NCBI GenBank assembly: GCA_018064935.1
Contig: JAGHUF010000011.1
Span: 1 to 64,000 of the forward strand
DNA length: 64,000 bases
Direction of reading: 5' to 3'
Source: Candidatus Merdinaster equi
GTDB lineage: Bacteria; Bacillota; Clostridia; Lachnospirales; Lachnospiraceae
A program made the translations under genes and the position numbers. Under the pieces are notes generated by a model. It saw nothing but the letters and a program-made list of their open reading frames with translations. It was not told the DNA's origin and did no database searches. Every line of letters starts with the position of its first letter. The stretch's first letter is position 1. This document shows, in pieces, positions 1 to 64,000 of this stretch.

Positions 1-5
1 ATAGA

Positions 6-383
6 TCACTTTAGACAGTGCTTTTTTAACGCTTCAAAAGTCTCTTCACTTATATCATGTTCAATTCTGCAAGCATCTTCCATAGCAACTTTTTCACTAA
101 CACCAATTTTTATCAGGCATTCAGCCAGTAGGTTATGACGTTCCAATACTTTTTCGGCTTTCTCTCGTCCAGAGCCTGTTAGCTCAATATAGCCAACTTC
201 GTCCATGGTAATAAGATTTTTTTCACGAAGTCCTTTCATAGCGACGCTTATGCTTGCTTTTGTAAATCCCAGTTCTCCTACTATATCAATAGAACGTACC
301 TTACCATTCTTCCTGCTAAGTATGAGAATGGTTTCTAAATAATCTTCCATAGATTCTTCTGATTTATGTTTAATATAGCCCAT
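6..383 (-). CDS. DtxR/MntR-family metal-dependent transcriptional repressor
   Basis: A 125-aa winged-helix repressor expected to bind DNA when loaded with Fe2+ or Mn2+. The N-terminal half (roughly residues 8-65, with SMEDYLETILIL and the helix-turn-helix around FTKASISVAMKGL) matches the DtxR DNA-binding domain. The second half, with the His/Glu/Cys-rich stretch ERHNLLAECLIKIGV...ACRIEHDIS, matches the metal-binding dimerisation domain. There is no C-terminal SH3 domain, so it is the short MntR-like form. The start at 383 was chosen over an in-frame start at 464 because AGAGGA lies about 7 nt upstream and the family signature begins just after it. It is divergent from feoA, so control of feoAB is the natural inference; whether iron or manganese is the ligand cannot be told from sequence alone. 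Confidence 0.88.
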   Translation of the reverse strand: MGYIKHKSEESMEDYLETILILSRKNGKVRSIDIVGELGFTKASISVAMKGLREKNLITMDEVGYIELTGSGREKAEKVLERHNLLAECLIKIGVSEKVAMEDACRIEHDISEETFEALKKHCLK

Positions 384-596
384 GCATATCCTCTTTTCTA
401 TTGTTCTAATTCTGATAATCTCTTCGGGAGTTCCGCGATAAAGCAGAATTGAAAATCTCCACAAGATTTCTTCATTAAAGCGGACTCGAAAAACTCATTC
501 GATATTTCCTGGTTGAAATAAGAGTAACATAGATACTCTCATTTCACACTATAACAGTTTTAGTTTGATGTGACAAACCAAAAAGAAGAATTAGTA

Positions 597-648
597 TTGA
601 CAAACTGAGTTAGAAATACTAAACTGTCAATGGTTAGAGATAACTAAC
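597..648 (+). promoter_or_regulatory. feoA promoter with two TTAG/CTAA palindromes
   Basis: TTGACA (597-602) and TAAACT (620-625) are spaced by 17 bp. A palindrome TTAG-AAATA-CTAA (610-613/619-622) lies in the spacer and runs into the -10. A second, GTTAG-N6-CTAAC (633-637/644-648), lies just downstream. The half-sites resemble DtxR-family operators, and the position suits repression by the adjacent regulator. Assignment of the regulator is inference. Confidence 0.6.
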
Positions 649-690
649 AGAATTAGATAAAGTTAACAGTACATAAGAAAGGTGCACGCA

Positions 691-903
691 ATGAATTTAA
701 CTGAGGCAAAAATCGGCGGAGATTGCATCGTAAAGGACATAGTAGCAGATGATGAAGAATTAAAAAGTTTTTTGTTTTCCCTTGGATGCTACAGCGGAGA
801 GACAGTTACAGTTATTTCCAAGAAACGAGGAGGATATGTTCTGTCAATAAAGGATGCAAGGTACAACATAGATGAAGATCTGGCAAAGGCGATACAGATC
901 TAG
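691..903 (+). CDS. feoA: FeoA ferrous iron transport accessory protein
   Basis: A 70-aa SH3-like small cytoplasmic protein that works with FeoB in Fe2+ uptake. The order MNLTEAKIGGDCIVKDI...LGCYSGETVTVISKKRGGYVLSIKDARYNID is typical of FeoA. The ATG at 691 is preferred to an in-frame GTG at 682 because AAGGTG (679-684) sits about 7 nt before the ATG and overlaps the GTG. It is followed after 31 nt by feoB, and both are probably transcribed from the promoter at 597-625. Confidence 0.9.
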   Translation: MNLTEAKIGGDCIVKDIVADDEELKSFLFSLGCYSGETVTVISKKRGGYVLSIKDARYNIDEDLAKAIQI

Positions 904-934
904 TGTGTAAATAATTATAAAAAGGAGAATAGAA

Positions 935-2932
935 ATGAGAATTGCACTTACGGGAAACCCTAACAGTGGAAAGACCACGATGTATAATGCATTGACTGGC
1001 CGAAGTGAAAAAATAGGTAACTGGGCAGGTGTAACAGTAGACAGAAAGGAAAGCAGTATTAAAAAGGCATTCTATGATGGCAGCATGGAAGTAATTGCTG
1101 TAGATCTTCCGGGAGCATATTCTATGTCACCGTTCACTTCAGAAGAGAGTATTACAAGTAGCTATGTTAAGAATGAGAATCCGGATGTAATCATAAATAT
1201 CGTGGATGCTACAAATCTTAGCAGAAGCTTACTCTTTACTACTCAGTTACTTGAACTTGGTATTCCGGTTGTCATTGCCCTTAATAAGAGTGATGTGAAT
1301 GAGAAGAAGGGAACTAAAATCGATGTAGCCAAGCTTGCAACGAAATTAGGATGCCCTGTCGTAGAAACTGTGTCTACTTCATCAAACGGATTAAAGGAAG
1401 TTGTCTCTAAAGCGGTAGAGGTGGCAGGCGGCAATCAGAAGGCACCTTATTCTCAAGGAGATATTGATTTACATGATAAGACTGAGGTTGAGAAGGCTGA
1501 TAGAAAGAGGTTCGAGTTTGTAAATAGCCTTGTTAAGGAAGTTGAGACAAGAAAAATCCTAACAAAAGAAAAGAACAAGGGCGACAAGCTTGATGCTGTT
1601 TTAACTCATCCAGTATTGGGACTTATCATTTTTGCAGGCATCATGTTCTTGGTGTTTTACATTTCGCAGTCGACTCTGGGCACTTGGATTGCAGACTGGC
1701 TTGTTGGCTGGATTGAAACTTTCCAGGAATGGGTGGGCGGAATGATGGAAGATGCAAATCCTCTGCTGTATGCGATCTTGGTTGATGGAGTCATTGGCGG
1801 TGTTGGAGCGGTTGTTGGTTTCCTGCCGCTAGTTATGGTTATGTATTTCCTTATTGCTCTTTTGGAGGACTGTGGATATATGTCGCGCGCAACAGTAGTT
1901 CTTGATCCAATCTTTAAGAGAGTAGGTCTTTCAGGAAAAACTGTTATTCCTATGGTCATTGGTACTGGTTGTGGTATTCCGGCGATTATGGCATGCAGAA
2001 CAATCAGAAATGAACGCGAACGCAGGACTTCTGCTATGCTTGCAACATATATGCCATGTGGTGCCAAGCTTCCGGTAATTGCTCTTTTTGCAGGTGCATT
2101 TTTCTCAGACGCAGCATGGGTTGGACCGCTTATGTATTTTGTAGGTATCGTGCTTATCCTTCTTGGGGCATTACTTGTGAAAGCAATCAATGGAATGAAA
2201 TACAGAAAATCATTCTTCATTATCGAGCTTCCTGAATATAAAGCACCAAGCATTAAGTTTGCGCTTGGTTCAATGCTAGAGCGAGGTAAGGCTTATATTA
2301 TTAAAGCGGGAACCATTATTTTAGTTTGTAACACAGTCGTTCAGATTATGCAGTCATTTGATTTGAGTTTCCAGGCCGTAGAAGAGGGCATGGAAAATAC
2401 ATCCATACTGGCATGGGTCGCATCTCCATTCTCATATCTGCTTATTCCTGTTGTAGGAATAGCTGCATGGCAGTTGGCAGCTGCGGCTATTACAGGATTT
2501 ATTGCAAAGGAGAATGTAGTAGGAACTCTTGCGGTATGTTATGCGATTACCAACTTTATTGATACAGAGGAGCTTGAACTTGTGGCGAGCGGAAACGAAG
2601 TAGCAGCTGTTATGGGTCTTACCAAGGTAGCAGCGCTTGCATATCTTATGTTTAACCTCTATACACCACCTTGCTTTGCAGCTATCGGAGCGCTTAACTC
2701 GGAACTTAAGAGTGGTAAATGGCTTGCAGGTGCTATTTGTCTACAGCTTGCAACAGGATTTACTGTAGGTTTCCTTGTATTCCAGATTGGAACCCTTATT
2801 ACTACTGGAAACTTAGGCGCTGGATTTGTAGGTGGACTTATCGCTGTACTTGTTTTTGCGGCAATTATTGTAGGGCTTATTGTAAGGGCTAATAAAAAGA
2901 TAGATAGTAACTATGCATTAAATAAAGCGTAA
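935..2932 (+). CDS. feoB: FeoB ferrous iron transporter
   Basis: A 665-aa membrane protein that imports Fe2+. The N-terminal G domain has G1 GNPNSGKT (residues 7-14), the G2 Thr in GVTV (about 34), G3 DLPG (57-60) and G4 NKSD (117-120). A short helical linker follows, then the membrane part with the two conserved gate regions, including CGYMSRA and GTGCGIPA...PCGAKLPV, and about 8-10 hydrophobic segments. Length is in the usual range for Firmicutes FeoB. AGGAG precedes the ATG. It forms an operon with feoA and probably with the small Cys-rich gene downstream. Confidence 0.95.
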   Translation: MRIALTGNPNSGKTTMYNALTGRSEKIGNWAGVTVDRKESSIKKAFYDGSMEVIAVDLPGAYSMSPFTSEESITSSYVKNENPDVIINIVDATNLSRSLLFTTQLLELGIPVVIALNKSDVNEKKGTKIDVAKLATKLGCPVVETVSTSSNGLKEVVSKAVEVAGGNQKAPYSQGDIDLHDKTEVEKADRKRFEFVNSLVKEVETRKILTKEKNKGDKLDAVLTHPVLGLIIFAGIMFLVFYISQSTLGTWIADWLVGWIETFQEWVGGMMEDANPLLYAILVDGVIGGVGAVVGFLPLVMVMYFLIALLEDCGYMSRATVVLDPIFKRVGLSGKTVIPMVIGTGCGIPAIMACRTIRNERERRTSAMLATYMPCGAKLPVIALFAGAFFSDAAWVGPLMYFVGIVLILLGALLVKAINGMKYRKSFFIIELPEYKAPSIKFALGSMLERGKAYIIKAGTIILVCNTVVQIMQSFDLSFQAVEEGMENTSILAWVASPFSYLLIPVVGIAAWQLAAAAITGFIAKENVVGTLAVCYAITNFIDTEELELVASGNEVAAVMGLTKVAALAYLMFNLYTPPCFAAIGALNSELKSGKWLAGAICLQLATGFTVGFLVFQIGTLITTGNLGAGFVGGLIAVLVFAAIIVGLIVRANKKIDSNYALNKA

Positions 2933-2943
2933 TAAGTTAGGGG

Positions 2944-2992
2944 ACGGAGGAAAATTGCTTCTGAAAGTGAGCTATATCCTCCGTCTCTTTGA
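2944..2992 (+). terminator. Hairpin after feoB
   Basis: GACGGAGGA (2944-2952) pairs perfectly with TCCTCCGTC (2978-2986), with a 25-nt loop, followed by a short T-rich tail (TCTTTG). The tail is weak, so it may be a partial terminator or an RNA-stability element between feoB and the small gene at 3028. Confidence 0.45.
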
Positions 2993-3027
2993 CTCGAAAA
3001 AAGGTGATAACTGAATGGAGGATATGT

Positions 3028-3165
3028 ATGATTAACATTATTATTGTTGCAATATTGGTAGCAGTTGTTGGATCCGCAAGTTTTTATATTTGGAAAGAAA
3101 AAAAGAAAGGCAAAAAATGTATCGGATGTCCGTATTCTGGATCAGCATCTTGCCATTGTAAATGA
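3028..3165 (+). CDS. FeoB-associated Cys-rich membrane protein
   Basis: A 45-aa protein: one hydrophobic segment (residues 3-22), a Lys-rich stretch (23-30), then a Cys cluster CIGCPYSGSASCHCK with four Cys. This matches the FeoB-associated Cys-rich membrane protein family (often named after the p12 attachment protein), which commonly follows feoB in Firmicutes. A strong ribosome binding site TGGAGGA ends 5 nt before the ATG. A role in handling iron at the membrane is inferred from context; the molecular function of the family is not established. Confidence 0.85.
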   Translation: MINIIIVAILVAVVGSASFYIWKEKKKGKKCIGCPYSGSASCHCK

Positions 3166-3224
3166 AATCTGTTTTGATGTAGTGTTTGGGGTGAAGGATA
3201 AGATAAAAAGCGTGGAAATTATAT

Positions 3225-3253
3225 TTGACAGAATAACCAAATAGTCATACACT
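3225..3253 (+). promoter_or_regulatory. Probable promoter of the cobalamin operon
   Basis: TTGACA at 3225-3230 and TACACT at 3248-3253 with a 17-bp spacer, about 50 bp upstream of the riboswitch aptamer. The -10 matches the consensus at 4 of 6 positions. No other good promoter was seen before the cbi genes. Confidence 0.55.
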
Positions 3254-3302
3254 AACGCTTGGTAAATAGTTGTCTGAAATTCTGGATAACTCATATATTA
3301 GA

Positions 3303-3581
3303 TTAAGGTGCCTTTGACTACATGTGTATATGTAGGGCCAAGGGGTAAAAGGGAAACAGGTGTGAATCCTGTACGATCTCGTCACTGTGTAGTGGAGTTT
3401 ACTATTAATATGTCACTGGAATGATTTCTGGGAAGACAGTAGTAAGCGATGAAGCGAAGCCAGGAAACCTGCCTTAAGTCTAGGTGCACATGATTACGAG
3501 GACTTAATCGTACCGTTTGGAAAAGGGAGTAATACCTTTTATTTTTCGTGTGCTTATATTCATTGAATATAGGCTTTTTTT
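3303..3581 (+). promoter_or_regulatory. Cobalamin (B12) riboswitch with terminator
   Basis: The aptamer spans about 3303-3477. P1 is TTAAGG (3303-3308) with CCTTAA (3472-3477). The core contains GGGAAACAGGTGTGAATCC, CGTCACTG, and the B12 box GAAGCCAGGAAACCTGCC (near 3456-3473). The expression platform carries TTAAGTC (3474-3480), which can pair with GACTTAA (3501-3507) and compete with P1. A weak hairpin AAAAGG/CCTTTT (3521-3540) follows, then a strong terminator: GCTTATATTC/GAATATAGGC with a 3-nt loop (3552-3574) and seven Ts (3575-3581). B12 binding is expected to turn the downstream operon off. Confidence 0.93.
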
Positions 3582-3634
3582 ATGTCTTTTTTGATAATAA
3601 GAAGCTTATAAATAAATATAAGAGGTGTAAAGTA

Positions 3635-4828
3635 ATGAAAAGAAAGATTTGTGCAACAATACTTGGCGTTTCATTAGTGATGTCATCACTTATTGGATGT
3701 GGAACATCAGGCAATGTTACAACAGAAACTACAACAGAGGCAGAAAAAACAGATGATGCCGATCAGGCAGCAGCTGATAAGGTTGCAGCGCTTATCGATG
3801 CTATTTATGTTCAGGAAAGAACAGCAGATACAGATGCGCAGTGTAAGGCGGCTAAGGATGCATGGGATGCATTAACAGATGCTCAGAAGGAGTTAGTGGA
3901 AGGTGAAGAAGCTGATCCGGATTATTTCGGACGTGATACAGGTGATGCTTCTTTAGATAATACATTGAATCAGGATGGAATTGGTGAAAATGAAATCCTT
4001 GTAGTAAGCTTTGGTACATCATTCAATGATAGCCGAGCAAAGGATATTGGTGGAATAGAGAAGGCTATTCAGGCAGCATATCCGGATTGGTCAGTAAGAA
4101 GAGCGTTTACGGCTCAGATTATTATCAATCATGTTCAGGCTAGAGAAAATGCGCCAATCGATAATATGGAGCAGGCTCTTGAACGTGCTGTGGCTAATGG
4201 TGTAAAGAAACTCGTTGTTCAGCCGACACATCTTATGCATGGTGCTGAGTATGACGAAATGAAGGAAATTCTTGACAATTATGCTGATAAGTTTGAATCA
4301 GTTACAGTTGCAGAACCGCTGCTTGGTATGGTAGGTGCATCCGGCGATGAAGTTAACGAAGATAAGAAGATTGTTTCAGAAGCAGTTACAGCAGAAGCTG
4401 TTAAGGATGCTGGCTATGATTCATTAGAAGCAGCTAAGGAAGATGGTGTTGCATTTGTATTTATGGGACATGGTACATCACATACAGCAAAGGTTTCTTA
4501 TACACAGGTTCAGAGTCAGATGGCTGCTCTTGGATATGACAATGTCTGGATCGGAACAGTAGAGGGTGAGCCAGAAGAAACGGCATGTGAAAATGTCATT
4601 GATGCAGTTGCAGAAGCAGGATACAAGAAAGTAATACTTCGTCCACTTATGGTTGTAGCTGGCGACCATGCAAACAACGATATGGCCGGAGATGATGATG
4701 ATTCATGGAAGAGTATGTTCATTGCTTCAGGTAAATTTGATTCAGTGGATACTCAGATTTCTGGTCTTGGACGTATCGAAAGACTGCAGGCTCTTTATGT
4801 TGAACATGTTGCTGAGGCTATTAAGTAA
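3635..4828 (+). CDS. cbiK: CbiK-type sirohydrochlorin cobaltochelatase, secreted lipoprotein form
   Basis: A 397-aa protein that resembles anaerobic cobaltochelatase CbiK, which inserts Co2+ into sirohydrochlorin. It carries a lipoprotein signal: hydrophobic residues 5-20 and a lipobox LIGC with Cys22. A helical stretch (about 45-95, WDALTDAQKELV) follows, resembling spacer modules of Firmicutes surface proteins. The chelatase domain begins near residue 117 (ILVVSFGTSFNDSR), has PTHLMHGAEYDE (His199 the likely metal-binding His) and FMGHGTSHTA. The start at 3635 has AGAGGTG 7 nt upstream; an in-frame start at 3548 would lie inside the riboswitch terminator. The export signal is odd for a biosynthetic enzyme, because its substrate is cytoplasmic; an alternative role in handling tetrapyrrole or cobalt outside the cell is possible. 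First gene of the B12-regulated operon. Confidence 0.85.
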   Translation: MKRKICATILGVSLVMSSLIGCGTSGNVTTETTTEAEKTDDADQAAADKVAALIDAIYVQERTADTDAQCKAAKDAWDALTDAQKELVEGEEADPDYFGRDTGDASLDNTLNQDGIGENEILVVSFGTSFNDSRAKDIGGIEKAIQAAYPDWSVRRAFTAQIIINHVQARENAPIDNMEQALERAVANGVKKLVVQPTHLMHGAEYDEMKEILDNYADKFESVTVAEPLLGMVGASGDEVNEDKKIVSEAVTAEAVKDAGYDSLEAAKEDGVAFVFMGHGTSHTAKVSYTQVQSQMAALGYDNVWIGTVEGEPEETACENVIDAVAEAGYKKVILRPLMVVAGDHANNDMAGDDDDSWKSMFIASGKFDSVDTQISGLGRIERLQALYVEHVAEAIK

Positions 4829-4831
4829 CAT

Positions 4832-5659
4832 ATGAAAAAAAGAGCGTATATATATATGATTGCACTGGCTATTATGCTTGTCTTTACAGGCTGTAGTAGT
4901 CAGGATAATGCAGTTGATAATAATGAAAATGTGCTAGAACTCAATCTCAGTGATGGAAAGTACATGGTAAAGTTTGATACCGATAGTACAATGTTTCATG
5001 TTAATGAAGCTATGAAGGGTAAGGCGGTTTTAACAGTTGAAAATGGTGAAGGTGTAGTTCATCTGGTAATGCCTTCGAAGAATGTCCTGTACCTCTTTAG
5101 CGGTCTGGCAGCAGATGCGGAGAATAACAGAAATGCCTGGATAGAACCAACCACGGAAGATGTTACTTACGAAGATGGAATGACTGAAGAAGTATTTGCT
5201 TTTGATGTTTTGGTTCCAGTGATTGATGAAGAGTTTGATCTTGCATTAATTGGTAAGAAAGATGTGTGGTACGACCATAAGGTCAGTGTATCAGAACCTG
5301 AATTGATAGAAGCAGATAAAACAAATCAGTATGATGCTTCAACAGATGGCATTCAGCCGGAGCAACTTGGAGAAAGCATTAATGTGTCATTAGAAGGCGG
5401 AACCGGCAAGGTTTCGTTGATAACTCCAACTACCATTAAGCAGAATGATGATGGATATATTGTTACTTTGGAATGGAGTAGCAAAAACTATGATTACATG
5501 CTTGTTGATGGAGTCAAATATCTTCCGGTAGAGGTTAATGAACACTCCATTTTTGAAATACCGGTATCTGATATAGATAAGCCGCTAGAAGTAGTTGCGG
5601 ATACTGTTGCCATGAGCGAGCCTCATGAGATTGAATACAAAATTACGTTTGAAAAATAA
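4832..5659 (+). CDS. Lipoprotein with two beta-rich NEAT-like modules
   Basis: A 275-aa lipoprotein: signal segment and lipobox FTGC (Cys21). Two related modules follow: about residues 35-150 (DGKYMVKFDTDSTMFHV...NVLYLFSG) and about 180-275 (INVSLEGGTGKVSL...WSSKNYDYMLVDGVKYLP...HEIEYKITF). The second resembles a repeat often found with heme or corrinoid ABC transporters in Clostridia and has a NEAT-like pattern, including YDYMLVDG. It starts 3 nt after cbiK with almost no spacer. Binding of a tetrapyrrole or metal-loaded ligand at the cell surface is inference from context; no ligand residues can be assigned. Confidence 0.55.
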   Translation: MKKRAYIYMIALAIMLVFTGCSSQDNAVDNNENVLELNLSDGKYMVKFDTDSTMFHVNEAMKGKAVLTVENGEGVVHLVMPSKNVLYLFSGLAADAENNRNAWIEPTTEDVTYEDGMTEEVFAFDVLVPVIDEEFDLALIGKKDVWYDHKVSVSEPELIEADKTNQYDASTDGIQPEQLGESINVSLEGGTGKVSLITPTTIKQNDDGYIVTLEWSSKNYDYMLVDGVKYLPVEVNEHSIFEIPVSDIDKPLEVVADTVAMSEPHEIEYKITFEK

Positions 5660-5668
5660 AATTAACAT

Positions 5669-5696
5669 TATCCCATGGCCTTTTGGTCATGGGATA
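5669..5696 (+). terminator. Intercistronic hairpin
   Basis: TATCCCATGGCC (5669-5680) pairs with GGTCATGGGATA (5685-5696) around a TTTT loop. Only a short T-rich tail follows (TTTG), so it may attenuate or stabilise rather than fully terminate the operon transcript. Confidence 0.5.
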
Positions 5697-5731
5697 TTTG
5701 TGATTATTAGAGGCAAGAAGATTATCAAATA

Positions 5732-6913
5732 ATGAAAAAAGTATTATTCATAATATGTGCATTACTGGCGCTTTCAGGGTGTACAAATAAAGAACAAAAT
5801 TATACAGAATCAGCGATAGCAGCAGATGATATTAGTGGAAGTGAAACAGAGAAAAGGGATGTCACTAAAACAGGCAGCCTGGAACTTAAATATGCCACAC
5901 AGTTCAGTGCCGCTTATTATGAAAGAGGCTATATACATATTAATGTCGCCGATGAAGCTGATTATGTAATAGTACCAGAAAATGAGAACGAAAATAATCT
6001 TGGATTAAGTAATCCGGTTTATATACATAGACCTTGCAACAATATATACCTGGCGGCCTCTTCTGCAATGGATTTGTTTATAGAACTGAATGCTTTGGAT
6101 GATATAGCTTTTTGCAGCACAAAGGCAGAGGACTATGCAATGGATGAAGCAAGAAACGCAATAGAGTCAGATAAGATTAAGTATGTTGGTAAGTACAGTG
6201 CGCCTGATTATGAATTGCTTCTTAGCGGAGGATGTACGCTGGCTATTGAGTCTACAATGATAAGTCATTCACCAAAGATTAAGGAACAGCTTGAGAGGGT
6301 TGGAATTCCGGTTTTTATTGAAAGATCAAGCTATGAAGAAAGCCCAATGGGGCGTTTGGAATGGATAAAGCTGTATGGTCTATTAACTGGAAATGAAACA
6401 GAGGCTATAGAATTTTTTGATTTAGAGCAGGAGAAAATTGCAGAGATTATAGCGTCAGGAATTAATTCGGGCTGTACTGAAGAGAAAAAAACGGTTGCGT
6501 TTTTTTCTATTACATCCAATGGATATGTAACAGTTAGAAAACCAGGAGATTATATCTGCAAGATGATTGAAATAGCCGGGGGAGAGTATGCGCTTAATAA
6601 TTTGTTGATTGACGAAGAAAATGCTCTTTCGACTATTAATATTGGAATGGAAGATTTTTACCGAGAAGCTAATGCTGCTGATATCCTGATATATAACGGC
6701 AGTATTGATGGCGGCATTGGCAGTATTGAGGAACTGCTTGTAAAGAACGAATTGCTTAAGGATTTTAAGGCGGTGAAGCAAGGAGATGTGTGGAGCACAA
6801 GCCTTAATATGTTTCAGGAGAGTAGCAAGATTGCTGATGTGATAGAAGAGATGGCGGATGTGATTGCTGGTGGCAGTGAACCTGAGCATAAATATTTAAT
6901 GCGTTTGGAGTAA
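5732..6913 (+). CDS. ABC transporter substrate-binding lipoprotein, BtuF/FecB type
   Basis: A 393-aa lipoprotein (lipobox LSGC, Cys16) with the two-lobe fold of the periplasmic-binding family used for iron-siderophores and B12. Visible features are IHRPCNNIYLAASSAMDLFIELNALDDIAFC in the first lobe, the linker YELLLSGGCTLAIEST, and a second lobe ending with LKDFKAVKQGDVWSTS. It precedes the permease by 6 nt. Its place in a B12-riboswitch operon points to corrinoid (or possibly cobalt-complex) uptake; the ligand itself is inference. Confidence 0.82.
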   Translation: MKKVLFIICALLALSGCTNKEQNYTESAIAADDISGSETEKRDVTKTGSLELKYATQFSAAYYERGYIHINVADEADYVIVPENENENNLGLSNPVYIHRPCNNIYLAASSAMDLFIELNALDDIAFCSTKAEDYAMDEARNAIESDKIKYVGKYSAPDYELLLSGGCTLAIESTMISHSPKIKEQLERVGIPVFIERSSYEESPMGRLEWIKLYGLLTGNETEAIEFFDLEQEKIAEIIASGINSGCTEEKKTVAFFSITSNGYVTVRKPGDYICKMIEIAGGEYALNNLLIDEENALSTINIGMEDFYREANAADILIYNGSIDGGIGSIEELLVKNELLKDFKAVKQGDVWSTSLNMFQESSKIADVIEEMADVIAGGSEPEHKYLMRLE

Positions 6914-6919
6914 GTTATT

Positions 6920-7939
6920 TTGAAAAAAAGAGAATGGATAGTTTTTATTTTTTTAATATTGGCAATTCTCGTATTGGTTATTGTAAATCTGTTTTCTGGA
7001 AGCAGTGATGTTAGCATTAATCAGATGCTTGATATTCTGGCTTCTCATAACACTAATGATTCGCTGGGAGTTATTGTGTGGCAGATACGTATGCCAAGAA
7101 TGATTGAGTCAGCTTTTTTGGGTGGAGCACTGGCTCTTTCGGGATATCTTCTACAATCTTTTTTTGCTAATCCCATAGCGGGTCCCTACGTGCTTGGAAT
7201 TTCTTCTGGAGCAAAATTGTTTGTTGCCATATTAATGGTCTGTTCTTATAAGATGATGTTTAATATGTCGTCACTGATGATGGTTGCTGCATCGTTTATA
7301 GGATCATGTCTTGCAGCGATGCTGGTAATTGTTATTTCCAAGAAGGTTAAGAATATGGCGATTCTGATTGTATGCGGTGTGATGATTGGATATGTATGCT
7401 CAGCCGCGACGGAACTTCTGGTTGCATTTGCAGACGATTCAAATATTGTTAATCTGCATAATTGGTCTATGGGATCGTTTGCAGCAGCTTCATGGAAAAA
7501 TGTTGAAATAATCATACCGGTAGTGTTGATTGGATTAGTTATGTCTGTTTTGCTTTCGAAAGGAACATCGGTGTATCTTTTTGGAGAGAGTTACGCAATG
7601 AGTGTTGGAATGAATATTAAACGCTTCAGGCTTTTCCTAATACTTGTATCAAGTCTGTTATCTGCTATTGTAACAGCGTATGCCGGACCTATTTCATTTG
7701 TTGGTATTGCAGTTCCACATGTGATTAGAACTGTATCCAAGACAAGCAATGTTAAGGCAATGATTTGTTTATCATTTTTAGGTGGGATGGCTACGTGCCT
7801 GATGTGCGATCTCATTGCAAGATGTATGTTTGCACCTATGGAGTTAAGCGTAAGTACAATTACAGCGGTATTTGGTGCGCCTGTTGTAGTTGTAATGCTA
7901 TTAAAGAAAAAGAATAGTCATCAAAGAGTGGATAAGTAA
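6920..7939 (+). CDS. FecCD/BtuC-family ABC transporter permease
   Basis: A 339-aa permease with about 9-10 membrane segments. Family motifs are present: RMPRMIESAFLGGALALSGYLLQSFFANPIAGPYVLGISSGAKL near the N-terminus and GPISFVGIAVPHVIR later on, which is the region contacting the ATPase. The start is TTG at 6920, with GGAG (6907-6910) inside the end of the upstream gene. It is followed directly by the ATPase fusion at 7940. Corrinoid import is the likely job. Confidence 0.9.
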   Translation: MKKREWIVFIFLILAILVLVIVNLFSGSSDVSINQMLDILASHNTNDSLGVIVWQIRMPRMIESAFLGGALALSGYLLQSFFANPIAGPYVLGISSGAKLFVAILMVCSYKMMFNMSSLMMVAASFIGSCLAAMLVIVISKKVKNMAILIVCGVMIGYVCSAATELLVAFADDSNIVNLHNWSMGSFAAASWKNVEIIIPVVLIGLVMSVLLSKGTSVYLFGESYAMSVGMNIKRFRLFLILVSSLLSAIVTAYAGPISFVGIAVPHVIRTVSKTSNVKAMICLSFLGGMATCLMCDLIARCMFAPMELSVSTITAVFGAPVVVVMLLKKKNSHQRVDK

Positions 7940-10243
7940 ATGTCTGAAATTATTACAAGAGAGCTATCAGTTGGATACGACAAAAAAATAATAATTGGGA
8001 AGATAGGTCTGGAAGTTAAGGCTGGAAAAATAGTTGTACTTATTGGGCCAAATGGCGCCGGAAAATCCACTATTCTTAAGACTATTGCCGGATTTTTAAA
8101 GCCTGTAGGTGGAGCAGTATATTTTGATGGCAAATCTTCCGAAGATATTGGCTTGCAGGACAGGGCTAAGCTGGTTGCGTCTATGATGACGTCAGGATTC
8201 GGGGCAGAATATATGACCGTTTCTGATGTTGTCGCTGGCGGTAGATATCCATATACAGGGTTGCTGGGAAAGCTATCATCTGAGGATGAGAAGGAAATAA
8301 AGAAGGCACTGAGTATTGTTGGGGCATCCGAACATAAAGACAGAGAGTTTAACAAGCTTAGTGATGGGCAGAAACAGAGAGTGCTTCTGGCAAGAGCTAT
8401 CGCACAGAAGTCTAAGTTCATGATTCTTGATGAGCCCACAAGTTTTCTGGATATAGGTTATAAATTATCATTTATAGAAATACTAAAGGACTTGGCTACA
8501 AAAGAGAATATTGGCATTATTATGTCTTTGCATGAATTGGAAATGGCTGCCAAGGTTGCAGACACAGTTGTTTGCATTGCTGACGATGGAAAAATAGATA
8601 AAATTGGAAATCCGAAAGACGTATTTAAGAATCAGTATATTGAACAATTGTTCAATGTTAAGCCTGGACTTTTGAAGGAAACATACTGTTTTGAAAAAAT
8701 TGAAAATCCTATAGCTCAGGTTAAAGCAAAATTAGAAAATAAGAAGGCACATTTTCTCATGGTGCAGGGAACTATGTCAAGTGCAGGAAAGAGTCTTGTG
8801 GTGGCAGGATTATGCAGAATCTTTATGCAGGATGGATATAGGGTTGCCCCATTCAAATCTCAGAATATGGCACTCAACAGCTTCATTACTGAGGAGGGGC
8901 TGGAAATGGGAAGAGCACAGGTAATGCAAGCGGAGGCAGCCGGTGTAAAGCCAAGTGTTTATATGAACCCTATTCTGCTGAAACCTACAAGTGACAGTGG
9001 ATCGCAGATTATTGTTAATGGTAAGGTCAGGGGTAACATGCGAGCCAGGGATTATTTCGAATATAAGACAGAATTAGTGCCTGATATTCTTGCGGCAGTG
9101 GATAGGCTCCAGCAGCAGGCAGATATTATTGTGATAGAAGGAGCAGGCTCCCCGGCAGAGATTAATCTAAAGTCAAATGACATAGTAAATATGGGAATGG
9201 CTGCAATGGTAGATGCGCCTGTTCTACTTGTTGGTGACATCGACAGGGGAGGTGTATTCGCGCAGCTGTTAGGCACAATAGAACTTCTTGATAAAGAGGA
9301 AAGACAGCGCGTAAAAGGGCTCATTGTCAATAAGTTTAGAGGCGACAAGACTATTCTTGATCCGGGTCTGGAGATGTTGGAGAAGCGTGGAGGAATACCT
9401 ATAGCGGGTGTTGTTCCATATATGCGTTTAGCTCTTGAAGATGAGGATTCTCTTTCAGAAAAATTTGATAGAAATGATAAGGCTCCAATTAGTATTGGTG
9501 TAATTAAGCTACCTCATATTGCAAACTTTACAGATTTTGATGCCTTTGAACAGATACCAGACATTGGCATTCATTATATAACAGGTACCGGTGATGTAGA
9601 TGCGATGGATATGATTATTATTCCGGGCAGCAAAAATACAATTTCTGATATGGTATGGCTTAAGGAAAGCGGAATAGAATCTGAGGTAATAAAATATAGC
9701 TCTTCTGGCAGGCCAGTTATGGGAATATGCGGCGGATATCAGATGCTGGGAAAGAAAATACGTGATCCACTGGGAGTCGAAAATGGAGGGGAGATAAATG
9801 GCCTGGGTCTGCTTCCGGTTGAGACGGTTTTGACTAACAGGAAGTATCGAAGTCAGGTCATAGGAACAGTAGTCAATCCTACTGGTATTCTGTCAAAACT
9901 TTCGGGTAAAAGATACGAAGGCTATGAGATACATATGGGAGAAACAAAGCCTATTGAAGGGAATTTACCGGAATATACGTCAAATGGCTCGGGATATTGC
10001 AGCGGAAATGTATGGGGAACCTATGTACATGGAATATTTGACAGCGCGGATATCGTTACAGGAATAGTTGAAATTCTGGCAAAAGAAAAAAATATAGATG
10101 TAAATCTATCAAATGTAACGGATTACAAAGCATTAAAAGAAAAAGAATATGACCGTCTGGCAGATACTATGCGTGAGTATATGGACATGGAACTAATCTA
10201 CCAGATTATGGGTATGGAAGATGGAAAAGCAAAATCTGTTTGA
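7940..10243 (+). CDS. cbiP: ABC transporter ATPase fused to cobyric acid synthase (CbiP/CobQ)
   Basis: A 767-aa bifunctional protein. Residues 1-255 are a BtuD/FecE-type ATPase: Walker A GPNGAGKS, an LSDGQKQR signature, Walker B FMILDEP. From about residue 270 a complete cobyric acid synthase follows: the synthetase P-loop region [23 protein letters not shown], the [10 protein letters not shown] motif, and a class I glutaminase domain with Cys597 (MGICGGYQ) and His697 (YVHGIF). CobQ amidates cobyrinic acid a,c-diamide at b, d, e and g. Methionine 274 is an internal ATG that could give a free CobQ, but only a weak AAGG lies upstream. Fusing an importer ATPase to a biosynthetic enzyme is unusual. 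The stop overlaps cobT by 23 nt. Confidence 0.92.
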
Positions 10244-11303
10244 TATTAGAATAAAAAAACCAGATCGAAATATTTATACAGAAGCTAAGAAGCAATGGGA
10301 CAGCATTTCTAAACCATTAGATGGGCTGGGCGATTTTGAAAATATTATCTGCCAGATTGCGGCAATACAAAAAGAGTTATGTCCTGATATTTATGCTAGA
10401 ACGCTTATTGTTTTTTGCGCTGATAATGGAATTGTAGCCCACGGTGTAACTCAGAGTGAGCAGGATGTTACTAGGAAAGTGGCAATCGCTTTAGGAGAAA
10501 GCAGAAGCGCCGCAAGTGTTATTGCCAAAGGCGTTAAAGCGAATGTCTTGCCCGTGGATATTGGAATTAATTGTGAAGATAAAATATCTGGCGTATTAGA
10601 TATGAAGGTTGCGCATGGCACAAAAGATTTTCTCAGCAGCTCAGCGATGACTGAGAAGCAGACACTTCAGGCTATCGAGTGCGGAATCGAGCTTGCCCGT
10701 GAGCAAAAAAAAGCAGGAGCAGGATTGCTGGCAACGGGTGAGATGGGAATTGGTAATACCACTACTTCCTCAGCAGTTCTTGCAGCAATTCTTAAACTTG
10801 ATAGTGAGAAGATGGTGGGACGCGGAGCGGGACTTGATGATATTAAGCTTCAGAATAAAAGAGAAGTAGTCAGGATGGGAATAGAGAAGTATGCCGATGT
10901 TTTTAATCATATTGATGATGAGGCAGACCGCTCCTTTGAAATTTTAAGATGCCTTGGTGGACTGGATATTGCTGCTATGTGTGGTGTGTTTATTGGCGGA
11001 GCAATATACGGAGTGCCGGTAGTAATTGACGGAGTTATCAGTTCTGTTGCAGCTCTTCTGGCACAGATATTTGTACCGGGTACAAAGGAGTATATGATTG
11101 CGTCGCATGGCGGTAGAGAAGCAGGATTAGAAATTGCACTTAAGAAATTAGGATTAAGACCATTAATCAATGGAAATATGGCTTTAGGGGAGGGCACAGG
11201 CGCCCTTATGATATTCCCTCTTTTGGATAATGCTCTTTATTTATACAGGCATGGAACACGATTCGCTGATAATGAAATTGAAGATTATGAGAGGTTCTGC
11301 TGA
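10221..11303 (+). CDS. cobT: Nicotinate-nucleotide--dimethylbenzimidazole phosphoribosyltransferase
   Basis: A 360-aa enzyme that transfers phosphoribose from nicotinate mononucleotide to the lower-ligand base, giving alpha-ribazole phosphate. Motifs include [47 protein letters not shown], and near the C-terminus GEGTGA with Glu324 as the likely catalytic base. Full length for the family. It starts inside the end of the ATPase-CobQ gene, suggesting translational coupling. Confidence 0.95.
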
Positions 11304-11336
11304 TTTGATTATGGCACTATTTGAAAGGATATACTG

Positions 11337-11879
11337 ATGATAACACTTATTGCTGGAACACCTGACAGCGGTAAATCTCTGCTTGCAGAAAATATAGCTG
11401 TGAAGCTATCTGGAGGTGGCAAGAAGTATTATTTGGCTACAATGGTTCCGTTTGGTGAAGAGGGCAAAATGCGTGTAGAGAAGCATCAAAGGATGCGTGA
11501 AGGGAAAGGCTTTATAACTTTGGAGTGGCCGGATGATATTAGTCTTAGACTAAATGACAGCATGGATTTTTCGGGTTCGACCATTCTTCTTGAATGCATG
11601 TCTAATCTTGTCGGAAACGAATTATATAGCGAAAATAATCACGGTACCAGTGATGAGATTCTTAGTAAAAAAATCATTGATGCCATGCACAAATTGAACG
11701 CTAAAGCGAAAAATGTAATTATTGTAACTAATGAATTTGCACTCGAAGACGAGCAGTATGATGCAGCGACAAAAAGGTATGTAAAACTTATTGCTATTGT
11801 TAATAAAGCGCTAATGGATATGGCAGACGAAACGTATATTCATAAAAATGGAGAATGGATGAGTAATGAAGCTAGTTAG
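11337..11879 (+). CDS. cobU: Adenosylcobinamide kinase/guanylyltransferase
   Basis: A 180-aa P-loop enzyme that phosphorylates adenosylcobinamide and then transfers GMP from GTP. The P-loop GTPDSGKS is at residues 7-14, a variant of the usual GGARSGKS. VEKHQRMREGKGF supplies the His (His50) expected to carry GMP, and ILLECMSNLVGNE matches the Walker B region. Normal length. AAAGGA precedes the start; the stop overlaps cobS by 14 nt. Confidence 0.85.
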   Translation: MITLIAGTPDSGKSLLAENIAVKLSGGGKKYYLATMVPFGEEGKMRVEKHQRMREGKGFITLEWPDDISLRLNDSMDFSGSTILLECMSNLVGNELYSENNHGTSDEILSKKIIDAMHKLNAKAKNVIIVTNEFALEDEQYDAATKRYVKLIAIVNKALMDMADETYIHKNGEWMSNEAS

Positions 11880-12636
11880 AAATCTAATTGTTGCTTTTTC
11901 CTTATATTCACAAATACCAATGCCGAGGTTTGAATGGCAGGAAGAGGATATGAAACATAATATGGTATTTCTTCCATGGATTGGGGCTGTTATTGGCCTT
12001 GTTTCCTTTGGATTATCCCATGTGCTTGGGCTGATAGAATTGCCACTTATATGTCAGATGGCGCTTTATTCACTGCTTCCACTGATTATAACCGGTGGTT
12101 TTCATGTGGATGGTTTTATGGATGTTCAGGATGCTATCCGATCATATAAATCCAGAGAGGAAAAACTTGAGATATTGAAGGATCCGCATATTGGGGCGTT
12201 TGCAGTTATAAGAATGGGAATCTACGCATTAATATGGATTGCTTCATTGTCTCAGATTGTTCATAAAGATAACACGTCAGTGCTGCATATGTACTTTGCG
12301 ATTTTCTTTATTGCCAGAGCATTTTCGGCAGTATCAAGTCAGTGCCTTAAGCATGCCAAAAAAGATGGAATGCTTAATATGGAGACAAAAGACTGTGGGA
12401 AAACTGATTTTGTTATATGCGTAATAGAACTTCTTGTGGGAATTGCTTTACTGGCACTTATTAATGTCTGGGCGATTATTGTTTGTGTATTGGTACTGGG
12501 GGTATATTTCATATATTACAGAAGTCTTTGCTACAGACAGTTTGGTGGTGTAACTGGTGATACAGCAGGTTATTGCATTACTACTCTTGAGGAGTGGCTT
12601 TTGGTTGCAATTGCAATTGCCTCTTTTTTTGTCTAG
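11866..12636 (+). CDS. cobS: Adenosylcobinamide-GDP ribazoletransferase (cobalamin synthase)
   Basis: A 256-aa membrane enzyme joining adenosylcobinamide-GDP to alpha-ribazole (phosphate). It has about 6 hydrophobic segments and the family's acidic motif, here GGFHVDGFMDVQDA, followed by DPHIGAFAV. The N-terminal LIVAFSLYSQIPMPRF is also typical. It lies between cobU and the phosphatase, in the usual order of the nucleotide-loop assembly genes. Confidence 0.93.
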   Translation: MKLVRNLIVAFSLYSQIPMPRFEWQEEDMKHNMVFLPWIGAVIGLVSFGLSHVLGLIELPLICQMALYSLLPLIITGGFHVDGFMDVQDAIRSYKSREEKLEILKDPHIGAFAVIRMGIYALIWIASLSQIVHKDNTSVLHMYFAIFFIARAFSAVSSQCLKHAKKDGMLNMETKDCGKTDFVICVIELLVGIALLALINVWAIIVCVLVLGVYFIYYRSLCYRQFGGVTGDTAGYCITTLEEWLLVAIAIASFFV

Positions 12637-12649
12637 CGGGGGCTGATAT

Positions 12650-13273
12650 ATGAAGGAAATAGAGTGTCTGCTTATAAGACATGGGAAAACACAGGGAAAT
12701 ATAGAAAAGCGATATATTGGATGTAAAACAGATGAGGAACTTTGCGCTGCAGGGATAGAAGAACTGGAGCGAGGGAAGCTTATTGACAGAACAAAGCTAA
12801 AAATAGATTCCAGGGTTTATATAAGTCCAATGCTTCGATGTGTTCAGTCAGCAGATATTTTACTGCCCGAATGTGAGAAAGAAGTAGTTGATGATTTTAG
12901 GGAAATAGATTTTGGCGCATTTGAAAATAAGACCTATGAGGAACTTAATGGAGATAAACATTACCAGAGGTGGATTGATTCAAATGGTACATTGCCATTT
13001 CCAAAAGGTGAATTAAGAGAAGTATTTATAGTAAGAAATATAAAGGCCTTTACTGATGTTCTATATAAGGAATGTGTGAGGAATACAGAAACTGTCATTC
13101 CTTTTGTGATTCATGGTGGAAGTATTATGGCTATAATGAGTTCTTTGACGGGAGAGGATTATTTTGATTTTCATATATCCTGTGGAGAAGGAATACTGGT
13201 AAAGTGTTTGGTAGGAGAGGGGAAGATAGATGTTATATCATATGATCGCATTTGCGTCGGGTGTGATACTTGA
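12650..13273 (+). CDS. cobC: Histidine phosphatase, probable alpha-ribazole phosphatase
   Basis: A 207-aa member of the histidine phosphatase superfamily with the catalytic RHG motif (LLIRHGKT, His11), a conserved Arg region (SPMLRCVQSA), the acid FREIDFGAFENKTYEEL and a second His in VIHGGS. Removal of the phosphate from alpha-ribazole-5'-phosphate or adenosylcobalamin-5'-phosphate is inferred from its position between cobS and cbiB. Its last 44 nt overlap cbiB. Confidence 0.85.
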   Translation: MKEIECLLIRHGKTQGNIEKRYIGCKTDEELCAAGIEELERGKLIDRTKLKIDSRVYISPMLRCVQSADILLPECEKEVVDDFREIDFGAFENKTYEELNGDKHYQRWIDSNGTLPFPKGELREVFIVRNIKAFTDVLYKECVRNTETVIPFVIHGGSIMAIMSSLTGEDYFDFHISCGEGILVKCLVGEGKIDVISYDRICVGCDT

Positions 13274-14213
13274 CTGGATAATAGGCGATCCCATGAATTT
13301 TCCACATCCTATTCGATGGATTGGAAGCTTGATTGGAAAACTGACTGATAAATGGCTATCTCCTTACCTGAACAATGGGAGAGATGCTAAAAAAGAAAGA
13401 ACAAAGGGACTATTTCTTGTACTGACCGTGATAGCCATAACACTAGTTGGTACTTCGATTATTGTATTCGGCGCTTATCTTATAAATGTTTATCTTGGAA
13501 TCATTGTTGAAGCTGTATTAGTTTGTTATCTTTTGGCAGCTAAAAGTCTGTATGTGGAAAGTATGAAGGTGAGTATGGCACTTAATAACGAAGGACTTGA
13601 GGCTGGAAGATATGCTGTGTCAATGATAGTAGGAAGAGATACCAATGTCCTTGATGAAAAGGGTGTAATCAGAGCTGCGGTAGAAACAGTAGCTGAGAAT
13701 ACATCAGATGGAATTATTGCACCGCTACTATATGCATTTATTGGCGGACCAATTCTTGGATTTGCATATAAGGCAATTAATACCATGGATTCAATGGTGG
13801 GCTATCATAGCGATAAGTATGAGGATTTCGGCCATTATGCAGCCAAGCTTGATGACGTGGTGAATTTTCTGCCAGCAAGAATCAGTGCATTCTTTATGAT
13901 TTTGGCATCCTTCCTGCTTGGAAGAAATTATTCTGGTAAGGATGCTGCAAGAATATTTAAAAGAGACAGATTCAATCACAAAAGCCCAAACTCCGCTCAG
14001 ACTGAAAGCGTATGCGCTGGAGCTCTGGGGATAATGCTTGCCGGAGATGCGAGTTATTTTGGAAAAATAGTTAAGAAACCTTTTATTGGTGATGATAAAC
14101 GAGAGATAGAAAATGCAGACATTCATAGAGCTGGTTTGCTGATGTTTGCAACAGAAGTTCTTATATTTTTTGTCGTAATGATTTTGGGATTGCTAATTGT
14201 TTGGCTCTGGTAA
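13230..14213 (+). CDS. cbiB: Adenosylcobinamide-phosphate synthase
   Basis: A 327-aa membrane enzyme that attaches aminopropanol phosphate to adenosylcobyric acid. It has the N-terminal family signature VILDWIIGDPMNFPHPIRWIG, the central ETVAENTSDGIIAPLLYAFIGG and GYHSDKYEDFGHYAAKLDDVVNFLPAR, with several membrane segments. AGAGGGGAAG upstream supports the start at 13230 despite the 44-nt overlap with the phosphatase. Confidence 0.94.
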   Translation: MLYHMIAFASGVILDWIIGDPMNFPHPIRWIGSLIGKLTDKWLSPYLNNGRDAKKERTKGLFLVLTVIAITLVGTSIIVFGAYLINVYLGIIVEAVLVCYLLAAKSLYVESMKVSMALNNEGLEAGRYAVSMIVGRDTNVLDEKGVIRAAVETVAENTSDGIIAPLLYAFIGGPILGFAYKAINTMDSMVGYHSDKYEDFGHYAAKLDDVVNFLPARISAFFMILASFLLGRNYSGKDAARIFKRDRFNHKSPNSAQTESVCAGALGIMLAGDASYFGKIVKKPFIGDDKREIENADIHRAGLLMFATEVLIFFVVMILGLLIVWLW

Positions 14214-14234
14214 ATGGTTTGGAAGGAAAAAAGA

Positions 14235-15278
14235 ATGAAGCATGGTGGAGACATATATTCGGGCGTAATTGAACACGACTTCTCGGTAAATATTAATCCG
14301 CTTGATTGCAGCAGAATAGTCAAAGAGATAATGGATGAAAGCGCAAAGAAAGTATGTAATTATCCTGACCCTTTTCAGAGGGAGTTTAGAGAAGCTGTTG
14401 CGTTTATCGAAGGAGTAAGTGCGGGAGAAGTATTTGGCGGAAATGGTGCATCCGAGCTATTTTTATCGCTTGTAACTATGATAGCACCTAAGAGGGTTAT
14501 GCTTCCGATTCCTTGTTTTGTTGGATATGAGCATGCCCTTTCATTAATTCGTGGATGTGAAATTGTCTATTACCAACTTGAGGAGAAAAAGGATTATTTA
14601 CTGGACAGACTATTCCTTGATGCATTGGAATATGAAGCGGCAAATGGGCTTGAACTGTTATTTCTGACCAATCCAAATAATCCGACAGGGAGGAATATTC
14701 CGAAGGATGTGCTTGATAAAACCTTTGAGATATGTTCAAGAAACAGCGTCAAAATTATTGCAGATGAATGCTTTATAAGACTATCTGATAGTGGCTGCTC
14801 ACTTGTACCATATATAAGGGATTATGAGGGCTTATTTGTTGTAAATGCGTTTACAAAATTTTTTTCCATTCCCGGAATAAGAGCTGGATACGTAATCTCA
14901 AATTATACGAATATCGAACGTCTTCCGAGTTATATGCCGGAATGGAATCTTTCAGTTGTTGCGCAGACAGCCGGAATTATATGTAGTAATTATCTTAATG
15001 GCGGTAATCTCGAGTATGAGTCCAGACAGATGATTCGTAAAGAGAGAGAGTACCTTATCAGCGAGCTAAGAAATATGGGATATAAGGTATACGACTCGGA
15101 TACGACTTTTATTCTCTTATATAGCGTAACCAATCTGTGTGAGTATTTAAGGAAAAGGAAGATACTTATAAGAGATTGCTCAAATTATAAGGGACTTAAT
15201 AAAGGTTTTTATAGAATAGCTGTTAAGACACATGCAGAAAATGAGCTATTGATAGAAGAATTAAAGAAGATGGTTTAG
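14235..15278 (+). CDS. cobD: L-threonine-O-3-phosphate decarboxylase (CobD-type aminotransferase fold)
   Basis: A 347-aa PLP enzyme of the class I/II aminotransferase fold, expected to make (R)-1-amino-2-propanol phosphate for CbiB. Signs are the N-terminal MKHGGDIYS typical of CobD, LTNPNNPTGR, IIADECFIRL and the PLP-lysine region AFTKFFSIPGIRAGY. The ATG at 14235 has GGAAGGA 7 nt upstream and begins at the family's usual N-terminus; an earlier in-frame ATG at 14214 is less likely. It directly follows cbiB, its product's consumer. Confidence 0.92.
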   Translation: MKHGGDIYSGVIEHDFSVNINPLDCSRIVKEIMDESAKKVCNYPDPFQREFREAVAFIEGVSAGEVFGGNGASELFLSLVTMIAPKRVMLPIPCFVGYEHALSLIRGCEIVYYQLEEKKDYLLDRLFLDALEYEAANGLELLFLTNPNNPTGRNIPKDVLDKTFEICSRNSVKIIADECFIRLSDSGCSLVPYIRDYEGLFVVNAFTKFFSIPGIRAGYVISNYTNIERLPSYMPEWNLSVVAQTAGIICSNYLNGGNLEYESRQMIRKEREYLISELRNMGYKVYDSDTTFILLYSVTNLCEYLRKRKILIRDCSNYKGLNKGFYRIAVKTHAENELLIEELKKMV

Positions 15279-15287
15279 GAGTAAGGT

Positions 15288-15929
15288 ATGGAATTGGAGC
15301 ATGTTCTTCCACAGGATATAGAAAAAAGAAGCTTTGAGATTATTACAAAAGAGCTTGAGCAAAAGAACATAGTTATAGATGAAGACAAAGCTTTTCTTAT
15401 AAAGAGAGCAATTCATACTACAGCAGATTTTGATTATGCGTCTTCATTGAGTTTTTCAGAGGATGCAATCACTATTATGGCCAAAATGATTAGGAACGGG
15501 GCCCACATTGTTACTGATACCAATATGGGTCTCTCTGGAATAAATAAAAATGAACTGAAAAAATATGGCGGCGAAGTGCATTGCTTTATGGCTGATGAGG
15601 ATGTTGCCATCGAGGCAAAACGAAGGGGAGTAACAAGAGCAGTAGTAAGCATGGAACGAGCCGCAATGCTTATAGATGATGTGATATTTGCTATTGGAAA
15701 TGCACCGACAGCGCTTATTAATCTCAGAGAGATGTATGACAGTAGAAAATTTATTCCTAAATTTATAATTGGCGTTCCGGTTGGATTTGTTAATGTGGAG
15801 TATGCAAAGGAATTAATAATGGAAACGGACATTCCCTATATAGTTAACTGTGGGAGAAAGGGTGGCAGTAATGTGGCTGCAGCTATATGTAATGCTGTTT
15901 TATATGAGATGAGAAAAGGGAATCTGTAA
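15288..15929 (+). CDS. cbiC: Cobalt-precorrin-8 methylmutase
   Basis: A 213-aa enzyme moving the C11 methyl group to C12 to give cobyrinic acid. GAHIVTDTNMGLSGINK contains the catalytic His, and GNAPTALINL, GVPVGFVNV and GRKGGSNVAAAICNA are further family motifs. Normal length. The next gene starts at the following base, in a chain of tightly packed ring-contraction genes. Confidence 0.95.
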   Translation: MELEHVLPQDIEKRSFEIITKELEQKNIVIDEDKAFLIKRAIHTTADFDYASSLSFSEDAITIMAKMIRNGAHIVTDTNMGLSGINKNELKKYGGEVHCFMADEDVAIEAKRRGVTRAVVSMERAAMLIDDVIFAIGNAPTALINLREMYDSRKFIPKFIIGVPVGFVNVEYAKELIMETDIPYIVNCGRKGGSNVAAAICNAVLYEMRKGNL

Positions 15930-17036
15930 ATGCGATATGGTTTTACAACTGGGAGCTGTAGTGCGGCAGCAGCCAAGGCAGCGGTCTATATGTTGCTTAC
16001 TGGGAATAGAAAAGAAAAAGTAATAATCACAACGCCTAAGGGGATAGATTTCCATGCTGAAATCGTAGATATTGTCATTGACGAAAACTGCGCCTGTTGC
16101 AGCGTAATAAAGGACGGCGGAGACGATCCTGATGTGACGACAGGTTCATATATATCTGTAAAGGCAGAGGTTATCTGCGATGGAGGCAACAGGATATTAA
16201 TAGAAGGTGGTGAAGGTGTAGGTCGAGTTACCAAGCCAGGTCTTGATCAGCCCATTGGTAATGCTGCAATTAATTCAGTACCAAGACAGATGATTGAAAA
16301 GGAAGTTAGAGAAGTAATGAATATTCTCGACTGCAAGGATACGATCACTATTACTGTTTCGGTTCCGGGTGGAGAAGAACTGGCGCAAAAAACCTTTAAT
16401 CCTCGGCTTGGAATAGTAGGTGGAATTTCCATTCTTGGAACCTCGGGTATAGTTGAGCCGATGAGTAGTCAGGCACTTCTTGATACTATTCGTGTGGAAC
16501 TGAATCAAAAGAGGGAGCTTGGAAATGAAATAATAGCAATAACACCAGGTAACTATGGACTGGATTTCATGAAAAAAAAGTTCGGCTACAATCTTGACGA
16601 GGCAGTAAAGTGCTCCAATTACATTGGTGACTCATTGGAAATGATTGCTGAGTTTGGGTTTAAGAAGGTGGTCTTGTGCGGACATATAGGGAAGCTTATT
16701 AAAGTCGCAGGTGGAATCATGAATACGCATTCCAGGGAGGCGGACTGTAGAATTGAGTTAATGATGTATTCTGCTTTTATGGCAGGTGCAGATAAAGATG
16801 TTTTAGCAAGAATCTCAGAGTGTATCTCAACCGATGCAGCATATGAATATATTCTAAAGGCTGGTCTTGAGAAAAAATTTATGGAAAATGTGATGGGGAA
16901 GATAGGGTTCTATCTGAATAAGAAGGTAGGAGGAAGATTTCAGATAGAATGCATCGTTTATTCCAATGAATTTGGTCTGTTGGGGGAGACTAAAGGGGCA
17001 AGAAAACTGATAGAAGGATTAGTAACAGGGGATTAG
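15930..17036 (+). CDS. cbiD: Cobalt-precorrin-5B C1-methyltransferase
   Basis: A 368-aa enzyme of the anaerobic pathway. The N-terminal RYGFTTGSCSAAAAKAA is the CbiD signature, followed by GDDPDVTTG, GGEGVGRVTKPGL, GGISILGTSGIVEPMS and GHIGKLIKVAGGIMNTHS. Full length. The presence of CbiD marks the oxygen-independent (early cobalt insertion) route, in line with CbiK and CbiG. Confidence 0.96.
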   Translation: MRYGFTTGSCSAAAAKAAVYMLLTGNRKEKVIITTPKGIDFHAEIVDIVIDENCACCSVIKDGGDDPDVTTGSYISVKAEVICDGGNRILIEGGEGVGRVTKPGLDQPIGNAAINSVPRQMIEKEVREVMNILDCKDTITITVSVPGGEELAQKTFNPRLGIVGGISILGTSGIVEPMSSQALLDTIRVELNQKRELGNEIIAITPGNYGLDFMKKKFGYNLDEAVKCSNYIGDSLEMIAEFGFKKVVLCGHIGKLIKVAGGIMNTHSREADCRIELMMYSAFMAGADKDVLARISECISTDAAYEYILKAGLEKKFMENVMGKIGFYLNKKVGGRFQIECIVYSNEFGLLGETKGARKLIEGLVTGD

Positions 17037-17037
17037 T

Positions 17038-17805
17038 ATGAATGATTTGAATATACATTTTGTCGGTGCAGGTCCAGGAGCAGTTGATCTGATTACTGTC
17101 AGAGGAATGGAGCTGTTAAAGAAGGCAAAGATTGTCATATATGCAGGCTCATTAGTTAATCCACAGCTTCTTAACTATTCTCCAGAAGCAGAAATATATG
17201 ACAGCTCAAAAATGACTCTTGATGAAGTTATAGAGGTAATGAAAAAAAGCTGCGTTGAGGGCAAAGAACTGGTAAGACTTCATACTGGTGAACCAAGCAT
17301 ATATGGTGCGGTGAGAGAGCAGATGGATGCTCTTGATGAGCTGGGTATAGGATATGATTCCTGCCCCGGGGTAAGTGCATGCTTTGGAGCCGCTGCGAGC
17401 TTAAATCTTGAATATACCTTACCCGAGGTATCTCAGTCGCTGGTTATTACGCGAATGGCTGGAAAGACAAAGGTGCCGGAATTTGAAAGTATTGAGAGCT
17501 TTGCTTCGCACAAGGCAACCATGGCTATTTATTTAAGCACTTCCATGTTAGATGAGTTAAGTGAGAGACTAATCCGGGGAGGATATTCAGAAGATACTCC
17601 GGCTGCAATAGTTTATAAGGCAACCTGGCCGGAGGAGGAAAAATATATATGTACAGTTAAGGAACTTCCCAGTGTCGCGATGGAACATGGCATTACTAAG
17701 ACAGCGCTTATTTTGGTGGGTGATGTTATTGATACAACCAATTATGAGAAATCCAGATTATATGCCGAAGATTTTTCTACAGAATACAGGCAGGCAAAAA
17801 AATAA
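17038..17805 (+). CDS. cbiF: Cobalt-precorrin-4 C11-methyltransferase
   Basis: A 255-aa SAM-dependent tetrapyrrole methylase. It has FVGAGPGAVDLITVRG at the N-terminus, VIYAGSLVNPQLL, the RLHTGEPSIYGAVREQMDAL region and CPGVSACFGAAASL. These are the CbiF/CobM hallmarks and separate it from CbiL and CbiH. It starts 1 nt after the cbiD stop. Confidence 0.94.
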   Translation: MNDLNIHFVGAGPGAVDLITVRGMELLKKAKIVIYAGSLVNPQLLNYSPEAEIYDSSKMTLDEVIEVMKKSCVEGKELVRLHTGEPSIYGAVREQMDALDELGIGYDSCPGVSACFGAAASLNLEYTLPEVSQSLVITRMAGKTKVPEFESIESFASHKATMAIYLSTSMLDELSERLIRGGYSEDTPAAIVYKATWPEEEKYICTVKELPSVAMEHGITKTALILVGDVIDTTNYEKSRLYAEDFSTEYRQAKK

Positions 17806-17817
17806 AGAAGCAGAGAA

Positions 17818-18894
17818 ATGATTATTAGAACATGTGCATGGACAACTGAAGGATTGAAACTGGCTGACAGAATTGCTGAGAGTGTAACAAAGCATACCTT
17901 TGACTACAAAAGTGTGGACGAAGATGTTGATTTATGGATTAAAACAGGATTTGGGCTGAATGCTCCTATTTTGTTTATCGGTGCTATGGGAATTGCTGTA
18001 AGAAAGATTGCACCATTTGTATATAGTAAGTTTTCGGACAGTCCTGTGATTGTTATTGATGAAAAGGGGCAGTTTGTTATTCCTGTTTTATCTGGTCATG
18101 TTGGTGGGGCAAATGAAATGGCAAAGGACATTGCAGCTGCGATAAAAGCGCAGCTGGTTATTACAACTGCGACAGATGTTCAGGATGTCTTTGCTGTTGA
18201 TGTATTTGCCAAAAAAAATGGACTTCGAATAGTTAATAAAGATGGGATAAAAAAAGTTTCTGCCAAGCTGCTTAACAGAAAAAAGATTAGGCTGGTAATT
18301 GACTCAGATATTGAGTATAACCGAGAGGATGTTCCAGACTCTATAGATATCATTGATTATGAAGAGGCGGTAGAAAGCGGTCTGGAGATAGATGTTTATA
18401 TTATGCATAATAGTAGTGCTATGTCTGGTTTGTTGGCGGATGCGGATAAAACAATTGCCAGAAAAATAAAGTCATCTCTATTTCTGGAATATAAGCCTTA
18501 CGTACTTGGTATCGGATGCAAGAGGGATACTGAATTTGAAAAGCTGGATGTATTTGTAAAAGAACAGCTTGAAAGAGGTGACATAGATATAAAATTCGTG
18601 GCTGGCATGGGCACTATAGATATTAAAAAGTCAGAGAAAGGGATTTTATATTTTGAAACCAAAAACAGAATCCCGCTTACTTTTTTTTCTGCACAGGAAC
18701 TGCAAGAGGTAGAGGGCGAATTCAGCAATTCAGATTTTGTGAAAGAGATTACAGGAGTTTCGAATGTGTGTGAGAGGGCAGCTATGAAACTATCTGGAGA
18801 AGATGGAGAACTGTTGCTGCATAAAATAGCTCAGGATGGAATGACTTTGGCGGTGAGTATAAGGAAAGCGAGAATTAGCGTTTGGAAAAACTAA
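17818..18894 (+). CDS. cbiG: Cobalt-precorrin-5A hydrolase
   Basis: A 358-aa protein that opens the lactone of cobalt-precorrin-5A, releasing acetaldehyde. The N-terminal domain has FIGAMGIAVRKIAPF and LSGHVGGANEMAKDIAAAI; the C-terminal domain has VLGIGCKRDTEFEKL and FVAGMGTIDIKKSEKGI followed by FSAQEL. Normal length for the stand-alone three-domain CbiG. It overlaps cbiH by 13 nt. Confidence 0.94.
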   Translation: MIIRTCAWTTEGLKLADRIAESVTKHTFDYKSVDEDVDLWIKTGFGLNAPILFIGAMGIAVRKIAPFVYSKFSDSPVIVIDEKGQFVIPVLSGHVGGANEMAKDIAAAIKAQLVITTATDVQDVFAVDVFAKKNGLRIVNKDGIKKVSAKLLNRKKIRLVIDSDIEYNREDVPDSIDIIDYEEAVESGLEIDVYIMHNSSAMSGLLADADKTIARKIKSSLFLEYKPYVLGIGCKRDTEFEKLDVFVKEQLERGDIDIKFVAGMGTIDIKKSEKGILYFETKNRIPLTFFSAQELQEVEGEFSNSDFVKEITGVSNVCERAAMKLSGEDGELLLHKIAQDGMTLAVSIRKARISVWKN

Positions 18895-19613
18895 TATATG
18901 TTATCGGAATAGGTCCGGGAGATGAAGCCAATTTGACAGGACGGGCAATCAGGGCATTACAGGAAAGTGATGTAATAGTTGGATATACTGTCTATGTTGA
19001 TCTGGTAAAGGAAATCCTTCCGGATAAAGAATATATGACAACTGGGATGACCAAGGAAATAGAAAGATGCAGATTGTGCTTTGATCTTGCCAGAGAGGGA
19101 AAGGTAGTTTCACTTGTGTGCAGTGGTGATGCAGGTGTATATGGAATGGCTTCGCCAGTGTATGAACTGCTTCCTGAATATGATGATGTTGACATTGTTG
19201 TTGTTCCGGGAATAACTGCAGCCAACAGTGGGGCAGCAGTATTAGGAGCACCACTTAATCATGATTATTGCGTTATAAGCCTGAGTGATCTCATGACACC
19301 GTGGGAAGTGATTGAGAATAGAATAAAAGCTGCAATTATGGGGGATTTTGCGATGGCTCTTTATAATCCTTCTAGCAGGAAGCGAGCTGATTATCTACAG
19401 AAGGCATGCGATATAATGCTTGCGGCAGGTGCAAAGCCAGACAGAGCCTGTGGCTATGTAGAAAATATTGGTCGCGAGGGAATGCAATCCTGTGTGTGTA
19501 CGTTGGCGAAACTAAGAGAGCTCTCAGTGAATATGTTTACCACAGTGTTTGTTGGCAATTCAGAAAGTTATATTCAGGGGAATAAGCTTATTACAAAAAG
19601 AGGATATAGATGA
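18882..19613 (+). CDS. cbiH: Cobalt-precorrin-3 C17-methyltransferase
   Basis: A 243-aa tetrapyrrole methylase that performs the ring-contraction step. Motifs are VIGIGPGDEANLTGRAI, YTVYVDLV, CSGDAGVYGMASP and GITAANSGAAVLGAPLNHDYCVISLSD, followed by LYNPSSRKR. The start is TTG inside the end of cbiG; the protein begins at the usual family position. It overlaps the next gene by 4 nt. Confidence 0.93.
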   Translation: MEKLIYVIGIGPGDEANLTGRAIRALQESDVIVGYTVYVDLVKEILPDKEYMTTGMTKEIERCRLCFDLAREGKVVSLVCSGDAGVYGMASPVYELLPEYDDVDIVVVPGITAANSGAAVLGAPLNHDYCVISLSDLMTPWEVIENRIKAAIMGDFAMALYNPSSRKRADYLQKACDIMLAAGAKPDRACGYVENIGREGMQSCVCTLAKLRELSVNMFTTVFVGNSESYIQGNKLITKRGYR

Positions 19614-21646
19614 AACAGGTTCTAATATTTGCGGGAACAACTGAGGGAAGAGAACTGGCAGAGGCGTTTGACAGAAGCAATATCAGCTGTCATGTATGCG
19701 TTGCTACCGAATATGGAAGTCAGCTTATCAAAGACACCAGAAACGTTATTGTTCATATGGGCAGACTTGATGGAAATGACATGAAAGAATTGATGTCGGA
19801 TATCAAGTGTGATGTGGTTGTTGATGCAACGCATCCTTATGCGACGGCTGTGACGTCCACAATCATGGACAGTATTAAAGATACAGATATAGAGTATATC
19901 AGGCTGCTACGAGATACAAAAGTAGAAAATAGTAATGCGGATATTGCTTATTATGCTGATGTTAACCAGTGTATAGAGGGATTGAAGCTAACATCAGGGA
20001 AAATTCTGTTAACGACTGGTAGCAAACAGCTCGCTGAATTTACTGGAGTGGCTGAACTGAAGGACAGAATCATGGCCCGGGTTATACCAGGAATGGAAAG
20101 CCTTAAGCTGTGTTATGATGCCGGACTTGAAGGCAGGCAGATTATTGCTATGCAGGGGCCGTTTTCACAGCAAATGAATGAAGCTGTCATTCGTGAGTAT
20201 AACATTGAGAATCTTGTTACCAAAGAAAGCGGCGCTGTCGGTGGAGTTAATGATAAGCTCCTCGCAGCTGCAAATCTTGGAATAAAGGTACACATGATTG
20301 GAAGCCCAAATGAAACTGTGAATGGTAGTTTGTCCAATGGAAAAGAGGGCTTATCTCTTGGTAAAACCATAAAAAAAATAGAACAGCTGCTTGGTATGTC
20401 ATTTGCAAGAGGTAAGGTCCAGGTAGTTCTTGCCGGAATTGGACCAGGTAATGAAAGGCTTATGACTGAAGAGGTAAAGAGTGAAATCAGTGAAGCAGAT
20501 ATTATCTTTGGCGCGACGAGAATGGTAGAAGCAGTAGAATCCAAAGCAAAAAAATATCCCTATTACCTCAGGGAAGATATTATTCCTGTAATTGAAAATG
20601 AATCAGCAGGCAGTTATAAGGATATAAAAGCTGTTGTGCTTTTTTCGGGAGATTCCGGTTTCTATAGTGGAAGCAGGAAAATGTATGAAGCACTTATTCA
20701 GAAGAGTGAATGGGATGTCAGGATTATGCCGGGAGTATCATCTATTTCTCTTTTATGTGCCAGACTCGGAACAGACTGGAATGATGGGAATATTGTTAGT
20801 CTGCACGGTGTAGACAGTACTCAGTGGATTCCAGAAATATTGGATTCGGTAAGATATAACAGGAAAACATTTTTTATTTGCTCAGGAGTGAAGGATATCA
20901 ATCTGTTAGGCGAAGTGCTCTATGATGAGGGTATTGATTGCCAGATACATCTTGGATATCAATTATCATATCCGGATGAAAAAGTATTGGCTTTATCATT
21001 GCAGCAGTGTATGGAACTTGGCGAAGAGGGGTTATATGCAGGACTGATTACGGTCGGTGATGTATCAAGACGCTTCCTTGTACCCACAATGAAGGATGAA
21101 GATTTCATAAGAGATAATGTTCCTATGACAAAGGAGGATGTTCGTAAGCTTTCTATCTGTCAGATGAAAATCAAGGAAAATGATGTTGTATATGATATTG
21201 GATGTGGAAGCGGTTCTATAGCGGTTCAGGCGGCTATGCTTTCCAGGTCAGTAAGAGTATATGCTGTTGAATGTAGTGAGGAAGCAGTGGCTTTATCCAG
21301 GAGGAACATATCAAAGCATAGACTTCACAATATTGATGTGATACAGGCGAAGGCACCAGGGGGATTAGATAATCTGCCAGCAGCTGATTCCGCGTTTATA
21401 GGAGGCAGCAGGGGTAATCTTAAAGATATTCTTCTTAAGTTATATGCTATTAATCCTTCCATGCGTGTGGTTATTAATGCTGTGAGCATGGAAACAATTT
21501 GTGAAACAAGTAGGCTTATAGAGGAACTGAGTATAGATAACCTTTCCATAGAACAGGTATCTGTAAACAAAGTTAATGAATTGGGTCAATATCATATGCT
21601 CAGTTCAAATAATTCAGTTTTTATTTTTTCCTTCGATTTTGTATAG
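19610..21646 (+). CDS. CbiJ-CbiE-CbiT triple fusion (cobalt-precorrin-6A reductase and precorrin-6Y/7 C5,C15-methyltransferase/decarboxylase)
   Basis: A 678-aa three-domain protein for consecutive steps. Residues 1-255 are a CbiJ/CobK reductase (LIFAGTTEGRELAEAF, VVDATHPYATAV). Residues about 268-490 are CbiE, the C5-methyltransferase (VVLAGIGPGNERLMT, FSGDSGFYSGSRKM, MPGVSSISLLCARLG). Residues about 499-678 are CbiT, the C15-methyltransferase and decarboxylase (MTKEDVRKLS, VYDIGCGSGSIAVQAA, AFIGGSRGNL). CbiE-CbiT fusion is the CobL arrangement known in the aerobic pathway; adding CbiJ at the front joins the preceding reduction. All three domains look intact. Confidence 0.93.
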   Translation: MKQVLIFAGTTEGRELAEAFDRSNISCHVCVATEYGSQLIKDTRNVIVHMGRLDGNDMKELMSDIKCDVVVDATHPYATAVTSTIMDSIKDTDIEYIRLLRDTKVENSNADIAYYADVNQCIEGLKLTSGKILLTTGSKQLAEFTGVAELKDRIMARVIPGMESLKLCYDAGLEGRQIIAMQGPFSQQMNEAVIREYNIENLVTKESGAVGGVNDKLLAAANLGIKVHMIGSPNETVNGSLSNGKEGLSLGKTIKKIEQLLGMSFARGKVQVVLAGIGPGNERLMTEEVKSEISEADIIFGATRMVEAVESKAKKYPYYLREDIIPVIENESAGSYKDIKAVVLFSGDSGFYSGSRKMYEALIQKSEWDVRIMPGVSSISLLCARLGTDWNDGNIVSLHGVDSTQWIPEILDSVRYNRKTFFICSGVKDINLLGEVLYDEGIDCQIHLGYQLSYPDEKVLALSLQQCMELGEEGLYAGLITVGDVSRRFLVPTMKDEDFIRDNVPMTKEDVRKLSICQMKIKENDVVYDIGCGSGSIAVQAAMLSRSVRVYAVECSEEAVALSRRNISKHRLHNIDVIQAKAPGGLDNLPAADSAFIGGSRGNLKDILLKLYAINPSMRVVINAVSMETICETSRLIEELSIDNLSIEQVSVNKVNELGQYHMLSSNNSVFIFSFDFV

Positions 21647-21676
21647 AAATTAAGTTTATTTTTGGTGTAATCATTG

Positions 21677-23032
21677 ATGAAAAAAGCATTTTTAATTGCG
21701 GCAACAGGAAGCGGTTGTGGAAAGACAACAATAACCTGTGCGCTTCTTTCGACAATTAAAAATAGGAATATGACATTAAGAGCTTTTAAGTGTGGACCAG
21801 ATTATATAGATCCCATGTTCCATAAAACTGTGCTTGGAATTGAATCACAGAATCTGGATTTATTCTTCTCCTCAGATGAAGAGCTTGAGCGCATTTTTTA
21901 TGCCGAAAATTGTGCCGATGTCTCAGTAGTTGAAGGCGTTATGGGTTTATACGATGGTATATCGACTTCCTCAAATGAGGGGTCATCCTATGAACTGGCC
22001 TGCAAACTGGACATACCGGTTTTTCTTGTTGTAAATGCACATGGAATGGGAAGATCACTAATTGCACTTATAAAGGGCTTCCTGGAAATGGATACGGAGC
22101 AAAAAATCAAGGGTGTGATTCTAAACCAGATTTCGCCAATGTACTATGAGACTATAAGCAGGCAGATTGAGTTGGAGCTAGGTGTGGCAGCTTTGGGATA
22201 TTTTCCTAAGGTGGGAGATATCAATCTTGAGAGCAGATATCTTGGTCTTAAGATGCCAAATGAGATCGAACAGATTGAGGACAATATTAAAAAGGCAGAA
22301 AAGATTATTTCTGAAACTGTAGATATAGACAGGATGCTACAGATATCTGTGACAGGCAGAGAGGCTAAGTCTGTGTCAGAAATAGAAGAAGTATTGCATG
22401 ATGTTCGTATAGGAGTTGCAAGGGATGAAGCCTTTTGTTTCTTCTATGAAGAGAACCTTAAGCTACTCAGAAAACTTGGAGCAGAAACTGTTGAGTTCTC
22501 GCCAATCCACGATAAGGTGCTTCCAGATAACATTGATGGATTGTTACTTGGCGGAGGCTACCCTGAACTATATGCAGACAAGCTTTCTTCAAATATAAAA
22601 ATGCTTTCTTCTATAAAGGATGCTATTAGTAGGGGCGTTCCCTCGCTGGCTGAATGTGGAGGATTTATGTATCTTCATGACGCTATATGTGTAGATGGCA
22701 CTGAGTATCCAATGGTCGGTGTAGTGGAAGGCACCTGCTCAAAGAAGGAAAGACTTGTTAGATTTGGATATCTTACAATAAGTGAGAATGCAGATAGTTT
22801 CATGAGTAGTGGCAACAAAGGAATAAAAGGACACGAGTTCCATTATTATGACAGTACGAATAATGGTGAGGATGGAACATCTGTTAAGCCTGGAGGTAAT
22901 CGCAGCTGGAAATCTGCCCATATATCTGAAAATCACTGGTGGGGATTTGCACATTTGTATTACCAGACTAATGTTGGATTTGCAAAAGCTTTCATTGATA
23001 AATGTATAAAATGGAGGAATATCAATGAGTAA
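21677..23032 (+). CDS. cbiA: Cobyrinate a,c-diamide synthase
   Basis: A 451-aa glutamine-dependent amidotransferase acting on the a and c acetates of cobyrinate. The P-loop ATGSGCGKTTITCALL is at the N-terminus, then FKCGPDYIDPMFH, VVEGVMGLYDG, and a C-terminal glutaminase domain with the nucleophile in SLAECGGFMYL and a late GHEFHYYD. The ATG at 21677 is preferred to the in-frame TTG at 21674; there is only a weak ribosome binding site. The last 8 nt overlap the Cys-rich gene. Confidence 0.95.
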   Translation: MKKAFLIAATGSGCGKTTITCALLSTIKNRNMTLRAFKCGPDYIDPMFHKTVLGIESQNLDLFFSSDEELERIFYAENCADVSVVEGVMGLYDGISTSSNEGSSYELACKLDIPVFLVVNAHGMGRSLIALIKGFLEMDTEQKIKGVILNQISPMYYETISRQIELELGVAALGYFPKVGDINLESRYLGLKMPNEIEQIEDNIKKAEKIISETVDIDRMLQISVTGREAKSVSEIEEVLHDVRIGVARDEAFCFFYEENLKLLRKLGAETVEFSPIHDKVLPDNIDGLLLGGGYPELYADKLSSNIKMLSSIKDAISRGVPSLAECGGFMYLHDAICVDGTEYPMVGVVEGTCSKKERLVRFGYLTISENADSFMSSGNKGIKGHEFHYYDSTNNGEDGTSVKPGGNRSWKSAHISENHWWGFAHLYYQTNVGFAKAFIDKCIKWRNINE

Positions 23033-23267
23033 CTCTGATAGATATTTTGAAAATAGAGATTGCAAGTATTATCCATGTCATAAGGGATTGGACAATATTA
23101 ACTGTCTGTTTTGCTATTGTCCATTATATAGGATGCCAAACTGTCCGGGGCATTATAAGTGGATTGAGAAGGAAGGAAAGCAGATAAAGAGTTGTATTGA
23201 TTGTACATTTCCGCATGTGGAAGAAAATTATGAGAAGATTAATAAGATAATTAAGGCGAATAGTTAG
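23025..23267 (+). CDS. Cys-rich small protein of the cobalamin operon
   Basis: An 80-aa soluble protein with eight cysteines (13, 18, 27, 30, 32, 40, 57, 60), including CLFCYCP and CIDC. It matches the 'cysteine-rich small domain' family found next to or fused with cobalamin synthesis genes. The cysteines suggest zinc or Fe-S binding, which is inference; no enzyme activity can be named. It overlaps cbiA and ends the operon before a strong terminator. Confidence 0.8.
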   Translation: MSNSDRYFENRDCKYYPCHKGLDNINCLFCYCPLYRMPNCPGHYKWIEKEGKQIKSCIDCTFPHVEENYEKINKIIKANS

Positions 23268-23307
23268 TACAGAAGTTATGCAAAAATAGTATCTGTTTTT
23301 TCAGCAA

Positions 23308-23336
23308 CTCCCGAGAAATCCTCGGGAGATTTTTTT
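23308..23336 (+). terminator. Strong terminator of the cobalamin operon
   Basis: CTCCCGAG (23308-23315) and CTCGGGAG (23321-23328) form a perfect 8-bp stem with a 5-nt loop (AAATC), followed by A and seven Ts, and another T-run at 23341-23347. Confidence 0.92.
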
Positions 23337-23387
23337 GGGGTTTTTTTGTGCAAATTGGATAAAAAATGGAATGAAATTTTTACATCC

Positions 23388-23474
23388 GGAAACTAAAAAT
23401 GCGAAAACAGTTTCTTGAAACGAGGCTGAGGAAATGGTATGATAAAGGAAACTAAAATAGTAAAAATAGTTTCC
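23388..23474 (+). promoter_or_regulatory. Promoter of the TetR gene bracketed by two operators
   Basis: TTGAAA (23415-23420) and TATGAT (23438-23443) with a 17-bp spacer form a good promoter. Two matching inverted repeats flank it: GGAAACTA-N12-CAGTTTCT (23388-23415) and GGAAACTA-N12-TAGTTTCC (23447-23474). Both are 28 bp with 12-bp spacers; the second is perfect. They look like operators of the TetR protein encoded just downstream. Confidence 0.78.
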
Positions 23475-23487
23475 GAGCGGGTGGCAG

Positions 23488-24048
23488 ATGGATATTAAAA
23501 AACAGATTTTAGAAGCGACAATAGAGGTGTTTCACAAAAAGGGAATAAAGTTTACCATGGATGATTTGGCGAGAGCCTTAGGAATGAGTAAGAAAACCAT
23601 CTATACGGTATTCAAAGATAAAAATGAATTATTCTTATCCATGGTGGACTATCTGTTTGATGCGATAAAGGCAAGTGAAAATGAAATAATCCAGAATGAA
23701 GAACTATCAACGCTGGACAAAATTCAGGCAATACTGTGTGTACTTCCGGACGGATATAAGGATTTGGATTTTGGACAGCTCTACATATTAAAAGATAAAT
23801 ATCCTCAAATATATAAAAAAGTTGAAAAACGTCTGGAAAATGGTTGGGAAAACACAATTATGCTCCTAGAAAAAGGTAAGGCGGAAGGCGTAATTCGAGA
23901 GGTCAATATACCAATCGTAAAGATGATGCTTGAAGCATCGCTGGAGCAGTTTTTTCAGAGAGATATATTAAAACGAAACAAAATAACATATCAAAAAGCT
24001 CTGAACGAAGTGGTGGAGATTTTGATGACGGGAATAATCCGGAAATGA
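23488..24048 (+). CDS. TetR/AcrR-family transcriptional regulator
   Basis: A 186-aa regulator. Residues 1-50 form the TetR DNA-binding domain (MDIKKQILEATIEVFHKKGIKFTMDDLARALGMSKKTIYTVFKDKNELF). The rest is an all-helical ligand-binding and dimer domain with no recognisable ligand. The dual operators 14 nt upstream suggest autoregulation and probably control of the glycosidase genes that follow 86 nt downstream. A galactoside-linked inducer is conceivable but not shown by the sequence. Confidence 0.9.
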   Translation: MDIKKQILEATIEVFHKKGIKFTMDDLARALGMSKKTIYTVFKDKNELFLSMVDYLFDAIKASENEIIQNEELSTLDKIQAILCVLPDGYKDLDFGQLYILKDKYPQIYKKVEKRLENGWENTIMLLEKGKAEGVIREVNIPIVKMMLEASLEQFFQRDILKRNKITYQKALNEVVEILMTGIIRK

Positions 24049-24134
24049 CTGATGATAAGTCAGCAATAAGCTGGCTGCATCTAGAACTAAACTGAACAGA
24101 AAAGAGAATGAACGAATTTTGAGGAGGGCATGTT

Positions 24135-26537
24135 ATGGCAGAAAGAATTTATATAAATAATGATTGGAAATATTTAGACAGCTTTAAGGATAATGAGCTG
24201 TTTGAAACTGCAACATGGAGAGACGCAGCAGATGTACGTATTCCTCACACCGTAAAAGAAGTGCCTTTTCATTATTTTGATGAAAAAGAATATCAGAAAA
24301 TAGCTGCATATCAGAAAATATTAAGCTGCCCAAAAGAATGGGAAGGAAAAAGAATACTTCTTACATTCGATGGTGTAGCCCATGACAGCAAGGTATTTGT
24401 AAATGGAAAATGTGCTGGAGCTCACCACTGCGGTTATACAGCGTTCACTGTTGATATAACAGATTACATCAATATCGGGAATGATAACGAGATCGTAGTA
24501 GTTGTTGACAGTAATGAAACATTAAATATCCCGCCATTTGGGTTTGTAATTGACTATATGACCTACGGTGGAATTTACAGAGATGTCTATATCGATGTAA
24601 AGGAACAAAGCTATATAAAGGATGTATTTGTTAAGACCAGGGTTGCAAGAGAAGGTAAGCAGTCAGCTACTGACTGTCAGATAACAATAGCTAATCCAGG
24701 CAAGAATATCAGTATCAGACAATATATTAAGAAATATGGAGCTACTGAAGAATATATAAAACTTGATAAAGAATACGATGTTCAGGATGAAATGCTTGAA
24801 GCCTCGCAGAATACTGGAAAAGTAGAACTGTGGGATATAGATAATCCCAATCTGTATATCATAAAGACAGAGTTGATTCGTGATGGAAAATGTATTGATG
24901 AGAAAGAAATCAGATTCGGATATCGCAAAGCGGTATTCCATGCAGATGGTTTTTACCTCAATGGAAAGAAGCTCAAAATCAGGGGCTTAAATAGGCACCA
25001 GAGCTATGCATATGTCGGCTATGCGATGCCAAAGTCCATGCAGGAGCTGGACGCTGATATCCTGAAAAAAGAACTCGGACTTAACGCAGTAAGAACCTCG
25101 CATTATCCCCAATCGCATCATTTTATCGACCGCTGCGATGAATTGGGTCTGCTCGTATTTACAGAGATTCCGGGCTGGCAGCATATTGGAGATGAGCAGT
25201 GGAAGAACCAGGCAGTCGAAAATACAAGAGACATGATACTGCAATATCGCAATCACACATCAATTGTATTGTGGGGCGTAAGAATAAATGAATCTGTTGA
25301 CGATGATGAATTCTATCTAAGAACCAATGCTGTTGCACATGAGCTGGATCCTACAAGACAGACGGGTGGAGTTCGCTGCTATAAAAAGGGAAGCCTTCTT
25401 GAAGATGTATATACCTACAATGATTTTTCTCACACAGGAAATAATGAAGGCTGCGAGAAGAAAATGGCAGTAAGTCCAGATAATAACAAGCCATATCTGG
25501 TGAGCGAATATAACGGACATATGTATCCATGCAAGGCATATGACTGGGAAGAACATAGAAGAGAGCATGCAATGAGGCATGCCAATGTACTTGACAGTGT
25601 TGCAAAAACGCCTGGAATTGCAGGAAGCTTTGGCTGGTGTATGTTTGATTACAATACCCATAAAGATTTTGGAAGTGGTGACAGAATATGTTACCACGGA
25701 GTTATGGATATGTTTCGTAATCCTAAGATGGCTGCATATGTTTATGCATGCCAGCAGGAAGAGAGCCCAGTTCTTGAATTGAGCTCATCAATGGATATTG
25801 GTGAACATCCAGGAAGTAACAGAGGCGACATATATATCTTTACAAATGCAGAATCTGTGAAGATGTACAAGAATGATACCTTTATCAAAGAATATACCGC
25901 ATCGGATTCGAAATATAAGAATCTACAGCATGGTCCAATCAGAATAAATGATTACATTGGCTCAGCGCTGGAAGAGAATGAGAATATGAGCCATAGTCAG
26001 GCTGAAGCAGTTAAGGAACTGCTTAATGAAGCAGCAAGGTCTGGTCTATACGGACTATCTAAGCAAATGTATCTGAAGGCAGCAGGACTTGTCGTGAGAT
26101 ACCATATGAAAATGACCGATGCAGTTGAACTATATAACAAGTACATTGGTGACTGGGGCGGAACATCTACGGCATATCGTTTTGAAGCAATAAGAAATGG
26201 TGAGGTAGTAAAAGAATTAGTTATTAAACCGATGTCTTCCTGGAGCATAAACGCTGCTATTGATCACGATGTGTTAAAAGAGCAGGAAAGCTATGACGTA
26301 GCAGCAATCAGAATTAATGCAGTAGATGAAAATAATAATATACTTCATTTCTTCAATGACCCTGTGGAGATTGCCGCTACTGGACCAATAGAAATAATAG
26401 GACCGAAGGTTGTTAGCCTTCAGGGCGGTATGGGAGGAACCTACATAAAGACAACTGGAGAAGCTGGAGAAGGCTCTGTTGTGATTAAAGGAATGAATGG
26501 AATGCATAAATCAATTCAGATAAAAGTTGAAGTATAG
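24135..26537 (+). CDS. Glycoside hydrolase family 2 protein, probable beta-galactosidase or beta-glucuronidase type
   Basis: An 800-aa cytoplasmic enzyme without signal peptide. The jelly-roll sugar-binding domain is at about 1-160 (AAYQKIL, LTFDGVAHDSKVFVNG, TYGGIYRDVYIDV), an Ig-like domain at about 165-270, then the TIM barrel from about 285 (KLKIRGLNRHQSYAYVG). The acid/base is Glu386 in INE and the nucleophile probably Glu458 in VSEYNGH. A C-terminal beta region of about 230 residues follows. Substrate is unknown; the neighbouring GPH symporter and alpha-galactosidase favour a galactoside. A very good ribosome binding site (GAGGAGGG) precedes the start. Confidence 0.88.
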   Translation: MAERIYINNDWKYLDSFKDNELFETATWRDAADVRIPHTVKEVPFHYFDEKEYQKIAAYQKILSCPKEWEGKRILLTFDGVAHDSKVFVNGKCAGAHHCGYTAFTVDITDYINIGNDNEIVVVVDSNETLNIPPFGFVIDYMTYGGIYRDVYIDVKEQSYIKDVFVKTRVAREGKQSATDCQITIANPGKNISIRQYIKKYGATEEYIKLDKEYDVQDEMLEASQNTGKVELWDIDNPNLYIIKTELIRDGKCIDEKEIRFGYRKAVFHADGFYLNGKKLKIRGLNRHQSYAYVGYAMPKSMQELDADILKKELGLNAVRTSHYPQSHHFIDRCDELGLLVFTEIPGWQHIGDEQWKNQAVENTRDMILQYRNHTSIVLWGVRINESVDDDEFYLRTNAVAHELDPTRQTGGVRCYKKGSLLEDVYTYNDFSHTGNNEGCEKKMAVSPDNNKPYLVSEYNGHMYPCKAYDWEEHRREHAMRHANVLDSVAKTPGIAGSFGWCMFDYNTHKDFGSGDRICYHGVMDMFRNPKMAAYVYACQQEESPVLELSSSMDIGEHPGSNRGDIYIFTNAESVKMYKNDTFIKEYTASDSKYKNLQHGPIRINDYIGSALEENENMSHSQAEAVKELLNEAARSGLYGLSKQMYLKAAGLVVRYHMKMTDAVELYNKYIGDWGGTSTAYRFEAIRNGEVVKELVIKPMSSWSINAAIDHDVLKEQESYDVAAIRINAVDENNNILHFFNDPVEIAATGPIEIIGPKVVSLQGGMGGTYIKTTGEAGEGSVVIKGMNGMHKSIQIKVEV

Positions 26538-26553
26538 AAACGAGGTGGGGGAA

Positions 26554-27978
26554 ATGAGATTAACGGGAAAAGAGAAGTTTGCATATGGTCTCGGCGCAGT
26601 TGGCAAGGACATGGTATACATGCTATCGGCCAGCTATGTGCTGTATTACTACCAGGATATTTTGGGCGTTAATGCAGTTGCTATGGGAGTTATCTTACTA
26701 ATAGCAAGAATATTTGATGCCTTTAACGATCCGATTATGGGAGTAGTTGTTGCGAAAACAAAAACCAGATGGGGTAAATTCAGACCATGGTTACTTATTG
26801 GAACAATTACCAATGCAGTTATCCTGTACCTTCTGTTTGCTGCGCCGCCGCAGCTCACAGGAAGCGGTCTTGTGGTATATGCCGCAGTGTTCTATATCCT
26901 TTGGGGTGTGACTTACACCATGATGGATATTCCTTACTGGTCAATGGTTCCGGCATTTACCGAAAGTGGTAGGGAGAGAGAAAACTTATCTGCACTTGCC
27001 AGATCATGTGCAGGTGTTGGCTCAGCACTTATCTCCATAGTCGCTATCATCGCTGTACAGGCACTTGGTACCATGATGGAGGGGGCAGATGCATCGGCCG
27101 TTGCAATAGAAAGAACAGGCTTCAAGTGGTTAGGACTCATTGTCGCTGTGCTGTTCATTGTATTAACGCTAGTGACCTGCATATGTATCAAAGAAAAATC
27201 TTCCGTCGATATGGAAACGGCGTCTGTGAAAGACATGTTCAGATCACTTATTCACAATGATCAGGCAATGACTATGGTTATTGCAATTGTACTTGTAAAC
27301 ACAGCTGTATATATTACTAACAATCTTGTTATTTATTTCTTTAAGTATGATATAGCAAATCTGTCATGGCAGAGTGATTATACTTTATTTACTACATTCG
27401 GCGGTGGTATGCAGATACTTGCGATGATGGCATTTTTCCCACTGCTTCGAAAAGCATGGAGCACAATGAAGATATTCTATATCAGTATAGCAAGTGCAGT
27501 TGCCGGCTATATTATGCTGCTTGTCATGGCGTTATCTGGAACAAGAAATATTTATGTTTTATTTATCCCGGCATTCTTCATAATGTCTGCCGTAGGAATT
27601 CTGAATGTAATTGTAACAATCTTTCTTGCGAATACAGTTGATTATGGTGAATGGAAGAATAAGAGACGTGATGAGTCAGTTATTTTTTCAATGCAGACAT
27701 TCGTTGTTAAGCTTGCTTCAGGTATAGCAGCGCTTGTCGCATCTATTTGCCTCTCAATATTCAGTATTGGAGGAGCGTCAACAGATGAAGTGGTAACAGA
27801 GGTTGTCAGAGCATCCGACAGTTCTGTATTTGGCCTTCGTATGACAATGACAATTATTCCTGTTATTGTGCTACTAATTGCGCTGGTGGTATTCAGGAAG
27901 AAGTATTGCTTAAACGATGAGAAACTCAATGAAATAACAGCAGAATTGGCAAACAGAAAAAATAATCAGTCAGTTTAG
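26554..27978 (+). CDS. GPH-family (MelB-like) sugar:cation symporter
   Basis: A 474-aa membrane transporter with about 12 membrane segments. The start MRLTGKEKFAYGLGAVGKDMVY and the loop DAFNDPIMGVVVAKTKTRWGKFRPW (the conserved Asp and Arg/Lys loop of the glycoside-pentoside-hexuronide family) are diagnostic. YTMMDIPYWSMVPAF and NTVDYGEWKNKRRDESV are also typical. The ATG at 26554 follows AGGTGGGGG; an earlier in-frame start at 26527 lies inside the GH2 gene. It likely imports the oligosaccharide cleaved by its two neighbours. Confidence 0.92.
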   Translation: MRLTGKEKFAYGLGAVGKDMVYMLSASYVLYYYQDILGVNAVAMGVILLIARIFDAFNDPIMGVVVAKTKTRWGKFRPWLLIGTITNAVILYLLFAAPPQLTGSGLVVYAAVFYILWGVTYTMMDIPYWSMVPAFTESGRERENLSALARSCAGVGSALISIVAIIAVQALGTMMEGADASAVAIERTGFKWLGLIVAVLFIVLTLVTCICIKEKSSVDMETASVKDMFRSLIHNDQAMTMVIAIVLVNTAVYITNNLVIYFFKYDIANLSWQSDYTLFTTFGGGMQILAMMAFFPLLRKAWSTMKIFYISIASAVAGYIMLLVMALSGTRNIYVLFIPAFFIMSAVGILNVIVTIFLANTVDYGEWKNKRRDESVIFSMQTFVVKLASGIAALVASICLSIFSIGGASTDEVVTEVVRASDSSVFGLRMTMTIIPVIVLLIALVVFRKKYCLNDEKLNEITAELANRKNNQSV

Positions 27979-28003
27979 TACGCTAATTAATAAGGATAAT
28001 CAA

Positions 28004-30400
28004 ATGGATAATGCTAATAATTCTGAAATGAATACGGACTGCAAATATATTACCAGACTTGAGGACAACACCTTTGTGTTAAATACCTTTAACACCACAT
28101 ATGCATTTCGGGTTATGGATAATTGCAAATATCTCGAGCACTTATATTATGGCCGAAAGATACATTTGAATACGGCTGATGGTCTGGTTGAGCAGCACGC
28201 CTTTGCACCAGGTAACACTATTGTGTATGAAACAGGATGCGATTCGTTCTCACTGGAGGATGTATGCCTGGAAATGTCCAGCCTGGGAAAAGGTGATATT
28301 AGAGAGCCATTTATTGAGGCTGTATTGTCTGATGGTAGTACAACCCTTGATTTTAAGTTTGAGAAGGCAGCAGTAGTTAAGGGTAAGAAAGCGCTCAAAA
28401 CATTACCAAGCTCCTACGATGAGAATGAGGAAGCCTGTCAGCTCATTATAGATATGGTTGATGATAATAACAGTATCAACGTAAGCCTATTATATTCCGT
28501 CTTTCCGTCAAAAGATGTTATTGTCAGAAGCACGCTTGTTTACAATGCTGGTAAAGAGCCTCTGAGAATCACCAGAATTATGAGTAATCACCTTGATCTA
28601 AATACTAGTGACTATGTATTTACAAGATTCAGCGGTGCCTGGGCAAGAGAAATGAGCAGACATGATACTCTGCTAAACTGTGGAAAGATAGTAAATTCTT
28701 CATTCACAGGAACTTCATCAAACAGAGCCAATCCATTTGTGATGCTCTCAAAAGAGAATACAACGGAAGACCATGGAGAGTGCATAGGTTTCAATTTGAT
28801 TTACAGCGGTAACCACTATGAAGCGGCCGAGGTAAACAGCTTTGGAAAGACCAGATTTGTTCAGGGCATTAATCCACAGAATTTTGAATATCTATTACTG
28901 CCAGAAGAATCTTTTGAAGCGCCGGAAGCTGTTATGAGTTATGCGGCAGGCGGGTTTAATTCTCTGAGTCATAATATGCATTCTTTTATAAGAGAGAATA
29001 TTGTCCGCGGCAGCTATAAGAAAAAAGAAAGGCCCGTGTTGTTAAACAGCTGGGAAGCAGCTTATTTTGATATTAATAAGTCCGGACTTGTTAAGCTGGC
29101 AAAGGAGGGCAAAAGCGTTGGTATAGAGCTCTTTGTCATGGATGATGGATGGTTTGGAGACAGAAATGATGACAGCCATTCACTGGGAGACTGGGAAGTA
29201 AATGAGAAAAAGCTTCCAGGTGGATTAGCCGGAATCGCAAACGAAATCAAGAAGCTCGGGATGGATTTTGGAATCTGGGTCGAGCCGGAAATGATAAGCG
29301 TGCAGAGTGAGCTTTTTAAGAAGCATCCGGAGTGGGTTATGGATATTCCGGGGAAACCACATTCAGAAGGCAGAAACCAAAGGATTCTCGACCTGTGTAA
29401 TAAAGAGGTCCAGGACTTCATAATCGAGTCGATGACGAAAGTCTTTTCTAGTGCAGATATCTCATATGTTAAGTGGGATATGAACAGGATTATCTCTGAT
29501 TATTATAGTAGAACACTTAGCAGCGACAGACAGAAAGAAGCTGGTCACAGATATGTACTTGGTCTGTACAGATGCATGGATGAATTGACAAGAAGATTTC
29601 CTGACATTTTGTTCGAGGGCTGCGCGTCAGGTGGAAATCGATTTGACCTTGGTATTTTATGCTATTTTCCACAGATATGGGCCAGCGATAATACGGATGC
29701 AATCTGCAGAACAGAAATACAGACGGGATATAGCTATGGCTATCCCCAGTCAGTAGTTGCTGCTCATGTTTCAAGCATTCCCAATCATCAGACACTCAGA
29801 AAGACTCCTCTGGATACAAGATTTAATGTTGCGGCATTTGGTGTGCTTGGATATGAGTGTAATCTGTGTGACATGAAGAAAGAGGATAAGGAAGCAATTG
29901 CCAAACAGATTAGCCTATATAAAGAATGGAGAAGTGTATTACAGTTTGGAAGCCTGTACAGAAATGATACAGATGATAATCAGACACAATGGACAGTCGT
30001 TTCTGAAGATAAGAAGAGGGCTGTCGGACTTAATCTGCAGAAATTAGTCACACCTAATTGGCAGTATGCACAGTATATAGCAAAAGGCCTGGATGAGGAA
30101 GCTTTATACAGCTTTTATAATAATGAAATAAAAATCAATATAAAAGAATTTGGTGATTTGATTAACACAGTTGTGCCAGTTCACATCAGACAGGATTCCT
30201 TTGTTCATAATGTAGCAGCGCAGTTTGTGAAGATGGACAGTGCTAAGGAAGATCACAAGATGTTTGGTGATGCATTAATGTACTCTGGTGTGAAGCTAAA
30301 ACAGGGGTTTAGTGGAACTGGCTATAATGGTGAAGTCAGATATTTTCAGGATTTCTGTTCGCAGCTCTTTCTCATGGAATGTGCGGACACACGCATGTAG
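28004..30400 (+). CDS. Alpha-galactosidase, glycoside hydrolase family 36
   Basis: A 798-aa cytoplasmic enzyme that releases alpha-linked galactose from melibiose- or raffinose-type sugars. A beta-sandwich N-terminal domain (about 20-330) leads into the TIM barrel (NSWEAAYFDINKSGLVKLA, LFVMDDGWFGDRNDD). The nucleophile is Asp492 in VKWDMNR and the acid/base Asp562 in WASDNTD; CASGGNRFDLG is also a GH36 motif. Full length. Its last 55 bases overlap the end of the convergent MATE gene, with no terminator between. Confidence 0.95.
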   Translation: MDNANNSEMNTDCKYITRLEDNTFVLNTFNTTYAFRVMDNCKYLEHLYYGRKIHLNTADGLVEQHAFAPGNTIVYETGCDSFSLEDVCLEMSSLGKGDIREPFIEAVLSDGSTTLDFKFEKAAVVKGKKALKTLPSSYDENEEACQLIIDMVDDNNSINVSLLYSVFPSKDVIVRSTLVYNAGKEPLRITRIMSNHLDLNTSDYVFTRFSGAWAREMSRHDTLLNCGKIVNSSFTGTSSNRANPFVMLSKENTTEDHGECIGFNLIYSGNHYEAAEVNSFGKTRFVQGINPQNFEYLLLPEESFEAPEAVMSYAAGGFNSLSHNMHSFIRENIVRGSYKKKERPVLLNSWEAAYFDINKSGLVKLAKEGKSVGIELFVMDDGWFGDRNDDSHSLGDWEVNEKKLPGGLAGIANEIKKLGMDFGIWVEPEMISVQSELFKKHPEWVMDIPGKPHSEGRNQRILDLCNKEVQDFIIESMTKVFSSADISYVKWDMNRIISDYYSRTLSSDRQKEAGHRYVLGLYRCMDELTRRFPDILFEGCASGGNRFDLGILCYFPQIWASDNTDAICRTEIQTGYSYGYPQSVVAAHVSSIPNHQTLRKTPLDTRFNVAAFGVLGYECNLCDMKKEDKEAIAKQISLYKEWRSVLQFGSLYRNDTDDNQTQWTVVSEDKKRAVGLNLQKLVTPNWQYAQYIAKGLDEEALYSFYNNEIKINIKEFGDLINTVVPVHIRQDSFVHNVAAQFVKMDSAKEDHKMFGDALMYSGVKLKQGFSGTGYNGEVRYFQDFCSQLFLMECADTRM

Positions 30401-31698
30401 AAAAAAACAGACAGGCCTGTAGCAATGCACCAGCCAATTGGCCACGCATACCATATGCCAAGATAGCCAAGTATGGTGCCTGATAACAGCAGAGCTAGTG
30501 CAACTCGGATGATTAAATCTGAGAAAGTTGTGACCATGAATTCTTTCATTTTTTCCGCACCTCGTAGAACACCATCGGCAACGAGCTTGATGGATATAAC
30601 AAAGTAAAATGGTGAAAGAATTCTAAGATATAATGTGCCTGATGTAATTGCATCCAGAGAAGGATCCTTGATAAAAAAAGTAAGTAGCGGACTGGGGAGT
30701 GTCAGGTAAAGAATGCATATTGGCAGGGAAATTAGCCATACCATCTTTACACCAGCGATGAAGCCAGGTTTGATTCTTTCGGGCTTCTGCGCGCCAAGGT
30801 TCTGCGCAGTGTAATTGGAGACACCATTACCAAACGTGGTCAGTGATGTGATTATAAGGTTATTGAGTTTTACCGCTGCAGAATATCCCGCCATTACACC
30901 TGGTCCAAACATATTAATTGAACCCTGAATAATAATATTTCCGATAGATATAAAGCTTTGCTGAAGTATGCTGGGGACCGCGACCACAATGAACTGGCGA
31001 AGTATTTGGGCAGAGAACAGGGCTGGTTTCTTAGGTGCTTTCATGGAATGTACTCTTTTGAATACAAATAGGAGCGCCAGAATGCAGCTTACACTCTGGC
31101 ACAGGAAGGTAGCCCATGCAATTCCAGGGACACCAAAATTAAATACTTGCACAAAGAGAATATCCATACCGATATTAGAAAGTGAAGAGGCTGCGAGGAA
31201 GTAAAAAGGTGTTTTCGAATCACCGAGTGCGGAGAAAATTCCTGTCGAAATATTGTAGAAGAACACGAAGGGGAGCCCCAACAGGTATATATTCATATAC
31301 GTGACAGAGTCTGGCATGAGGTTTTCCGGTGTATTAACTATATGTAGTAAAGGAACGAAAAAAAGGAAGCCAATCAGCATGAGAGTAGCACATATTGCAC
31401 CACTTGAAATGATAGAGGTAGATACTGCTGTTTTGAGTGAACTTATATCTTTTGCTCCAAAGAATCTGGATGCAATGACTGAACAGCCGATATTGCAACC
31501 AAATGCAAATGCTATGAAGATTAGAGTTACCTGGTAGCTGTTGCCGATTGCGGCTATTGCATCCTCACCTATGAAGCGTCCGGCGACCCAGGAATCTGCG
31601 AGATTGTATAACTGTTGAAAGATAACGCTCCCGAACAGCGGGAGGCAGAAGTCCCGTATTGCTTTTGACGGTGTTCCGATAGTAAGATCTTTATTCAT
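30346..31698 (-). CDS. MATE-family multidrug/solute exporter
   Basis: A 450-aa membrane protein with about 12 membrane segments in two similar halves, typical of MATE cation-coupled exporters. The start region TIGTPSKAIRDFCLPLFGSVIFQQLYNLADSWVAGRFIGEDAIAAIGN is a clear family signature. The ATG at 31698 is preferred to in-frame starts further upstream because GGAAAGG lies about 10 nt before it and the family's N-terminus begins there. The substrate is unknown. It is convergent with, and overlaps, the alpha-galactosidase gene. Confidence 0.9.
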   Translation of the reverse strand: MNKDLTIGTPSKAIRDFCLPLFGSVIFQQLYNLADSWVAGRFIGEDAIAAIGNSYQVTLIFIAFAFGCNIGCSVIASRFFGAKDISSLKTAVSTSIISSGAICATLMLIGFLFFVPLLHIVNTPENLMPDSVTYMNIYLLGLPFVFFYNISTGIFSALGDSKTPFYFLAASSLSNIGMDILFVQVFNFGVPGIAWATFLCQSVSCILALLFVFKRVHSMKAPKKPALFSAQILRQFIVVAVPSILQQSFISIGNIIIQGSINMFGPGVMAGYSAAVKLNNLIITSLTTFGNGVSNYTAQNLGAQKPERIKPGFIAGVKMVWLISLPICILYLTLPSPLLTFFIKDPSLDAITSGTLYLRILSPFYFVISIKLVADGVLRGAEKMKEFMVTTFSDLIIRVALALLLSGTILGYLGIWYAWPIGWCIATGLSVFFYMRVSAHSMRKSCEQKS

Positions 31699-31837
31699 AT
31701 CCCATGACCTTTCCATAACCTGCAGGCTTTGGGTCGCAGGTGGAAGTGGCAAGGTTCACCATTTCCAATTTCCAAAAAGATATTATACTCGCGTATGAAA
31801 AAAATGAAATAAAAGAAAAGATAAAATTTTTATAAAT

Positions 31838-31871
31838 ACCTATTGACATAGTAGGAAAATAGGTGTAAATT
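31838..31871 (+). promoter_or_regulatory. Promoter of the Met/Cys transport operon with an overlapping inverted repeat
   Basis: TTGACA (31843-31848) and TAAATT (31866-31871) are spaced by 17 bp. The inverted repeat ACCTATT (31838-31844) and AATAGGT (31858-31864), 13-nt spacer, overlaps the -35 and the spacer, as a repressor operator would. The Rrf2-family regulator at the end of the operon is a candidate binder; this is inference. Confidence 0.6.
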
Positions 31872-31902
31872 AACATCATCTTAAATGAAAGGGGCAAGAC
31901 AA

Positions 31903-32022
31903 ATGAAGAATGTTTTACTAACTTCGAGTTCAAACATGTGTATGTGTATGTGTCGAATGCTATTCTCCCAGGCAAGTGAAATGACCGGGTGTATGGCACA
32001 TTTGTCATGCAGCCGAAAATAA
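31903..32022 (+). CDS. Met/Cys-rich leader peptide (39 aa)
   Basis: A short reading frame with a strong ribosome binding site (AAAGGGG ending 8 nt before the ATG). The peptide starts MKNVLLTSSSN and then reads MCMCMCRM at residues 12-19: six alternating Met and Cys codons in a row. In total 7 of 39 residues are Met and 5 are Cys. It ends with TAA 23 nt before an intrinsic terminator. Codons 22-25 overlap the antiterminator strand. The composition matches the two substrates expected for the operon downstream. It has no membrane segment, signal or RiPP enzyme nearby, so a regulatory leader is the best reading; a functional Cys-rich peptide is the alternative. Confidence 0.8.
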   Translation: MKNVLLTSSSNMCMCMCRMLFSQASEMTGCMAHLSCSRK

Positions 32023-32075
32023 TAAGAATTATTATTTGAAGTCATTGCCTGGGAGTTAACAACCCAGGCATTTTT
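31965..32075 (+). promoter_or_regulatory. Transcription attenuator: antiterminator and terminator
   Basis: Terminator: TGCCTGGG (32046-32053) pairs with CCCAGGCA (32063-32070), 9-nt loop, then TTTTT (32071-32075). Antiterminator: CTCCCAGGCAA (31965-31975, inside the leader reading frame) is perfectly complementary over 11 bp to TTGCCTGGGAG (32045-32055), the 5' arm of the terminator, so the two structures exclude each other. CCCAGGCA therefore occurs twice, once as each partner. A weak local alternative, CCC-A-GG with CCGGG (31967-31989), may also form. A ribosome stalled at the Cys codons (31939-31953) would leave the antiterminator strand free; one nearing the stop codon would sit between the two strands and hinder pairing. 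Confidence 0.82.
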
Positions 32076-32146
32076 ATTGCAGAAAATGCTCGACAAAACA
32101 CATACATATTATTGAATTACGAATAAAAGAAAGAGGAAAAAAGATT

Positions 32147-33808
32147 ATGAAAAAGAAACTATTGACGAAAATATTAACTAGTGCTGTTGCACTGACTTTA
32201 GGCCTGACAACACTTGCTGGCTGCGGTGCACAGAATGGTGATACACAGACAGCTGATGCGAATAAAGTCTACAGAACACTTGATGAGATTAAAGAGAGCG
32301 GAAAGATAAACATCGGAGTATTCTCAGATAAGAATCCATTCGGTTATGTAGATGAGAATGGTGAATATCAGGGCTATGATGTTTATTTCGCAGATAGAAT
32401 CGGTAAGGACCTGGGCGTAGAAATCAATTATGTTTCTACCGAGGCAGCAAGCAGAGTTGAGTATCTTGAAACTGGTAAGGTTGATATAGTACTTGCAAAC
32501 TTCACAGTAACTGAGGAGAGAGCACAGAAAGTTGATTTTGCTCTTCCATACATGAATGTAGCACTTGGAGTTGTATCACATGAGGGTAATGTGGTTGAGA
32601 GCCTTGATCAGGTCGGTGCTGATGAGCAGGTAATCGTAATCTCTGGAACAACTGCTGAGACATATCTTGAGAAGAATTATCCAGACATCAAGCTTCAGAA
32701 GTTTGATACCTATGCTACAGCAAAGACTTCTTTTGAAAACGGAACCGGAGCTCATTGGGCAAATGATAATACTGAAGTTATCGCATATGCAATTGAGAAC
32801 CCAGGATATGTTGTAGGTATTCCTTCTCTCGGAAGCCAGGATACAATTGCACCTGCTGTTTCTAAGGGCAATGATACACTTCTTGCATGGCTTAATGATG
32901 AGATTAAGAGCCTTGGAAATGAGAATTTCTTCCATGCAGATTATGAGGCAACCCTCATCGGAACCTATGGCGCTGAATATGAAGATACACTTGTTGTAGA
33001 AGGTGGTGTGACAGCTTCTGGTAATGAGCAGACAACAACAGCAGCTGGCGATTTAAACATCGTACCTGGAAATGGTGAAAAGATTAAGATTGCAGCATCT
33101 CCAATCCCTCATGCTGAAATTCTTGCTAAGGCAGCAGAGATCCTTAAGGATTACGGATATGAGCTTGATGTTGTTGAGTTCGAAGATTATGTTCAGCCAA
33201 ACCTTGTTGTAGAATCAGGTGAATTTGATGCTAACTATGTAGAGCATGTACCATACTTAAACAGCTTCAATGCAGAGCAGGGAACACACCTTGTTGATGC
33301 AGGACAAATCCACTATGAGCCATTTGGTATCTATCCAGGAACAAAGAGTAGCTTAAGCGATATTGCAGATGGCGATACAATCGCAATTCCTAATGATACA
33401 ACTAATGAAGCAAGAGCATTGCTTCTTCTTCAGGACAATGGACTTATTAAACTTGCTGACGGAGCTGGACTAACAGCAACAGTAAATGAAATTGTTGAGA
33501 ACCCAAACAATATTAAATTCATCGAGCTTGAGGCAGCACAGGTTGCCAGAGTAGCAGACGAAGTATCTTATGTAGTATTGAATGGTAACTATGCTCTTGA
33601 GGCTGGTTTCTCTGTAGGAAAAGATTCAATTGCATATGAGGCAAGTGATTCAGTTGCAGCAACAACATATGTAAACATCATCGCTGTATATGAAGGAAAT
33701 GAGACCAGCGACAAGATCCAGGCACTGGTTGCAGTACTTAGATCTGATGCAATCAAGAATTTCATTACTGAGACATATGATGGTGCAGTTATCTTCTTCG
33801 AGAAGTAG
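32147..33808 (+). CDS. Fused lipoprotein: cystine-type (SBP_bac_3) domain plus MetQ/NlpA-type domain
   Basis: A 553-aa lipoprotein with lipobox LAGC (Cys26). Residues about 40-285 are a family 3 solute-binding domain for polar amino acids (KINIGVFSDKNPFGYVDENGEYQGYDVYFADRIGKDLGV, then VDIVLANFTVTEERAQKVDFA). A short Thr-rich linker follows, and from about 305 a MetQ/NlpA domain (KIKIAASPIPHAEILAKAAEIL, EFDANYVEHVPYL, ATTYVNIIAV). Each domain is normally a separate protein of about 260-280 aa. The genes downstream provide one ABC transporter for each domain type. Cystine/cysteine as the first ligand and methionine as the second are inferred from family and context. Confidence 0.9.
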   Translation: MKKKLLTKILTSAVALTLGLTTLAGCGAQNGDTQTADANKVYRTLDEIKESGKINIGVFSDKNPFGYVDENGEYQGYDVYFADRIGKDLGVEINYVSTEAASRVEYLETGKVDIVLANFTVTEERAQKVDFALPYMNVALGVVSHEGNVVESLDQVGADEQVIVISGTTAETYLEKNYPDIKLQKFDTYATAKTSFENGTGAHWANDNTEVIAYAIENPGYVVGIPSLGSQDTIAPAVSKGNDTLLAWLNDEIKSLGNENFFHADYEATLIGTYGAEYEDTLVVEGGVTASGNEQTTTAAGDLNIVPGNGEKIKIAASPIPHAEILAKAAEILKDYGYELDVVEFEDYVQPNLVVESGEFDANYVEHVPYLNSFNAEQGTHLVDAGQIHYEPFGIYPGTKSSLSDIADGDTIAIPNDTTNEARALLLLQDNGLIKLADGAGLTATVNEIVENPNNIKFIELEAAQVARVADEVSYVVLNGNYALEAGFSVGKDSIAYEASDSVAATTYVNIIAVYEGNETSDKIQALVAVLRSDAIKNFITETYDGAVIFFEK

Positions 33809-33833
33809 AAATAATCAAATAGGATAAACATTG

Positions 33834-33860
33834 GAAAGAGGACAGCAGATGTCCTCTTTC
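33834..33860 (+). other. Intercistronic hairpin between binding protein and transporter genes
   Basis: GAAAGAGGACA (33834-33844) pairs perfectly with TGTCCTCTTTC (33850-33860), 5-nt loop, with no T-run after it. Such hairpins often protect the upstream mRNA and raise the level of the binding protein over the membrane components. Confidence 0.6.
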
Positions 33861-33876
33861 TAGTTAGGTGGCGTAG

Positions 33877-34890
33877 ATGAGTGAAATTGAAATCAGGAAT
33901 TTATCAAAAAAATTCCAAATTAAAGGCCAGCAGATAGTTGCTTTAAGCGAGATAAATTTGAATATAGAAAAAGGGGATATATTCGGAATAATAGGTATGT
34001 CCGGAGCAGGAAAAAGCACTCTTGTAAGATCAATCAATTTCCTCGAAAAACCAACTGAGGGAGAGATACTGATTGATGGAGTAAATCTGGCAGAGTTATC
34101 TGCGAGAGAACTCAGGAAAAAAAGAAGCGAGATTGGAATGATATTCCAGAGCTTTAACCTGCTAGAGCAGAAAAATGTGCTTGATAATATTTGCTTTCCT
34201 CTTGAGATAAATGGTATCAGGAAAAAGGAAGCGAGGAAAAAGGCGAAGGAATTATTAGCAGTCGTAAAGCTTGAAGATAAAGAGAAGGCATACCCGTCAC
34301 AGTTGTCTGGCGGACAGAAACAGAGAGTAGCCATAGCGAGAGCACTTGCAACTGATCCCAAAATACTATTGTGTGATGAGGCGACAAGCGCGCTGGATCC
34401 ACAGACAACAGAGGCAATACTTAATTTGCTCCGTGAGATAAATGAGAGACTCGGCATAACGATAGTGATTATTACACATCAGATGTCTGTTGTAACTGAT
34501 ATATGTAAGAAAGTTGCGATTATTGACAGCGGAAGACTGGTTGAGGAGGGTGATGTTGAGACTATATTCGAATCGCCAAGGTCAGATGCTGCAAAAGAGT
34601 TAATTTCAGGAAAAACTGTAGGAAGAAAGACCTATTCGGAGCTTGAGGCCGAGAGAAAAATACGAATTGTATATAGAGAGAATTCGGCGTATGAACCTAT
34701 TATCTCTAACCTGGTACTGAAATTTAATGCACCAGTTAATATTCTGAAGGCAGATACAAAAAATGTAAATGGAAGAGCCGTCGGTGAGATGATTCTGGGT
34801 TTGCCGGATGATAAAGAATTACAAAATGAGCTTATTGATTATCTGAAAGAGAAAAAACTGGTAGTTACGGAGGTTACAGAGGATGTTTGA
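33877..34890 (+). CDS. metN: Methionine ABC transporter ATP-binding protein
   Basis: A 337-aa ATPase. Residues 1-240: Walker A GMSGAGKS, signature LSGGQKQRVAIARAL, Walker B ILLCDEAT. FGIIGMSGAGKSTLVRSINFLEKP is typical of MetN. Residues about 265-337 form the C-terminal NIL domain (KFNAPVNILKADTKNVNGRAVGEMILGLP), which in MetN proteins binds methionine and inhibits transport. It overlaps metI by 8 nt. Confidence 0.93.
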   Translation: MSEIEIRNLSKKFQIKGQQIVALSEINLNIEKGDIFGIIGMSGAGKSTLVRSINFLEKPTEGEILIDGVNLAELSARELRKKRSEIGMIFQSFNLLEQKNVLDNICFPLEINGIRKKEARKKAKELLAVVKLEDKEKAYPSQLSGGQKQRVAIARALATDPKILLCDEATSALDPQTTEAILNLLREINERLGITIVIITHQMSVVTDICKKVAIIDSGRLVEEGDVETIFESPRSDAAKELISGKTVGRKTYSELEAERKIRIVYRENSAYEPIISNLVLKFNAPVNILKADTKNVNGRAVGEMILGLPDDKELQNELIDYLKEKKLVVTEVTEDV

Positions 34891-35545
34891 TGCAAAAGTA
34901 ATACAAATGCTGTTAGAAGGCGTGAGAGATACTCTGTACATGACATTGGTATCTACAATTATTGGATATGCTGTTGGTCTACCACTTGGTATTCTGCTAA
35001 ATGTTACAGGAGTGACCGGGCTTAGGCCGAATCGAATAGTATATAGAATAGTGGATGTTATATGTAATATAATCCGAAGCATTCCATTCATTATATTGCT
35101 TATTCTACTTATTCCATTCACAAGATTTGTTGTTGGACAGAGCTATGGATCTAATGGTGTAATTGTACCTCTGGTTGTATGTGCATCGGCATATATTGCC
35201 CGAGTGGTTGAGTCTTCGCTGAATGAAGTTGACCATGGAATAATTGAGGCGGCAAAGTCAATGGGAGCTAACAATATTCAGATTGTATTTAAGGTACTTC
35301 TGGTTGAAGCAAAGACATCACTTATCACTGGTTTTACTATCACCACCGGGTTGCTTCTCGGATATTCTGCTATGTCAGGAACTGTTGGTGGTGGCGGACT
35401 CGGAGATATTGCGGTCAGATATGGATATCATAGATGGCAGGCAGATATCATGATTACAACAGTAATTCTGCTAATCATTATTTTCCAGATAATTCAGTAT
35501 ATTGGAACAAAGATTGCTTCTTCGTTAGATCATAGAAAAAGATAG
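34883..35545 (+). CDS. metI: Methionine ABC transporter permease
   Basis: A 220-aa permease with 5-6 membrane segments. GVRDTLYMTLVSTIIGYAVGLPLGILL, RSIPFIILLILLIPFTR, and the coupling loop EVDHGIIEAAKSMGANNIQIVFKVLLVEA are MetI hallmarks, as is SGTVGGGGLGDIAVRYGY. It is coupled translationally to metN. Its binding-protein partner should be the MetQ half of the fused lipoprotein, since no separate metQ is present. Confidence 0.93.
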   Translation: MFDAKVIQMLLEGVRDTLYMTLVSTIIGYAVGLPLGILLNVTGVTGLRPNRIVYRIVDVICNIIRSIPFIILLILLIPFTRFVVGQSYGSNGVIVPLVVCASAYIARVVESSLNEVDHGIIEAAKSMGANNIQIVFKVLLVEAKTSLITGFTITTGLLLGYSAMSGTVGGGGLGDIAVRYGYHRWQADIMITTVILLIIIFQIIQYIGTKIASSLDHRKR

Positions 35546-35557
35546 TAGGAACACATT

Positions 35558-36217
35558 ATGGATTTTGGAGTAATTGCCAATTATATGCCGCTATATTCTG
35601 AGGCATTTCTTCTGACAATAAAAATAGGGTGGATAGGAATTGCGATTTCGATTGTTATCGGAATTGTTGTGGCATTTGTGCTGCATTTCAAAATTCCTTT
35701 TTTGAATATAATCGCAAAGGGATATGTGGAATTATTCAGAAATACACCACTTCTGGTGCAGCTGTTTTTCATCTATTTTGGTTTGCCAAAGATTGGTATT
35801 GTTATATCGGCAGAGGTATGTGGAGCAGTTGGACTTGGACTTTTAGGTGGAAGCTACATGGCGGAAACAATTAGAAGCGGGCTGGATGCAATTCCGGTAT
35901 CGCAGGGAGAGAGCGCTAAGGCATTAGGACTTAAACCAGTACAGATTTTCACCAGAATAACGCTCCCACAGGCCTTTACGATTAGTGTCCCGGGAATAGT
36001 TGCCAATGTAATATTTCTGCTTAAGGAAACGAGCGTTTTTTCGGCGATAAGCCTAATGGATCTGATGTTCACGGCTAAGGATTTGATTGGACTGTATTAC
36101 AACACTACGGAATGCCTGGTGATGCTGGTAGCATTCTACATCGTGATGCTTCTTCCTGTTTCAATTGCTGGAAGCATAATCGAGAAAAAATACAGATATA
36201 AAATGTATGGAGCATAA
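35558..36217 (+). CDS. Polar amino acid ABC transporter permease (first of two)
   Basis: A 219-aa permease of the His/Glu/cystine family with about 5 membrane segments. GYVELFRNTPLLVQLFFIYFGLP is the family signature, and the EAA-like coupling loop is IPVSQGESAKALGLKPVQIFTRITLPQA. It lies 12 nt after metI and 2 nt before the second permease. With the ATPase at 36890 it forms a second ABC system, expected to use the family 3 half of the fused lipoprotein. Cystine or cysteine is a context-based guess for the substrate. Confidence 0.88.
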   Translation: MDFGVIANYMPLYSEAFLLTIKIGWIGIAISIVIGIVVAFVLHFKIPFLNIIAKGYVELFRNTPLLVQLFFIYFGLPKIGIVISAEVCGAVGLGLLGGSYMAETIRSGLDAIPVSQGESAKALGLKPVQIFTRITLPQAFTISVPGIVANVIFLLKETSVFSAISLMDLMFTAKDLIGLYYNTTECLVMLVAFYIVMLLPVSIAGSIIEKKYRYKMYGA

Positions 36218-36219
36218 AT

Positions 36220-36888
36220 ATGGGATTTGAGGTTTTATTTAAGGGTAGTAATATGCTAAGGCTTCTGGAAGGGCTTGGAGTCTCACTTGGAATCAGCCTC
36301 ATTTCGGTAGTAATCAGCATCGTTCTCGGCGTGTTTGTAGGAATGCTGATGACTATGAAAAATAAGGTAATCAAGGCAATAACGAGAGTGTATCTGGAAA
36401 TTGTTAGAATTATGCCCCAGATGGTGCTGCTGTTTATCGTGTATTTTGGTGCGACAAAGGCAATGGGAATTAATCTCAGTGCAGAAGTGTCAGCGATTAT
36501 TGTTTTTTCCTTCTGGGGAGTTGGCGAGATGTCAGACCTGGTGAGAGGTGCGATGCAGAGTATACCTGTCATTCAGTACGAGAGCAGCTATGCGCTGGGA
36601 CTGAATAAATTTCAGACGTTTATACACGTTATCATTCCGCAGATAATCAGAAGGATGCTTCCCTTGTCAATCAACCTGATTACGCGAATGATAAAAACGA
36701 CAAGCCTTGTCATGATGATAGGAATTGTTGAGGTACTTAAGGTAGGGCAGCAGATAATAGAGGCTAACAGAAAGACTTCTCCAGATGCGGCATTTGGAGT
36801 ATTTGCAACAATTTTTCTGCTGTATTTCATTGCATGCTGGCCAATAAGCTGTCTGTCTAAGTATTTGGAAAAGAAATGGGGGAAATAG
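36220..36888 (+). CDS. Polar amino acid ABC transporter permease (second of two)
   Basis: A 222-aa homologue of the preceding permease: YLEIVRIMPQMVLLFIVYFGATK is the equivalent of the RNTPLLVQ signature, with the coupling loop IPVIQYESSYALGLNKFQTFIHVIIPQI. Two different permease subunits imply a heterodimeric channel, as in HisQM-type systems. It starts 2 nt after the first permease and the ATPase follows 1 nt later, so all three are translationally coupled. Confidence 0.88.
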   Translation: MGFEVLFKGSNMLRLLEGLGVSLGISLISVVISIVLGVFVGMLMTMKNKVIKAITRVYLEIVRIMPQMVLLFIVYFGATKAMGINLSAEVSAIIVFSFWGVGEMSDLVRGAMQSIPVIQYESSYALGLNKFQTFIHVIIPQIIRRMLPLSINLITRMIKTTSLVMMIGIVEVLKVGQQIIEANRKTSPDAAFGVFATIFLLYFIACWPISCLSKYLEKKWGK

Positions 36889-36889
36889 T

Positions 36890-37588
36890 ATGGGTGAGAT
36901 ATTGAGAGTCAAAAATGTAAGTAAGAGTTTTGACAATCTGCAGGTGCTTGATGATATTGATTTGACTGTAAATAAAGGCGAGGTCGTAGTTGTAGTTGGA
37001 CCCTCTGGATGTGGAAAAAGTACACTTCTTCGTTGCATAAATGGACTCGAGGATATTCAGGATGGCACAATAGAATGTGATGGAGACATCGGAATGGTAT
37101 TTCAAAGCTATGATTTGTTTCCTCACAAAACGATCCTTCAGAATCTGACGCTTGCACCTATGGTAGTGCAAAAGAGAAAGAAAGATGAAGTGACAAAGGA
37201 AGCTTTGGAACTGCTTGATAGGGTAGGATTATTGTCTAAAAAGAATAATTATCCAAGGCAGCTCTCCGGTGGGCAGAAACAACGAGTTGCAATTGTGAGA
37301 GCTCTTATCATGCATCCGGAAGTTCTGCTGCTTGATGAGATAACAGCGGCACTTGACCCGGAGATGGTAAGAGAGGTGCTTGATGTTGTTCTGTCACTTG
37401 CAAAAGAAGGCAGAACCATGGTAATTGTCACTCACGAAATGGAGTTTGCAAGAGCAGTGGCTGATAGAGTGGTCTTGGTTGATGGAGGTAAAATTGTGGA
37501 AGAGGCTCCTCCGCAGGAGTTCTTTGAACATCCAAAGACTGACAGACTGAAAAGGTTTTTGCAGACCTTTATGTATGAAAAAGGATGA
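36890..37588 (+). CDS. Polar amino acid ABC transporter ATP-binding protein
   Basis: A 232-aa ATPase of the GlnQ/TcyC type: Walker A GPSGCGKS, signature LSGGQKQRVAIVRAL, Walker B VLLLDEITAALDPEM, and the switch His in VTHEMEFARAVADRV. It is shorter than MetN and has no regulatory C-terminal domain. LSGGQKQRVAI is also present in metN, but the two ATPases are clearly different subfamilies. It is the last gene of the transport set. Confidence 0.92.
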   Translation: MGEILRVKNVSKSFDNLQVLDDIDLTVNKGEVVVVVGPSGCGKSTLLRCINGLEDIQDGTIECDGDIGMVFQSYDLFPHKTILQNLTLAPMVVQKRKKDEVTKEALELLDRVGLLSKKNNYPRQLSGGQKQRVAIVRALIMHPEVLLLDEITAALDPEMVREVLDVVLSLAKEGRTMVIVTHEMEFARAVADRVVLVDGGKIVEEAPPQEFFEHPKTDRLKRFLQTFMYEKG

Positions 37589-37595
37589 GATATAG

Positions 37596-37624
37596 TTGAG
37601 CTGACACGTAAACAATGCTACTAT
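37596..37624 (+). promoter_or_regulatory. Probable separate promoter for the Rrf2 regulator
   Basis: TTGAGC (37596-37601) and TACTAT (37619-37624) with a 17-bp spacer, 38 bp before the regulator's start codon. This would allow expression independent of the attenuator. Confidence 0.45.
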
Positions 37625-37662
37625 TACCATAGTTCATGTGATGTTGTTTGGAGGTGACAGAA

Positions 37663-38058
37663 GTGATTTCAACAAGAGGAAGATATGCGCTTAGAGTCAT
37701 GCTTGATCTGGCGAATAATCAGGATGATGGATATGTCCCAATGAAGGATGTTGCGCTCAGACAGGATCTGTCACTTAAGTATTTAGAACAGATTCTACCT
37801 TTACTAAAGCAGAATAAAATGGTGGTTGGAATACAGGGCAAAGGCGGCGGTTATCGCCTGACTAAGAAGCCCGAAGAATACAGGATTGGTGATATACTAA
37901 GAGTCACTGAGAAGGAGATGGCTCCGGTTAGCTGCCTTGCGGAAGGAGCACAGGAGTGTGCTCATCGCGCATCTTGTAAAACAATTGGATTCTGGGAAGG
38001 CCTGGATAAAGTTATATCTGAATATATTGATTCGAAGACTTTGGCAGATTTGCTGTAG
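37663..38058 (+). CDS. Rrf2-family transcriptional regulator
   Basis: A 131-aa winged-helix regulator (MISTRGRYALRVMLDLA, SLKYLEQILPLLKQNKMV, GKGGGYRLTKKPEEYRIGDIL). The C-terminal part has three Cys spaced C-x7-C-x5-C (SCLAEGAQECAHRASC), similar to Fe-S-binding Rrf2 proteins such as IscR; CymR, the cysteine regulator, is another relative. The GTG start at 37663 has GGAGGTG 6 nt upstream; an in-frame TTG at 37648 is rejected because it would include that ribosome binding site. Its place after Met/Cys transporter genes suggests control of sulfur metabolism, which is inference. Confidence 0.88.
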   Translation: MISTRGRYALRVMLDLANNQDDGYVPMKDVALRQDLSLKYLEQILPLLKQNKMVVGIQGKGGGYRLTKKPEEYRIGDILRVTEKEMAPVSCLAEGAQECAHRASCKTIGFWEGLDKVISEYIDSKTLADLL

Positions 38059-38061
38059 AAA

Positions 38062-38104
38062 AAATCAGAGGGACGAGGTTTTGTTAACCGCGTCCCTCTG
38101 ATTT
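38062..38104. terminator. Bidirectional terminator
   Basis: AAATCAGAGGGACG (38062-38075) pairs perfectly over 14 bp with CGTCCCTCTGATTT (38091-38104), with an inner GGTT/AACC stem. On the plus strand TTTATT follows; on the minus strand a run of Ts follows. It serves the Rrf2 gene and the convergent HD-GYP gene, whose TAA overlaps the stem's edge. Confidence 0.9.
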
Positions 38105-40148
38105 ATTGTCCGAGATATAGGGCTTTGGCGATTTGGACAAGCGAGGCATCGACCTTGCCAGCCTGCGCTTCCTCGTCAAGTATCTTGAATGCTACCTCGA
38201 CTGTTTTAGGCTTTTTATACGGTCTGTCGTCGGCAATGAGGGAATCGTAGATGTCCATGATGGTAAGTATGCGAGTCATAGGACTTAAATCTTTTGATTC
38301 TTTACTATTTGGATAGCCACTTCCATTTAATAGTTCATGGTGATCTGCAGCCATGGTTTTCACGTTGTCAAATTCATGGCCGAAATAAACATGTGACAGA
38401 ATTCGGTCGGTAAACACAACATGACTCTTCATCATCTCTCTTTCTCTATCTGAAAGTGTACCCGCTTTGATATGCAAATCGTCTAACTCATCCTCTGTGA
38501 GATAGGGGATTACTGAGTTATCTGGCGCAGTGTATTCTCTTGAACCAAAGTCGTCTATAAATGCTATTTCATCTTCCTTCAGAGGTCTTCCTGAGTCAAA
38601 GCTACCCAGAGAAGCGATAAACTGCTCGATATCTGCAATCTGTGAATCTACATAGTCTGATGCTTTAGTCTGTTCAAGTTTATCGACTAATAATCTGTAT
38701 TTAATAATTGATAGGCGGTCAGTAAGAGCCTTGATTTTGTCGCCCAGTCTGGTGGGCTTATCCATTACCTCGAGTGGCACATCCATTTTGCCAATGTCAT
38801 GGAGCATGGCTGCGAGATACAGCTGCCTACGGTCTTTCTCGGTGAAATGAAGGTCGGTCTTCTTCTGAGCATGAAGCTCGTTAATGTAATCCAGCATTTC
38901 AATACAACGCTTTGCTACATTCTTCGTATGATTAGCATTGTATGGAGTTCTTCCCTCGATGGCTTCCGCCATGGAATCTGCCATGGAAAAGAGCATCTTC
39001 TGCATATCTTCAGCGCGTTCATGTTGACTGATTGCATGTTTAACCAAAACGATGACAATGAATAGAAATACAAGAGCAAATGGTATATAAAGAACAGGAA
39101 TTATGTACCTTGTGGCTGCAAATACTAACAGGCACAAAGCGATATGAAGAATTAGTGAAATGGCAAGGATGATGGCTCCTTTTTTTATTCCAGTTCTCGA
39201 CATCAGAAATCCGGCTCCGATAAGGAAAATCAGGGATAATAGGATGGTTAGTGCCATTGGAAGACGGTGTGAAATGCGGTTATATAAAAGCGCGGCTATC
39301 TCATTGGCTTGTATCTCGACACCATACATATTGTTGGAATGGTCTATGGGAACGCTATAGGAATCCATGAGGCCTTCTTCATATGCACCGACCAGAACAA
39401 TCGAGTCTGCAAAATAAGATGAAGGAACCGTACCGTCCAGAACCATAGACATTGGAATTGCTTCGAATTCGCCGGGTTTGCCGCTGTATGTGAATTCATA
39501 TACAGCAGGAGTCTCACCGGTGTATCCAGCCATTTGGGCTGTGCGCATGGCAAAGCCATAGTACTCTGCGCCGTCAGATACAAGCCTGCCGTAAGCCTTC
39601 CTGGTATAGCCATCTTCGTCGAAAATGGGGGTGGTGAATCCGCTGACGCAGGCATCCGATAGCTCGTCATAGGCACCAATCTCAGAGACAACATAGGTCT
39701 GGTTATAGTAAGTGTCCCCCTGTTTCTCAACACGGTTTGCAAGCTCGAGTTTTGAAGCTACAAGAACGTTTTGATATTTTCCGGCTTCTTTGACCAAACG
39801 CTCATCGTTCTGCGAGTTGTCTGAACCTGAGAAAATAACATCCAAAGATATTACAGATGGTCTGTGATTCTCGTCAGAATTAAGAATCTCTAATAAATCA
39901 GCGAAGAGCGTTCTGTCCCAACTGCTGTAAGGACCAAGCTTATCGAGTGTGAGTTCATCAATTGCGATTATCTTGATTTCACTAGGAATTGCTGAGGCAT
40001 TCTGATATATGAAATCTTCTGCGAAATACTCGATTTCTTTAAATGGCTGCAAAATGGACATGAGCACAGTCATCAGTGCAATAATTAGTACGACAGAATA
40101 AAGTAATGCTTTTTTCGGAAATTTCCGATTTAGCTGGAGCATGTCCAT
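38103..40148 (-). CDS. CHASE2 sensor with HD-GYP c-di-GMP phosphodiesterase domain
   Basis: A 681-aa membrane protein. One N-terminal membrane segment (about 12-32) is followed by an extracellular CHASE2 domain (about 35-300; EIKIIAIDELTLDKLGPYSSWDR, VISLDVIFSG, YFADSIVLVGAY). Three membrane segments come next (about 300-385), then a cytoplasmic HD-GYP domain (about 400-681) with MLHDIGKMDVP, ADHHELLNGSGYP and IMDIYDSLIADDRPYK. Intact HD and GYP-type motifs support c-di-GMP hydrolysis. There is an insert of about 90 residues between the HD and GYP parts. The start at 40148 follows AAAGGAG; the longer form from 40217 lacks a ribosome binding site. It sits 72 nt after the FecR gene and probably shares its transcript. 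Confidence 0.9.
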   Translation of the reverse strand: MDMLQLNRKFPKKALLYSVVLIIALMTVLMSILQPFKEIEYFAEDFIYQNASAIPSEIKIIAIDELTLDKLGPYSSWDRTLFADLLEILNSDENHRPSVISLDVIFSGSDNSQNDERLVKEAGKYQNVLVASKLELANRVEKQGDTYYNQTYVVSEIGAYDELSDACVSGFTTPIFDEDGYTRKAYGRLVSDGAEYYGFAMRTAQMAGYTGETPAVYEFTYSGKPGEFEAIPMSMVLDGTVPSSYFADSIVLVGAYEEGLMDSYSVPIDHSNNMYGVEIQANEIAALLYNRISHRLPMALTILLSLIFLIGAGFLMSRTGIKKGAIILAISLILHIALCLLVFAATRYIIPVLYIPFALVFLFIVIVLVKHAISQHERAEDMQKMLFSMADSMAEAIEGRTPYNANHTKNVAKRCIEMLDYINELHAQKKTDLHFTEKDRRQLYLAAMLHDIGKMDVPLEVMDKPTRLGDKIKALTDRLSIIKYRLLVDKLEQTKASDYVDSQIADIEQFIASLGSFDSGRPLKEDEIAFIDDFGSREYTAPDNSVIPYLTEDELDDLHIKAGTLSDREREMMKSHVVFTDRILSHVYFGHEFDNVKTMAADHHELLNGSGYPNSKESKDLSPMTRILTIMDIYDSLIADDRPYKKPKTVEVAFKILDEEAQAGKVDASLVQIAKALYLGQ

Positions 40149-40220
40149 CTGATTGTTTCTCCTTTTGTATGCATGATGAAACTGCATGCGAAAATTCTGG
40201 TAATAAATCGCTAGCAAATC

Positions 40221-41477
40221 TTAGTTGAATAACATCTCCCAGTCTCCATACAGAGGTATTGGGTGCATCCCTTCACCCTCCAAATCGACTACGAGGTGAT
40301 CATAGGATTTTTCAAGAACATAGACTAAACCGTTATGGACACTAACCAGATACAGGTATGAATCATAGGAACCGTGTGTCCAGAAATAGCGTGCCATTTT
40401 GCCGTCATATTCAGCGTAGAAGGACTCGTCATTATGCTCATCATAGTTGACTGCCAGAGTATAAATTGATTGTGTGGCTTCGTTGTAATCAAGGAATACT
40501 ACATCTCGCATAAATTCGGAATTTTCGTCATTGAAACCGGCATACAGAATGAGTTCGTTCTGTCCATCTCCGTCGTAGTCAAAGTACATATAATCTCGTG
40601 AAATATAGTCCCTGCCATGTTTGGTATTTTCAGCTAGATAATCAGCCATGTGGGCTATAATTTCATTATATCCGGCAAGAAGCTGTGAATCATTTGTTAT
40701 ATTTGTGGTCTTCTGCCAATCGTAGCCGGATGAGTTGCCTGAACCGGATGCACCGGTATCAACAGAACCTGCTACATGATTTCCGGAATCAGAATTGTCG
40801 CTTGCAGAATTTCCGGTGCTGTCAGAACCAGTATTTGAAGACGCGTCCGCGCTTGAATCATTGTCTGCTATGGATACGGCTATATCATAGGACTGATCCT
40901 GTCCAATTACCTTACCAGCTCCGGCGCTGACGTCTTCTGTTTCATCTGAGTTTTCATATTCAATCGCAACAACGCCATCATAAACCTCAAGTGTTGTCTC
41001 GTTATCAGCTTCATTATATGAAACTCTGAATTCAGTTCCACGCACGCTGAAAACAGCATTTGGTGTATGAACATCAAAGAATGAATTATCGCCAAGCTTA
41101 TTCTCAATTTCAAATAAGGATGAACCATTTATTATATCGATGGATATTCGTCCGTCCTCTGCACTTCCGCTTGTGATGAGCTTAAAAGTAGTATTGGCCT
41201 CGGCTAACATGTGCTTATCGGTATCCATGAGCATTTCAAGATTAGAAGAATCTCCGACAGATACTTTATCGCCGCTAAGCAGATTCATTCCTTTGAATAT
41301 ATCTACATCTGTGTTGTTAGAGGTTCTGTCGATGGCTATCTCACCGTCATAGTTTTCTACTTTTACAACGCGGTATTGATCTTGGTGTCCCAGAACCAGT
41401 ATTAGTACGATGGCAGCAGCAATTACAAGTGCAGCTGCAGAACAGATGATGATTATTTTGCTTTTTGTCAGTTTCAT
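40221..41477 (-). CDS. Membrane-anchored FecR-domain protein
   Basis: A 418-aa protein with one N-terminal membrane segment (about 7-30). The extracellular FecR-like domain (about 50-185) contains MNLLSGDKVSVGDSSNLEMLMD, LFEIENKLGDNSFFDVHTPNAVFSVRGTEFRVS and TLEVYDGVVAIE. A low-complexity Ser/Asp/Asn linker follows (about 200-250), then a C-terminal domain with an EF-hand-like DYDGDGQNELIL (about 300). The start has AGAGGAA at good spacing. FecR domains are often found beside CHASE2 proteins; the pair probably senses something outside the cell, but the signal is unknown. Confidence 0.8.
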   Translation of the reverse strand: MKLTKSKIIIICSAAALVIAAAIVLILVLGHQDQYRVVKVENYDGEIAIDRTSNNTDVDIFKGMNLLSGDKVSVGDSSNLEMLMDTDKHMLAEANTTFKLITSGSAEDGRISIDIINGSSLFEIENKLGDNSFFDVHTPNAVFSVRGTEFRVSYNEADNETTLEVYDGVVAIEYENSDETEDVSAGAGKVIGQDQSYDIAVSIADNDSSADASSNTGSDSTGNSASDNSDSGNHVAGSVDTGASGSGNSSGYDWQKTTNITNDSQLLAGYNEIIAHMADYLAENTKHGRDYISRDYMYFDYDGDGQNELILYAGFNDENSEFMRDVVFLDYNEATQSIYTLAVNYDEHNDESFYAEYDGKMARYFWTHGSYDSYLYLVSVHNGLVYVLEKSYDHLVVDLEGEGMHPIPLYGDWEMLFN

Positions 41478-41624
41478 TGTGATGTTCCTCTTTTATTATT
41501 TTTTGAATAATTCCTAAACCGAAATTCCGACTAATGTAGTAGTTTTTTTTATACACTGTTGCCCATTAATTATAATATAATAGTGGAGTAAGTAAAAGAA
41601 AAAAGGAGGCATAGGCGAACTGAT

Positions 41625-42665
41625 ATGGATATGATAAAGATTGCTTTTTTTGATGCTAAGGACTATGATATCGAATCTTTTAATAGGTCGAATACTAGTA
41701 ATGATGTGAGCATTAGTTTTTTTGAAACGAGACTCACAGAAGATACTGTGAAGCTTGCCCATGGCTTCGATGTGGTGTGTATATTTGTAAACGATCTTGT
41801 CAGCGAGAAGGTAATTGACGGCCTCGTGGATGCTGGAGTAAAACTCATTGCCCTCAGATGTGCGGGATACAATAATGTTGATATTAAGTATGCTTATGGG
41901 AAAATACATATCGTCCGTGTTCCGGCATATTCTCCATATGCTGTTGCAGAGCACGCAGCAGCCCTATTGTTGACCTCTGTTAGGAGAATTCACAAGGCAT
42001 ATAACAGAACGAAGGATTTTAATTTCAGCCTCAGCGGAATGACAGGATTTGACCTGCATGGGAAGACCGTAGGAATTGTCGGAACGGGTAAGATAGGACG
42101 CATTTTCATTGATATCTGCAAGGGATTTGGGATGAATGTAATAGCCTATGACAAATTCCCTGCCAAGGATAGTGGGATAGAGTATGTTGAGCTGGAAGAA
42201 CTGTGGAAGAGGAGTGATATCATTTCCTTCCACTGTCCGTTGACGGATGAAAATAAGCATATGGTAAATGCTCAGTCAATCGACATGATGAAAAAAGGGG
42301 TTGTTCTTATTAATACTTCGCGAGGAGCATTGATTGATTCAGCTGCGTTACTCGAGGGAATTAAGGAGAGAAAAATAGGAGCTGCATGTCTTGACGTGTA
42401 TGAGGAAGAGAGCAATGTATTCTTCCATGATTTCTCGGGGCATATTGTTGATGACGATACCTTGGTAAGGCTTATTTCAATGCCGAATGTAATAGTTACG
42501 TCGCATCAGGCTTTTCTTACAAATGAGGCACTTAGCAATATCGCCGACACGACGATTGGAAATGTTAAAGAGTTCTTCACAAATGAATATAGTGCCAATG
42601 AAGTCTGCTATATGTGCGATAAGGTGGGAAGCTGTCCTCAGGCACATGGAGGGAAATGCTTCTAG
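41625..42665 (+). CDS. D-isomer-specific 2-hydroxyacid dehydrogenase (D-lactate dehydrogenase-like) with Cys-rich tail
   Basis: A 346-aa NAD-dependent dehydrogenase. The substrate domain has LRCAGYNNVDIKYA and VPAYSPYAVAEHAAALLL. The nucleotide-binding domain has GKTVGIVGTGKIGRIF (Rossmann motif), INTSRGALIDSAALLEGI, CLDVYEEE and the catalytic His in TSHQAFLT. These match D-lactate dehydrogenases of Firmicutes. The last 20 residues (EVCYMCDKVGSCPQAHGGKC) add four Cys and a His, which may bind metal. AAAGGAGG is about 15 nt before the ATG, an unusually long spacing. Confidence 0.88.
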   Translation: MDMIKIAFFDAKDYDIESFNRSNTSNDVSISFFETRLTEDTVKLAHGFDVVCIFVNDLVSEKVIDGLVDAGVKLIALRCAGYNNVDIKYAYGKIHIVRVPAYSPYAVAEHAAALLLTSVRRIHKAYNRTKDFNFSLSGMTGFDLHGKTVGIVGTGKIGRIFIDICKGFGMNVIAYDKFPAKDSGIEYVELEELWKRSDIISFHCPLTDENKHMVNAQSIDMMKKGVVLINTSRGALIDSAALLEGIKERKIGAACLDVYEEESNVFFHDFSGHIVDDDTLVRLISMPNVIVTSHQAFLTNEALSNIADTTIGNVKEFFTNEYSANEVCYMCDKVGSCPQAHGGKCF

Positions 42666-42687
42666 GAAGAACGAAGGAGAGTTTAGA

Positions 42688-43506
42688 GTGATTCTGCAGA
42701 TTAAAGATGATTTTGATATTGAGAAAATAGTGAATTCAGGGCAATGCTTCAGACCACGAATGCTATCTGACGGGAGTTTTTTATTTGTGACGGGCAGGGA
42801 GTTCTTGAAGATTAAAGAAGTAGGGCACAATTCGTTTGGAGTTTCAGTCGATCTTGATACCTGGAAGAGGATATGGTTTGACTATTTTGATATGGGAAGC
42901 GAGTATTGTCATGTAAGAGAGTCCGTCAGTAAAGATGATGAATTCATGCAAACCTGCGCTAGAGAAAGTCAGGGGATTCGAATACTCAGACAAAACAAGT
43001 GGGAAATGCTTATATCTTATATCATCTCTCAAAGGAAGAGTATTCCTGCGATAAGAACTGCAGTCGAGAAATTGTGCGTGCTCTACGGTGACAAGATTGG
43101 TGATGTGGATGGAGAGGTTATATATTCTTTTCCTGAGCCGGAGCAAATGATGAATGCGACTAAGAAAGAACTTGACTCGTGTGGACTTGGATACCGCACA
43201 GAGTATATCCTTAATGCAATCGATTATGTGAATAAAAATAAAACTGAGTGGGATAGTATTGAGTCTCTAGGCGACGAGGAGCTGTTTGATTACTTGAAAA
43301 AATTCAAAGGGGTAGGAGATAAAGTCGCAAACTGCGTTATGCTGTTCGCCTACCACAGAATATCAAGGGCACCTGTTGATACTTGGATTAAGAAAGTCAT
43401 GGATGAGAAATATGGTGGAGAGAATCCTTTTATAGAGTATGGAGAGAATGCTGGAATAATACAGCAGTATGTTTTCCACTATGTGCAGAATAAGAAAGGG
43501 CTCTAG
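42688..43506 (+). CDS. 8-oxoguanine DNA glycosylase (OGG1-like)
   Basis: A 272-aa base-excision repair enzyme. The N-terminal OGG domain (about 1-105, NSGQCFRPRML) is followed by a helix-hairpin-helix GPD domain: LKKFKGVGDKVANCVMLFAYHRISRAPVDTWIKKV, with the likely catalytic Lys in GDKVAN and Asp in PVDTW. The GTG start at 42688 follows AAGGAGAG by 6-7 nt; a longer frame from 42523 lies inside the dehydrogenase gene and is rejected. It removes oxidised guanine and nicks DNA. Confidence 0.88.
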   Translation: MILQIKDDFDIEKIVNSGQCFRPRMLSDGSFLFVTGREFLKIKEVGHNSFGVSVDLDTWKRIWFDYFDMGSEYCHVRESVSKDDEFMQTCARESQGIRILRQNKWEMLISYIISQRKSIPAIRTAVEKLCVLYGDKIGDVDGEVIYSFPEPEQMMNATKKELDSCGLGYRTEYILNAIDYVNKNKTEWDSIESLGDEELFDYLKKFKGVGDKVANCVMLFAYHRISRAPVDTWIKKVMDEKYGGENPFIEYGENAGIIQQYVFHYVQNKKGL

Positions 43507-43573
43507 GAAACGTAGAGGAATTTGAAGAGACTTTGAGTGGGTTAAAAATTAAGAGAGGATTTAATTAACGGCT

Positions 43574-44311
43574 GTGACAGGAGAGAGAAAAGAACAATTT
43601 GCAAGAACTGAGATGCTGATAGGTCCAGAGGGCGTCGATATTTTATCGCGTTCCAGAGTAGCTGTGTTTGGGATTGGCGGAGTTGGAGGCTACGTGTGTG
43701 AGGCTCTTGTAAGAAGCGGAGTGGGTGAATTTGACCTTATTGACTCTGATAAGATAGTGATAAGTAATATAAACAGGCAGATTATTGCAACTCACAAGAC
43801 AGTAGGTATGTATAAGACTCAGGCGATGCTCGAGAGAATGAAAGACATCAATCCGGATGTTAAGGTTAATGTGAGAAATTGTTTTTTCCTGCCTGAAAAC
43901 GAGAATGAGTTTGCATTTGAAGAGTACGATTATGTTGTGGACGCAGTTGATACCGTCAGTGCAAAAATAGCACTAGTTATGAAATGCAATGAGGCTGGAG
44001 TACCTATCATCAGTGCAATGGGAGCTGGCAATAAGCTTGAGGCGAGCTCATTCAAGGTGGCTGATATTTATAAGACAAATGTCTGCCCACTGGCTAAAGT
44101 GATGCGCAGAGAACTTAAGAAAAGAGGCATCAAAAAACTGAAAGTTGTCTATTCAGAGGAGATGCCGATTAAGCCTGGTGAATGTAAAGAGGAAACTAGT
44201 ACAAGTACTAGAAGATCGACGCCAGGCAGCATAGCATTTGTCCCATCTGTGGCGGGACTTATAATCGCGGGAGAGGTAGTAAAAGATCTGATATGGAGCA
44301 GTATAAAGTAA
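43574..44311 (+). CDS. tcdA: tRNA threonylcarbamoyladenosine dehydratase (ThiF/E1-like)
   Basis: A 245-aa E1-like ATP-binding enzyme that cyclises t6A37 of tRNA. FARTEMLIGPEGVDILSRSRVAVFGIGGVGGYVCEALVRSGVGEFDLIDSDKI is the TcdA N-terminus with the adenylation glycine motif; DYVVDAVDTVSAK and GAGNKLEASSFKVADI follow. GTG at 43574 is the chosen start; its ribosome binding site is distant. The end overlaps copA by 19 nt. Confidence 0.9.
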   Translation: MTGERKEQFARTEMLIGPEGVDILSRSRVAVFGIGGVGGYVCEALVRSGVGEFDLIDSDKIVISNINRQIIATHKTVGMYKTQAMLERMKDINPDVKVNVRNCFFLPENENEFAFEEYDYVVDAVDTVSAKIALVMKCNEAGVPIISAMGAGNKLEASSFKVADIYKTNVCPLAKVMRRELKKRGIKKLKVVYSEEMPIKPGECKEETSTSTRRSTPGSIAFVPSVAGLIIAGEVVKDLIWSSIK

Positions 44312-47043
44312 CAGGGATGAGCTGCGCGGCATGCCAAACAAGAGTTGAGAAGGCGGTCATGGCTGTAGACGGAGTGAGTAGCTGCGCGGTGAATCTTCTT
44401 ACTAATTCTATGGGCGTGGAAGGAAATGCCAGCCCAGATAAGATAATAAAGGCCGTGGAGACTGCAGGCTATGGGGCAAGTCTAAAAAATGCAAATGTGG
44501 CTGCAGGTTATGGAGATAGTCTTCAAAACGTAGGTGAGGCTGCAGGCTATGGAACTAGCCATAAAGGTGCAGATGAGGCTGAAGATATAGGTACAGATTC
44601 CGAGACGAAACAGCTTAAGAACAGGCTGATTGCCTCGGTTGTTCTGGTGATTCCGCTCGTATATGTTTCGATGGGAAACATGATGTGGGGATGGCCGATA
44701 CCGGAGTTTATGGCTAAGAATCATGTTGCCATAGGTATATATGAACTGCTTTTGTCCGGGCTGATCATGGTAATAAACCAAAAAGTTTTCGTCAGAGGAT
44801 TTAAGGGAGTGATCCATGGCTCGCCAAATATGGATACGCTTGTGGCACTTGGATGCGTGGCATCTTACTGCTACAGTTTGTATGCTCTTTTTGCGATGAC
44901 TGCGTGTGTGCAGGACGGAGATATGAACAGAGCCATGTATTTCATGGACCAGTTCTATTTTGAATCCGCAGCGATGATTCTGACCCTTATCACAGTGGGC
45001 AAAACGCTTGAAGCGAGGTCTAAGGGGAAAACTACCGATGCGCTGAAGGGACTTATGAAGCTGGCGCCGAAATCGGCTGTTCTACTTGTTGATGGTGTTG
45101 AAAAAACTGTTGATATTAGAGATGTAAAGCGTGGCGACAGATTTGTTGTAAAGTCTGGAGATAGCATACCGGTTGATGGAATTGTTATTGAGGGAGCGAG
45201 TGCTGTGAATGAGTCGGCGCTTACGGGTGAGAGCGTGCCTGTTGACAAGCTTCCAGGAGATAGTGTCTCTGCTGCTACAATCAACACATCTGGATATATG
45301 GTATGTGAGGCGACTGCCGTCGGTGAGGATACTACCCTTGCGGGAATAATCAGGCTCGTGAGCGATGCAGCAGCAACTAAAGCTCCGATTGCAAAAATAG
45401 CAGACAAGGTTTCAGGAATTTTTGTTCCATGTGTTCTTGGCATTGCGCTAATTACATTCCTGGTTTGGATTCTAGTAGGGGCTGACTTTGGGGATGCTCT
45501 TACCAGGGCAGTAGCGGTTCTGGTTATCAGCTGTCCATGTGCCCTTGGTCTTGCGACGCCTGTTGCAATTATGGTGGGTAATGGTGTCGCCGCCAAGGCT
45601 GGAATTCTATTCAAGACAGCTGCAGCGCTGGAGCAGACTGGAAGAACACAGATAATTGCCCTGGATAAGACTGGTACGATCACTACTGGAATAATGAAGG
45701 TAACAGATGTTATTCCTTCAACTGGAATGCCTCGCGAAGAGGTTTTGAGGGTTGCATATGGGCTTGAGAATAAGAGCGAACATCCGATAGCGAAAGCAAT
45801 ATGTGAATACGCTAAGGAAGAAGGTATTGAATGTGCTGAAGCGGAGGATTTTAAAGTTCTGCCCGGAAATGGTCTTTGCGGTGTTATTGATGGTGGTGAG
45901 ATAATAGGTGGAAGTGCCTCATATATAGAGGAACTGCTTGGTGGAACTGGTGCGTTGCCGGAAGGTGTTATTTCCGAACTATCAAGCCAGGGAAAAACGC
46001 CTGTTCTTTTTACAAAAGGCGGAAAAATTCTTGGATTAGTCGCTGTGTCTGATATAATTAAAAAGGACTCAGCAGAAGCAATAGAGCAGCTGAAGAAGCT
46101 TGGCATGTACGTTGTCATGCTCACTGGTGATAACAGGCTGACGGCAGAGGCTATTGCTAAGCAGGCAGGGGTTGATGACGTCGTTGCATCTGTTAAGCCG
46201 GATGGGAAAGAGAGTGTAATCCAAGAGCTTATGAAACATGGCAAGGTTGCCATGGTGGGTGATGGAATAAACGATGCGCCTGCGCTTACCAGAGCTGATC
46301 TTGGAATCGCAGTTGGAGCAGGAACGGATATAGCGATAGATTCGGCGGATGTTGTTCTGATGAAGAATAGTCTCATGGACGTTGCTGCCGCTATAAGGAT
46401 ATCCAGAGCGACACTTAGAAATATAAGAGAGAACCTGTTCTGGGCCTTTATTTACAATGTTATTGGAATACCGCTGGCAGCAGGTTGCTATGTGGCGTTG
46501 CTTGGCTGGTCACTCAATCCAATGTTTGGAGCAGCTGCAATGGGGTTGTCGAGCTTCTGCGTTGTGACTAATGCGCTTAGATTAAACCTTGTTAAACCAT
46601 ATAGCACTAAGCATGATTCGAGAAGAAACAGTCTGGCGATTAACTGCAGGGATGTAATGATGAAACTGCAGGGAAAAAAGGAAGATGCGCAGTGCTGTGG
46701 AGAAGACGAAATTGCGCGGTGCTGTGGAGAAAACGGAAATGCGCGGTGCTGTGAAGAAAACGGAAATGCGCGTTGTTGCGAAGAAACCGAAAATGCACAG
46801 TGCTGTGAAAAAATTATAGGAGGGGATGTATTAGAGATGAAAATAGCTGTTAAGGGAATGATGTGTGGACATTGCGAGATGCATGTAAAAAAAGCTCTTG
46901 AGTCGATTGAAGGAATAGAGAGCGCTACACCTTCACATGAGGAAGGCAGCGTTACAATCACAATGTCTAAAGAGGTTGATGAGGAACTTATCAAGGCAGC
47001 GATAGTTGAAGCTGGATATGATTACGCTGGCAAAATCGATTAA
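44293..47043 (+). CDS. copA: Copper-translocating P-type ATPase with expanded repeat tracts
   Basis: A 916-aa heavy-metal P1B ATPase, probably exporting Cu+. An N-terminal HMA domain (GMSCAAC, residues 8-14) is followed by three 13-aa AAGYG repeats (57-95). The membrane and catalytic core has TGESVP, the CPC motif in ISCPCALGLATP (near 414), the phosphorylation site DKTGTIT (Asp458) and GDGINDAP (near 657). After the last membrane segments come nearly five 9-aa repeats with Cys-Cys pairs (799-840) and a second HMA domain (GMMCGHCEMHV). A C-terminal HMA after a Cys-Cys repeat tract is unusual for this family. Start overlaps tcdA. Confidence 0.93.
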   Translation: MEQYKVTGMSCAACQTRVEKAVMAVDGVSSCAVNLLTNSMGVEGNASPDKIIKAVETAGYGASLKNANVAAGYGDSLQNVGEAAGYGTSHKGADEAEDIGTDSETKQLKNRLIASVVLVIPLVYVSMGNMMWGWPIPEFMAKNHVAIGIYELLLSGLIMVINQKVFVRGFKGVIHGSPNMDTLVALGCVASYCYSLYALFAMTACVQDGDMNRAMYFMDQFYFESAAMILTLITVGKTLEARSKGKTTDALKGLMKLAPKSAVLLVDGVEKTVDIRDVKRGDRFVVKSGDSIPVDGIVIEGASAVNESALTGESVPVDKLPGDSVSAATINTSGYMVCEATAVGEDTTLAGIIRLVSDAAATKAPIAKIADKVSGIFVPCVLGIALITFLVWILVGADFGDALTRAVAVLVISCPCALGLATPVAIMVGNGVAAKAGILFKTAAALEQTGRTQIIALDKTGTITTGIMKVTDVIPSTGMPREEVLRVAYGLENKSEHPIAKAICEYAKEEGIECAEAEDFKVLPGNGLCGVIDGGEIIGGSASYIEELLGGTGALPEGVISELSSQGKTPVLFTKGGKILGLVAVSDIIKKDSAEAIEQLKKLGMYVVMLTGDNRLTAEAIAKQAGVDDVVASVKPDGKESVIQELMKHGKVAMVGDGINDAPALTRADLGIAVGAGTDIAIDSADVVLMKNSLMDVAAAIRISRATLRNIRENLFWAFIYNVIGIPLAAGCYVALLGWSLNPMFGAAAMGLSSFCVVTNALRLNLVKPYSTKHDSRRNSLAINCRDVMMKLQGKKEDAQCCGEDEIARCCGENGNARCCEENGNARCCEETENAQCCEKIIGGDVLEMKIAVKGMMCGHCEMHVKKALESIEGIESATPSHEEGSVTITMSKEVDEELIKAAIVEAGYDYAGKID
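44461..44577 (+). repeat. Three 39-bp in-frame repeats in copA
   Basis: Three consecutive 39-bp units encode TAGYGASLKNANV, AAGYGDSLQNVGE and AAGYGTSHKGADE. They repeat the normal end of the HMA domain (AxAAGYGA) and extend the linker to the first membrane segment. Units differ at many bases, so the expansion is not very recent. Confidence 0.85.
46687..46812 (+). repeat. 27-bp in-frame repeats encoding Cys-Cys units in copA
   Basis: Four full 27-bp units and one partial (4.7 copies) encode a 9-aa unit A-[QR]-C-C-[GE]-E-x-x-[IN]. They give five Cys-Cys pairs at regular spacing just before the C-terminal HMA domain. Confidence 0.9.
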
Positions 47044-47087
47044 ATGCTTTCTGTTGGGGGAATAGGAAGCTTGGCTAGAGAAAGGAA

Positions 47088-48380
47088 ATGGGGATTGAGA
47101 TGGAAGCAAAGCAGCTCATTATTAATATTGAGAATAAAGAATATGATGATACTCTTGTTGATGTATATGTGGATGAGAGCAAACTTGAATATCAAAGAAA
47201 ACGTTACGCTCAGACTATTGGTAAGTATATAGAAAACTTTGGAAATGATGACGTTCAGATTTATAGTGCGCCTGGCAGAAGCGAGGTTGGAGGAAATCAT
47301 ACTGATCATCAGCATGGAGAGATTCTGGCTGCGTCAATCAATAATGATGCAATTGCAATTGTTTCCAAAACAGAGGAGTCTGTCGTTAGGGTAGCGTCGG
47401 CTGAATATGGTCTTATCGAAGTGGATTTGGCTTGTCTGGCTATGGCTGAAGAAGAGAAGGGCACCACTATTAGCTTAATAAAAGGGGTGTTGCATAAGAT
47501 TGTAGAGAATGGACATAAAATTGGAGGATTTAATGCTTATATAACCAGTGATGTGCTTATTGGAGCAGGTTTGTCTTCGTCAGCTGCATATGAAACTCTC
47601 ATCGGAACTATTGCTTCCGGTCTGTACAACAATATGGATATAGATGCAGTTGAGATTGCGATTATAGGACAGTTCGCAGAGAATGTTTATTTTGGCAAAC
47701 CCTGCGGCCTTATGGATCAGATGGCTTGTTCAGTAGGTAATTTGGTGCATGTGGATTTTGCTGACCCAATGAAACCTGTTGTTGAGAAGGTGGAGCTGGA
47801 TCTAAATAAGCATGGATACAGTTTATGTATAACGGATACCAAAGGCTCTCATGCAGATCTTACAGGTGATTATGCTGCAGTGCCAGCAGAAATGAAATCT
47901 GTTGCGGCATATTTCGGGAAGGATGTACTTCTTGGATTGTCTATGGAGGATATTCTGAATAATATTGCCGATATTAGAGCTAAAGTAGGTGATAGAGGCG
48001 TGTTAAGAGCCCTGCACTTTATTTGCGAAAATGAGAGAGTAAGAAAAGAAGTAGACAGTCTGAAAAGTGAAGATATTGATAGATTCCTTCAGTTAGTGAC
48101 AGAATCAGGCAATTCTTCATACAAGTACCTTCAGAATGTATACACCAACTCAGATGTTCAGCATCAGAATGTTTCGATTGCCCTTGCTATTAGTGATAAT
48201 TATTTGGGAAAAGAAGGAGCCTGCAGAGTTCATGGTGGTGGATTCGCGGGTACCATCCAGGCATTTGTGAAAAATAGTGCTGTTGCTGAATACAAGAAAC
48301 TCATGGATTCAGTATTTGGTGAAGGAGCCTGTAGCGTTCTGAAAATCAGAAAATATGGTGGAATGCGAGTAATCGGGTAG
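47088..48380 (+). CDS. galK: Galactokinase
   Basis: A 430-aa GHMP-family kinase that phosphorylates galactose at C1. The galactokinase signature APGRSEVGGNHTDHQHG, the GHMP ATP loop GAGLSSSAAYETLIG, CGLMDQMACSVG and the C-terminal GACRVHGGGFAGTIQ are all present. The start could be 47088 or the in-frame ATG at 47100; AAAGGAA directly abuts the first and GGGGA lies 6 nt before the second. It ends one base before the convergent membrane gene, with no terminator visible. It would use galactose released by the GH2 and GH36 enzymes. Confidence 0.93.
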   Translation: MGIEMEAKQLIINIENKEYDDTLVDVYVDESKLEYQRKRYAQTIGKYIENFGNDDVQIYSAPGRSEVGGNHTDHQHGEILAASINNDAIAIVSKTEESVVRVASAEYGLIEVDLACLAMAEEEKGTTISLIKGVLHKIVENGHKIGGFNAYITSDVLIGAGLSSSAAYETLIGTIASGLYNNMDIDAVEIAIIGQFAENVYFGKPCGLMDQMACSVGNLVHVDFADPMKPVVEKVELDLNKHGYSLCITDTKGSHADLTGDYAAVPAEMKSVAAYFGKDVLLGLSMEDILNNIADIRAKVGDRGVLRALHFICENERVRKEVDSLKSEDIDRFLQLVTESGNSSYKYLQNVYTNSDVQHQNVSIALAISDNYLGKEGACRVHGGGFAGTIQAFVKNSAVAEYKKLMDSVFGEGACSVLKIRKYGGMRVIG

Positions 48381-48381
48381 A

Positions 48382-49128
48382 TTATTCTTCGTCCTTGGTA
48401 TCAGTGTCGTCCTCGGTATCAGCGTCGTCCTTGGAATCAGCATCGTCCTTGGAATCAGCATCGTCCTCGGTATCAGCATCGTCCTTGGTATCAGTGTCGT
48501 CCTTGGAGTCAGCGTCGTTCTTGGAATCAGCATCGTCCTTGGTGGCACCTGCATTTTGGGATTCATCCGTGTCATCGATATCATTTATATCTTCGATATA
48601 CTCTATATCATCAAAATCATCAACATCCTCGTCGTCTTCGTCGAGGATGTATTTTGTTTTTTTAGTACGACCTTTACCTTGCTTATTGGCCATATCCTGA
48701 AATAGGTCGGAAATAGACTCCCTGGAGTCGGCTTCGCTGGGCTCTTTCAATATCACTGGCCATAATAGGAGTGATAAAACAATAAAGCCTATTGCTGCAA
48801 AATACAGGTATAGGGAAGGTAGTCCAAATAATGAACATGCATTTAAATCACCGAGAAAAACAAGGAAAAATGAAGCGCCTGATAGTATATAAAGGAATCC
48901 GCTGACTCTGGAATACACCTTCATGGACGTTGGAGAGTATTTGTTATTCACGTGTCGGTAACCAACTAATTGACCTTTGAACAGCATGATAATACCTGCA
49001 ATGAAGATATAAACGCCGACAATTGCAGATATCCATGAAGAAATATCTGGTGCAGAATTAACTGGAATCGAAGATGCAGCTGTTACATCGGAAACAGATG
49101 AAAGAAAAATATTAAGGATAGTATTCAT
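48382..49128 (-). CDS. Membrane protein with acidic repeat tail
   Basis: A 248-aa protein I do not recognise. Four hydrophobic segments lie in the first 125 residues (around 28-48, 68-88, 92-102 and 107-122). A cytoplasmic-looking charged region follows, with QDMANKQGKGRTKKTKYILDED and then an almost purely acidic tail (about 160-248) rich in Asp. The tail contains about nine six-residue repeats of the type D-[AT]-D-[ST]-[KE]-D. The tail could bind cations or a basic partner; this is inference. Confidence 0.65.
   Translation of the reverse strand: MNTILNIFLSSVSDVTAASSIPVNSAPDISSWISAIVGVYIFIAGIIMLFKGQLVGYRHVNNKYSPTSMKVYSRVSGFLYILSGASFFLVFLGDLNACSLFGLPSLYLYFAAIGFIVLSLLLWPVILKEPSEADSRESISDLFQDMANKQGKGRTKKTKYILDEDDEDVDDFDDIEYIEDINDIDDTDESQNAGATKDDADSKNDADSKDDTDTKDDADTEDDADSKDDADSKDDADTEDDTDTKDEE
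48389..48543 (-). repeat. 18-bp repeats encoding an acidic tail
   Basis: About nine tandem copies of an 18-bp unit of the form CGTCCTTGGTATCAGCAT (plus strand) lie in frame in the minus-strand gene and encode D-A-D-S/T-K/E-D. The high similarity of neighbouring units suggests recent copy-number change by slippage. Confidence 0.88.
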
Positions 49129-49157
49129 AAATACCCCACAAAAAAATGACTCAAAAT

Positions 49158-49186
49158 TTGATTAACATGATTTCATATAGTATTAT
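49158..49186 (+). promoter_or_regulatory. Probable malQ promoter
   Basis: TTGATT (49158-49163) and TATTAT (49181-49186) with a 17-bp spacer, about 85 bp before malQ. Confidence 0.5.
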
Positions 49187-49272
49187 AGCAAATAAATATC
49201 CATTGAGAAATGGGAAACTGGTCAAAAAATGACGCATAAAATAAAAATAAAATTAACATACGAGGTGTTATT

Positions 49273-50781
49273 ATGAGAGAAAGCGGAATTTTATTCCCGA
49301 TATTTTCCTTGCCTTCGAGATATGGCATTGGCTGTATTTCAAAGGAAGCATATGGATTTGTTGATTTTCTGGAATCGGCAGGACAGGGTTTCTGGCAGAT
49401 TCTTCCGCTCGGACCAACAGGATTTGGAGATTCTCCTTATCAGCCATTTTCTGCCTTTGCAGGAAATCCATATTTCATTTCACCAGAAGCACTTATTGAT
49501 AAGGGACTTTTGTCTTATTCTGATGCTGATGGACTTGATTTTGGGCAGGATGAGCAGCATGTCGATTATGGGGCTTTATATAACAATCGATTTGCATTAC
49601 TTAAAACAGCGTTTAACAAATTCACAGAAAATGGTGGTGCTAAACTCAAGGAATACAAAGATTTTTGCAAGAAAGAGGCGTTCTGGCTTGAAGATTATTG
49701 CCTTTTTATGGCACTGAAAGATAAATACGAAGGCGCTTCCTGGCTGACATGGGATGATGATTATAGACTTAAAAAGGAGGATGCAATTAAAAAAGCTAAG
49801 AAGGAATTATCCGAAGCAATTGACTTTTATTGTTTCCAGCAGTTTGAGTTTGACCAGGAATGGAAGGCATTAAAAGAGTATGCAAATAAGATGAATATAA
49901 AGATAATAGGGGATATTCCCTTTTATGTATCACTCGATGGGGCTGATGCATGGTCACATCCTGAAGCATTTCAAATGGATGAGGATGTAAAACCAGCTGT
50001 GGTAGCAGGATGTCCGCCCGATGCTTTTTCGTCGACAGGACAGCTGTGGGGGAATCCGATATATGATTGGGAGAATCGTAAGGCTGGCGGTTATGAATGG
50101 TGGATGAAACGTCTCGAAAGAAGCTATGAGCTGGTAGATGTCGTTAGAATTGATCATTTTCACGGTTTTTCTGATTATTATGCTGTGCCGTATGAAGATA
50201 AAACTGCAGAAAAAGGTACAATGCATAAGGGTCCAGGAATGGATTTTTTCAATACTGTTAGAAAGGTATTTGGTGACCTGACTGATTTTAAGCTGATTGC
50301 TGAGGATCTTGGCACGGTTACAAAAGATAATCAGAAATTGCTGGAAGATAGCGGAATACCGGGGATGAAGGTTCTTCAGTATGCATTCACTAGCTGGGAT
50401 AGCTATTATATAACCCATAGACACGATAGACATTGCGTTGTATATACTGGAACACATGATAATACTCCTTCGAGAGCATGGATTGAAGAGATCGGCGATG
50501 GAGACAGAGATTTTGTAAGACGCTATATCAATTCGATGAATACTGATTATGGTGCATTCGTTTGGGATTTTATCAGAGAAGCTTATAGATCTGTAGCAGA
50601 TTTGTGCATTATTCCGCTTCAGGATTATCTTGTAACTGGAAAAGAAGCAAGGATAAATGCTCCTGGAACGGCTGAAGGAAACTGGCAGTGGAGGCTTAAA
50701 CCTAATTTTCTGTCAAATGAACTGGCTGGAAGCATAAGAAAACTTGCAGAGACCTATGGAAGAATTCCGAGGAATGAGTAA
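49273..50781 (+). CDS. malQ: 4-alpha-glucanotransferase (amylomaltase), GH77
   Basis: A 502-aa cytoplasmic disproportionating enzyme that moves alpha-1,4-glucan segments. Typical motifs are GILFPIFSLPSRYGIGCISKEAY, QILPLGPTGFGDSPYQPFSAFAGNPYFI, the nucleophile region VVRIDHFHGF, the acid/base region LIAEDLGTV and THDNTPSR. Length is normal. GAGGTG precedes the ATG and a strong terminator follows. The gene appears to be monocistronic. Confidence 0.96.
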   Translation: MRESGILFPIFSLPSRYGIGCISKEAYGFVDFLESAGQGFWQILPLGPTGFGDSPYQPFSAFAGNPYFISPEALIDKGLLSYSDADGLDFGQDEQHVDYGALYNNRFALLKTAFNKFTENGGAKLKEYKDFCKKEAFWLEDYCLFMALKDKYEGASWLTWDDDYRLKKEDAIKKAKKELSEAIDFYCFQQFEFDQEWKALKEYANKMNIKIIGDIPFYVSLDGADAWSHPEAFQMDEDVKPAVVAGCPPDAFSSTGQLWGNPIYDWENRKAGGYEWWMKRLERSYELVDVVRIDHFHGFSDYYAVPYEDKTAEKGTMHKGPGMDFFNTVRKVFGDLTDFKLIAEDLGTVTKDNQKLLEDSGIPGMKVLQYAFTSWDSYYITHRHDRHCVVYTGTHDNTPSRAWIEEIGDGDRDFVRRYINSMNTDYGAFVWDFIREAYRSVADLCIIPLQDYLVTGKEARINAPGTAEGNWQWRLKPNFLSNELAGSIRKLAETYGRIPRNE

Positions 50782-50832
50782 TTCTTAATTTGATTTATTG
50801 AGCGATTTTTGTTGAATGATAATAAGTAAAAG

Positions 50833-50868
50833 GCGATGTGTGACAGAAGTGTCACACATCGCTTTTTT
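50833..50868 (+). terminator. malQ terminator
   Basis: GCGATGTGTGACA (50833-50845) and TGTCACACATCGC (50850-50862) form a perfect 13-bp stem with a GAAG tetraloop, followed by six Ts. Confidence 0.95.
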
Positions 50869-50932
50869 AGGTTTCGAAGAGAAGCTGGGTATAAATATGA
50901 CACTGAAAAAACAAAAATGACATTAAATAACA

Positions 50933-50977
50933 CCCTGTATGTCATGTGCCTCAAAGGCTGAATAACAGGGGGGTTTT
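50933..50977. other. Hairpin-forming region between convergent genes
   Basis: CCCTGT (50933-50938) pairs with ACAGGG (50965-50970), with an inner GCC/GGC pair (around 50948-50957) and a following GGGTTTT. An ATGACAT/ATGTCAT inverted repeat overlaps it (near 50917-50945). It may be a terminator for the minus-strand gene or a small structured RNA; nothing decides between these. Confidence 0.35.
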
Positions 50978-51041
50978 GCTAGAAAAAAGTTATACACATC
51001 ATTTTGCTAATGACAATTGTGTCATTAATCGCAAGGCTTGT

Positions 51042-52238
51042 TTACGTGAAGTATAGTCTGAACTTTATATAGTCTGACAGCTTATTTGCCATATACTCTC
51101 TGACTTCATCAGTTACATGGATTGCATCATCCATATATTTATCTGAGTTTTCTGCATGAAGTATATTGTCGTAGTAGCAGTCGAGATATGTTACATTATC
51201 ACGAATTGCAATATCATTTATTGCTGATACATAACCGGCTAGAGACTCATAGGAACGTCCCCAGGTTTCGAGATTATCTGGAGACTGCTCGTCTGCAGGT
51301 ATTCCTGTATAGTACAAATCGCCGGAAATCTTGGTGCCATCCTCGCTCGTGTAGAATCCGTAGGTTGGACTAACAACTACGAAGCGGATATGTGGATATT
51401 TGGTATGAATTGCTTCCATACCCAGAGTCAGGGCACCAGTAGTTGCTTCCTGTGAAGAAGGGTTGTAGATATTCTTTGTATTATGACCGCGGAGATAGTC
51501 GTTTGTTCCATAGCACAGGAAGATGATGTCGATATCGTTGAAGTCTATATGCTCGAGTGTGTCGAGCGATTTATCGAACTCTTCAGCTTCATAGATGTTG
51601 GCATATGTTTTGTAGTAATCCAGCATGGTATAATCGCCAGTCATTATACAGGTCGCTATCGAGATGAAGCTGAATACATCATCACAGGTATCAAGGGAAA
51701 GCTTCTCGGCATCTCTTGCGTATGAGGAGCCGCTAAAGCCACAGTTGTATACTGTAGCACCTGTATTGTCAGCAACCTGCTCGGCAATGCTTGTTTCTCC
51801 GTAGGTCAGGATGTCATCACCAAGGAAGAGTATGTATGTATCGTCATCGTCCCTGCCTGCGACCAGTTCTTTGTCAAAAGCAACGTAGTAATCCTGAGAA
51901 TCGCTGATTTCAACATCGATATCGCCAGTAGCTTCATAGTGATATTCTCTGGAAGAACATGCCCACAGACCAAATTTCAATCCAAATACGATTATGAGAA
52001 TCGCGATAATTCCGACTAGTCCAAGAAGAGGGAGGAGCACCATTAGTCGCTGCCTTTTGGCGTCGTAGGGCGCATCTCCTGTAGATTCTGAGACCATGAC
52101 ATCATCCTCACCATCGGCCGTAGTATTATTGACCGGATCTGGCGAATTGACATCTGTAAGGGTTTTGTTCATATCTGAATCTAAATCAGCTGAATTAATA
52201 TCTGTAATTGTCTTATTTTTATCTGAATCTGATTTCAT
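51042..52238 (-). CDS. Membrane-anchored SGNH-hydrolase-like protein lacking the usual Ser
   Basis: A 398-aa protein with a long acidic cytoplasmic N-terminus (1-60), one membrane segment (about 65-90) and an extracellular SGNH/GDSL-type domain (about 120-398). Block I reads ILFLGDDILTYGE, so the catalytic Ser of GDS is Asp142. Block II (NCGFSGSSYA), block III (CYGTNDYL) and block V (DAIHVTDE, the Asp/His pair) are present. Family members deacetylate surface polysaccharides, which suits the neighbourhood. Loss of Ser argues for a non-catalytic or altered role. The start at 52238 has GAGGA 7 nt upstream. The protein's N-terminus holds two similar acidic segments (TITDINSADLDSD and TLTDVNSPDP). 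Confidence 0.75.
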   Translation of the reverse strand: MKSDSDKNKTITDINSADLDSDMNKTLTDVNSPDPVNNTTADGEDDVMVSESTGDAPYDAKRQRLMVLLPLLGLVGIIAILIIVFGLKFGLWACSSREYHYEATGDIDVEISDSQDYYVAFDKELVAGRDDDDTYILFLGDDILTYGETSIAEQVADNTGATVYNCGFSGSSYARDAEKLSLDTCDDVFSFISIATCIMTGDYTMLDYYKTYANIYEAEEFDKSLDTLEHIDFNDIDIIFLCYGTNDYLRGHNTKNIYNPSSQEATTGALTLGMEAIHTKYPHIRFVVVSPTYGFYTSEDGTKISGDLYYTGIPADEQSPDNLETWGRSYESLAGYVSAINDIAIRDNVTYLDCYYDNILHAENSDKYMDDAIHVTDEVREYMANKLSDYIKFRLYFT

Positions 52239-52423
52239 AAATAATCCTCGTTTCTGAACAAATAAAAAAGCCATTTCTATGCTTGTGAATGTAAAACGTA
52301 TAGATGTCTTAATTTTACAATAAAAGTTGAGGGGTGTCTACTGGACGAACGCAATATATTGTGGATTGAAGGAGAAATAAGAGCGTTTTTTTCGTGACAG
52401 TTCCAATAGAGAAACTTCTATGA

Positions 52424-52429
52424 TATAAT
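52424..52429 (+). promoter_or_regulatory. Possible -10 element before the GH25 gene
   Basis: A perfect TATAAT lies about 90 bp before the GH25 start codon, in the 282-bp divergent spacer. No convincing -35 is visible at 17 bp (TTCCAA); GTGACA lies too far upstream. The rest of the spacer (52239-52423) shows nothing recognisable. Confidence 0.35.
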
Positions 52430-52520
52430 ATAGCAGCTATGAAAAACGCAGGCCATGAAAATAAAGGGTGGACTGTGGTTTTTCTGATGTTTGTACATGA
52501 GTATTATTTGGAGAATTAGC

Positions 52521-55325
52521 GTGTCGTCAAGAAAAGCGGACAGAAATGAATTGAATCACGGTATTACCGAAGAATTGGAATTCCTAGATTTAGGGATGGA
52601 TGAGGAAGAAGTTCGGGATATGCATGTGTCTGATGAGACTGGTGAAATCATTCTCGAAGGTTTTGATTTGACTGAGCTTGAGGCTGAAGCTAACCGCACT
52701 GAAACTGGTTCAATAAAGCTGGTAGACCTCGAGGATAGCGCTAACCTCACTGAAACTGGTTCGATAAAGCTGGTAGACCTCGAGGATAGCGCCAACCTTA
52801 CTGAAACTGGTTCGATAAAGCTGGTAGATCTTGAGAATAGCACTAACTTAACTGAGACAGGTTCAATAAAACTCATTGATTTAGAGGATGAGGCGAATCT
52901 AACTAAGACAGGTTCTATTAAGCTTGGTGAAGACGATTTGGATAGTAGGAAGATTAGCAGAAACAGAGTATCTTCCGGCAAGAGAGGAACTCGTTATCAG
53001 AAAGAGAAAACCTCTATTTTTGATAAACTCTCCCCAATGAAGCTCGCAATGGGAGGTCTAATAGCAATTCTTCTCATTGTGGCAACTGTTTTTGTGCTTA
53101 TTCTTCTGGGTAAGAAACCTGGGGATACCGAACTTTCAGGCGAACTTCTTGCCAATGCACAGCTCATAGAGAATATGAAGCCTGTCGGAATTCCGGGCAT
53201 GGAGAGTATTGCAGCCCAGAAGATGCAAGAGAATGTGGATGATGATTTTGGGGATTTCATTGAGGATGATATTGAAGAAATAACCCCAGAACCAGTTATA
53301 GCAGAAGATGTTGATGTAAAGGTTACATTTACATCTGTGGAAAAAGATTTAAAAATCAAATTTATCAATAAAAGCACTGGAAAACTTGTTAACAATGCTA
53401 GATTCAGCGTTGTGCTTAAGGATTCATCGGGCAAGGATTATCCATTTGAGGATGATGATATGGATGGAGTTATCCATCAGAAGTCGATGGCGCCCGGTAA
53501 ATACAAGGTTTCAATTACTGCACCACAGGGCTTTTTGATTGCATCAGCTGATGACAATGTTACTGTCAAGGACAAGATTGAATACAAGAAGATTGATGTC
53601 GCTGATGAAATTAAAAATCAAAATCAGGTAGCAGCAAGCGAAGATAAAGGAAATGTGTCGGCGACCACGCAGGAGGCGGTTACCGGTAGTTTGACAGATA
53701 CGGTAGAATATGTCGAATCATCAAGTAGTCCGGTTCAGACGGCTGCGACGTATTCTGAGATAAGTAAGGACAGTATTGCCAATCCAGATGATCTTGCCGC
53801 TGTCGCTAATATTGGCAGAGATGTTATGAATATCCTCCAAGGTGGATACGAGAGCGCTGCTCCTTGCGAGGAACCTCTTATTGGCCCGCTTCCGATGTAC
53901 GACCCGGAGGCAGGAGATGGAGACAATCATGAGGAGGGACCGGGAGAGACACCGACGCCAACTCCAGAGACAACGCCTGAGCCTACGCGCGAGCCGGAGG
54001 GACAGGTAACACCTTCTCCAACGCCTGAGGAGACACAGATACCTTCGCCGACTCCGACACCAACACCAGAAGTTTCGCTGTCACCAAGTGTTACACCGTC
54101 TGTCAGCCCATCGCCAAGCGCGACTCCGTCACCTACCGTGACACCTACACCATCAACTGGTCCTGAAGTGACTAAGCTGACTATTGATAAGACAGAACTG
54201 ACAGTGTTTACCGGTCGTAAGCAGGTTATTAATGCGACTGTTACCGTAGATGGTAAAGAGTATAAGAGCAGCGAAAACAAAGGATATGTGACATTCGCAA
54301 GTTCGGATAAAAATATCCTTTCTGTTGATTCGGAGAGTGGAGAAATTAATCCGTTAAAGGCAGGAACTGTCACACTTACTGTTAAAAGTAATGGAAAAAA
54401 TAAAGACGGTAAGGAACTTACGCAGGATATCAAGATTACTGTAAAACTTAATCCTGCGGATAATAAAACTGACAAGTTAAAGAATAAAAACGGAGATCAG
54501 GTATATATTCAGAAAGCTGACGGAAGCTATGCGGAAGCGACGTATGCTGATTATTATACAGCATCAAAATTTTTCGTTCAGAATGCGGCTCAGTATTCAT
54601 ATACAGGATGGCAGACGATAGATAACAAGCGTTATTTCTATACAAAAGAAGGAGTTCCTGTCACAGGAAAGCAGATTATTCAGGGAGTTGAGTATACATT
54701 TGATTCAACTGGAGCGCTGTTCACGGGTAATGCTGTATTTGGAATAGATGTTTCAAAGTGGAATGGCAATATCGACTGGAATGCAGTAAAGCAGTCGGGA
54801 GTCGAGTTTGTAATTATAAGATGTGGTTTCCGTGGATCGTCGGTTGGTGGACTTGTTGAGGATACGATGTTCAAGAAGAATATTCAGGGAGCTACAAACG
54901 CTGGACTTAAGGTTGGTGTGTACTTCTTTTCGCAGGCAATAAATGAAGTTGAAGCGGTAGAAGAGGCATCGGCTTGTCTTGCACTTGTTTCTGGTTATAA
55001 GCTTGCATATCCAATCTTCATAGATACGGAAGCTTGTAACGGAAGAGCTGACAAAATAGACAAGGGAACCAGAACGGCTGTATGTAAGGCATTCTGCCAG
55101 ACTATCCAGAATGGTGGCTATAAGTCGGGAATATATGCAAGTAAGAGCTGGTTCATCAATCAGTTAAAGACGTCAGAACTGAATTCCTTTACTATATGGG
55201 TTGCGCAGTATGCAACAGCCAATACTTATGGAGGACGCTATGATATGTGGCAGTATTCTTCAAAGGGTAAGGTTAAGGGAATAAGTGGTGATGTGGATTT
55301 GAACTATAGTTATGTAGGTTATTAA
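52521..55325 (+). CDS. Membrane-anchored GH25 lysozyme with cytoplasmic repeats
   Basis: A 934-aa modular protein. The cytoplasmic N-terminus holds five 17-aa repeats (about 58-142) with T-x-TGSIKL. One membrane segment follows (about 172-198). Outside the cell come a beta-sandwich prealbumin-like domain (about 258-350), a Pro/Thr/Ser-rich wall-spanning linker (about 470-550), a Big_2-like Ig domain (about 553-650), a YFYTKEG/FDSTGALFTG cell-wall-binding-like repeat (about 690-735), and a C-terminal GH25 muramidase (about 740-934; FGIDVSKWNGNIDW). The catalytic acids appear intact: Asp835 and Glu837 in IDTE. GTG at 52521 follows TTGGAG by 7 nt and is preferred to TTG at 52491. It likely cleaves or binds peptidoglycan. 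Confidence 0.88.
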   Translation: MSSRKADRNELNHGITEELEFLDLGMDEEEVRDMHVSDETGEIILEGFDLTELEAEANRTETGSIKLVDLEDSANLTETGSIKLVDLEDSANLTETGSIKLVDLENSTNLTETGSIKLIDLEDEANLTKTGSIKLGEDDLDSRKISRNRVSSGKRGTRYQKEKTSIFDKLSPMKLAMGGLIAILLIVATVFVLILLGKKPGDTELSGELLANAQLIENMKPVGIPGMESIAAQKMQENVDDDFGDFIEDDIEEITPEPVIAEDVDVKVTFTSVEKDLKIKFINKSTGKLVNNARFSVVLKDSSGKDYPFEDDDMDGVIHQKSMAPGKYKVSITAPQGFLIASADDNVTVKDKIEYKKIDVADEIKNQNQVAASEDKGNVSATTQEAVTGSLTDTVEYVESSSSPVQTAATYSEISKDSIANPDDLAAVANIGRDVMNILQGGYESAAPCEEPLIGPLPMYDPEAGDGDNHEEGPGETPTPTPETTPEPTREPEGQVTPSPTPEETQIPSPTPTPTPEVSLSPSVTPSVSPSPSATPSPTVTPTPSTGPEVTKLTIDKTELTVFTGRKQVINATVTVDGKEYKSSENKGYVTFASSDKNILSVDSESGEINPLKAGTVTLTVKSNGKNKDGKELTQDIKITVKLNPADNKTDKLKNKNGDQVYIQKADGSYAEATYADYYTASKFFVQNAAQYSYTGWQTIDNKRYFYTKEGVPVTGKQIIQGVEYTFDSTGALFTGNAVFGIDVSKWNGNIDWNAVKQSGVEFVIIRCGFRGSSVGGLVEDTMFKKNIQGATNAGLKVGVYFFSQAINEVEAVEEASACLALVSGYKLAYPIFIDTEACNGRADKIDKGTRTAVCKAFCQTIQNGGYKSGIYASKSWFINQLKTSELNSFTIWVAQYATANTYGGRYDMWQYSSKGKVKGISGDVDLNYSYVGY
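52692..52946 (+). repeat. Five 51-bp in-frame repeats, cytoplasmic tail of the GH25 protein
   Basis: Five consecutive 51-bp units encode N-[RL]-T-[EK]-TGSIKL-x-D-L-E-x-x-x. The first two units are almost identical in DNA and the last has diverged (TKTGSIKLGEDDLDS). The TGSIKL core is unchanged in all five. Confidence 0.92.
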
Positions 55326-55366
55326 AACGTAGGTTATTAAAACAGGGTAAATAAAGGAGAGAAAAA

Positions 55367-56449
55367 ATGAGAACCTATCTTGTAACAGGCGGAGCCGGAT
55401 TTATCGGATCAAATTATATTCATTACATGTTTAAGAAGTATGATAATGATATCAGAATAATAAACGTGGATGCTTTGACCTATGCAGGAAATCTTGAGAA
55501 TCTTAAAGATATTGAGAAAAGAGATAATTATACCTTTGTGAAGGCAGATATCTGTGATAAGGATGCTATTTCAAAGATTTTCGAGGAGAACGATATTGAT
55601 CGTGTTGTTCATTTTGCAGCTGAGAGTCATGTAGACAGAAGTATTAAGAATCCCGAGGTTTTCGTCCAGACCAATGTTCTTGGAACAGCTGTAATGCTCA
55701 ACTGTGCTAAGGCGGCATGGGAATTGCCAGATGGAAGCTTCAAGGAAGGCAAGAAATTCTTACATGTCTCAACAGATGAGGTCTATGGCTCGCTCGAGAA
55801 TGATGGTGAATATTTCTATGAGACAACACCTTATTCACCACACTCACCATATTCTGCAAGTAAGGCAAGTTCAGATATGCTCGTAAAAGCATATATGGAT
55901 ACATACAAGTTCCCTGCTAACATAACCAACTGTTCTAATAACTATGGTCCTTACCAGTTCCCTGAGAAGCTGATTCCACTGATTATTAACAACGCACTTC
56001 AGGGTAAAAAGCTACCTGTTTACGGCGATGGCAAGAATGTCAGAGACTGGTTATATGTTGAGGATCATGCAAAGGCAATTGATATGGTTCAGGAGAAGGG
56101 AAGACTTTTTGAAACATATAATGTCGGAGGTCACAATGAGAAGCAGAATATTGAAATAATCAATATCATCATTGATACTCTCCAGGAAATGCTTCCAGAT
56201 GGTGATCCCAGAAAGCAGCTTGTATCTAAGGAACTCATCACATATGTTACAGATAGAAAAGGTCACGACAGAAGATATGCAATTGCTCCTGATAAGATTA
56301 AATCAGAAATCGGTTGGGAGCCTGAAACCATGTTCAAGGATGGAATTAAGCTTACAATCAAGTGGTTTTTTGAACATGAAGATTGGATGAAGAATGTAAC
56401 AAGTGGCGATTATCAGAAGTATTACAATGATATGTATACAGGAAGATAA
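55367..56449 (+). CDS. rfbB: dTDP-glucose 4,6-dehydratase
   Basis: A 360-aa short-chain dehydrogenase/reductase-type enzyme that converts dTDP-glucose to dTDP-4-keto-6-deoxyglucose. NAD-binding TGGAGFIGSNYIH is at residues 7-19, followed by HFAAESHVDRSI, HVSTDEVYGSL, the catalytic YSASKASSD and NNYGPYQFPEKLIP. AAGGAG precedes the start. It begins the dTDP-sugar genes of the polysaccharide region. Confidence 0.96.
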   Translation: MRTYLVTGGAGFIGSNYIHYMFKKYDNDIRIINVDALTYAGNLENLKDIEKRDNYTFVKADICDKDAISKIFEENDIDRVVHFAAESHVDRSIKNPEVFVQTNVLGTAVMLNCAKAAWELPDGSFKEGKKFLHVSTDEVYGSLENDGEYFYETTPYSPHSPYSASKASSDMLVKAYMDTYKFPANITNCSNNYGPYQFPEKLIPLIINNALQGKKLPVYGDGKNVRDWLYVEDHAKAIDMVQEKGRLFETYNVGGHNEKQNIEIINIIIDTLQEMLPDGDPRKQLVSKELITYVTDRKGHDRRYAIAPDKIKSEIGWEPETMFKDGIKLTIKWFFEHEDWMKNVTSGDYQKYYNDMYTGR

Positions 56450-56491
56450 TTTTTGTGATAAACGACTGAAAATGGAAATGGAGATATCTCA

Positions 56492-57361
56492 ATGAAGGGA
56501 ATAATTCTTGCCGGTGGCTCCGGTACTCGCTTGTATCCACTTACAAAAGCAATAAGCAAACAGATTATGCCGGTTTATGACAAGCCAATGATATATTATC
56601 CGCTTTCAACACTTATGCTTGCGGGGATTAGTGAAGTGCTCATCATTTCTACACCGAGGGATTTGCCTGTGTTTAAGGAGCTTCTAGGAAGCGGTGAGCA
56701 GCTTGGAATGAGATTCGAATATGCAATTCAGGAAACACCAAGAGGTTTGGCCGATGCATTTATCATTGGTGCTGATTTCATAGGCAATGACTCAGTTGCG
56801 CTTGTTCTTGGAGATAATATTTTCTATGGGCAGAGCTTCTCAAAGGTTCTTAGACAGGTTGCCTCAAGGGATAAGGGAGCAACTATCTTCGGATACTATG
56901 TGCGAGATCCAAGAGAGTATGGTGTTGTAGAATTTGACGAGAACGGAATGGCTATTTCCATTGAGGAAAAGCCGGAGAAACCAAAGAGCAATTATGCTGT
57001 TCCAGGATTGTATTTCTATGATAACGATGTAGTTGAAATTGCAGCAAATGTTAAGCCTTCTGCCAGAGGGGAAATTGAGATTACAAGTATCAATAATGAG
57101 TACTTGAACAGAGGAACACTTCATGTTGAAACTCTCGGAAGAGGATTCGCTTGGCTCGATACAGGAAGCCACGACTCACTTCTCGATGCAGCGAACTTTG
57201 TTGCTACTTTCCAGAAGAGACAGGGTCTGTATATCTCATGTATTGAGGAAATCGCCTTTAAGAGAGGCTTTATTGATAGGGAGCAGCTACTTAAGTTAGC
57301 TGATCCACTTATGAAGACTAACTACGGTAAATATCTTGTAGAGGTTGCGAATGGGCTCTAA
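56492..57361 (+). CDS. rfbA: Glucose-1-phosphate thymidylyltransferase
   Basis: A 289-aa nucleotidyltransferase making dTDP-glucose from dTTP and glucose-1-phosphate. [42 protein letters not shown] is the RfbA N-terminus; [22 protein letters not shown] and [18 protein letters not shown] follow. Full length. The last 11 bases overlap the start of the second GH25-like gene. Confidence 0.97.
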
Positions 57362-58853
57362 GCTGGTTGCCAGAACGATTATAATATGTTCCCTTTGCAT
57401 ACTGCTTATTCTCGGAGTAATTTTTATTGCAAATAAGACGGGAATTCTCGGCGGGGAGGGTGGAGGAACCTCACCGAATAATGAAGAGCTGCTGTCAATG
57501 AGTTCGGATCAGTATGTGTTAAACTCAGGAAATAATATAGCCTTGAATGGTGATGTCAGGGCATTTATGAGTGATGAGTCCTTCTGGGACACCGAAGAGA
57601 TAGGGGAAGGCTTGTCCGACATTATTGATACGGATGCAGTTAACAATGAACTTGTTCGTGTGAAATTGTCAGCGATAAGCGTCGACCATGATTTAAGAGT
57701 GCAGATTCTGGACAATCAGGGCAAAAGAGTAACAGGTGTTTCTTTTTATATCACAATAGAGGACGTAGGTCAGTTCAAGGATTTGGATAAGGATGGAGTG
57801 ATTTATGTCGGCGATATGGAGCCGGGAGATTATGCAGTAAGTGTAGACCCGTTGGAAGGCTTTCTGGTTGCCTCATCAAGGCTCAATGTCCATGTGAAGG
57901 ATGCACTTGAATACAGAACTATAAACGACATAGCGCTCCTCATGCACATGGAGAGCGAAGTCGATGCGGAAAATGATATATATAATGAGCCCTGCGGCAA
58001 GTCTGATACGGATTCTACGGAGAAGATTACCAGGTTTCAGAATCTGGTAAATACCAAAACTGGTATTGATGTATCAAGTAATAATGGTGAAATCGAGTGG
58101 AAGAAGGTTGCAAATGACGGAATTGATTTTGCAATGCTCCGAGTTGGAATGAGGGGATATACCTCAGGAAATCTGATTGCAGACCAGAGATTTACGGACA
58201 ATATTGTGAAGGCACAGGCGGCTGGAATAAAGGTCGGGATATTCTTCTTTTCTCAGGCAATTAATGAAAAAGAGGCTGTTGAGGAAGCAAGCCTTGCGAT
58301 TAATCTGTCGAGAAGCTATGACCTGGATCTTCCAATATATGTTCAGATGCAAAATATTGGCGGAAAGGGAAGAGCCGACAATCTGAGCGTGGAGGAACGA
58401 ACTAGAATTGCTACTGCTTTCTGCAGGACGGTATCAAATGCCGGATACAGAACTGGAGTGTCAGCCTCAGCTTCTTATATTCAGAACGAACTCGACCGAA
58501 ATGAGACCGGAAAATATCTCACGTGGCTGGCTGAATATCGAGGCGAGACCACATATCCGGGAATATATCAGATGTGGCAGTACACAGGAAATGGTGTTGT
58601 TGATGGGATAACAGGGGCTGTTCATCTAAATATTGGTAATCTTGACAATACGTATATTGATGAATACAGGTCCGTTAAAGCAAGCGAGAGCGATATTGAC
58701 AGAGTGAAAGATCCACTGGATTCCGACGATGAGGACGATTTACAGTCAGAGCAGAATAATGAGGAAACTATTTCTCGTTACGATGAACCTGAAGAAAACG
58801 AACAGAATTCAAATTCAAATAACGAAACCGAAGACAGAATAGGTTGGGGGTAA
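57351..58853 (+). CDS. Membrane-anchored GH25-like pseudoenzyme
   Basis: A 500-aa relative of the GH25 protein at 52521. It has an N-terminal membrane segment (about 7-28), a prealbumin-like domain (about 100-200, [20 protein letters not shown]...[17 protein letters not shown]) homologous to that of the first, a GH25 fold (about 230-440) and an acidic tail. [13 protein letters not shown] keeps the first Asp, but the catalytic D-x-E is replaced by Gln332-Met-Gln334 (YVQMQN), and the late DVDLN becomes AVHLN. Hydrolysis is therefore unlikely; binding of glycan is more probable. ATG at 57351 follows GAGG; it overlaps rfbA and ends 2 nt before rfbC, so it is embedded in the rhamnose operon. Confidence 0.85.
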
Positions 58854-58855
58854 AA

Positions 58856-59416
58856 ATGGGAAAGTTAACAGTAGAAACATGTGAGATTGAAGGACTTAAG
58901 GTTATTACACCACAGGTGTTTGGAGATGCCAGAGGGTATTTCATGGAGACCTATCAGTTTAATGATTTCAAGGAAATCGGTATTGATGAGCCATTTGTTC
59001 AGGATAATCAGTCGGCTTCCAAGAAAGGAGTGCTCAGAGGGCTTCATTTTCAGATAAATTATCCACAGGCTAAACTCGTAAGAGTGGTAAACGGAGAGGT
59101 TTACGATGTTGCTGTCGACCTTAGAAAAGGTAGCAAGACATATGGTAAGTGGTTTGGAGTTGTGCTGTCAGCAGAGAACAAAAAGCAGTTCTTTATACCA
59201 AAGGGATTTGCTCATGGTTTCCTCGTATTGTCTGATTATGCCGAGTTCTGTTATAAGGTTACGGATTTTTATCATCCAAATGATGAAGGTGGTTTATTAT
59301 ATTCAGACCCTGATATTGGAGTTGAGTGGCCTATCCCCGAAGGAATGGAACTTATCATGTCAGATAAGGACACCAAATGGGGTGGAATAAAGGAATATAC
59401 AGAGAAGAACAGCTAA
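58856..59416 (+). CDS. rfbC: dTDP-4-dehydrorhamnose 3,5-epimerase
   Basis: A 186-aa cupin-fold epimerase converting dTDP-4-keto-6-deoxyglucose to dTDP-4-keto-rhamnose. Motifs include DARGYFMETYQ, FVQDNQSASKKGVLRGLHFQ (catalytic His region), VYDVAVDLRKGS and FIPKGFAHGFLVLSD. GGGGG precedes the ATG at 58856. RfbD, the last reductase of dTDP-rhamnose synthesis, is not in the window. Confidence 0.95.
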   Translation: MGKLTVETCEIEGLKVITPQVFGDARGYFMETYQFNDFKEIGIDEPFVQDNQSASKKGVLRGLHFQINYPQAKLVRVVNGEVYDVAVDLRKGSKTYGKWFGVVLSAENKKQFFIPKGFAHGFLVLSDYAEFCYKVTDFYHPNDEGGLLYSDPDIGVEWPIPEGMELIMSDKDTKWGGIKEYTEKNS

Positions 59417-59450
59417 ATTGTTCAAAAAATCACACTGGAAGATTGAGAAG

Positions 59451-60449
59451 ATGAAACAAAAGGTACGTATTTCCAAGAAGGCAGGAATATTACTTGGCGT
59501 GTTATTTGCGGTGGGTATGCTGTCGATATTGTGGCTGCATGATAATCCGCTTGCGGTCGAGATGGAGGAGTTTATCAAGAAAATCGTTGCAACTGGAATA
59601 ATTCTGGTTGCATTGGTTATCTATATCCTTGTTTATGATAAATTAGTAGTTCTTCCCAAAGAGTTATGGTCCAACAGAAGATTGATATGGAAGCTTGCAA
59701 AGAATGATTTCAAAACCAGATATGCAGGGTCATATCTTGGAATGGTGTGGGCACTGGCGCAGCCGGTGGTCACTATTTTGCTTTATTGGTTTGTATTCGG
59801 TGTGCTCATGCCGGCAAAGGCTCAGGTTGCAGGAGAATTGGACGTCCCAATAGTCATTTGGCTGACTGCTGGTCTTGTTCCGTGGTTCTATTTTTCTGAA
59901 GCTTTGTGCAATGGAACTAATGCGCTGCTTGAATATAATTACCTTGTTAAGAAGGTGGTCTTTAAGATAAGTGTCCTGCCTATAATTAAGGTTTTAGGAG
60001 CGACCTTTATCCACGTATTCTTTTCAGTTGTTATGCTTATTGTCTATTTCTGTCTTGGTTTTGCACCTAGCATATATCTGATTCAGATTCCATATTACAG
60101 TATTTGTCTATTTGCTTTTGTGCTTGCACTGAGCTATTCGACATGTGCAATTGTCGTATTTTTCAGAGATCTAAATCAGATTATAAGTATATTTCTTCAG
60201 GTGTTTATGTGGGCAACGCCCATTTTATGGAATATTAACCTTCTTCCAAATCCAGTTCTCCAGCTGATTTTCAAATTGAATCCAATATTCTATGTGGTCA
60301 ATGGTTATAGAAGCGCAATGTTTGAGAATACCTGGTTTTGGCAGGATTTCTACTCTACAATGTATTTCTGGATTGTGGTTGTAGTTCTTTTTGGCCTCGG
60401 GGCATTGATATTCAAGAGACTTAAAGTCCATTTCGCTGACGTGATGTAA
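59451..60449 (+). CDS. Polysaccharide ABC exporter permease (Wzm-type)
   Basis: A 332-aa ABC-2 permease. The core from about residue 75 shows LIWKLAKNDFKTRYAGSYLGMVWALAQPVVTILLYWFVFG, WLTAGLVPWFYFSEAL, NYLVKKVVFKISVLPI and FFRDLNQIISIFLQVFMWATPI with six membrane segments. Two additional hydrophobic segments precede it (about 10-28 and 47-67), which is more than the usual Wzm. ATG at 59451 follows GGAAG by 9 nt; TTG at 59418 is an alternative. It should work with the ATPase at 60563 to export an undecaprenyl-linked glycan. Confidence 0.88.
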   Translation: MKQKVRISKKAGILLGVLFAVGMLSILWLHDNPLAVEMEEFIKKIVATGIILVALVIYILVYDKLVVLPKELWSNRRLIWKLAKNDFKTRYAGSYLGMVWALAQPVVTILLYWFVFGVLMPAKAQVAGELDVPIVIWLTAGLVPWFYFSEALCNGTNALLEYNYLVKKVVFKISVLPIIKVLGATFIHVFFSVVMLIVYFCLGFAPSIYLIQIPYYSICLFAFVLALSYSTCAIVVFFRDLNQIISIFLQVFMWATPILWNINLLPNPVLQLIFKLNPIFYVVNGYRSAMFENTWFWQDFYSTMYFWIVVVVLFGLGALIFKRLKVHFADVM

Positions 60450-60562
60450 GCTATATGGCAGAAGAGTGGCATATAGATTTGTGCGTGTGGGTTGTGCGTT
60501 AGCGTGTTGCTGATGATTATGACGTAGAGCCTGCAGAATATGGAAATCGTGGGAATTAGTAT

Positions 60563-61846
60563 ATGATAAATGAAACAGTTAATCAGGAAAATAGAAAAGT
60601 GGCAGTTTCGGTAGATAACGTCTCGAAGGTGTACAAGCTCTATGACAGAAATAGGGATAGAATGCGTGAGGCACTTGGACTTACCAGAAAGAAGCTTCAC
60701 AAAGAGCATTTTGCACTTCGTGATGTGAATGTAAAGATATATCAGGGTGAAACTGTCGGAATAATCGGAACGAATGGTTCTGGCAAATCAACAATTCTTA
60801 AAATAATTACCGGAGTACTTAATCCGACTTTTGGAGAAGTCAGGGTGAATGGCCGAATTTCAGCGCTTCTTGAGCTGGGTGCTGGCTTCAATATGGAGTA
60901 CTCTGGAATGGAGAATATCTATCTGAATGGAACGATGATGGGATTCTCCAAGGAGGAAATAGAGAAAAGGATTCCTGACATTCTGGAATTTGCAGATATA
61001 GGTGATTTTGTTCATCAGCCATGTAAGACATATTCTTCGGGTATGTTTGTAAGACTTGCGTTTGCAGTGGCAATCAATATTGACCCCGAGATTTTGATAG
61101 TTGATGAAGCGCTCTCTGTCGGAGACGTTTTTTTCCAGAGTAAGTGCTATCACAAATTTGAAGAATTCAAAAAAGCAGGAAAGACAATTCTGTTTGTATC
61201 ACACGACCTGTCATCGGTTGCAAAATATTGTGATCGCGTAGTGCTTCTTGATAAAGGAGTTAAGCTTGGCGAGGGAAGCCCTAAAGCCATGATAGATGAT
61301 TACAAGAGAGTTCTGGTTGGTCAGTATGAGATGAATTCGCAGAAAGCTGATGCGGCTCTTGCACCGGGAGAGAATCCTGAACTGTTGGAATACGGTACTG
61401 GTCAGGCAAAGATTACAGAATATTTCATCGAAGATGACCACGGCAAGAATACGACAGCTGTGATAAAGGGAACAGAATTCTCTATTCACATGAAAGTTGA
61501 ATTTATGGTTGATCTTCCGGCTCCTATCTTCGCCTTTTCGTTCAAGAATATAAAGGGAACAGAAATAACTGGAACAAACACCATGTTTGAAAAATCCTAC
61601 TTAAAGCCTGTTAAAAAGGGGCAGGTTCTTGAAATTGTGTTTACTCAGGATATGAGCCTTCAGGGCGGGGATTATCTGTTATCGCTTGGACTGACGGGGT
61701 ATGAAGGGGATCAGTTCCAGGTATATCACAGACTCTACGATGTTCTGAATATTACAGTCATATCGGAGAAGAATACTGTGGGATTCTATGATATGGGTTC
61801 TAAAATAGAGGTAATTAACGTTAATAATTCATCTGAAGATGAATAA
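60563..61846 (+). CDS. Polysaccharide ABC exporter ATPase with carbohydrate-binding domain (Wzt-type)
   Basis: A 427-aa ATPase. Residues 1-250: VDNVSKVYKLYDRNRDRMREAL, Walker A GTNGSGKST, signature YSSGMFVRLAFAVAI, Walker B ILIVDEALSVGD, His switch FVSHDLSS. The Wzt/TagH subfamily feature YSGMENIYLNG is present. A C-terminal beta-sandwich (about 275-425, GTEFSIHMKVEFMVDLPAPIFAFSFKN) resembles Wzt domains that recognise the glycan's non-reducing end. It is preceded by a 113-bp spacer with nothing recognisable. Confidence 0.93.
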   Translation: MINETVNQENRKVAVSVDNVSKVYKLYDRNRDRMREALGLTRKKLHKEHFALRDVNVKIYQGETVGIIGTNGSGKSTILKIITGVLNPTFGEVRVNGRISALLELGAGFNMEYSGMENIYLNGTMMGFSKEEIEKRIPDILEFADIGDFVHQPCKTYSSGMFVRLAFAVAINIDPEILIVDEALSVGDVFFQSKCYHKFEEFKKAGKTILFVSHDLSSVAKYCDRVVLLDKGVKLGEGSPKAMIDDYKRVLVGQYEMNSQKADAALAPGENPELLEYGTGQAKITEYFIEDDHGKNTTAVIKGTEFSIHMKVEFMVDLPAPIFAFSFKNIKGTEITGTNTMFEKSYLKPVKKGQVLEIVFTQDMSLQGGDYLLSLGLTGYEGDQFQVYHRLYDVLNITVISEKNTVGFYDMGSKIEVINVNNSSEDE

Positions 61847-61855
61847 TTGTCAGAA

Positions 61856-62605
61856 ATGAATATGATGAACGATAACAATATTAAGAAAAAATTGGATAGT
61901 CTGTATATAGTAATGCCTGCCTATAATGAGGAAGAAGCAATAGAGCAGGTGGTGTTGTCATGGTACGAATGTCTGAAGGGGAAGGCACCGGAGAGTCGAC
62001 TTGTTGTGGCTGATAGCGGAAGTCAGGACAGGACGCATGGGATTCTGGTCGAGTTGCAAAAAAGTCATCCACAGCTTGAGATATTAGGAGACACGCTGAC
62101 AACGCACGGACCTAAGCTTATTGCACTTTATCGATATGCCCAGTTAAAAGGGGCAGATTATATATTTCAGACAGATTCTGACGGACAGACAGAAGTGTCA
62201 GAATTCGATGCGTTCTGGAAAAAACGCCGTAAATACGAGGCTTTGATAGGATACAGGAAGAAGCGTGGTGACGGTATTGTCAGAAAGTTTGTAGAGAAGG
62301 TTGTATGCTTTTTGCTCCAGATTATATTTGGAGTAAAGGTTCCAGATGCAAATGCTCCATACAGATTGATGAAGACATCTTTGGTTGCAAAGTACTGTGA
62401 CAGATTTAGAGAGGATTATAATCTTCCTAATATTATGCTGACTACTTTTTTTGCGTATTATAGAGAAAACGTAGCATTTAGGATTATCAGCTTTAAGGCA
62501 AGAAAAACGGGAACAAATAGTATTCATTTTCTTAAAATAATCAAAATAGGCATCAAGGCACTTGCTGATTTTGGCGCATTCCGTAAACAGATGCGAGAGA
62601 ATTAG
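61856..62605 (+). CDS. Family 2 glycosyltransferase
   Basis: A 249-aa GT-A fold transferase: YIVMPAYNEEEAIEQVV at the N-terminus, VVADSGSQDRTHGIL, and the nucleotide-sugar/metal motif QTDSDGQ. It has one hydrophobic stretch (about 152-163) but no clear extra membrane domain, resembling polyprenyl-phosphate-type or short GT2 enzymes. ATG at 61856 is chosen over TTG at 61847, which directly follows the previous stop; neither has a good ribosome binding site. Donor and acceptor are unknown. Confidence 0.82.
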   Translation: MNMMNDNNIKKKLDSLYIVMPAYNEEEAIEQVVLSWYECLKGKAPESRLVVADSGSQDRTHGILVELQKSHPQLEILGDTLTTHGPKLIALYRYAQLKGADYIFQTDSDGQTEVSEFDAFWKKRRKYEALIGYRKKRGDGIVRKFVEKVVCFLLQIIFGVKVPDANAPYRLMKTSLVAKYCDRFREDYNLPNIMLTTFFAYYRENVAFRIISFKARKTGTNSIHFLKIIKIGIKALADFGAFRKQMREN

Positions 62606-62638
62606 ACTTTTAGAGAGTAGAGAGCAGGCAATACGCCT

Positions 62639-62658
62639 CTTCGCAACTTGTTGCGAAG
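62639..62658 (+). other. Intergenic hairpin before the methyltransferase gene
   Basis: CTTCGCAA (62639-62646) and TTGCGAAG (62651-62658) pair perfectly around a CTTG tetraloop. No T-run follows, and the next gene's ribosome binding site starts 4 nt later, so a role in mRNA stability or translation is more likely than termination. Confidence 0.6.
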
Positions 62659-62671
62659 AAATGAGGTTGGT

Positions 62672-64000
62672 ATGGAACAGATTGGATCAGTTATATTAGA
62701 TGACAGCAGATATAAAGGCGAGGATTTATACTGCGATGGTCCTGTAGAAGACGAAATACTTGATATTGTATCGACGAGAGAGCCGGGAGAGTATGAAGAA
62801 ATCATAGAAGAGAGGTTGTCTTGGCCGATTCTGTATCATTTGTCTCATTTGAGAGAGAATATTGTAAGCTGGATGCCTGCCAACAAGAATGCAAGAGTGT
62901 TGGAAATTGGCTCAGGATGCGGTGCTATTACAGGAATCTTAACTGAAAAATATGGAAGCGTTACAAGTGTTGATTTATCAAAGAAAAGAAGCAGAATTAA
63001 TGCGACCAGACATAAAGATGCAAGTAATCTGACAATCAAAATCGGTAATTTTGAAGATATTGAGCCGGATTTGGACACAGATTATGATTATATCTTTCTG
63101 ATTGGCGTTTTCGAGTATGCCAGAGGCTATATCAATTCAAAGACACCATTTGAAGATTTTCTAAACATAATGAAGAAGCACCTTTCTTCAAATGGAAGAA
63201 TTGTAATAGCAATTGAGAACCAGTACGGCCTCAAATACTTTGCGGGCTGCAGAGAGGATCATGCGGCCGTATTGTATGAGGGAATTGCCGATTATCCGGG
63301 TGAAGGAGTGGCCAGAACTTTCGGAAGAAATGGTTTGATACAGATTTTTGATAGGTGCAATATGCCTGAGTATCATTTCTATTATCCTTATCCTGATTAT
63401 AAGTTTCCTATGTCAATTTATTCAGATGAGTATCTGCCGAAAGTAGGTGAACTCATCAACAATATGCGTAATTTTGATAATGAGCGAGTTTTGGCCTTTG
63501 ACGAGAAGGAAGCTTTTGATGGATTAATCAGGCAGAATTATTTTGGAGATTTTTCAAATTCATTTCTTGTCATTTTGGGATCAAAACCCGAGATTACATA
63601 CACTAAATTCAGCAATGATAGGCGAGATAAATATAGAATAAGGACTGCAATCTGTGAAAATGGTGAGAAAGCGGTCATAAAATATGCAAACGATACAAAG
63701 GCAGAGGAACATATACGTGCATTGGCAGAACATTATAAAGTTCTGACAAAGAAGTATGAAGGCAGTGGTGTCTGCCTTAATAAATGTCATCTTATTAATG
63801 CATCAGGTGGAGCTTCGGCTTGTTTTGACTATGTTGAGGGCAAAACTCTTGAGGAAATTCTTGATAGTCTGATTGATGAAGGCAATGATAAGGCATTTCT
63901 AGAACTTATTGATCGATTTGACAAGCTTGCTGCATATAACGAATCAGAGAAAGTAAGTGATTATGATCTGATTTATTCAAATATTATGGTTGATAGCGAT
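62672..64000 (+). CDS. SAM-dependent methyltransferase with additional C-terminal domain (cut by window end)
   Basis: An open frame of 443 codons that continues beyond the window. Residues about 55-260 contain a class I methyltransferase domain: RVLEIGSGCGAITGILTEKYG (SAM-binding loop), VTSVDLSKKRS, DYIFLIGVFEYA and GRIVIAIENQYGLKYFAG. After about residue 310 a second domain begins (KYRIRTAICENGEKAVIKYAND, AHL-type helices, CFDYVEGKTLEEIL) which resembles the N-lobe and hinge of a kinase-like fold; that is tentative. ATG at 62672 follows GAGG by 5 nt. It probably modifies the exported polysaccharide or its carrier end. Confidence 0.78.
   Translation, partial: MEQIGSVILDDSRYKGEDLYCDGPVEDEILDIVSTREPGEYEEIIEERLSWPILYHLSHLRENIVSWMPANKNARVLEIGSGCGAITGILTEKYGSVTSVDLSKKRSRINATRHKDASNLTIKIGNFEDIEPDLDTDYDYIFLIGVFEYARGYINSKTPFEDFLNIMKKHLSSNGRIVIAIENQYGLKYFAGCREDHAAVLYEGIADYPGEGVARTFGRNGLIQIFDRCNMPEYHFYYPYPDYKFPMSIYSDEYLPKVGELINNMRNFDNERVLAFDEKEAFDGLIRQNYFGDFSNSFLVILGSKPEITYTKFSNDRRDKYRIRTAICENGEKAVIKYANDTKAEEHIRALAEHYKVLTKKYEGSGVCLNKCHLINASGGASACFDYVEGKTLEEILDSLIDEGNDKAFLELIDRFDKLAAYNESEKVSDYDLIYSNIMVDSD

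Follow-up and report, generated by a model that had tools for sequence, protein, structure and literature searches.

A tandem repeat array in the predicted cytoplasmic tail of a GH25 lysozyme from a rhamnose-polysaccharide operon of Candidatus Merdinaster equi

The lysozyme gene and its operon

The window analysed here, a stretch of 64,000 nucleotides from the genome of Candidatus Merdinaster equi, encodes a lysozyme of the GH25 family (GH25a) in an open reading frame that opens at a TTG codon (52491-55325, +; 944 amino acids). Its likely start, judged from the sequence, is the GTG codon at 52521 rather than this TTG; a GGAG motif at 52510 lies seven bases upstream of the GTG, and the resulting gene model (52521-55325, +; 934 residues) combines the reading frame, the GGAG, a PF01183 match, an alignment of 32 sequences and an AF2 prediction. 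The AF2 model, computed from the GTG start with the 32-row alignment, assigns residues 1-162 a pLDDT of about 30, typical of disorder, followed by a transmembrane (TM) helix at residues 172-196 (53034-53108, +) that is also apparent in the hydropathy profile, and by well-folded ectodomains ending in GH25. GH25a thus has a predicted disordered N-terminal tail of about 170 residues in front of a single TM helix. The 40 residues N-terminal to this helix carry a net charge of +5, and the helix is succeeded by a Pro/Thr-rich linker, a choline-binding-type wall-binding repeat and the GH25 domain. Because of this charge before the helix and the Pro/Thr-rich stretch and GH25 domain after it, the N-terminus is predicted to lie inside, which makes the tail cytoplasmic. 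An earlier note on this DNA had placed a repeated motif on the cytoplasmic side of a membrane-anchored lysozyme; the array described below, the TM helix and the charge in front of it bear this out, the orientation being a prediction.

The order of the extracellular domains is wall-binding repeat (PF19127; residues 695-735; 54603-54725, +) and then catalytic domain (residues 742-921; 54744-55283, +). The latter belongs to GH25: it matches PF01183 at 6.6e-34 over profile positions 1-180 of 180, it is modelled with high pLDDT, and the solved structures closest to it are those of GH25 muramidases, among them 2wwc and 2ww5. The catalytic DxE pair and the N-terminal Asp (D743, D835 and E837) do not vary among 32 homologues, and lysozyme activity is therefore predicted.

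Downstream of GH25a follow rmlB, rmlA, a second GH25 gene (GH25b), rmlC, an ABC-2 permease resembling Wzm/TagG, an ABC ATPase with a Wzt_C domain and a GT2 glycosyltransferase (55367-62605, +; assigned by Pfam and NCBIfam). Upstream and divergent lies the gene for an SGNH/GDSL hydrolase-like protein with one TM segment (51042-52274, -), whose N-terminal tail has a short repeat of its own, NKTITDINSAD/NKTLTDVNSPD, which belongs to a T-x-T-rich 16-residue element in two copies (NKTITDINSADLDSDM / NKTLTDVNSPD). A single scan of genome contigs, mostly titled Lachnospiraceae or genera placed there, yielded 80 homologous loci in which the order of the operon genes is conserved; rmlB directly follows the lysozyme in 75 of the 80, and the SGNH gene is found in 58 and is divergent upstream in 38. 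GH25a is accordingly assigned, by gene content and order, to a conserved operon for a rhamnose-rich wall polysaccharide. No kinase or FHA genes are linked to this operon, all such matches falling on other contigs. In GH25b (57345-58853, +) the sequence reads PIYVQMQN where about 30 homologues show P[IV][FY][IL]D[TSV]E; with Gln in place of each acidic residue of its DxE site, the protein is probably a pseudo-lysozyme in the source species.

The repeat array

Five T-x-TGSIKL cores begin at 52698, 52749, 52800, 52851 and 52902 within the open reading frame 52491-55325 (+), at a spacing of exactly 51 nt and with a TRF score of 273; counted from the GTG start, the array covers approximately residues 60-135. 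Units 1 and 2 (52698-52748 and 52749-52799, +) both read TETGSIKLVDLEDSANL and are separated by 3 synonymous nucleotide differences and 0 amino acid changes, the mark of a recent duplication. They are followed by unit 3 (TETGSIKLVDLENSTNL; 52800-52850, +) and by unit 4 (TETGSIKLIDLEDEANL; 52851-52901, +), in which many synonymous changes have accumulated and which, like unit 5, is old. Unit 5 (52902-52925, +) is reduced to the core TKTGSIKL, its VDLED half lost and GEDDLD being the next residues, and a divergent sixth relative of the core, DETGEIIL (52632-52655, +), lies upstream of the array. Of the five 17-residue units with unchanged core that the earlier note had counted, the five cores stand, and only units 1-4 are full length. 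The copy number may be affected by misassembly, since the assembly of the source genome is incomplete (75% complete, 113 contigs). A minus-strand reading frame across the array (52556-52981) was rejected as a gene, being a mere mirror of the repeat.

The array is not a chance product: the DNA pattern for TGxIK[LF] has 9 matches in the 1.95-Mb assembly, 5 of them in the array, as opposed to 2 in a reversed control. Summed over all pairs of the five units, the 8-codon core shows 35 synonymous and 4 nonsynonymous differences (pS 0.54, pN 0.02, pN/pS 0.04), while the remainder of units 1-4 is looser with a pN/pS of 0.22. The core is under purifying selection, and since its codons diverge at a pN/pS of 0.04 it is the protein motif and not the DNA that is maintained.

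Repetitive coding sequence also occurs elsewhere in the window. A TM protein without a Pfam match (48382-49128, -) has an acidic C-terminal tail of KDDADSKDDADT repeats, encoded by an 18-bp unit present 8.6 times, and a heavy-metal ATPase has a Cys-rich repeat RCCEENGNA (46676-46813, +; 27 bp, 5 copies) in front of its C-terminal metal-binding domain.

Tails and a short motif among relatives

A search for TGSIKL in other proteins of the genome, proposed in the earlier note, returned four further matches to the DNA pattern; the three that were read belong to an L11-like ribosomal protein, a RecD-like helicase and a TM protein, none of which is a repeated tail. The core is likewise not conserved in homologues, a point on which that note had staked its reading: TGSIKL occurs in 0 of 75 homologue tails, and no further copy of the array turned up in 397 family genomes, which gave only two weak matches (E about 0.008). 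Across these 75 tails and 397 genomes, TGSIKL therefore appears private to the source genome.

The tail itself is widespread. It is present in front of the TM segment in all homologues with a recognisable TM, mostly at a length of 110-435 residues and shorter on cut contigs, so that the architecture, which had been thought unlike that of a normal lysozyme, is the usual one in this operon, where such homologues all carry a predicted cytoplasmic tail. Two relatives encoded outside the operon (L154 and L155), which are tailless and whose N-terminus is short or resembles a lipobox, were not used as counter-examples. Tandem repeats occur in 68 of the 75 homologue tails, with units of 4-53 residues and lineage-specific sequence. 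Most tails are rich in Asp, Glu and Tyr, most contain about 1-4% Thr, and in most the acidity is high (DE up to 0.68); some, such as those of two related genomes (L008 and L011), are basic and rich in Ser, Arg and Lys, with QRKAS and RRNAS repeats that have the look of basic Ser sites. Sequence comparison thus identifies the tail architecture, and not the wording TGSIKL, as the conserved family trait.

Many GH25a tails contain a single N-terminal motif of the form Phi-x-Phi-Phi-D-[LF]-[DE], for example in ELEWMDFDEE, DTLEFLCLDDE, NELEMIDLDNT and DLNFMDLDEN (the last from Kineothrix alysoides, a cultivable relative), and SGNH tails of other lineages share it (IEIIDLDQ, LEVIDLED, EWIDLEE). The source GH25a has a copy, LEFLDLG (52575-52595, +), at the family-wide motif position; with the GTG start it begins at residue 19, in agreement with residues 18-26 in four homologues (L037, L046, L056 and L047). 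Units 1-4 each contain IKL[VI]DLE[DN], and SIKLVDLED reads, on this comparison, as four further motif copies, which as tandem duplicates count as a single observation. When only one unit of the array is kept, high scores are obtained for both LEFLDLG and IKLVDLE, and the second-best score is reached by 1 of 5000 shuffles.

The strict motif, a class defined after both sets of tails had been viewed, occurs in 11 of 75 GH25a tails (0.08 in shuffles) and in 11 of 58 SGNH tails (0.03 in shuffles). A matrix trained on the GH25a motifs alone finds 12 of 52 SGNH tails against 0.84; run the other way, a matrix of SGNH motifs performs weakly on GH25a tails (6 against 2.5 at threshold 10). Among 1437 open reading frames (475,326 residues) of the same loci the strict matches fall mostly in GH25a and SGNH tails, and in six whole genomes, of the matches assignable to a reading frame, those of GH25a and SGNH are the only ones in an N-terminal tail before a TM segment. 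A 0.27-Mb sample of genome stretches was taken as background. Most GH25a tails lack the strict motif, those of Butyrivibrio and others showing mainly acidic and Tyr-containing repeats, and the SGNH protein of the source window has no good match. Scored by matrix, the motif is found in GH25a at 20 loci, in SGNH at 13 and in both at 0 of 55 (Fisher p 0.002), a result that with the first matrix, lacking substitution pseudocounts, becomes p 0.12. An either-or placement of the motif is a lead only, and we do not claim exclusivity: the rmlB+rmlA tree needs 3 changes of SGNH state and a paired test is powerless.

Possible roles of the tail and known systems

We favour the interpretation that GH25a is a bitopic lysozyme whose disordered tail serves as a motif-based, multivalent docking arm that couples wall cutting to polysaccharide assembly or export, and we put its probability at a little under one half (about 0.47). 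It draws on the repeat and the selection acting on it, the predicted disorder and TM helix, the intact catalytic residues, the conservation of the operon and the motif enrichment in both tails. The cytoplasmic N-terminal tail would act as a recruitment arm, on which the Phi-x-Phi-Phi-D-[LF]-[DE] motif would dock to a cytoplasmic partner in polysaccharide assembly or export or in the growth machinery. In the source species its tandem amplification (TGS-IKLVDLED four times, plus the decayed fifth copy) would confer avidity, and docking would bring peptidoglycan cleavage to the sites at which new polysaccharide leaves the cell and is attached; the side of the membrane, the docking, its partner, the avidity and the spatial coupling are what we infer. 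The repeats were earlier proposed as docking sites; a docking array is plausible, and the conserved element within it is Phi-x-Phi-Phi-D-[LF]-[DE] instead of TGSIKL.

The same proposal invoked a kinase or an FHA-domain protein. According to this alternative the repeated Thr (TET-GSI, with a hydrophobic residue at +3) is a substrate of a PASTA kinase, and the phosphorylated array would either recruit an FHA protein or free the lysozyme from its partner, thereby coupling wall stress to cutting. The genome encodes suitable components, namely one PASTA Ser/Thr kinase (C46, 691 residues) besides two other kinases, and two FHA proteins on other contigs, one EssC-like and one with the order protease domain, TM and C-terminal FHA. 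(In L003, the source-genome protein with protease domain, TM, Gln-rich linker and FHA domain, the protease is probably outside and the FHA domain cytoplasmic.) Homologue tails are enriched in [DE]T[VLIGA]x[ILVF] (17 against 3.0 expected) and in T-G-x-[IVL] (11 against 2.0 expected; 7 of 75 tails have it against 1.9 expected), and in several a Thr immediately precedes the motif (VTDDTLEFLCLDDE). There is precedent in MltG, whose disordered cytoplasmic tail is phosphorylated at T20 by IreK (PMC12369325), and in Clostridioides difficile, where PrkC phosphorylates the hydrolase CwlA and alters its export (PMC8262956). However, PrkC sites in C. difficile have no specific signature (PMC9674922), the N-terminus of IreB from the source genome itself (MADMGSTQFFRV) has only T-x-x-Phi in common with the array, the window yielded neither a kinase nor an FHA gene, and the tails are generally poor in Thr. 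As the conserved motif often occurs without Thr, ELEWMDFDEE being one of many such cases, docking is a better candidate for the core function than phosphorylation is. We hold a phospho-switch to be possible at best and rather doubtful as the primary role; phosphorylation may have a part in some lineages and may form an added layer over docking.

It is also unlikely, in our estimation, that the tail is a mere topogenic element or spacer, in which low-complexity acidic repeats change in length by slippage and are tolerated, or hold the N-terminus inside, with no specific partner. The turnover of tail sequence among genera with its lineage-specific repeats, the pronounced acidity of most tails and the near identity of units 1 and 2 would all suit such a spacer, but it does not account for the constraint on the core across old units, nor for a motif that many loci show in excess close to the N-terminus and that a second protein shares, and the basic, Ser-rich tails argue that acidity is not the constant. 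A degradation or export-control signal, by which a membrane protease or AAA+ adaptor reads the N-terminal hydrophobic-acidic motif and so sets lysozyme abundance, would suit the place and short hydrophobic-acidic make-up of the motif, with extra copies strengthening it, but is highly improbable given that, in the loci and six genomes scanned, the N-terminal tails with the motif are those of just two co-encoded proteins and not spread proteome-wide, and that we know of no degron of such form.

What lies in the tail is a real, selected and lineage-specific amplification within a conserved tail, and docking is its best-supported reading. A more far-reaching proposal, which we advance tentatively and think unlikely to hold in full, is that a previously undescribed short linear motif, present in one or the other of two enzymes from the same locus, lysozyme or SGNH, draws wall enzymes of the outer face to the rhamnan-export machinery at its inner face, coordinating wall opening with polymer export from the inside out, and has been amplified about five-fold here. 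This touches on the question of how cells place wall hydrolases at the export sites of new surface polymers, for which a lysozyme of a polysaccharide operon with a conserved, putatively docking cytoplasmic motif would provide a small, mutable handle in a dominant gut family.

Known systems resemble GH25a in part. The solved 1,4-beta-N-acetylmuramidases of the GH25 family (PDB 2ww5 and 2wwc) match residues ~722-929 only and no part of the tail. MltG of Enterococcus faecalis and Streptococcus pneumoniae is a bitopic wall cutter with an extended disordered cytoplasmic N-terminal tail, as is predicted for GH25a, both proteins belonging to organisms that encode a PASTA kinase, and in E. faecalis this kinase phosphorylates the tail (PMC12369325). 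In contrast to GH25a it is a YceG transglycosylase; GH25a has no Pfam match to the YceG catalytic domain and is not of the MltG type, T20 phosphorylation has been demonstrated for MltG alone, and the comparison concerns the manner of working only. EpaU of E. faecalis is a GH25 autolysin whose gene lies within the enterococcal rhamnan cluster (PMC13343894); both proteins join a GH25 domain to a wall-binding domain and are encoded inside a rhamnose-polysaccharide cluster, evidenced for GH25a by rmlB, rmlA, rmlC and the Wzm/Wzt-type ABC genes. The domain order is reversed, since in EpaU the GH25 domain precedes a C-terminal wall-binding domain, and EpaU is a surface-extracted protein with a disordered Ser/Thr-rich segment before GH25, for which neither a cytoplasmic tail nor a docking motif is reported (PMC13343894).

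MapZ of S. pneumoniae shares with GH25a the single TM segment and the disordered N-terminal tail, cytoplasmic in MapZ and predicted to be so in GH25a. MapZ is not known to have a lysozyme domain. Its tail has a conserved docking region and, unlike that of GH25a, a known partner, FtsZ, which it binds through residues 17-43 (PMC7055233).
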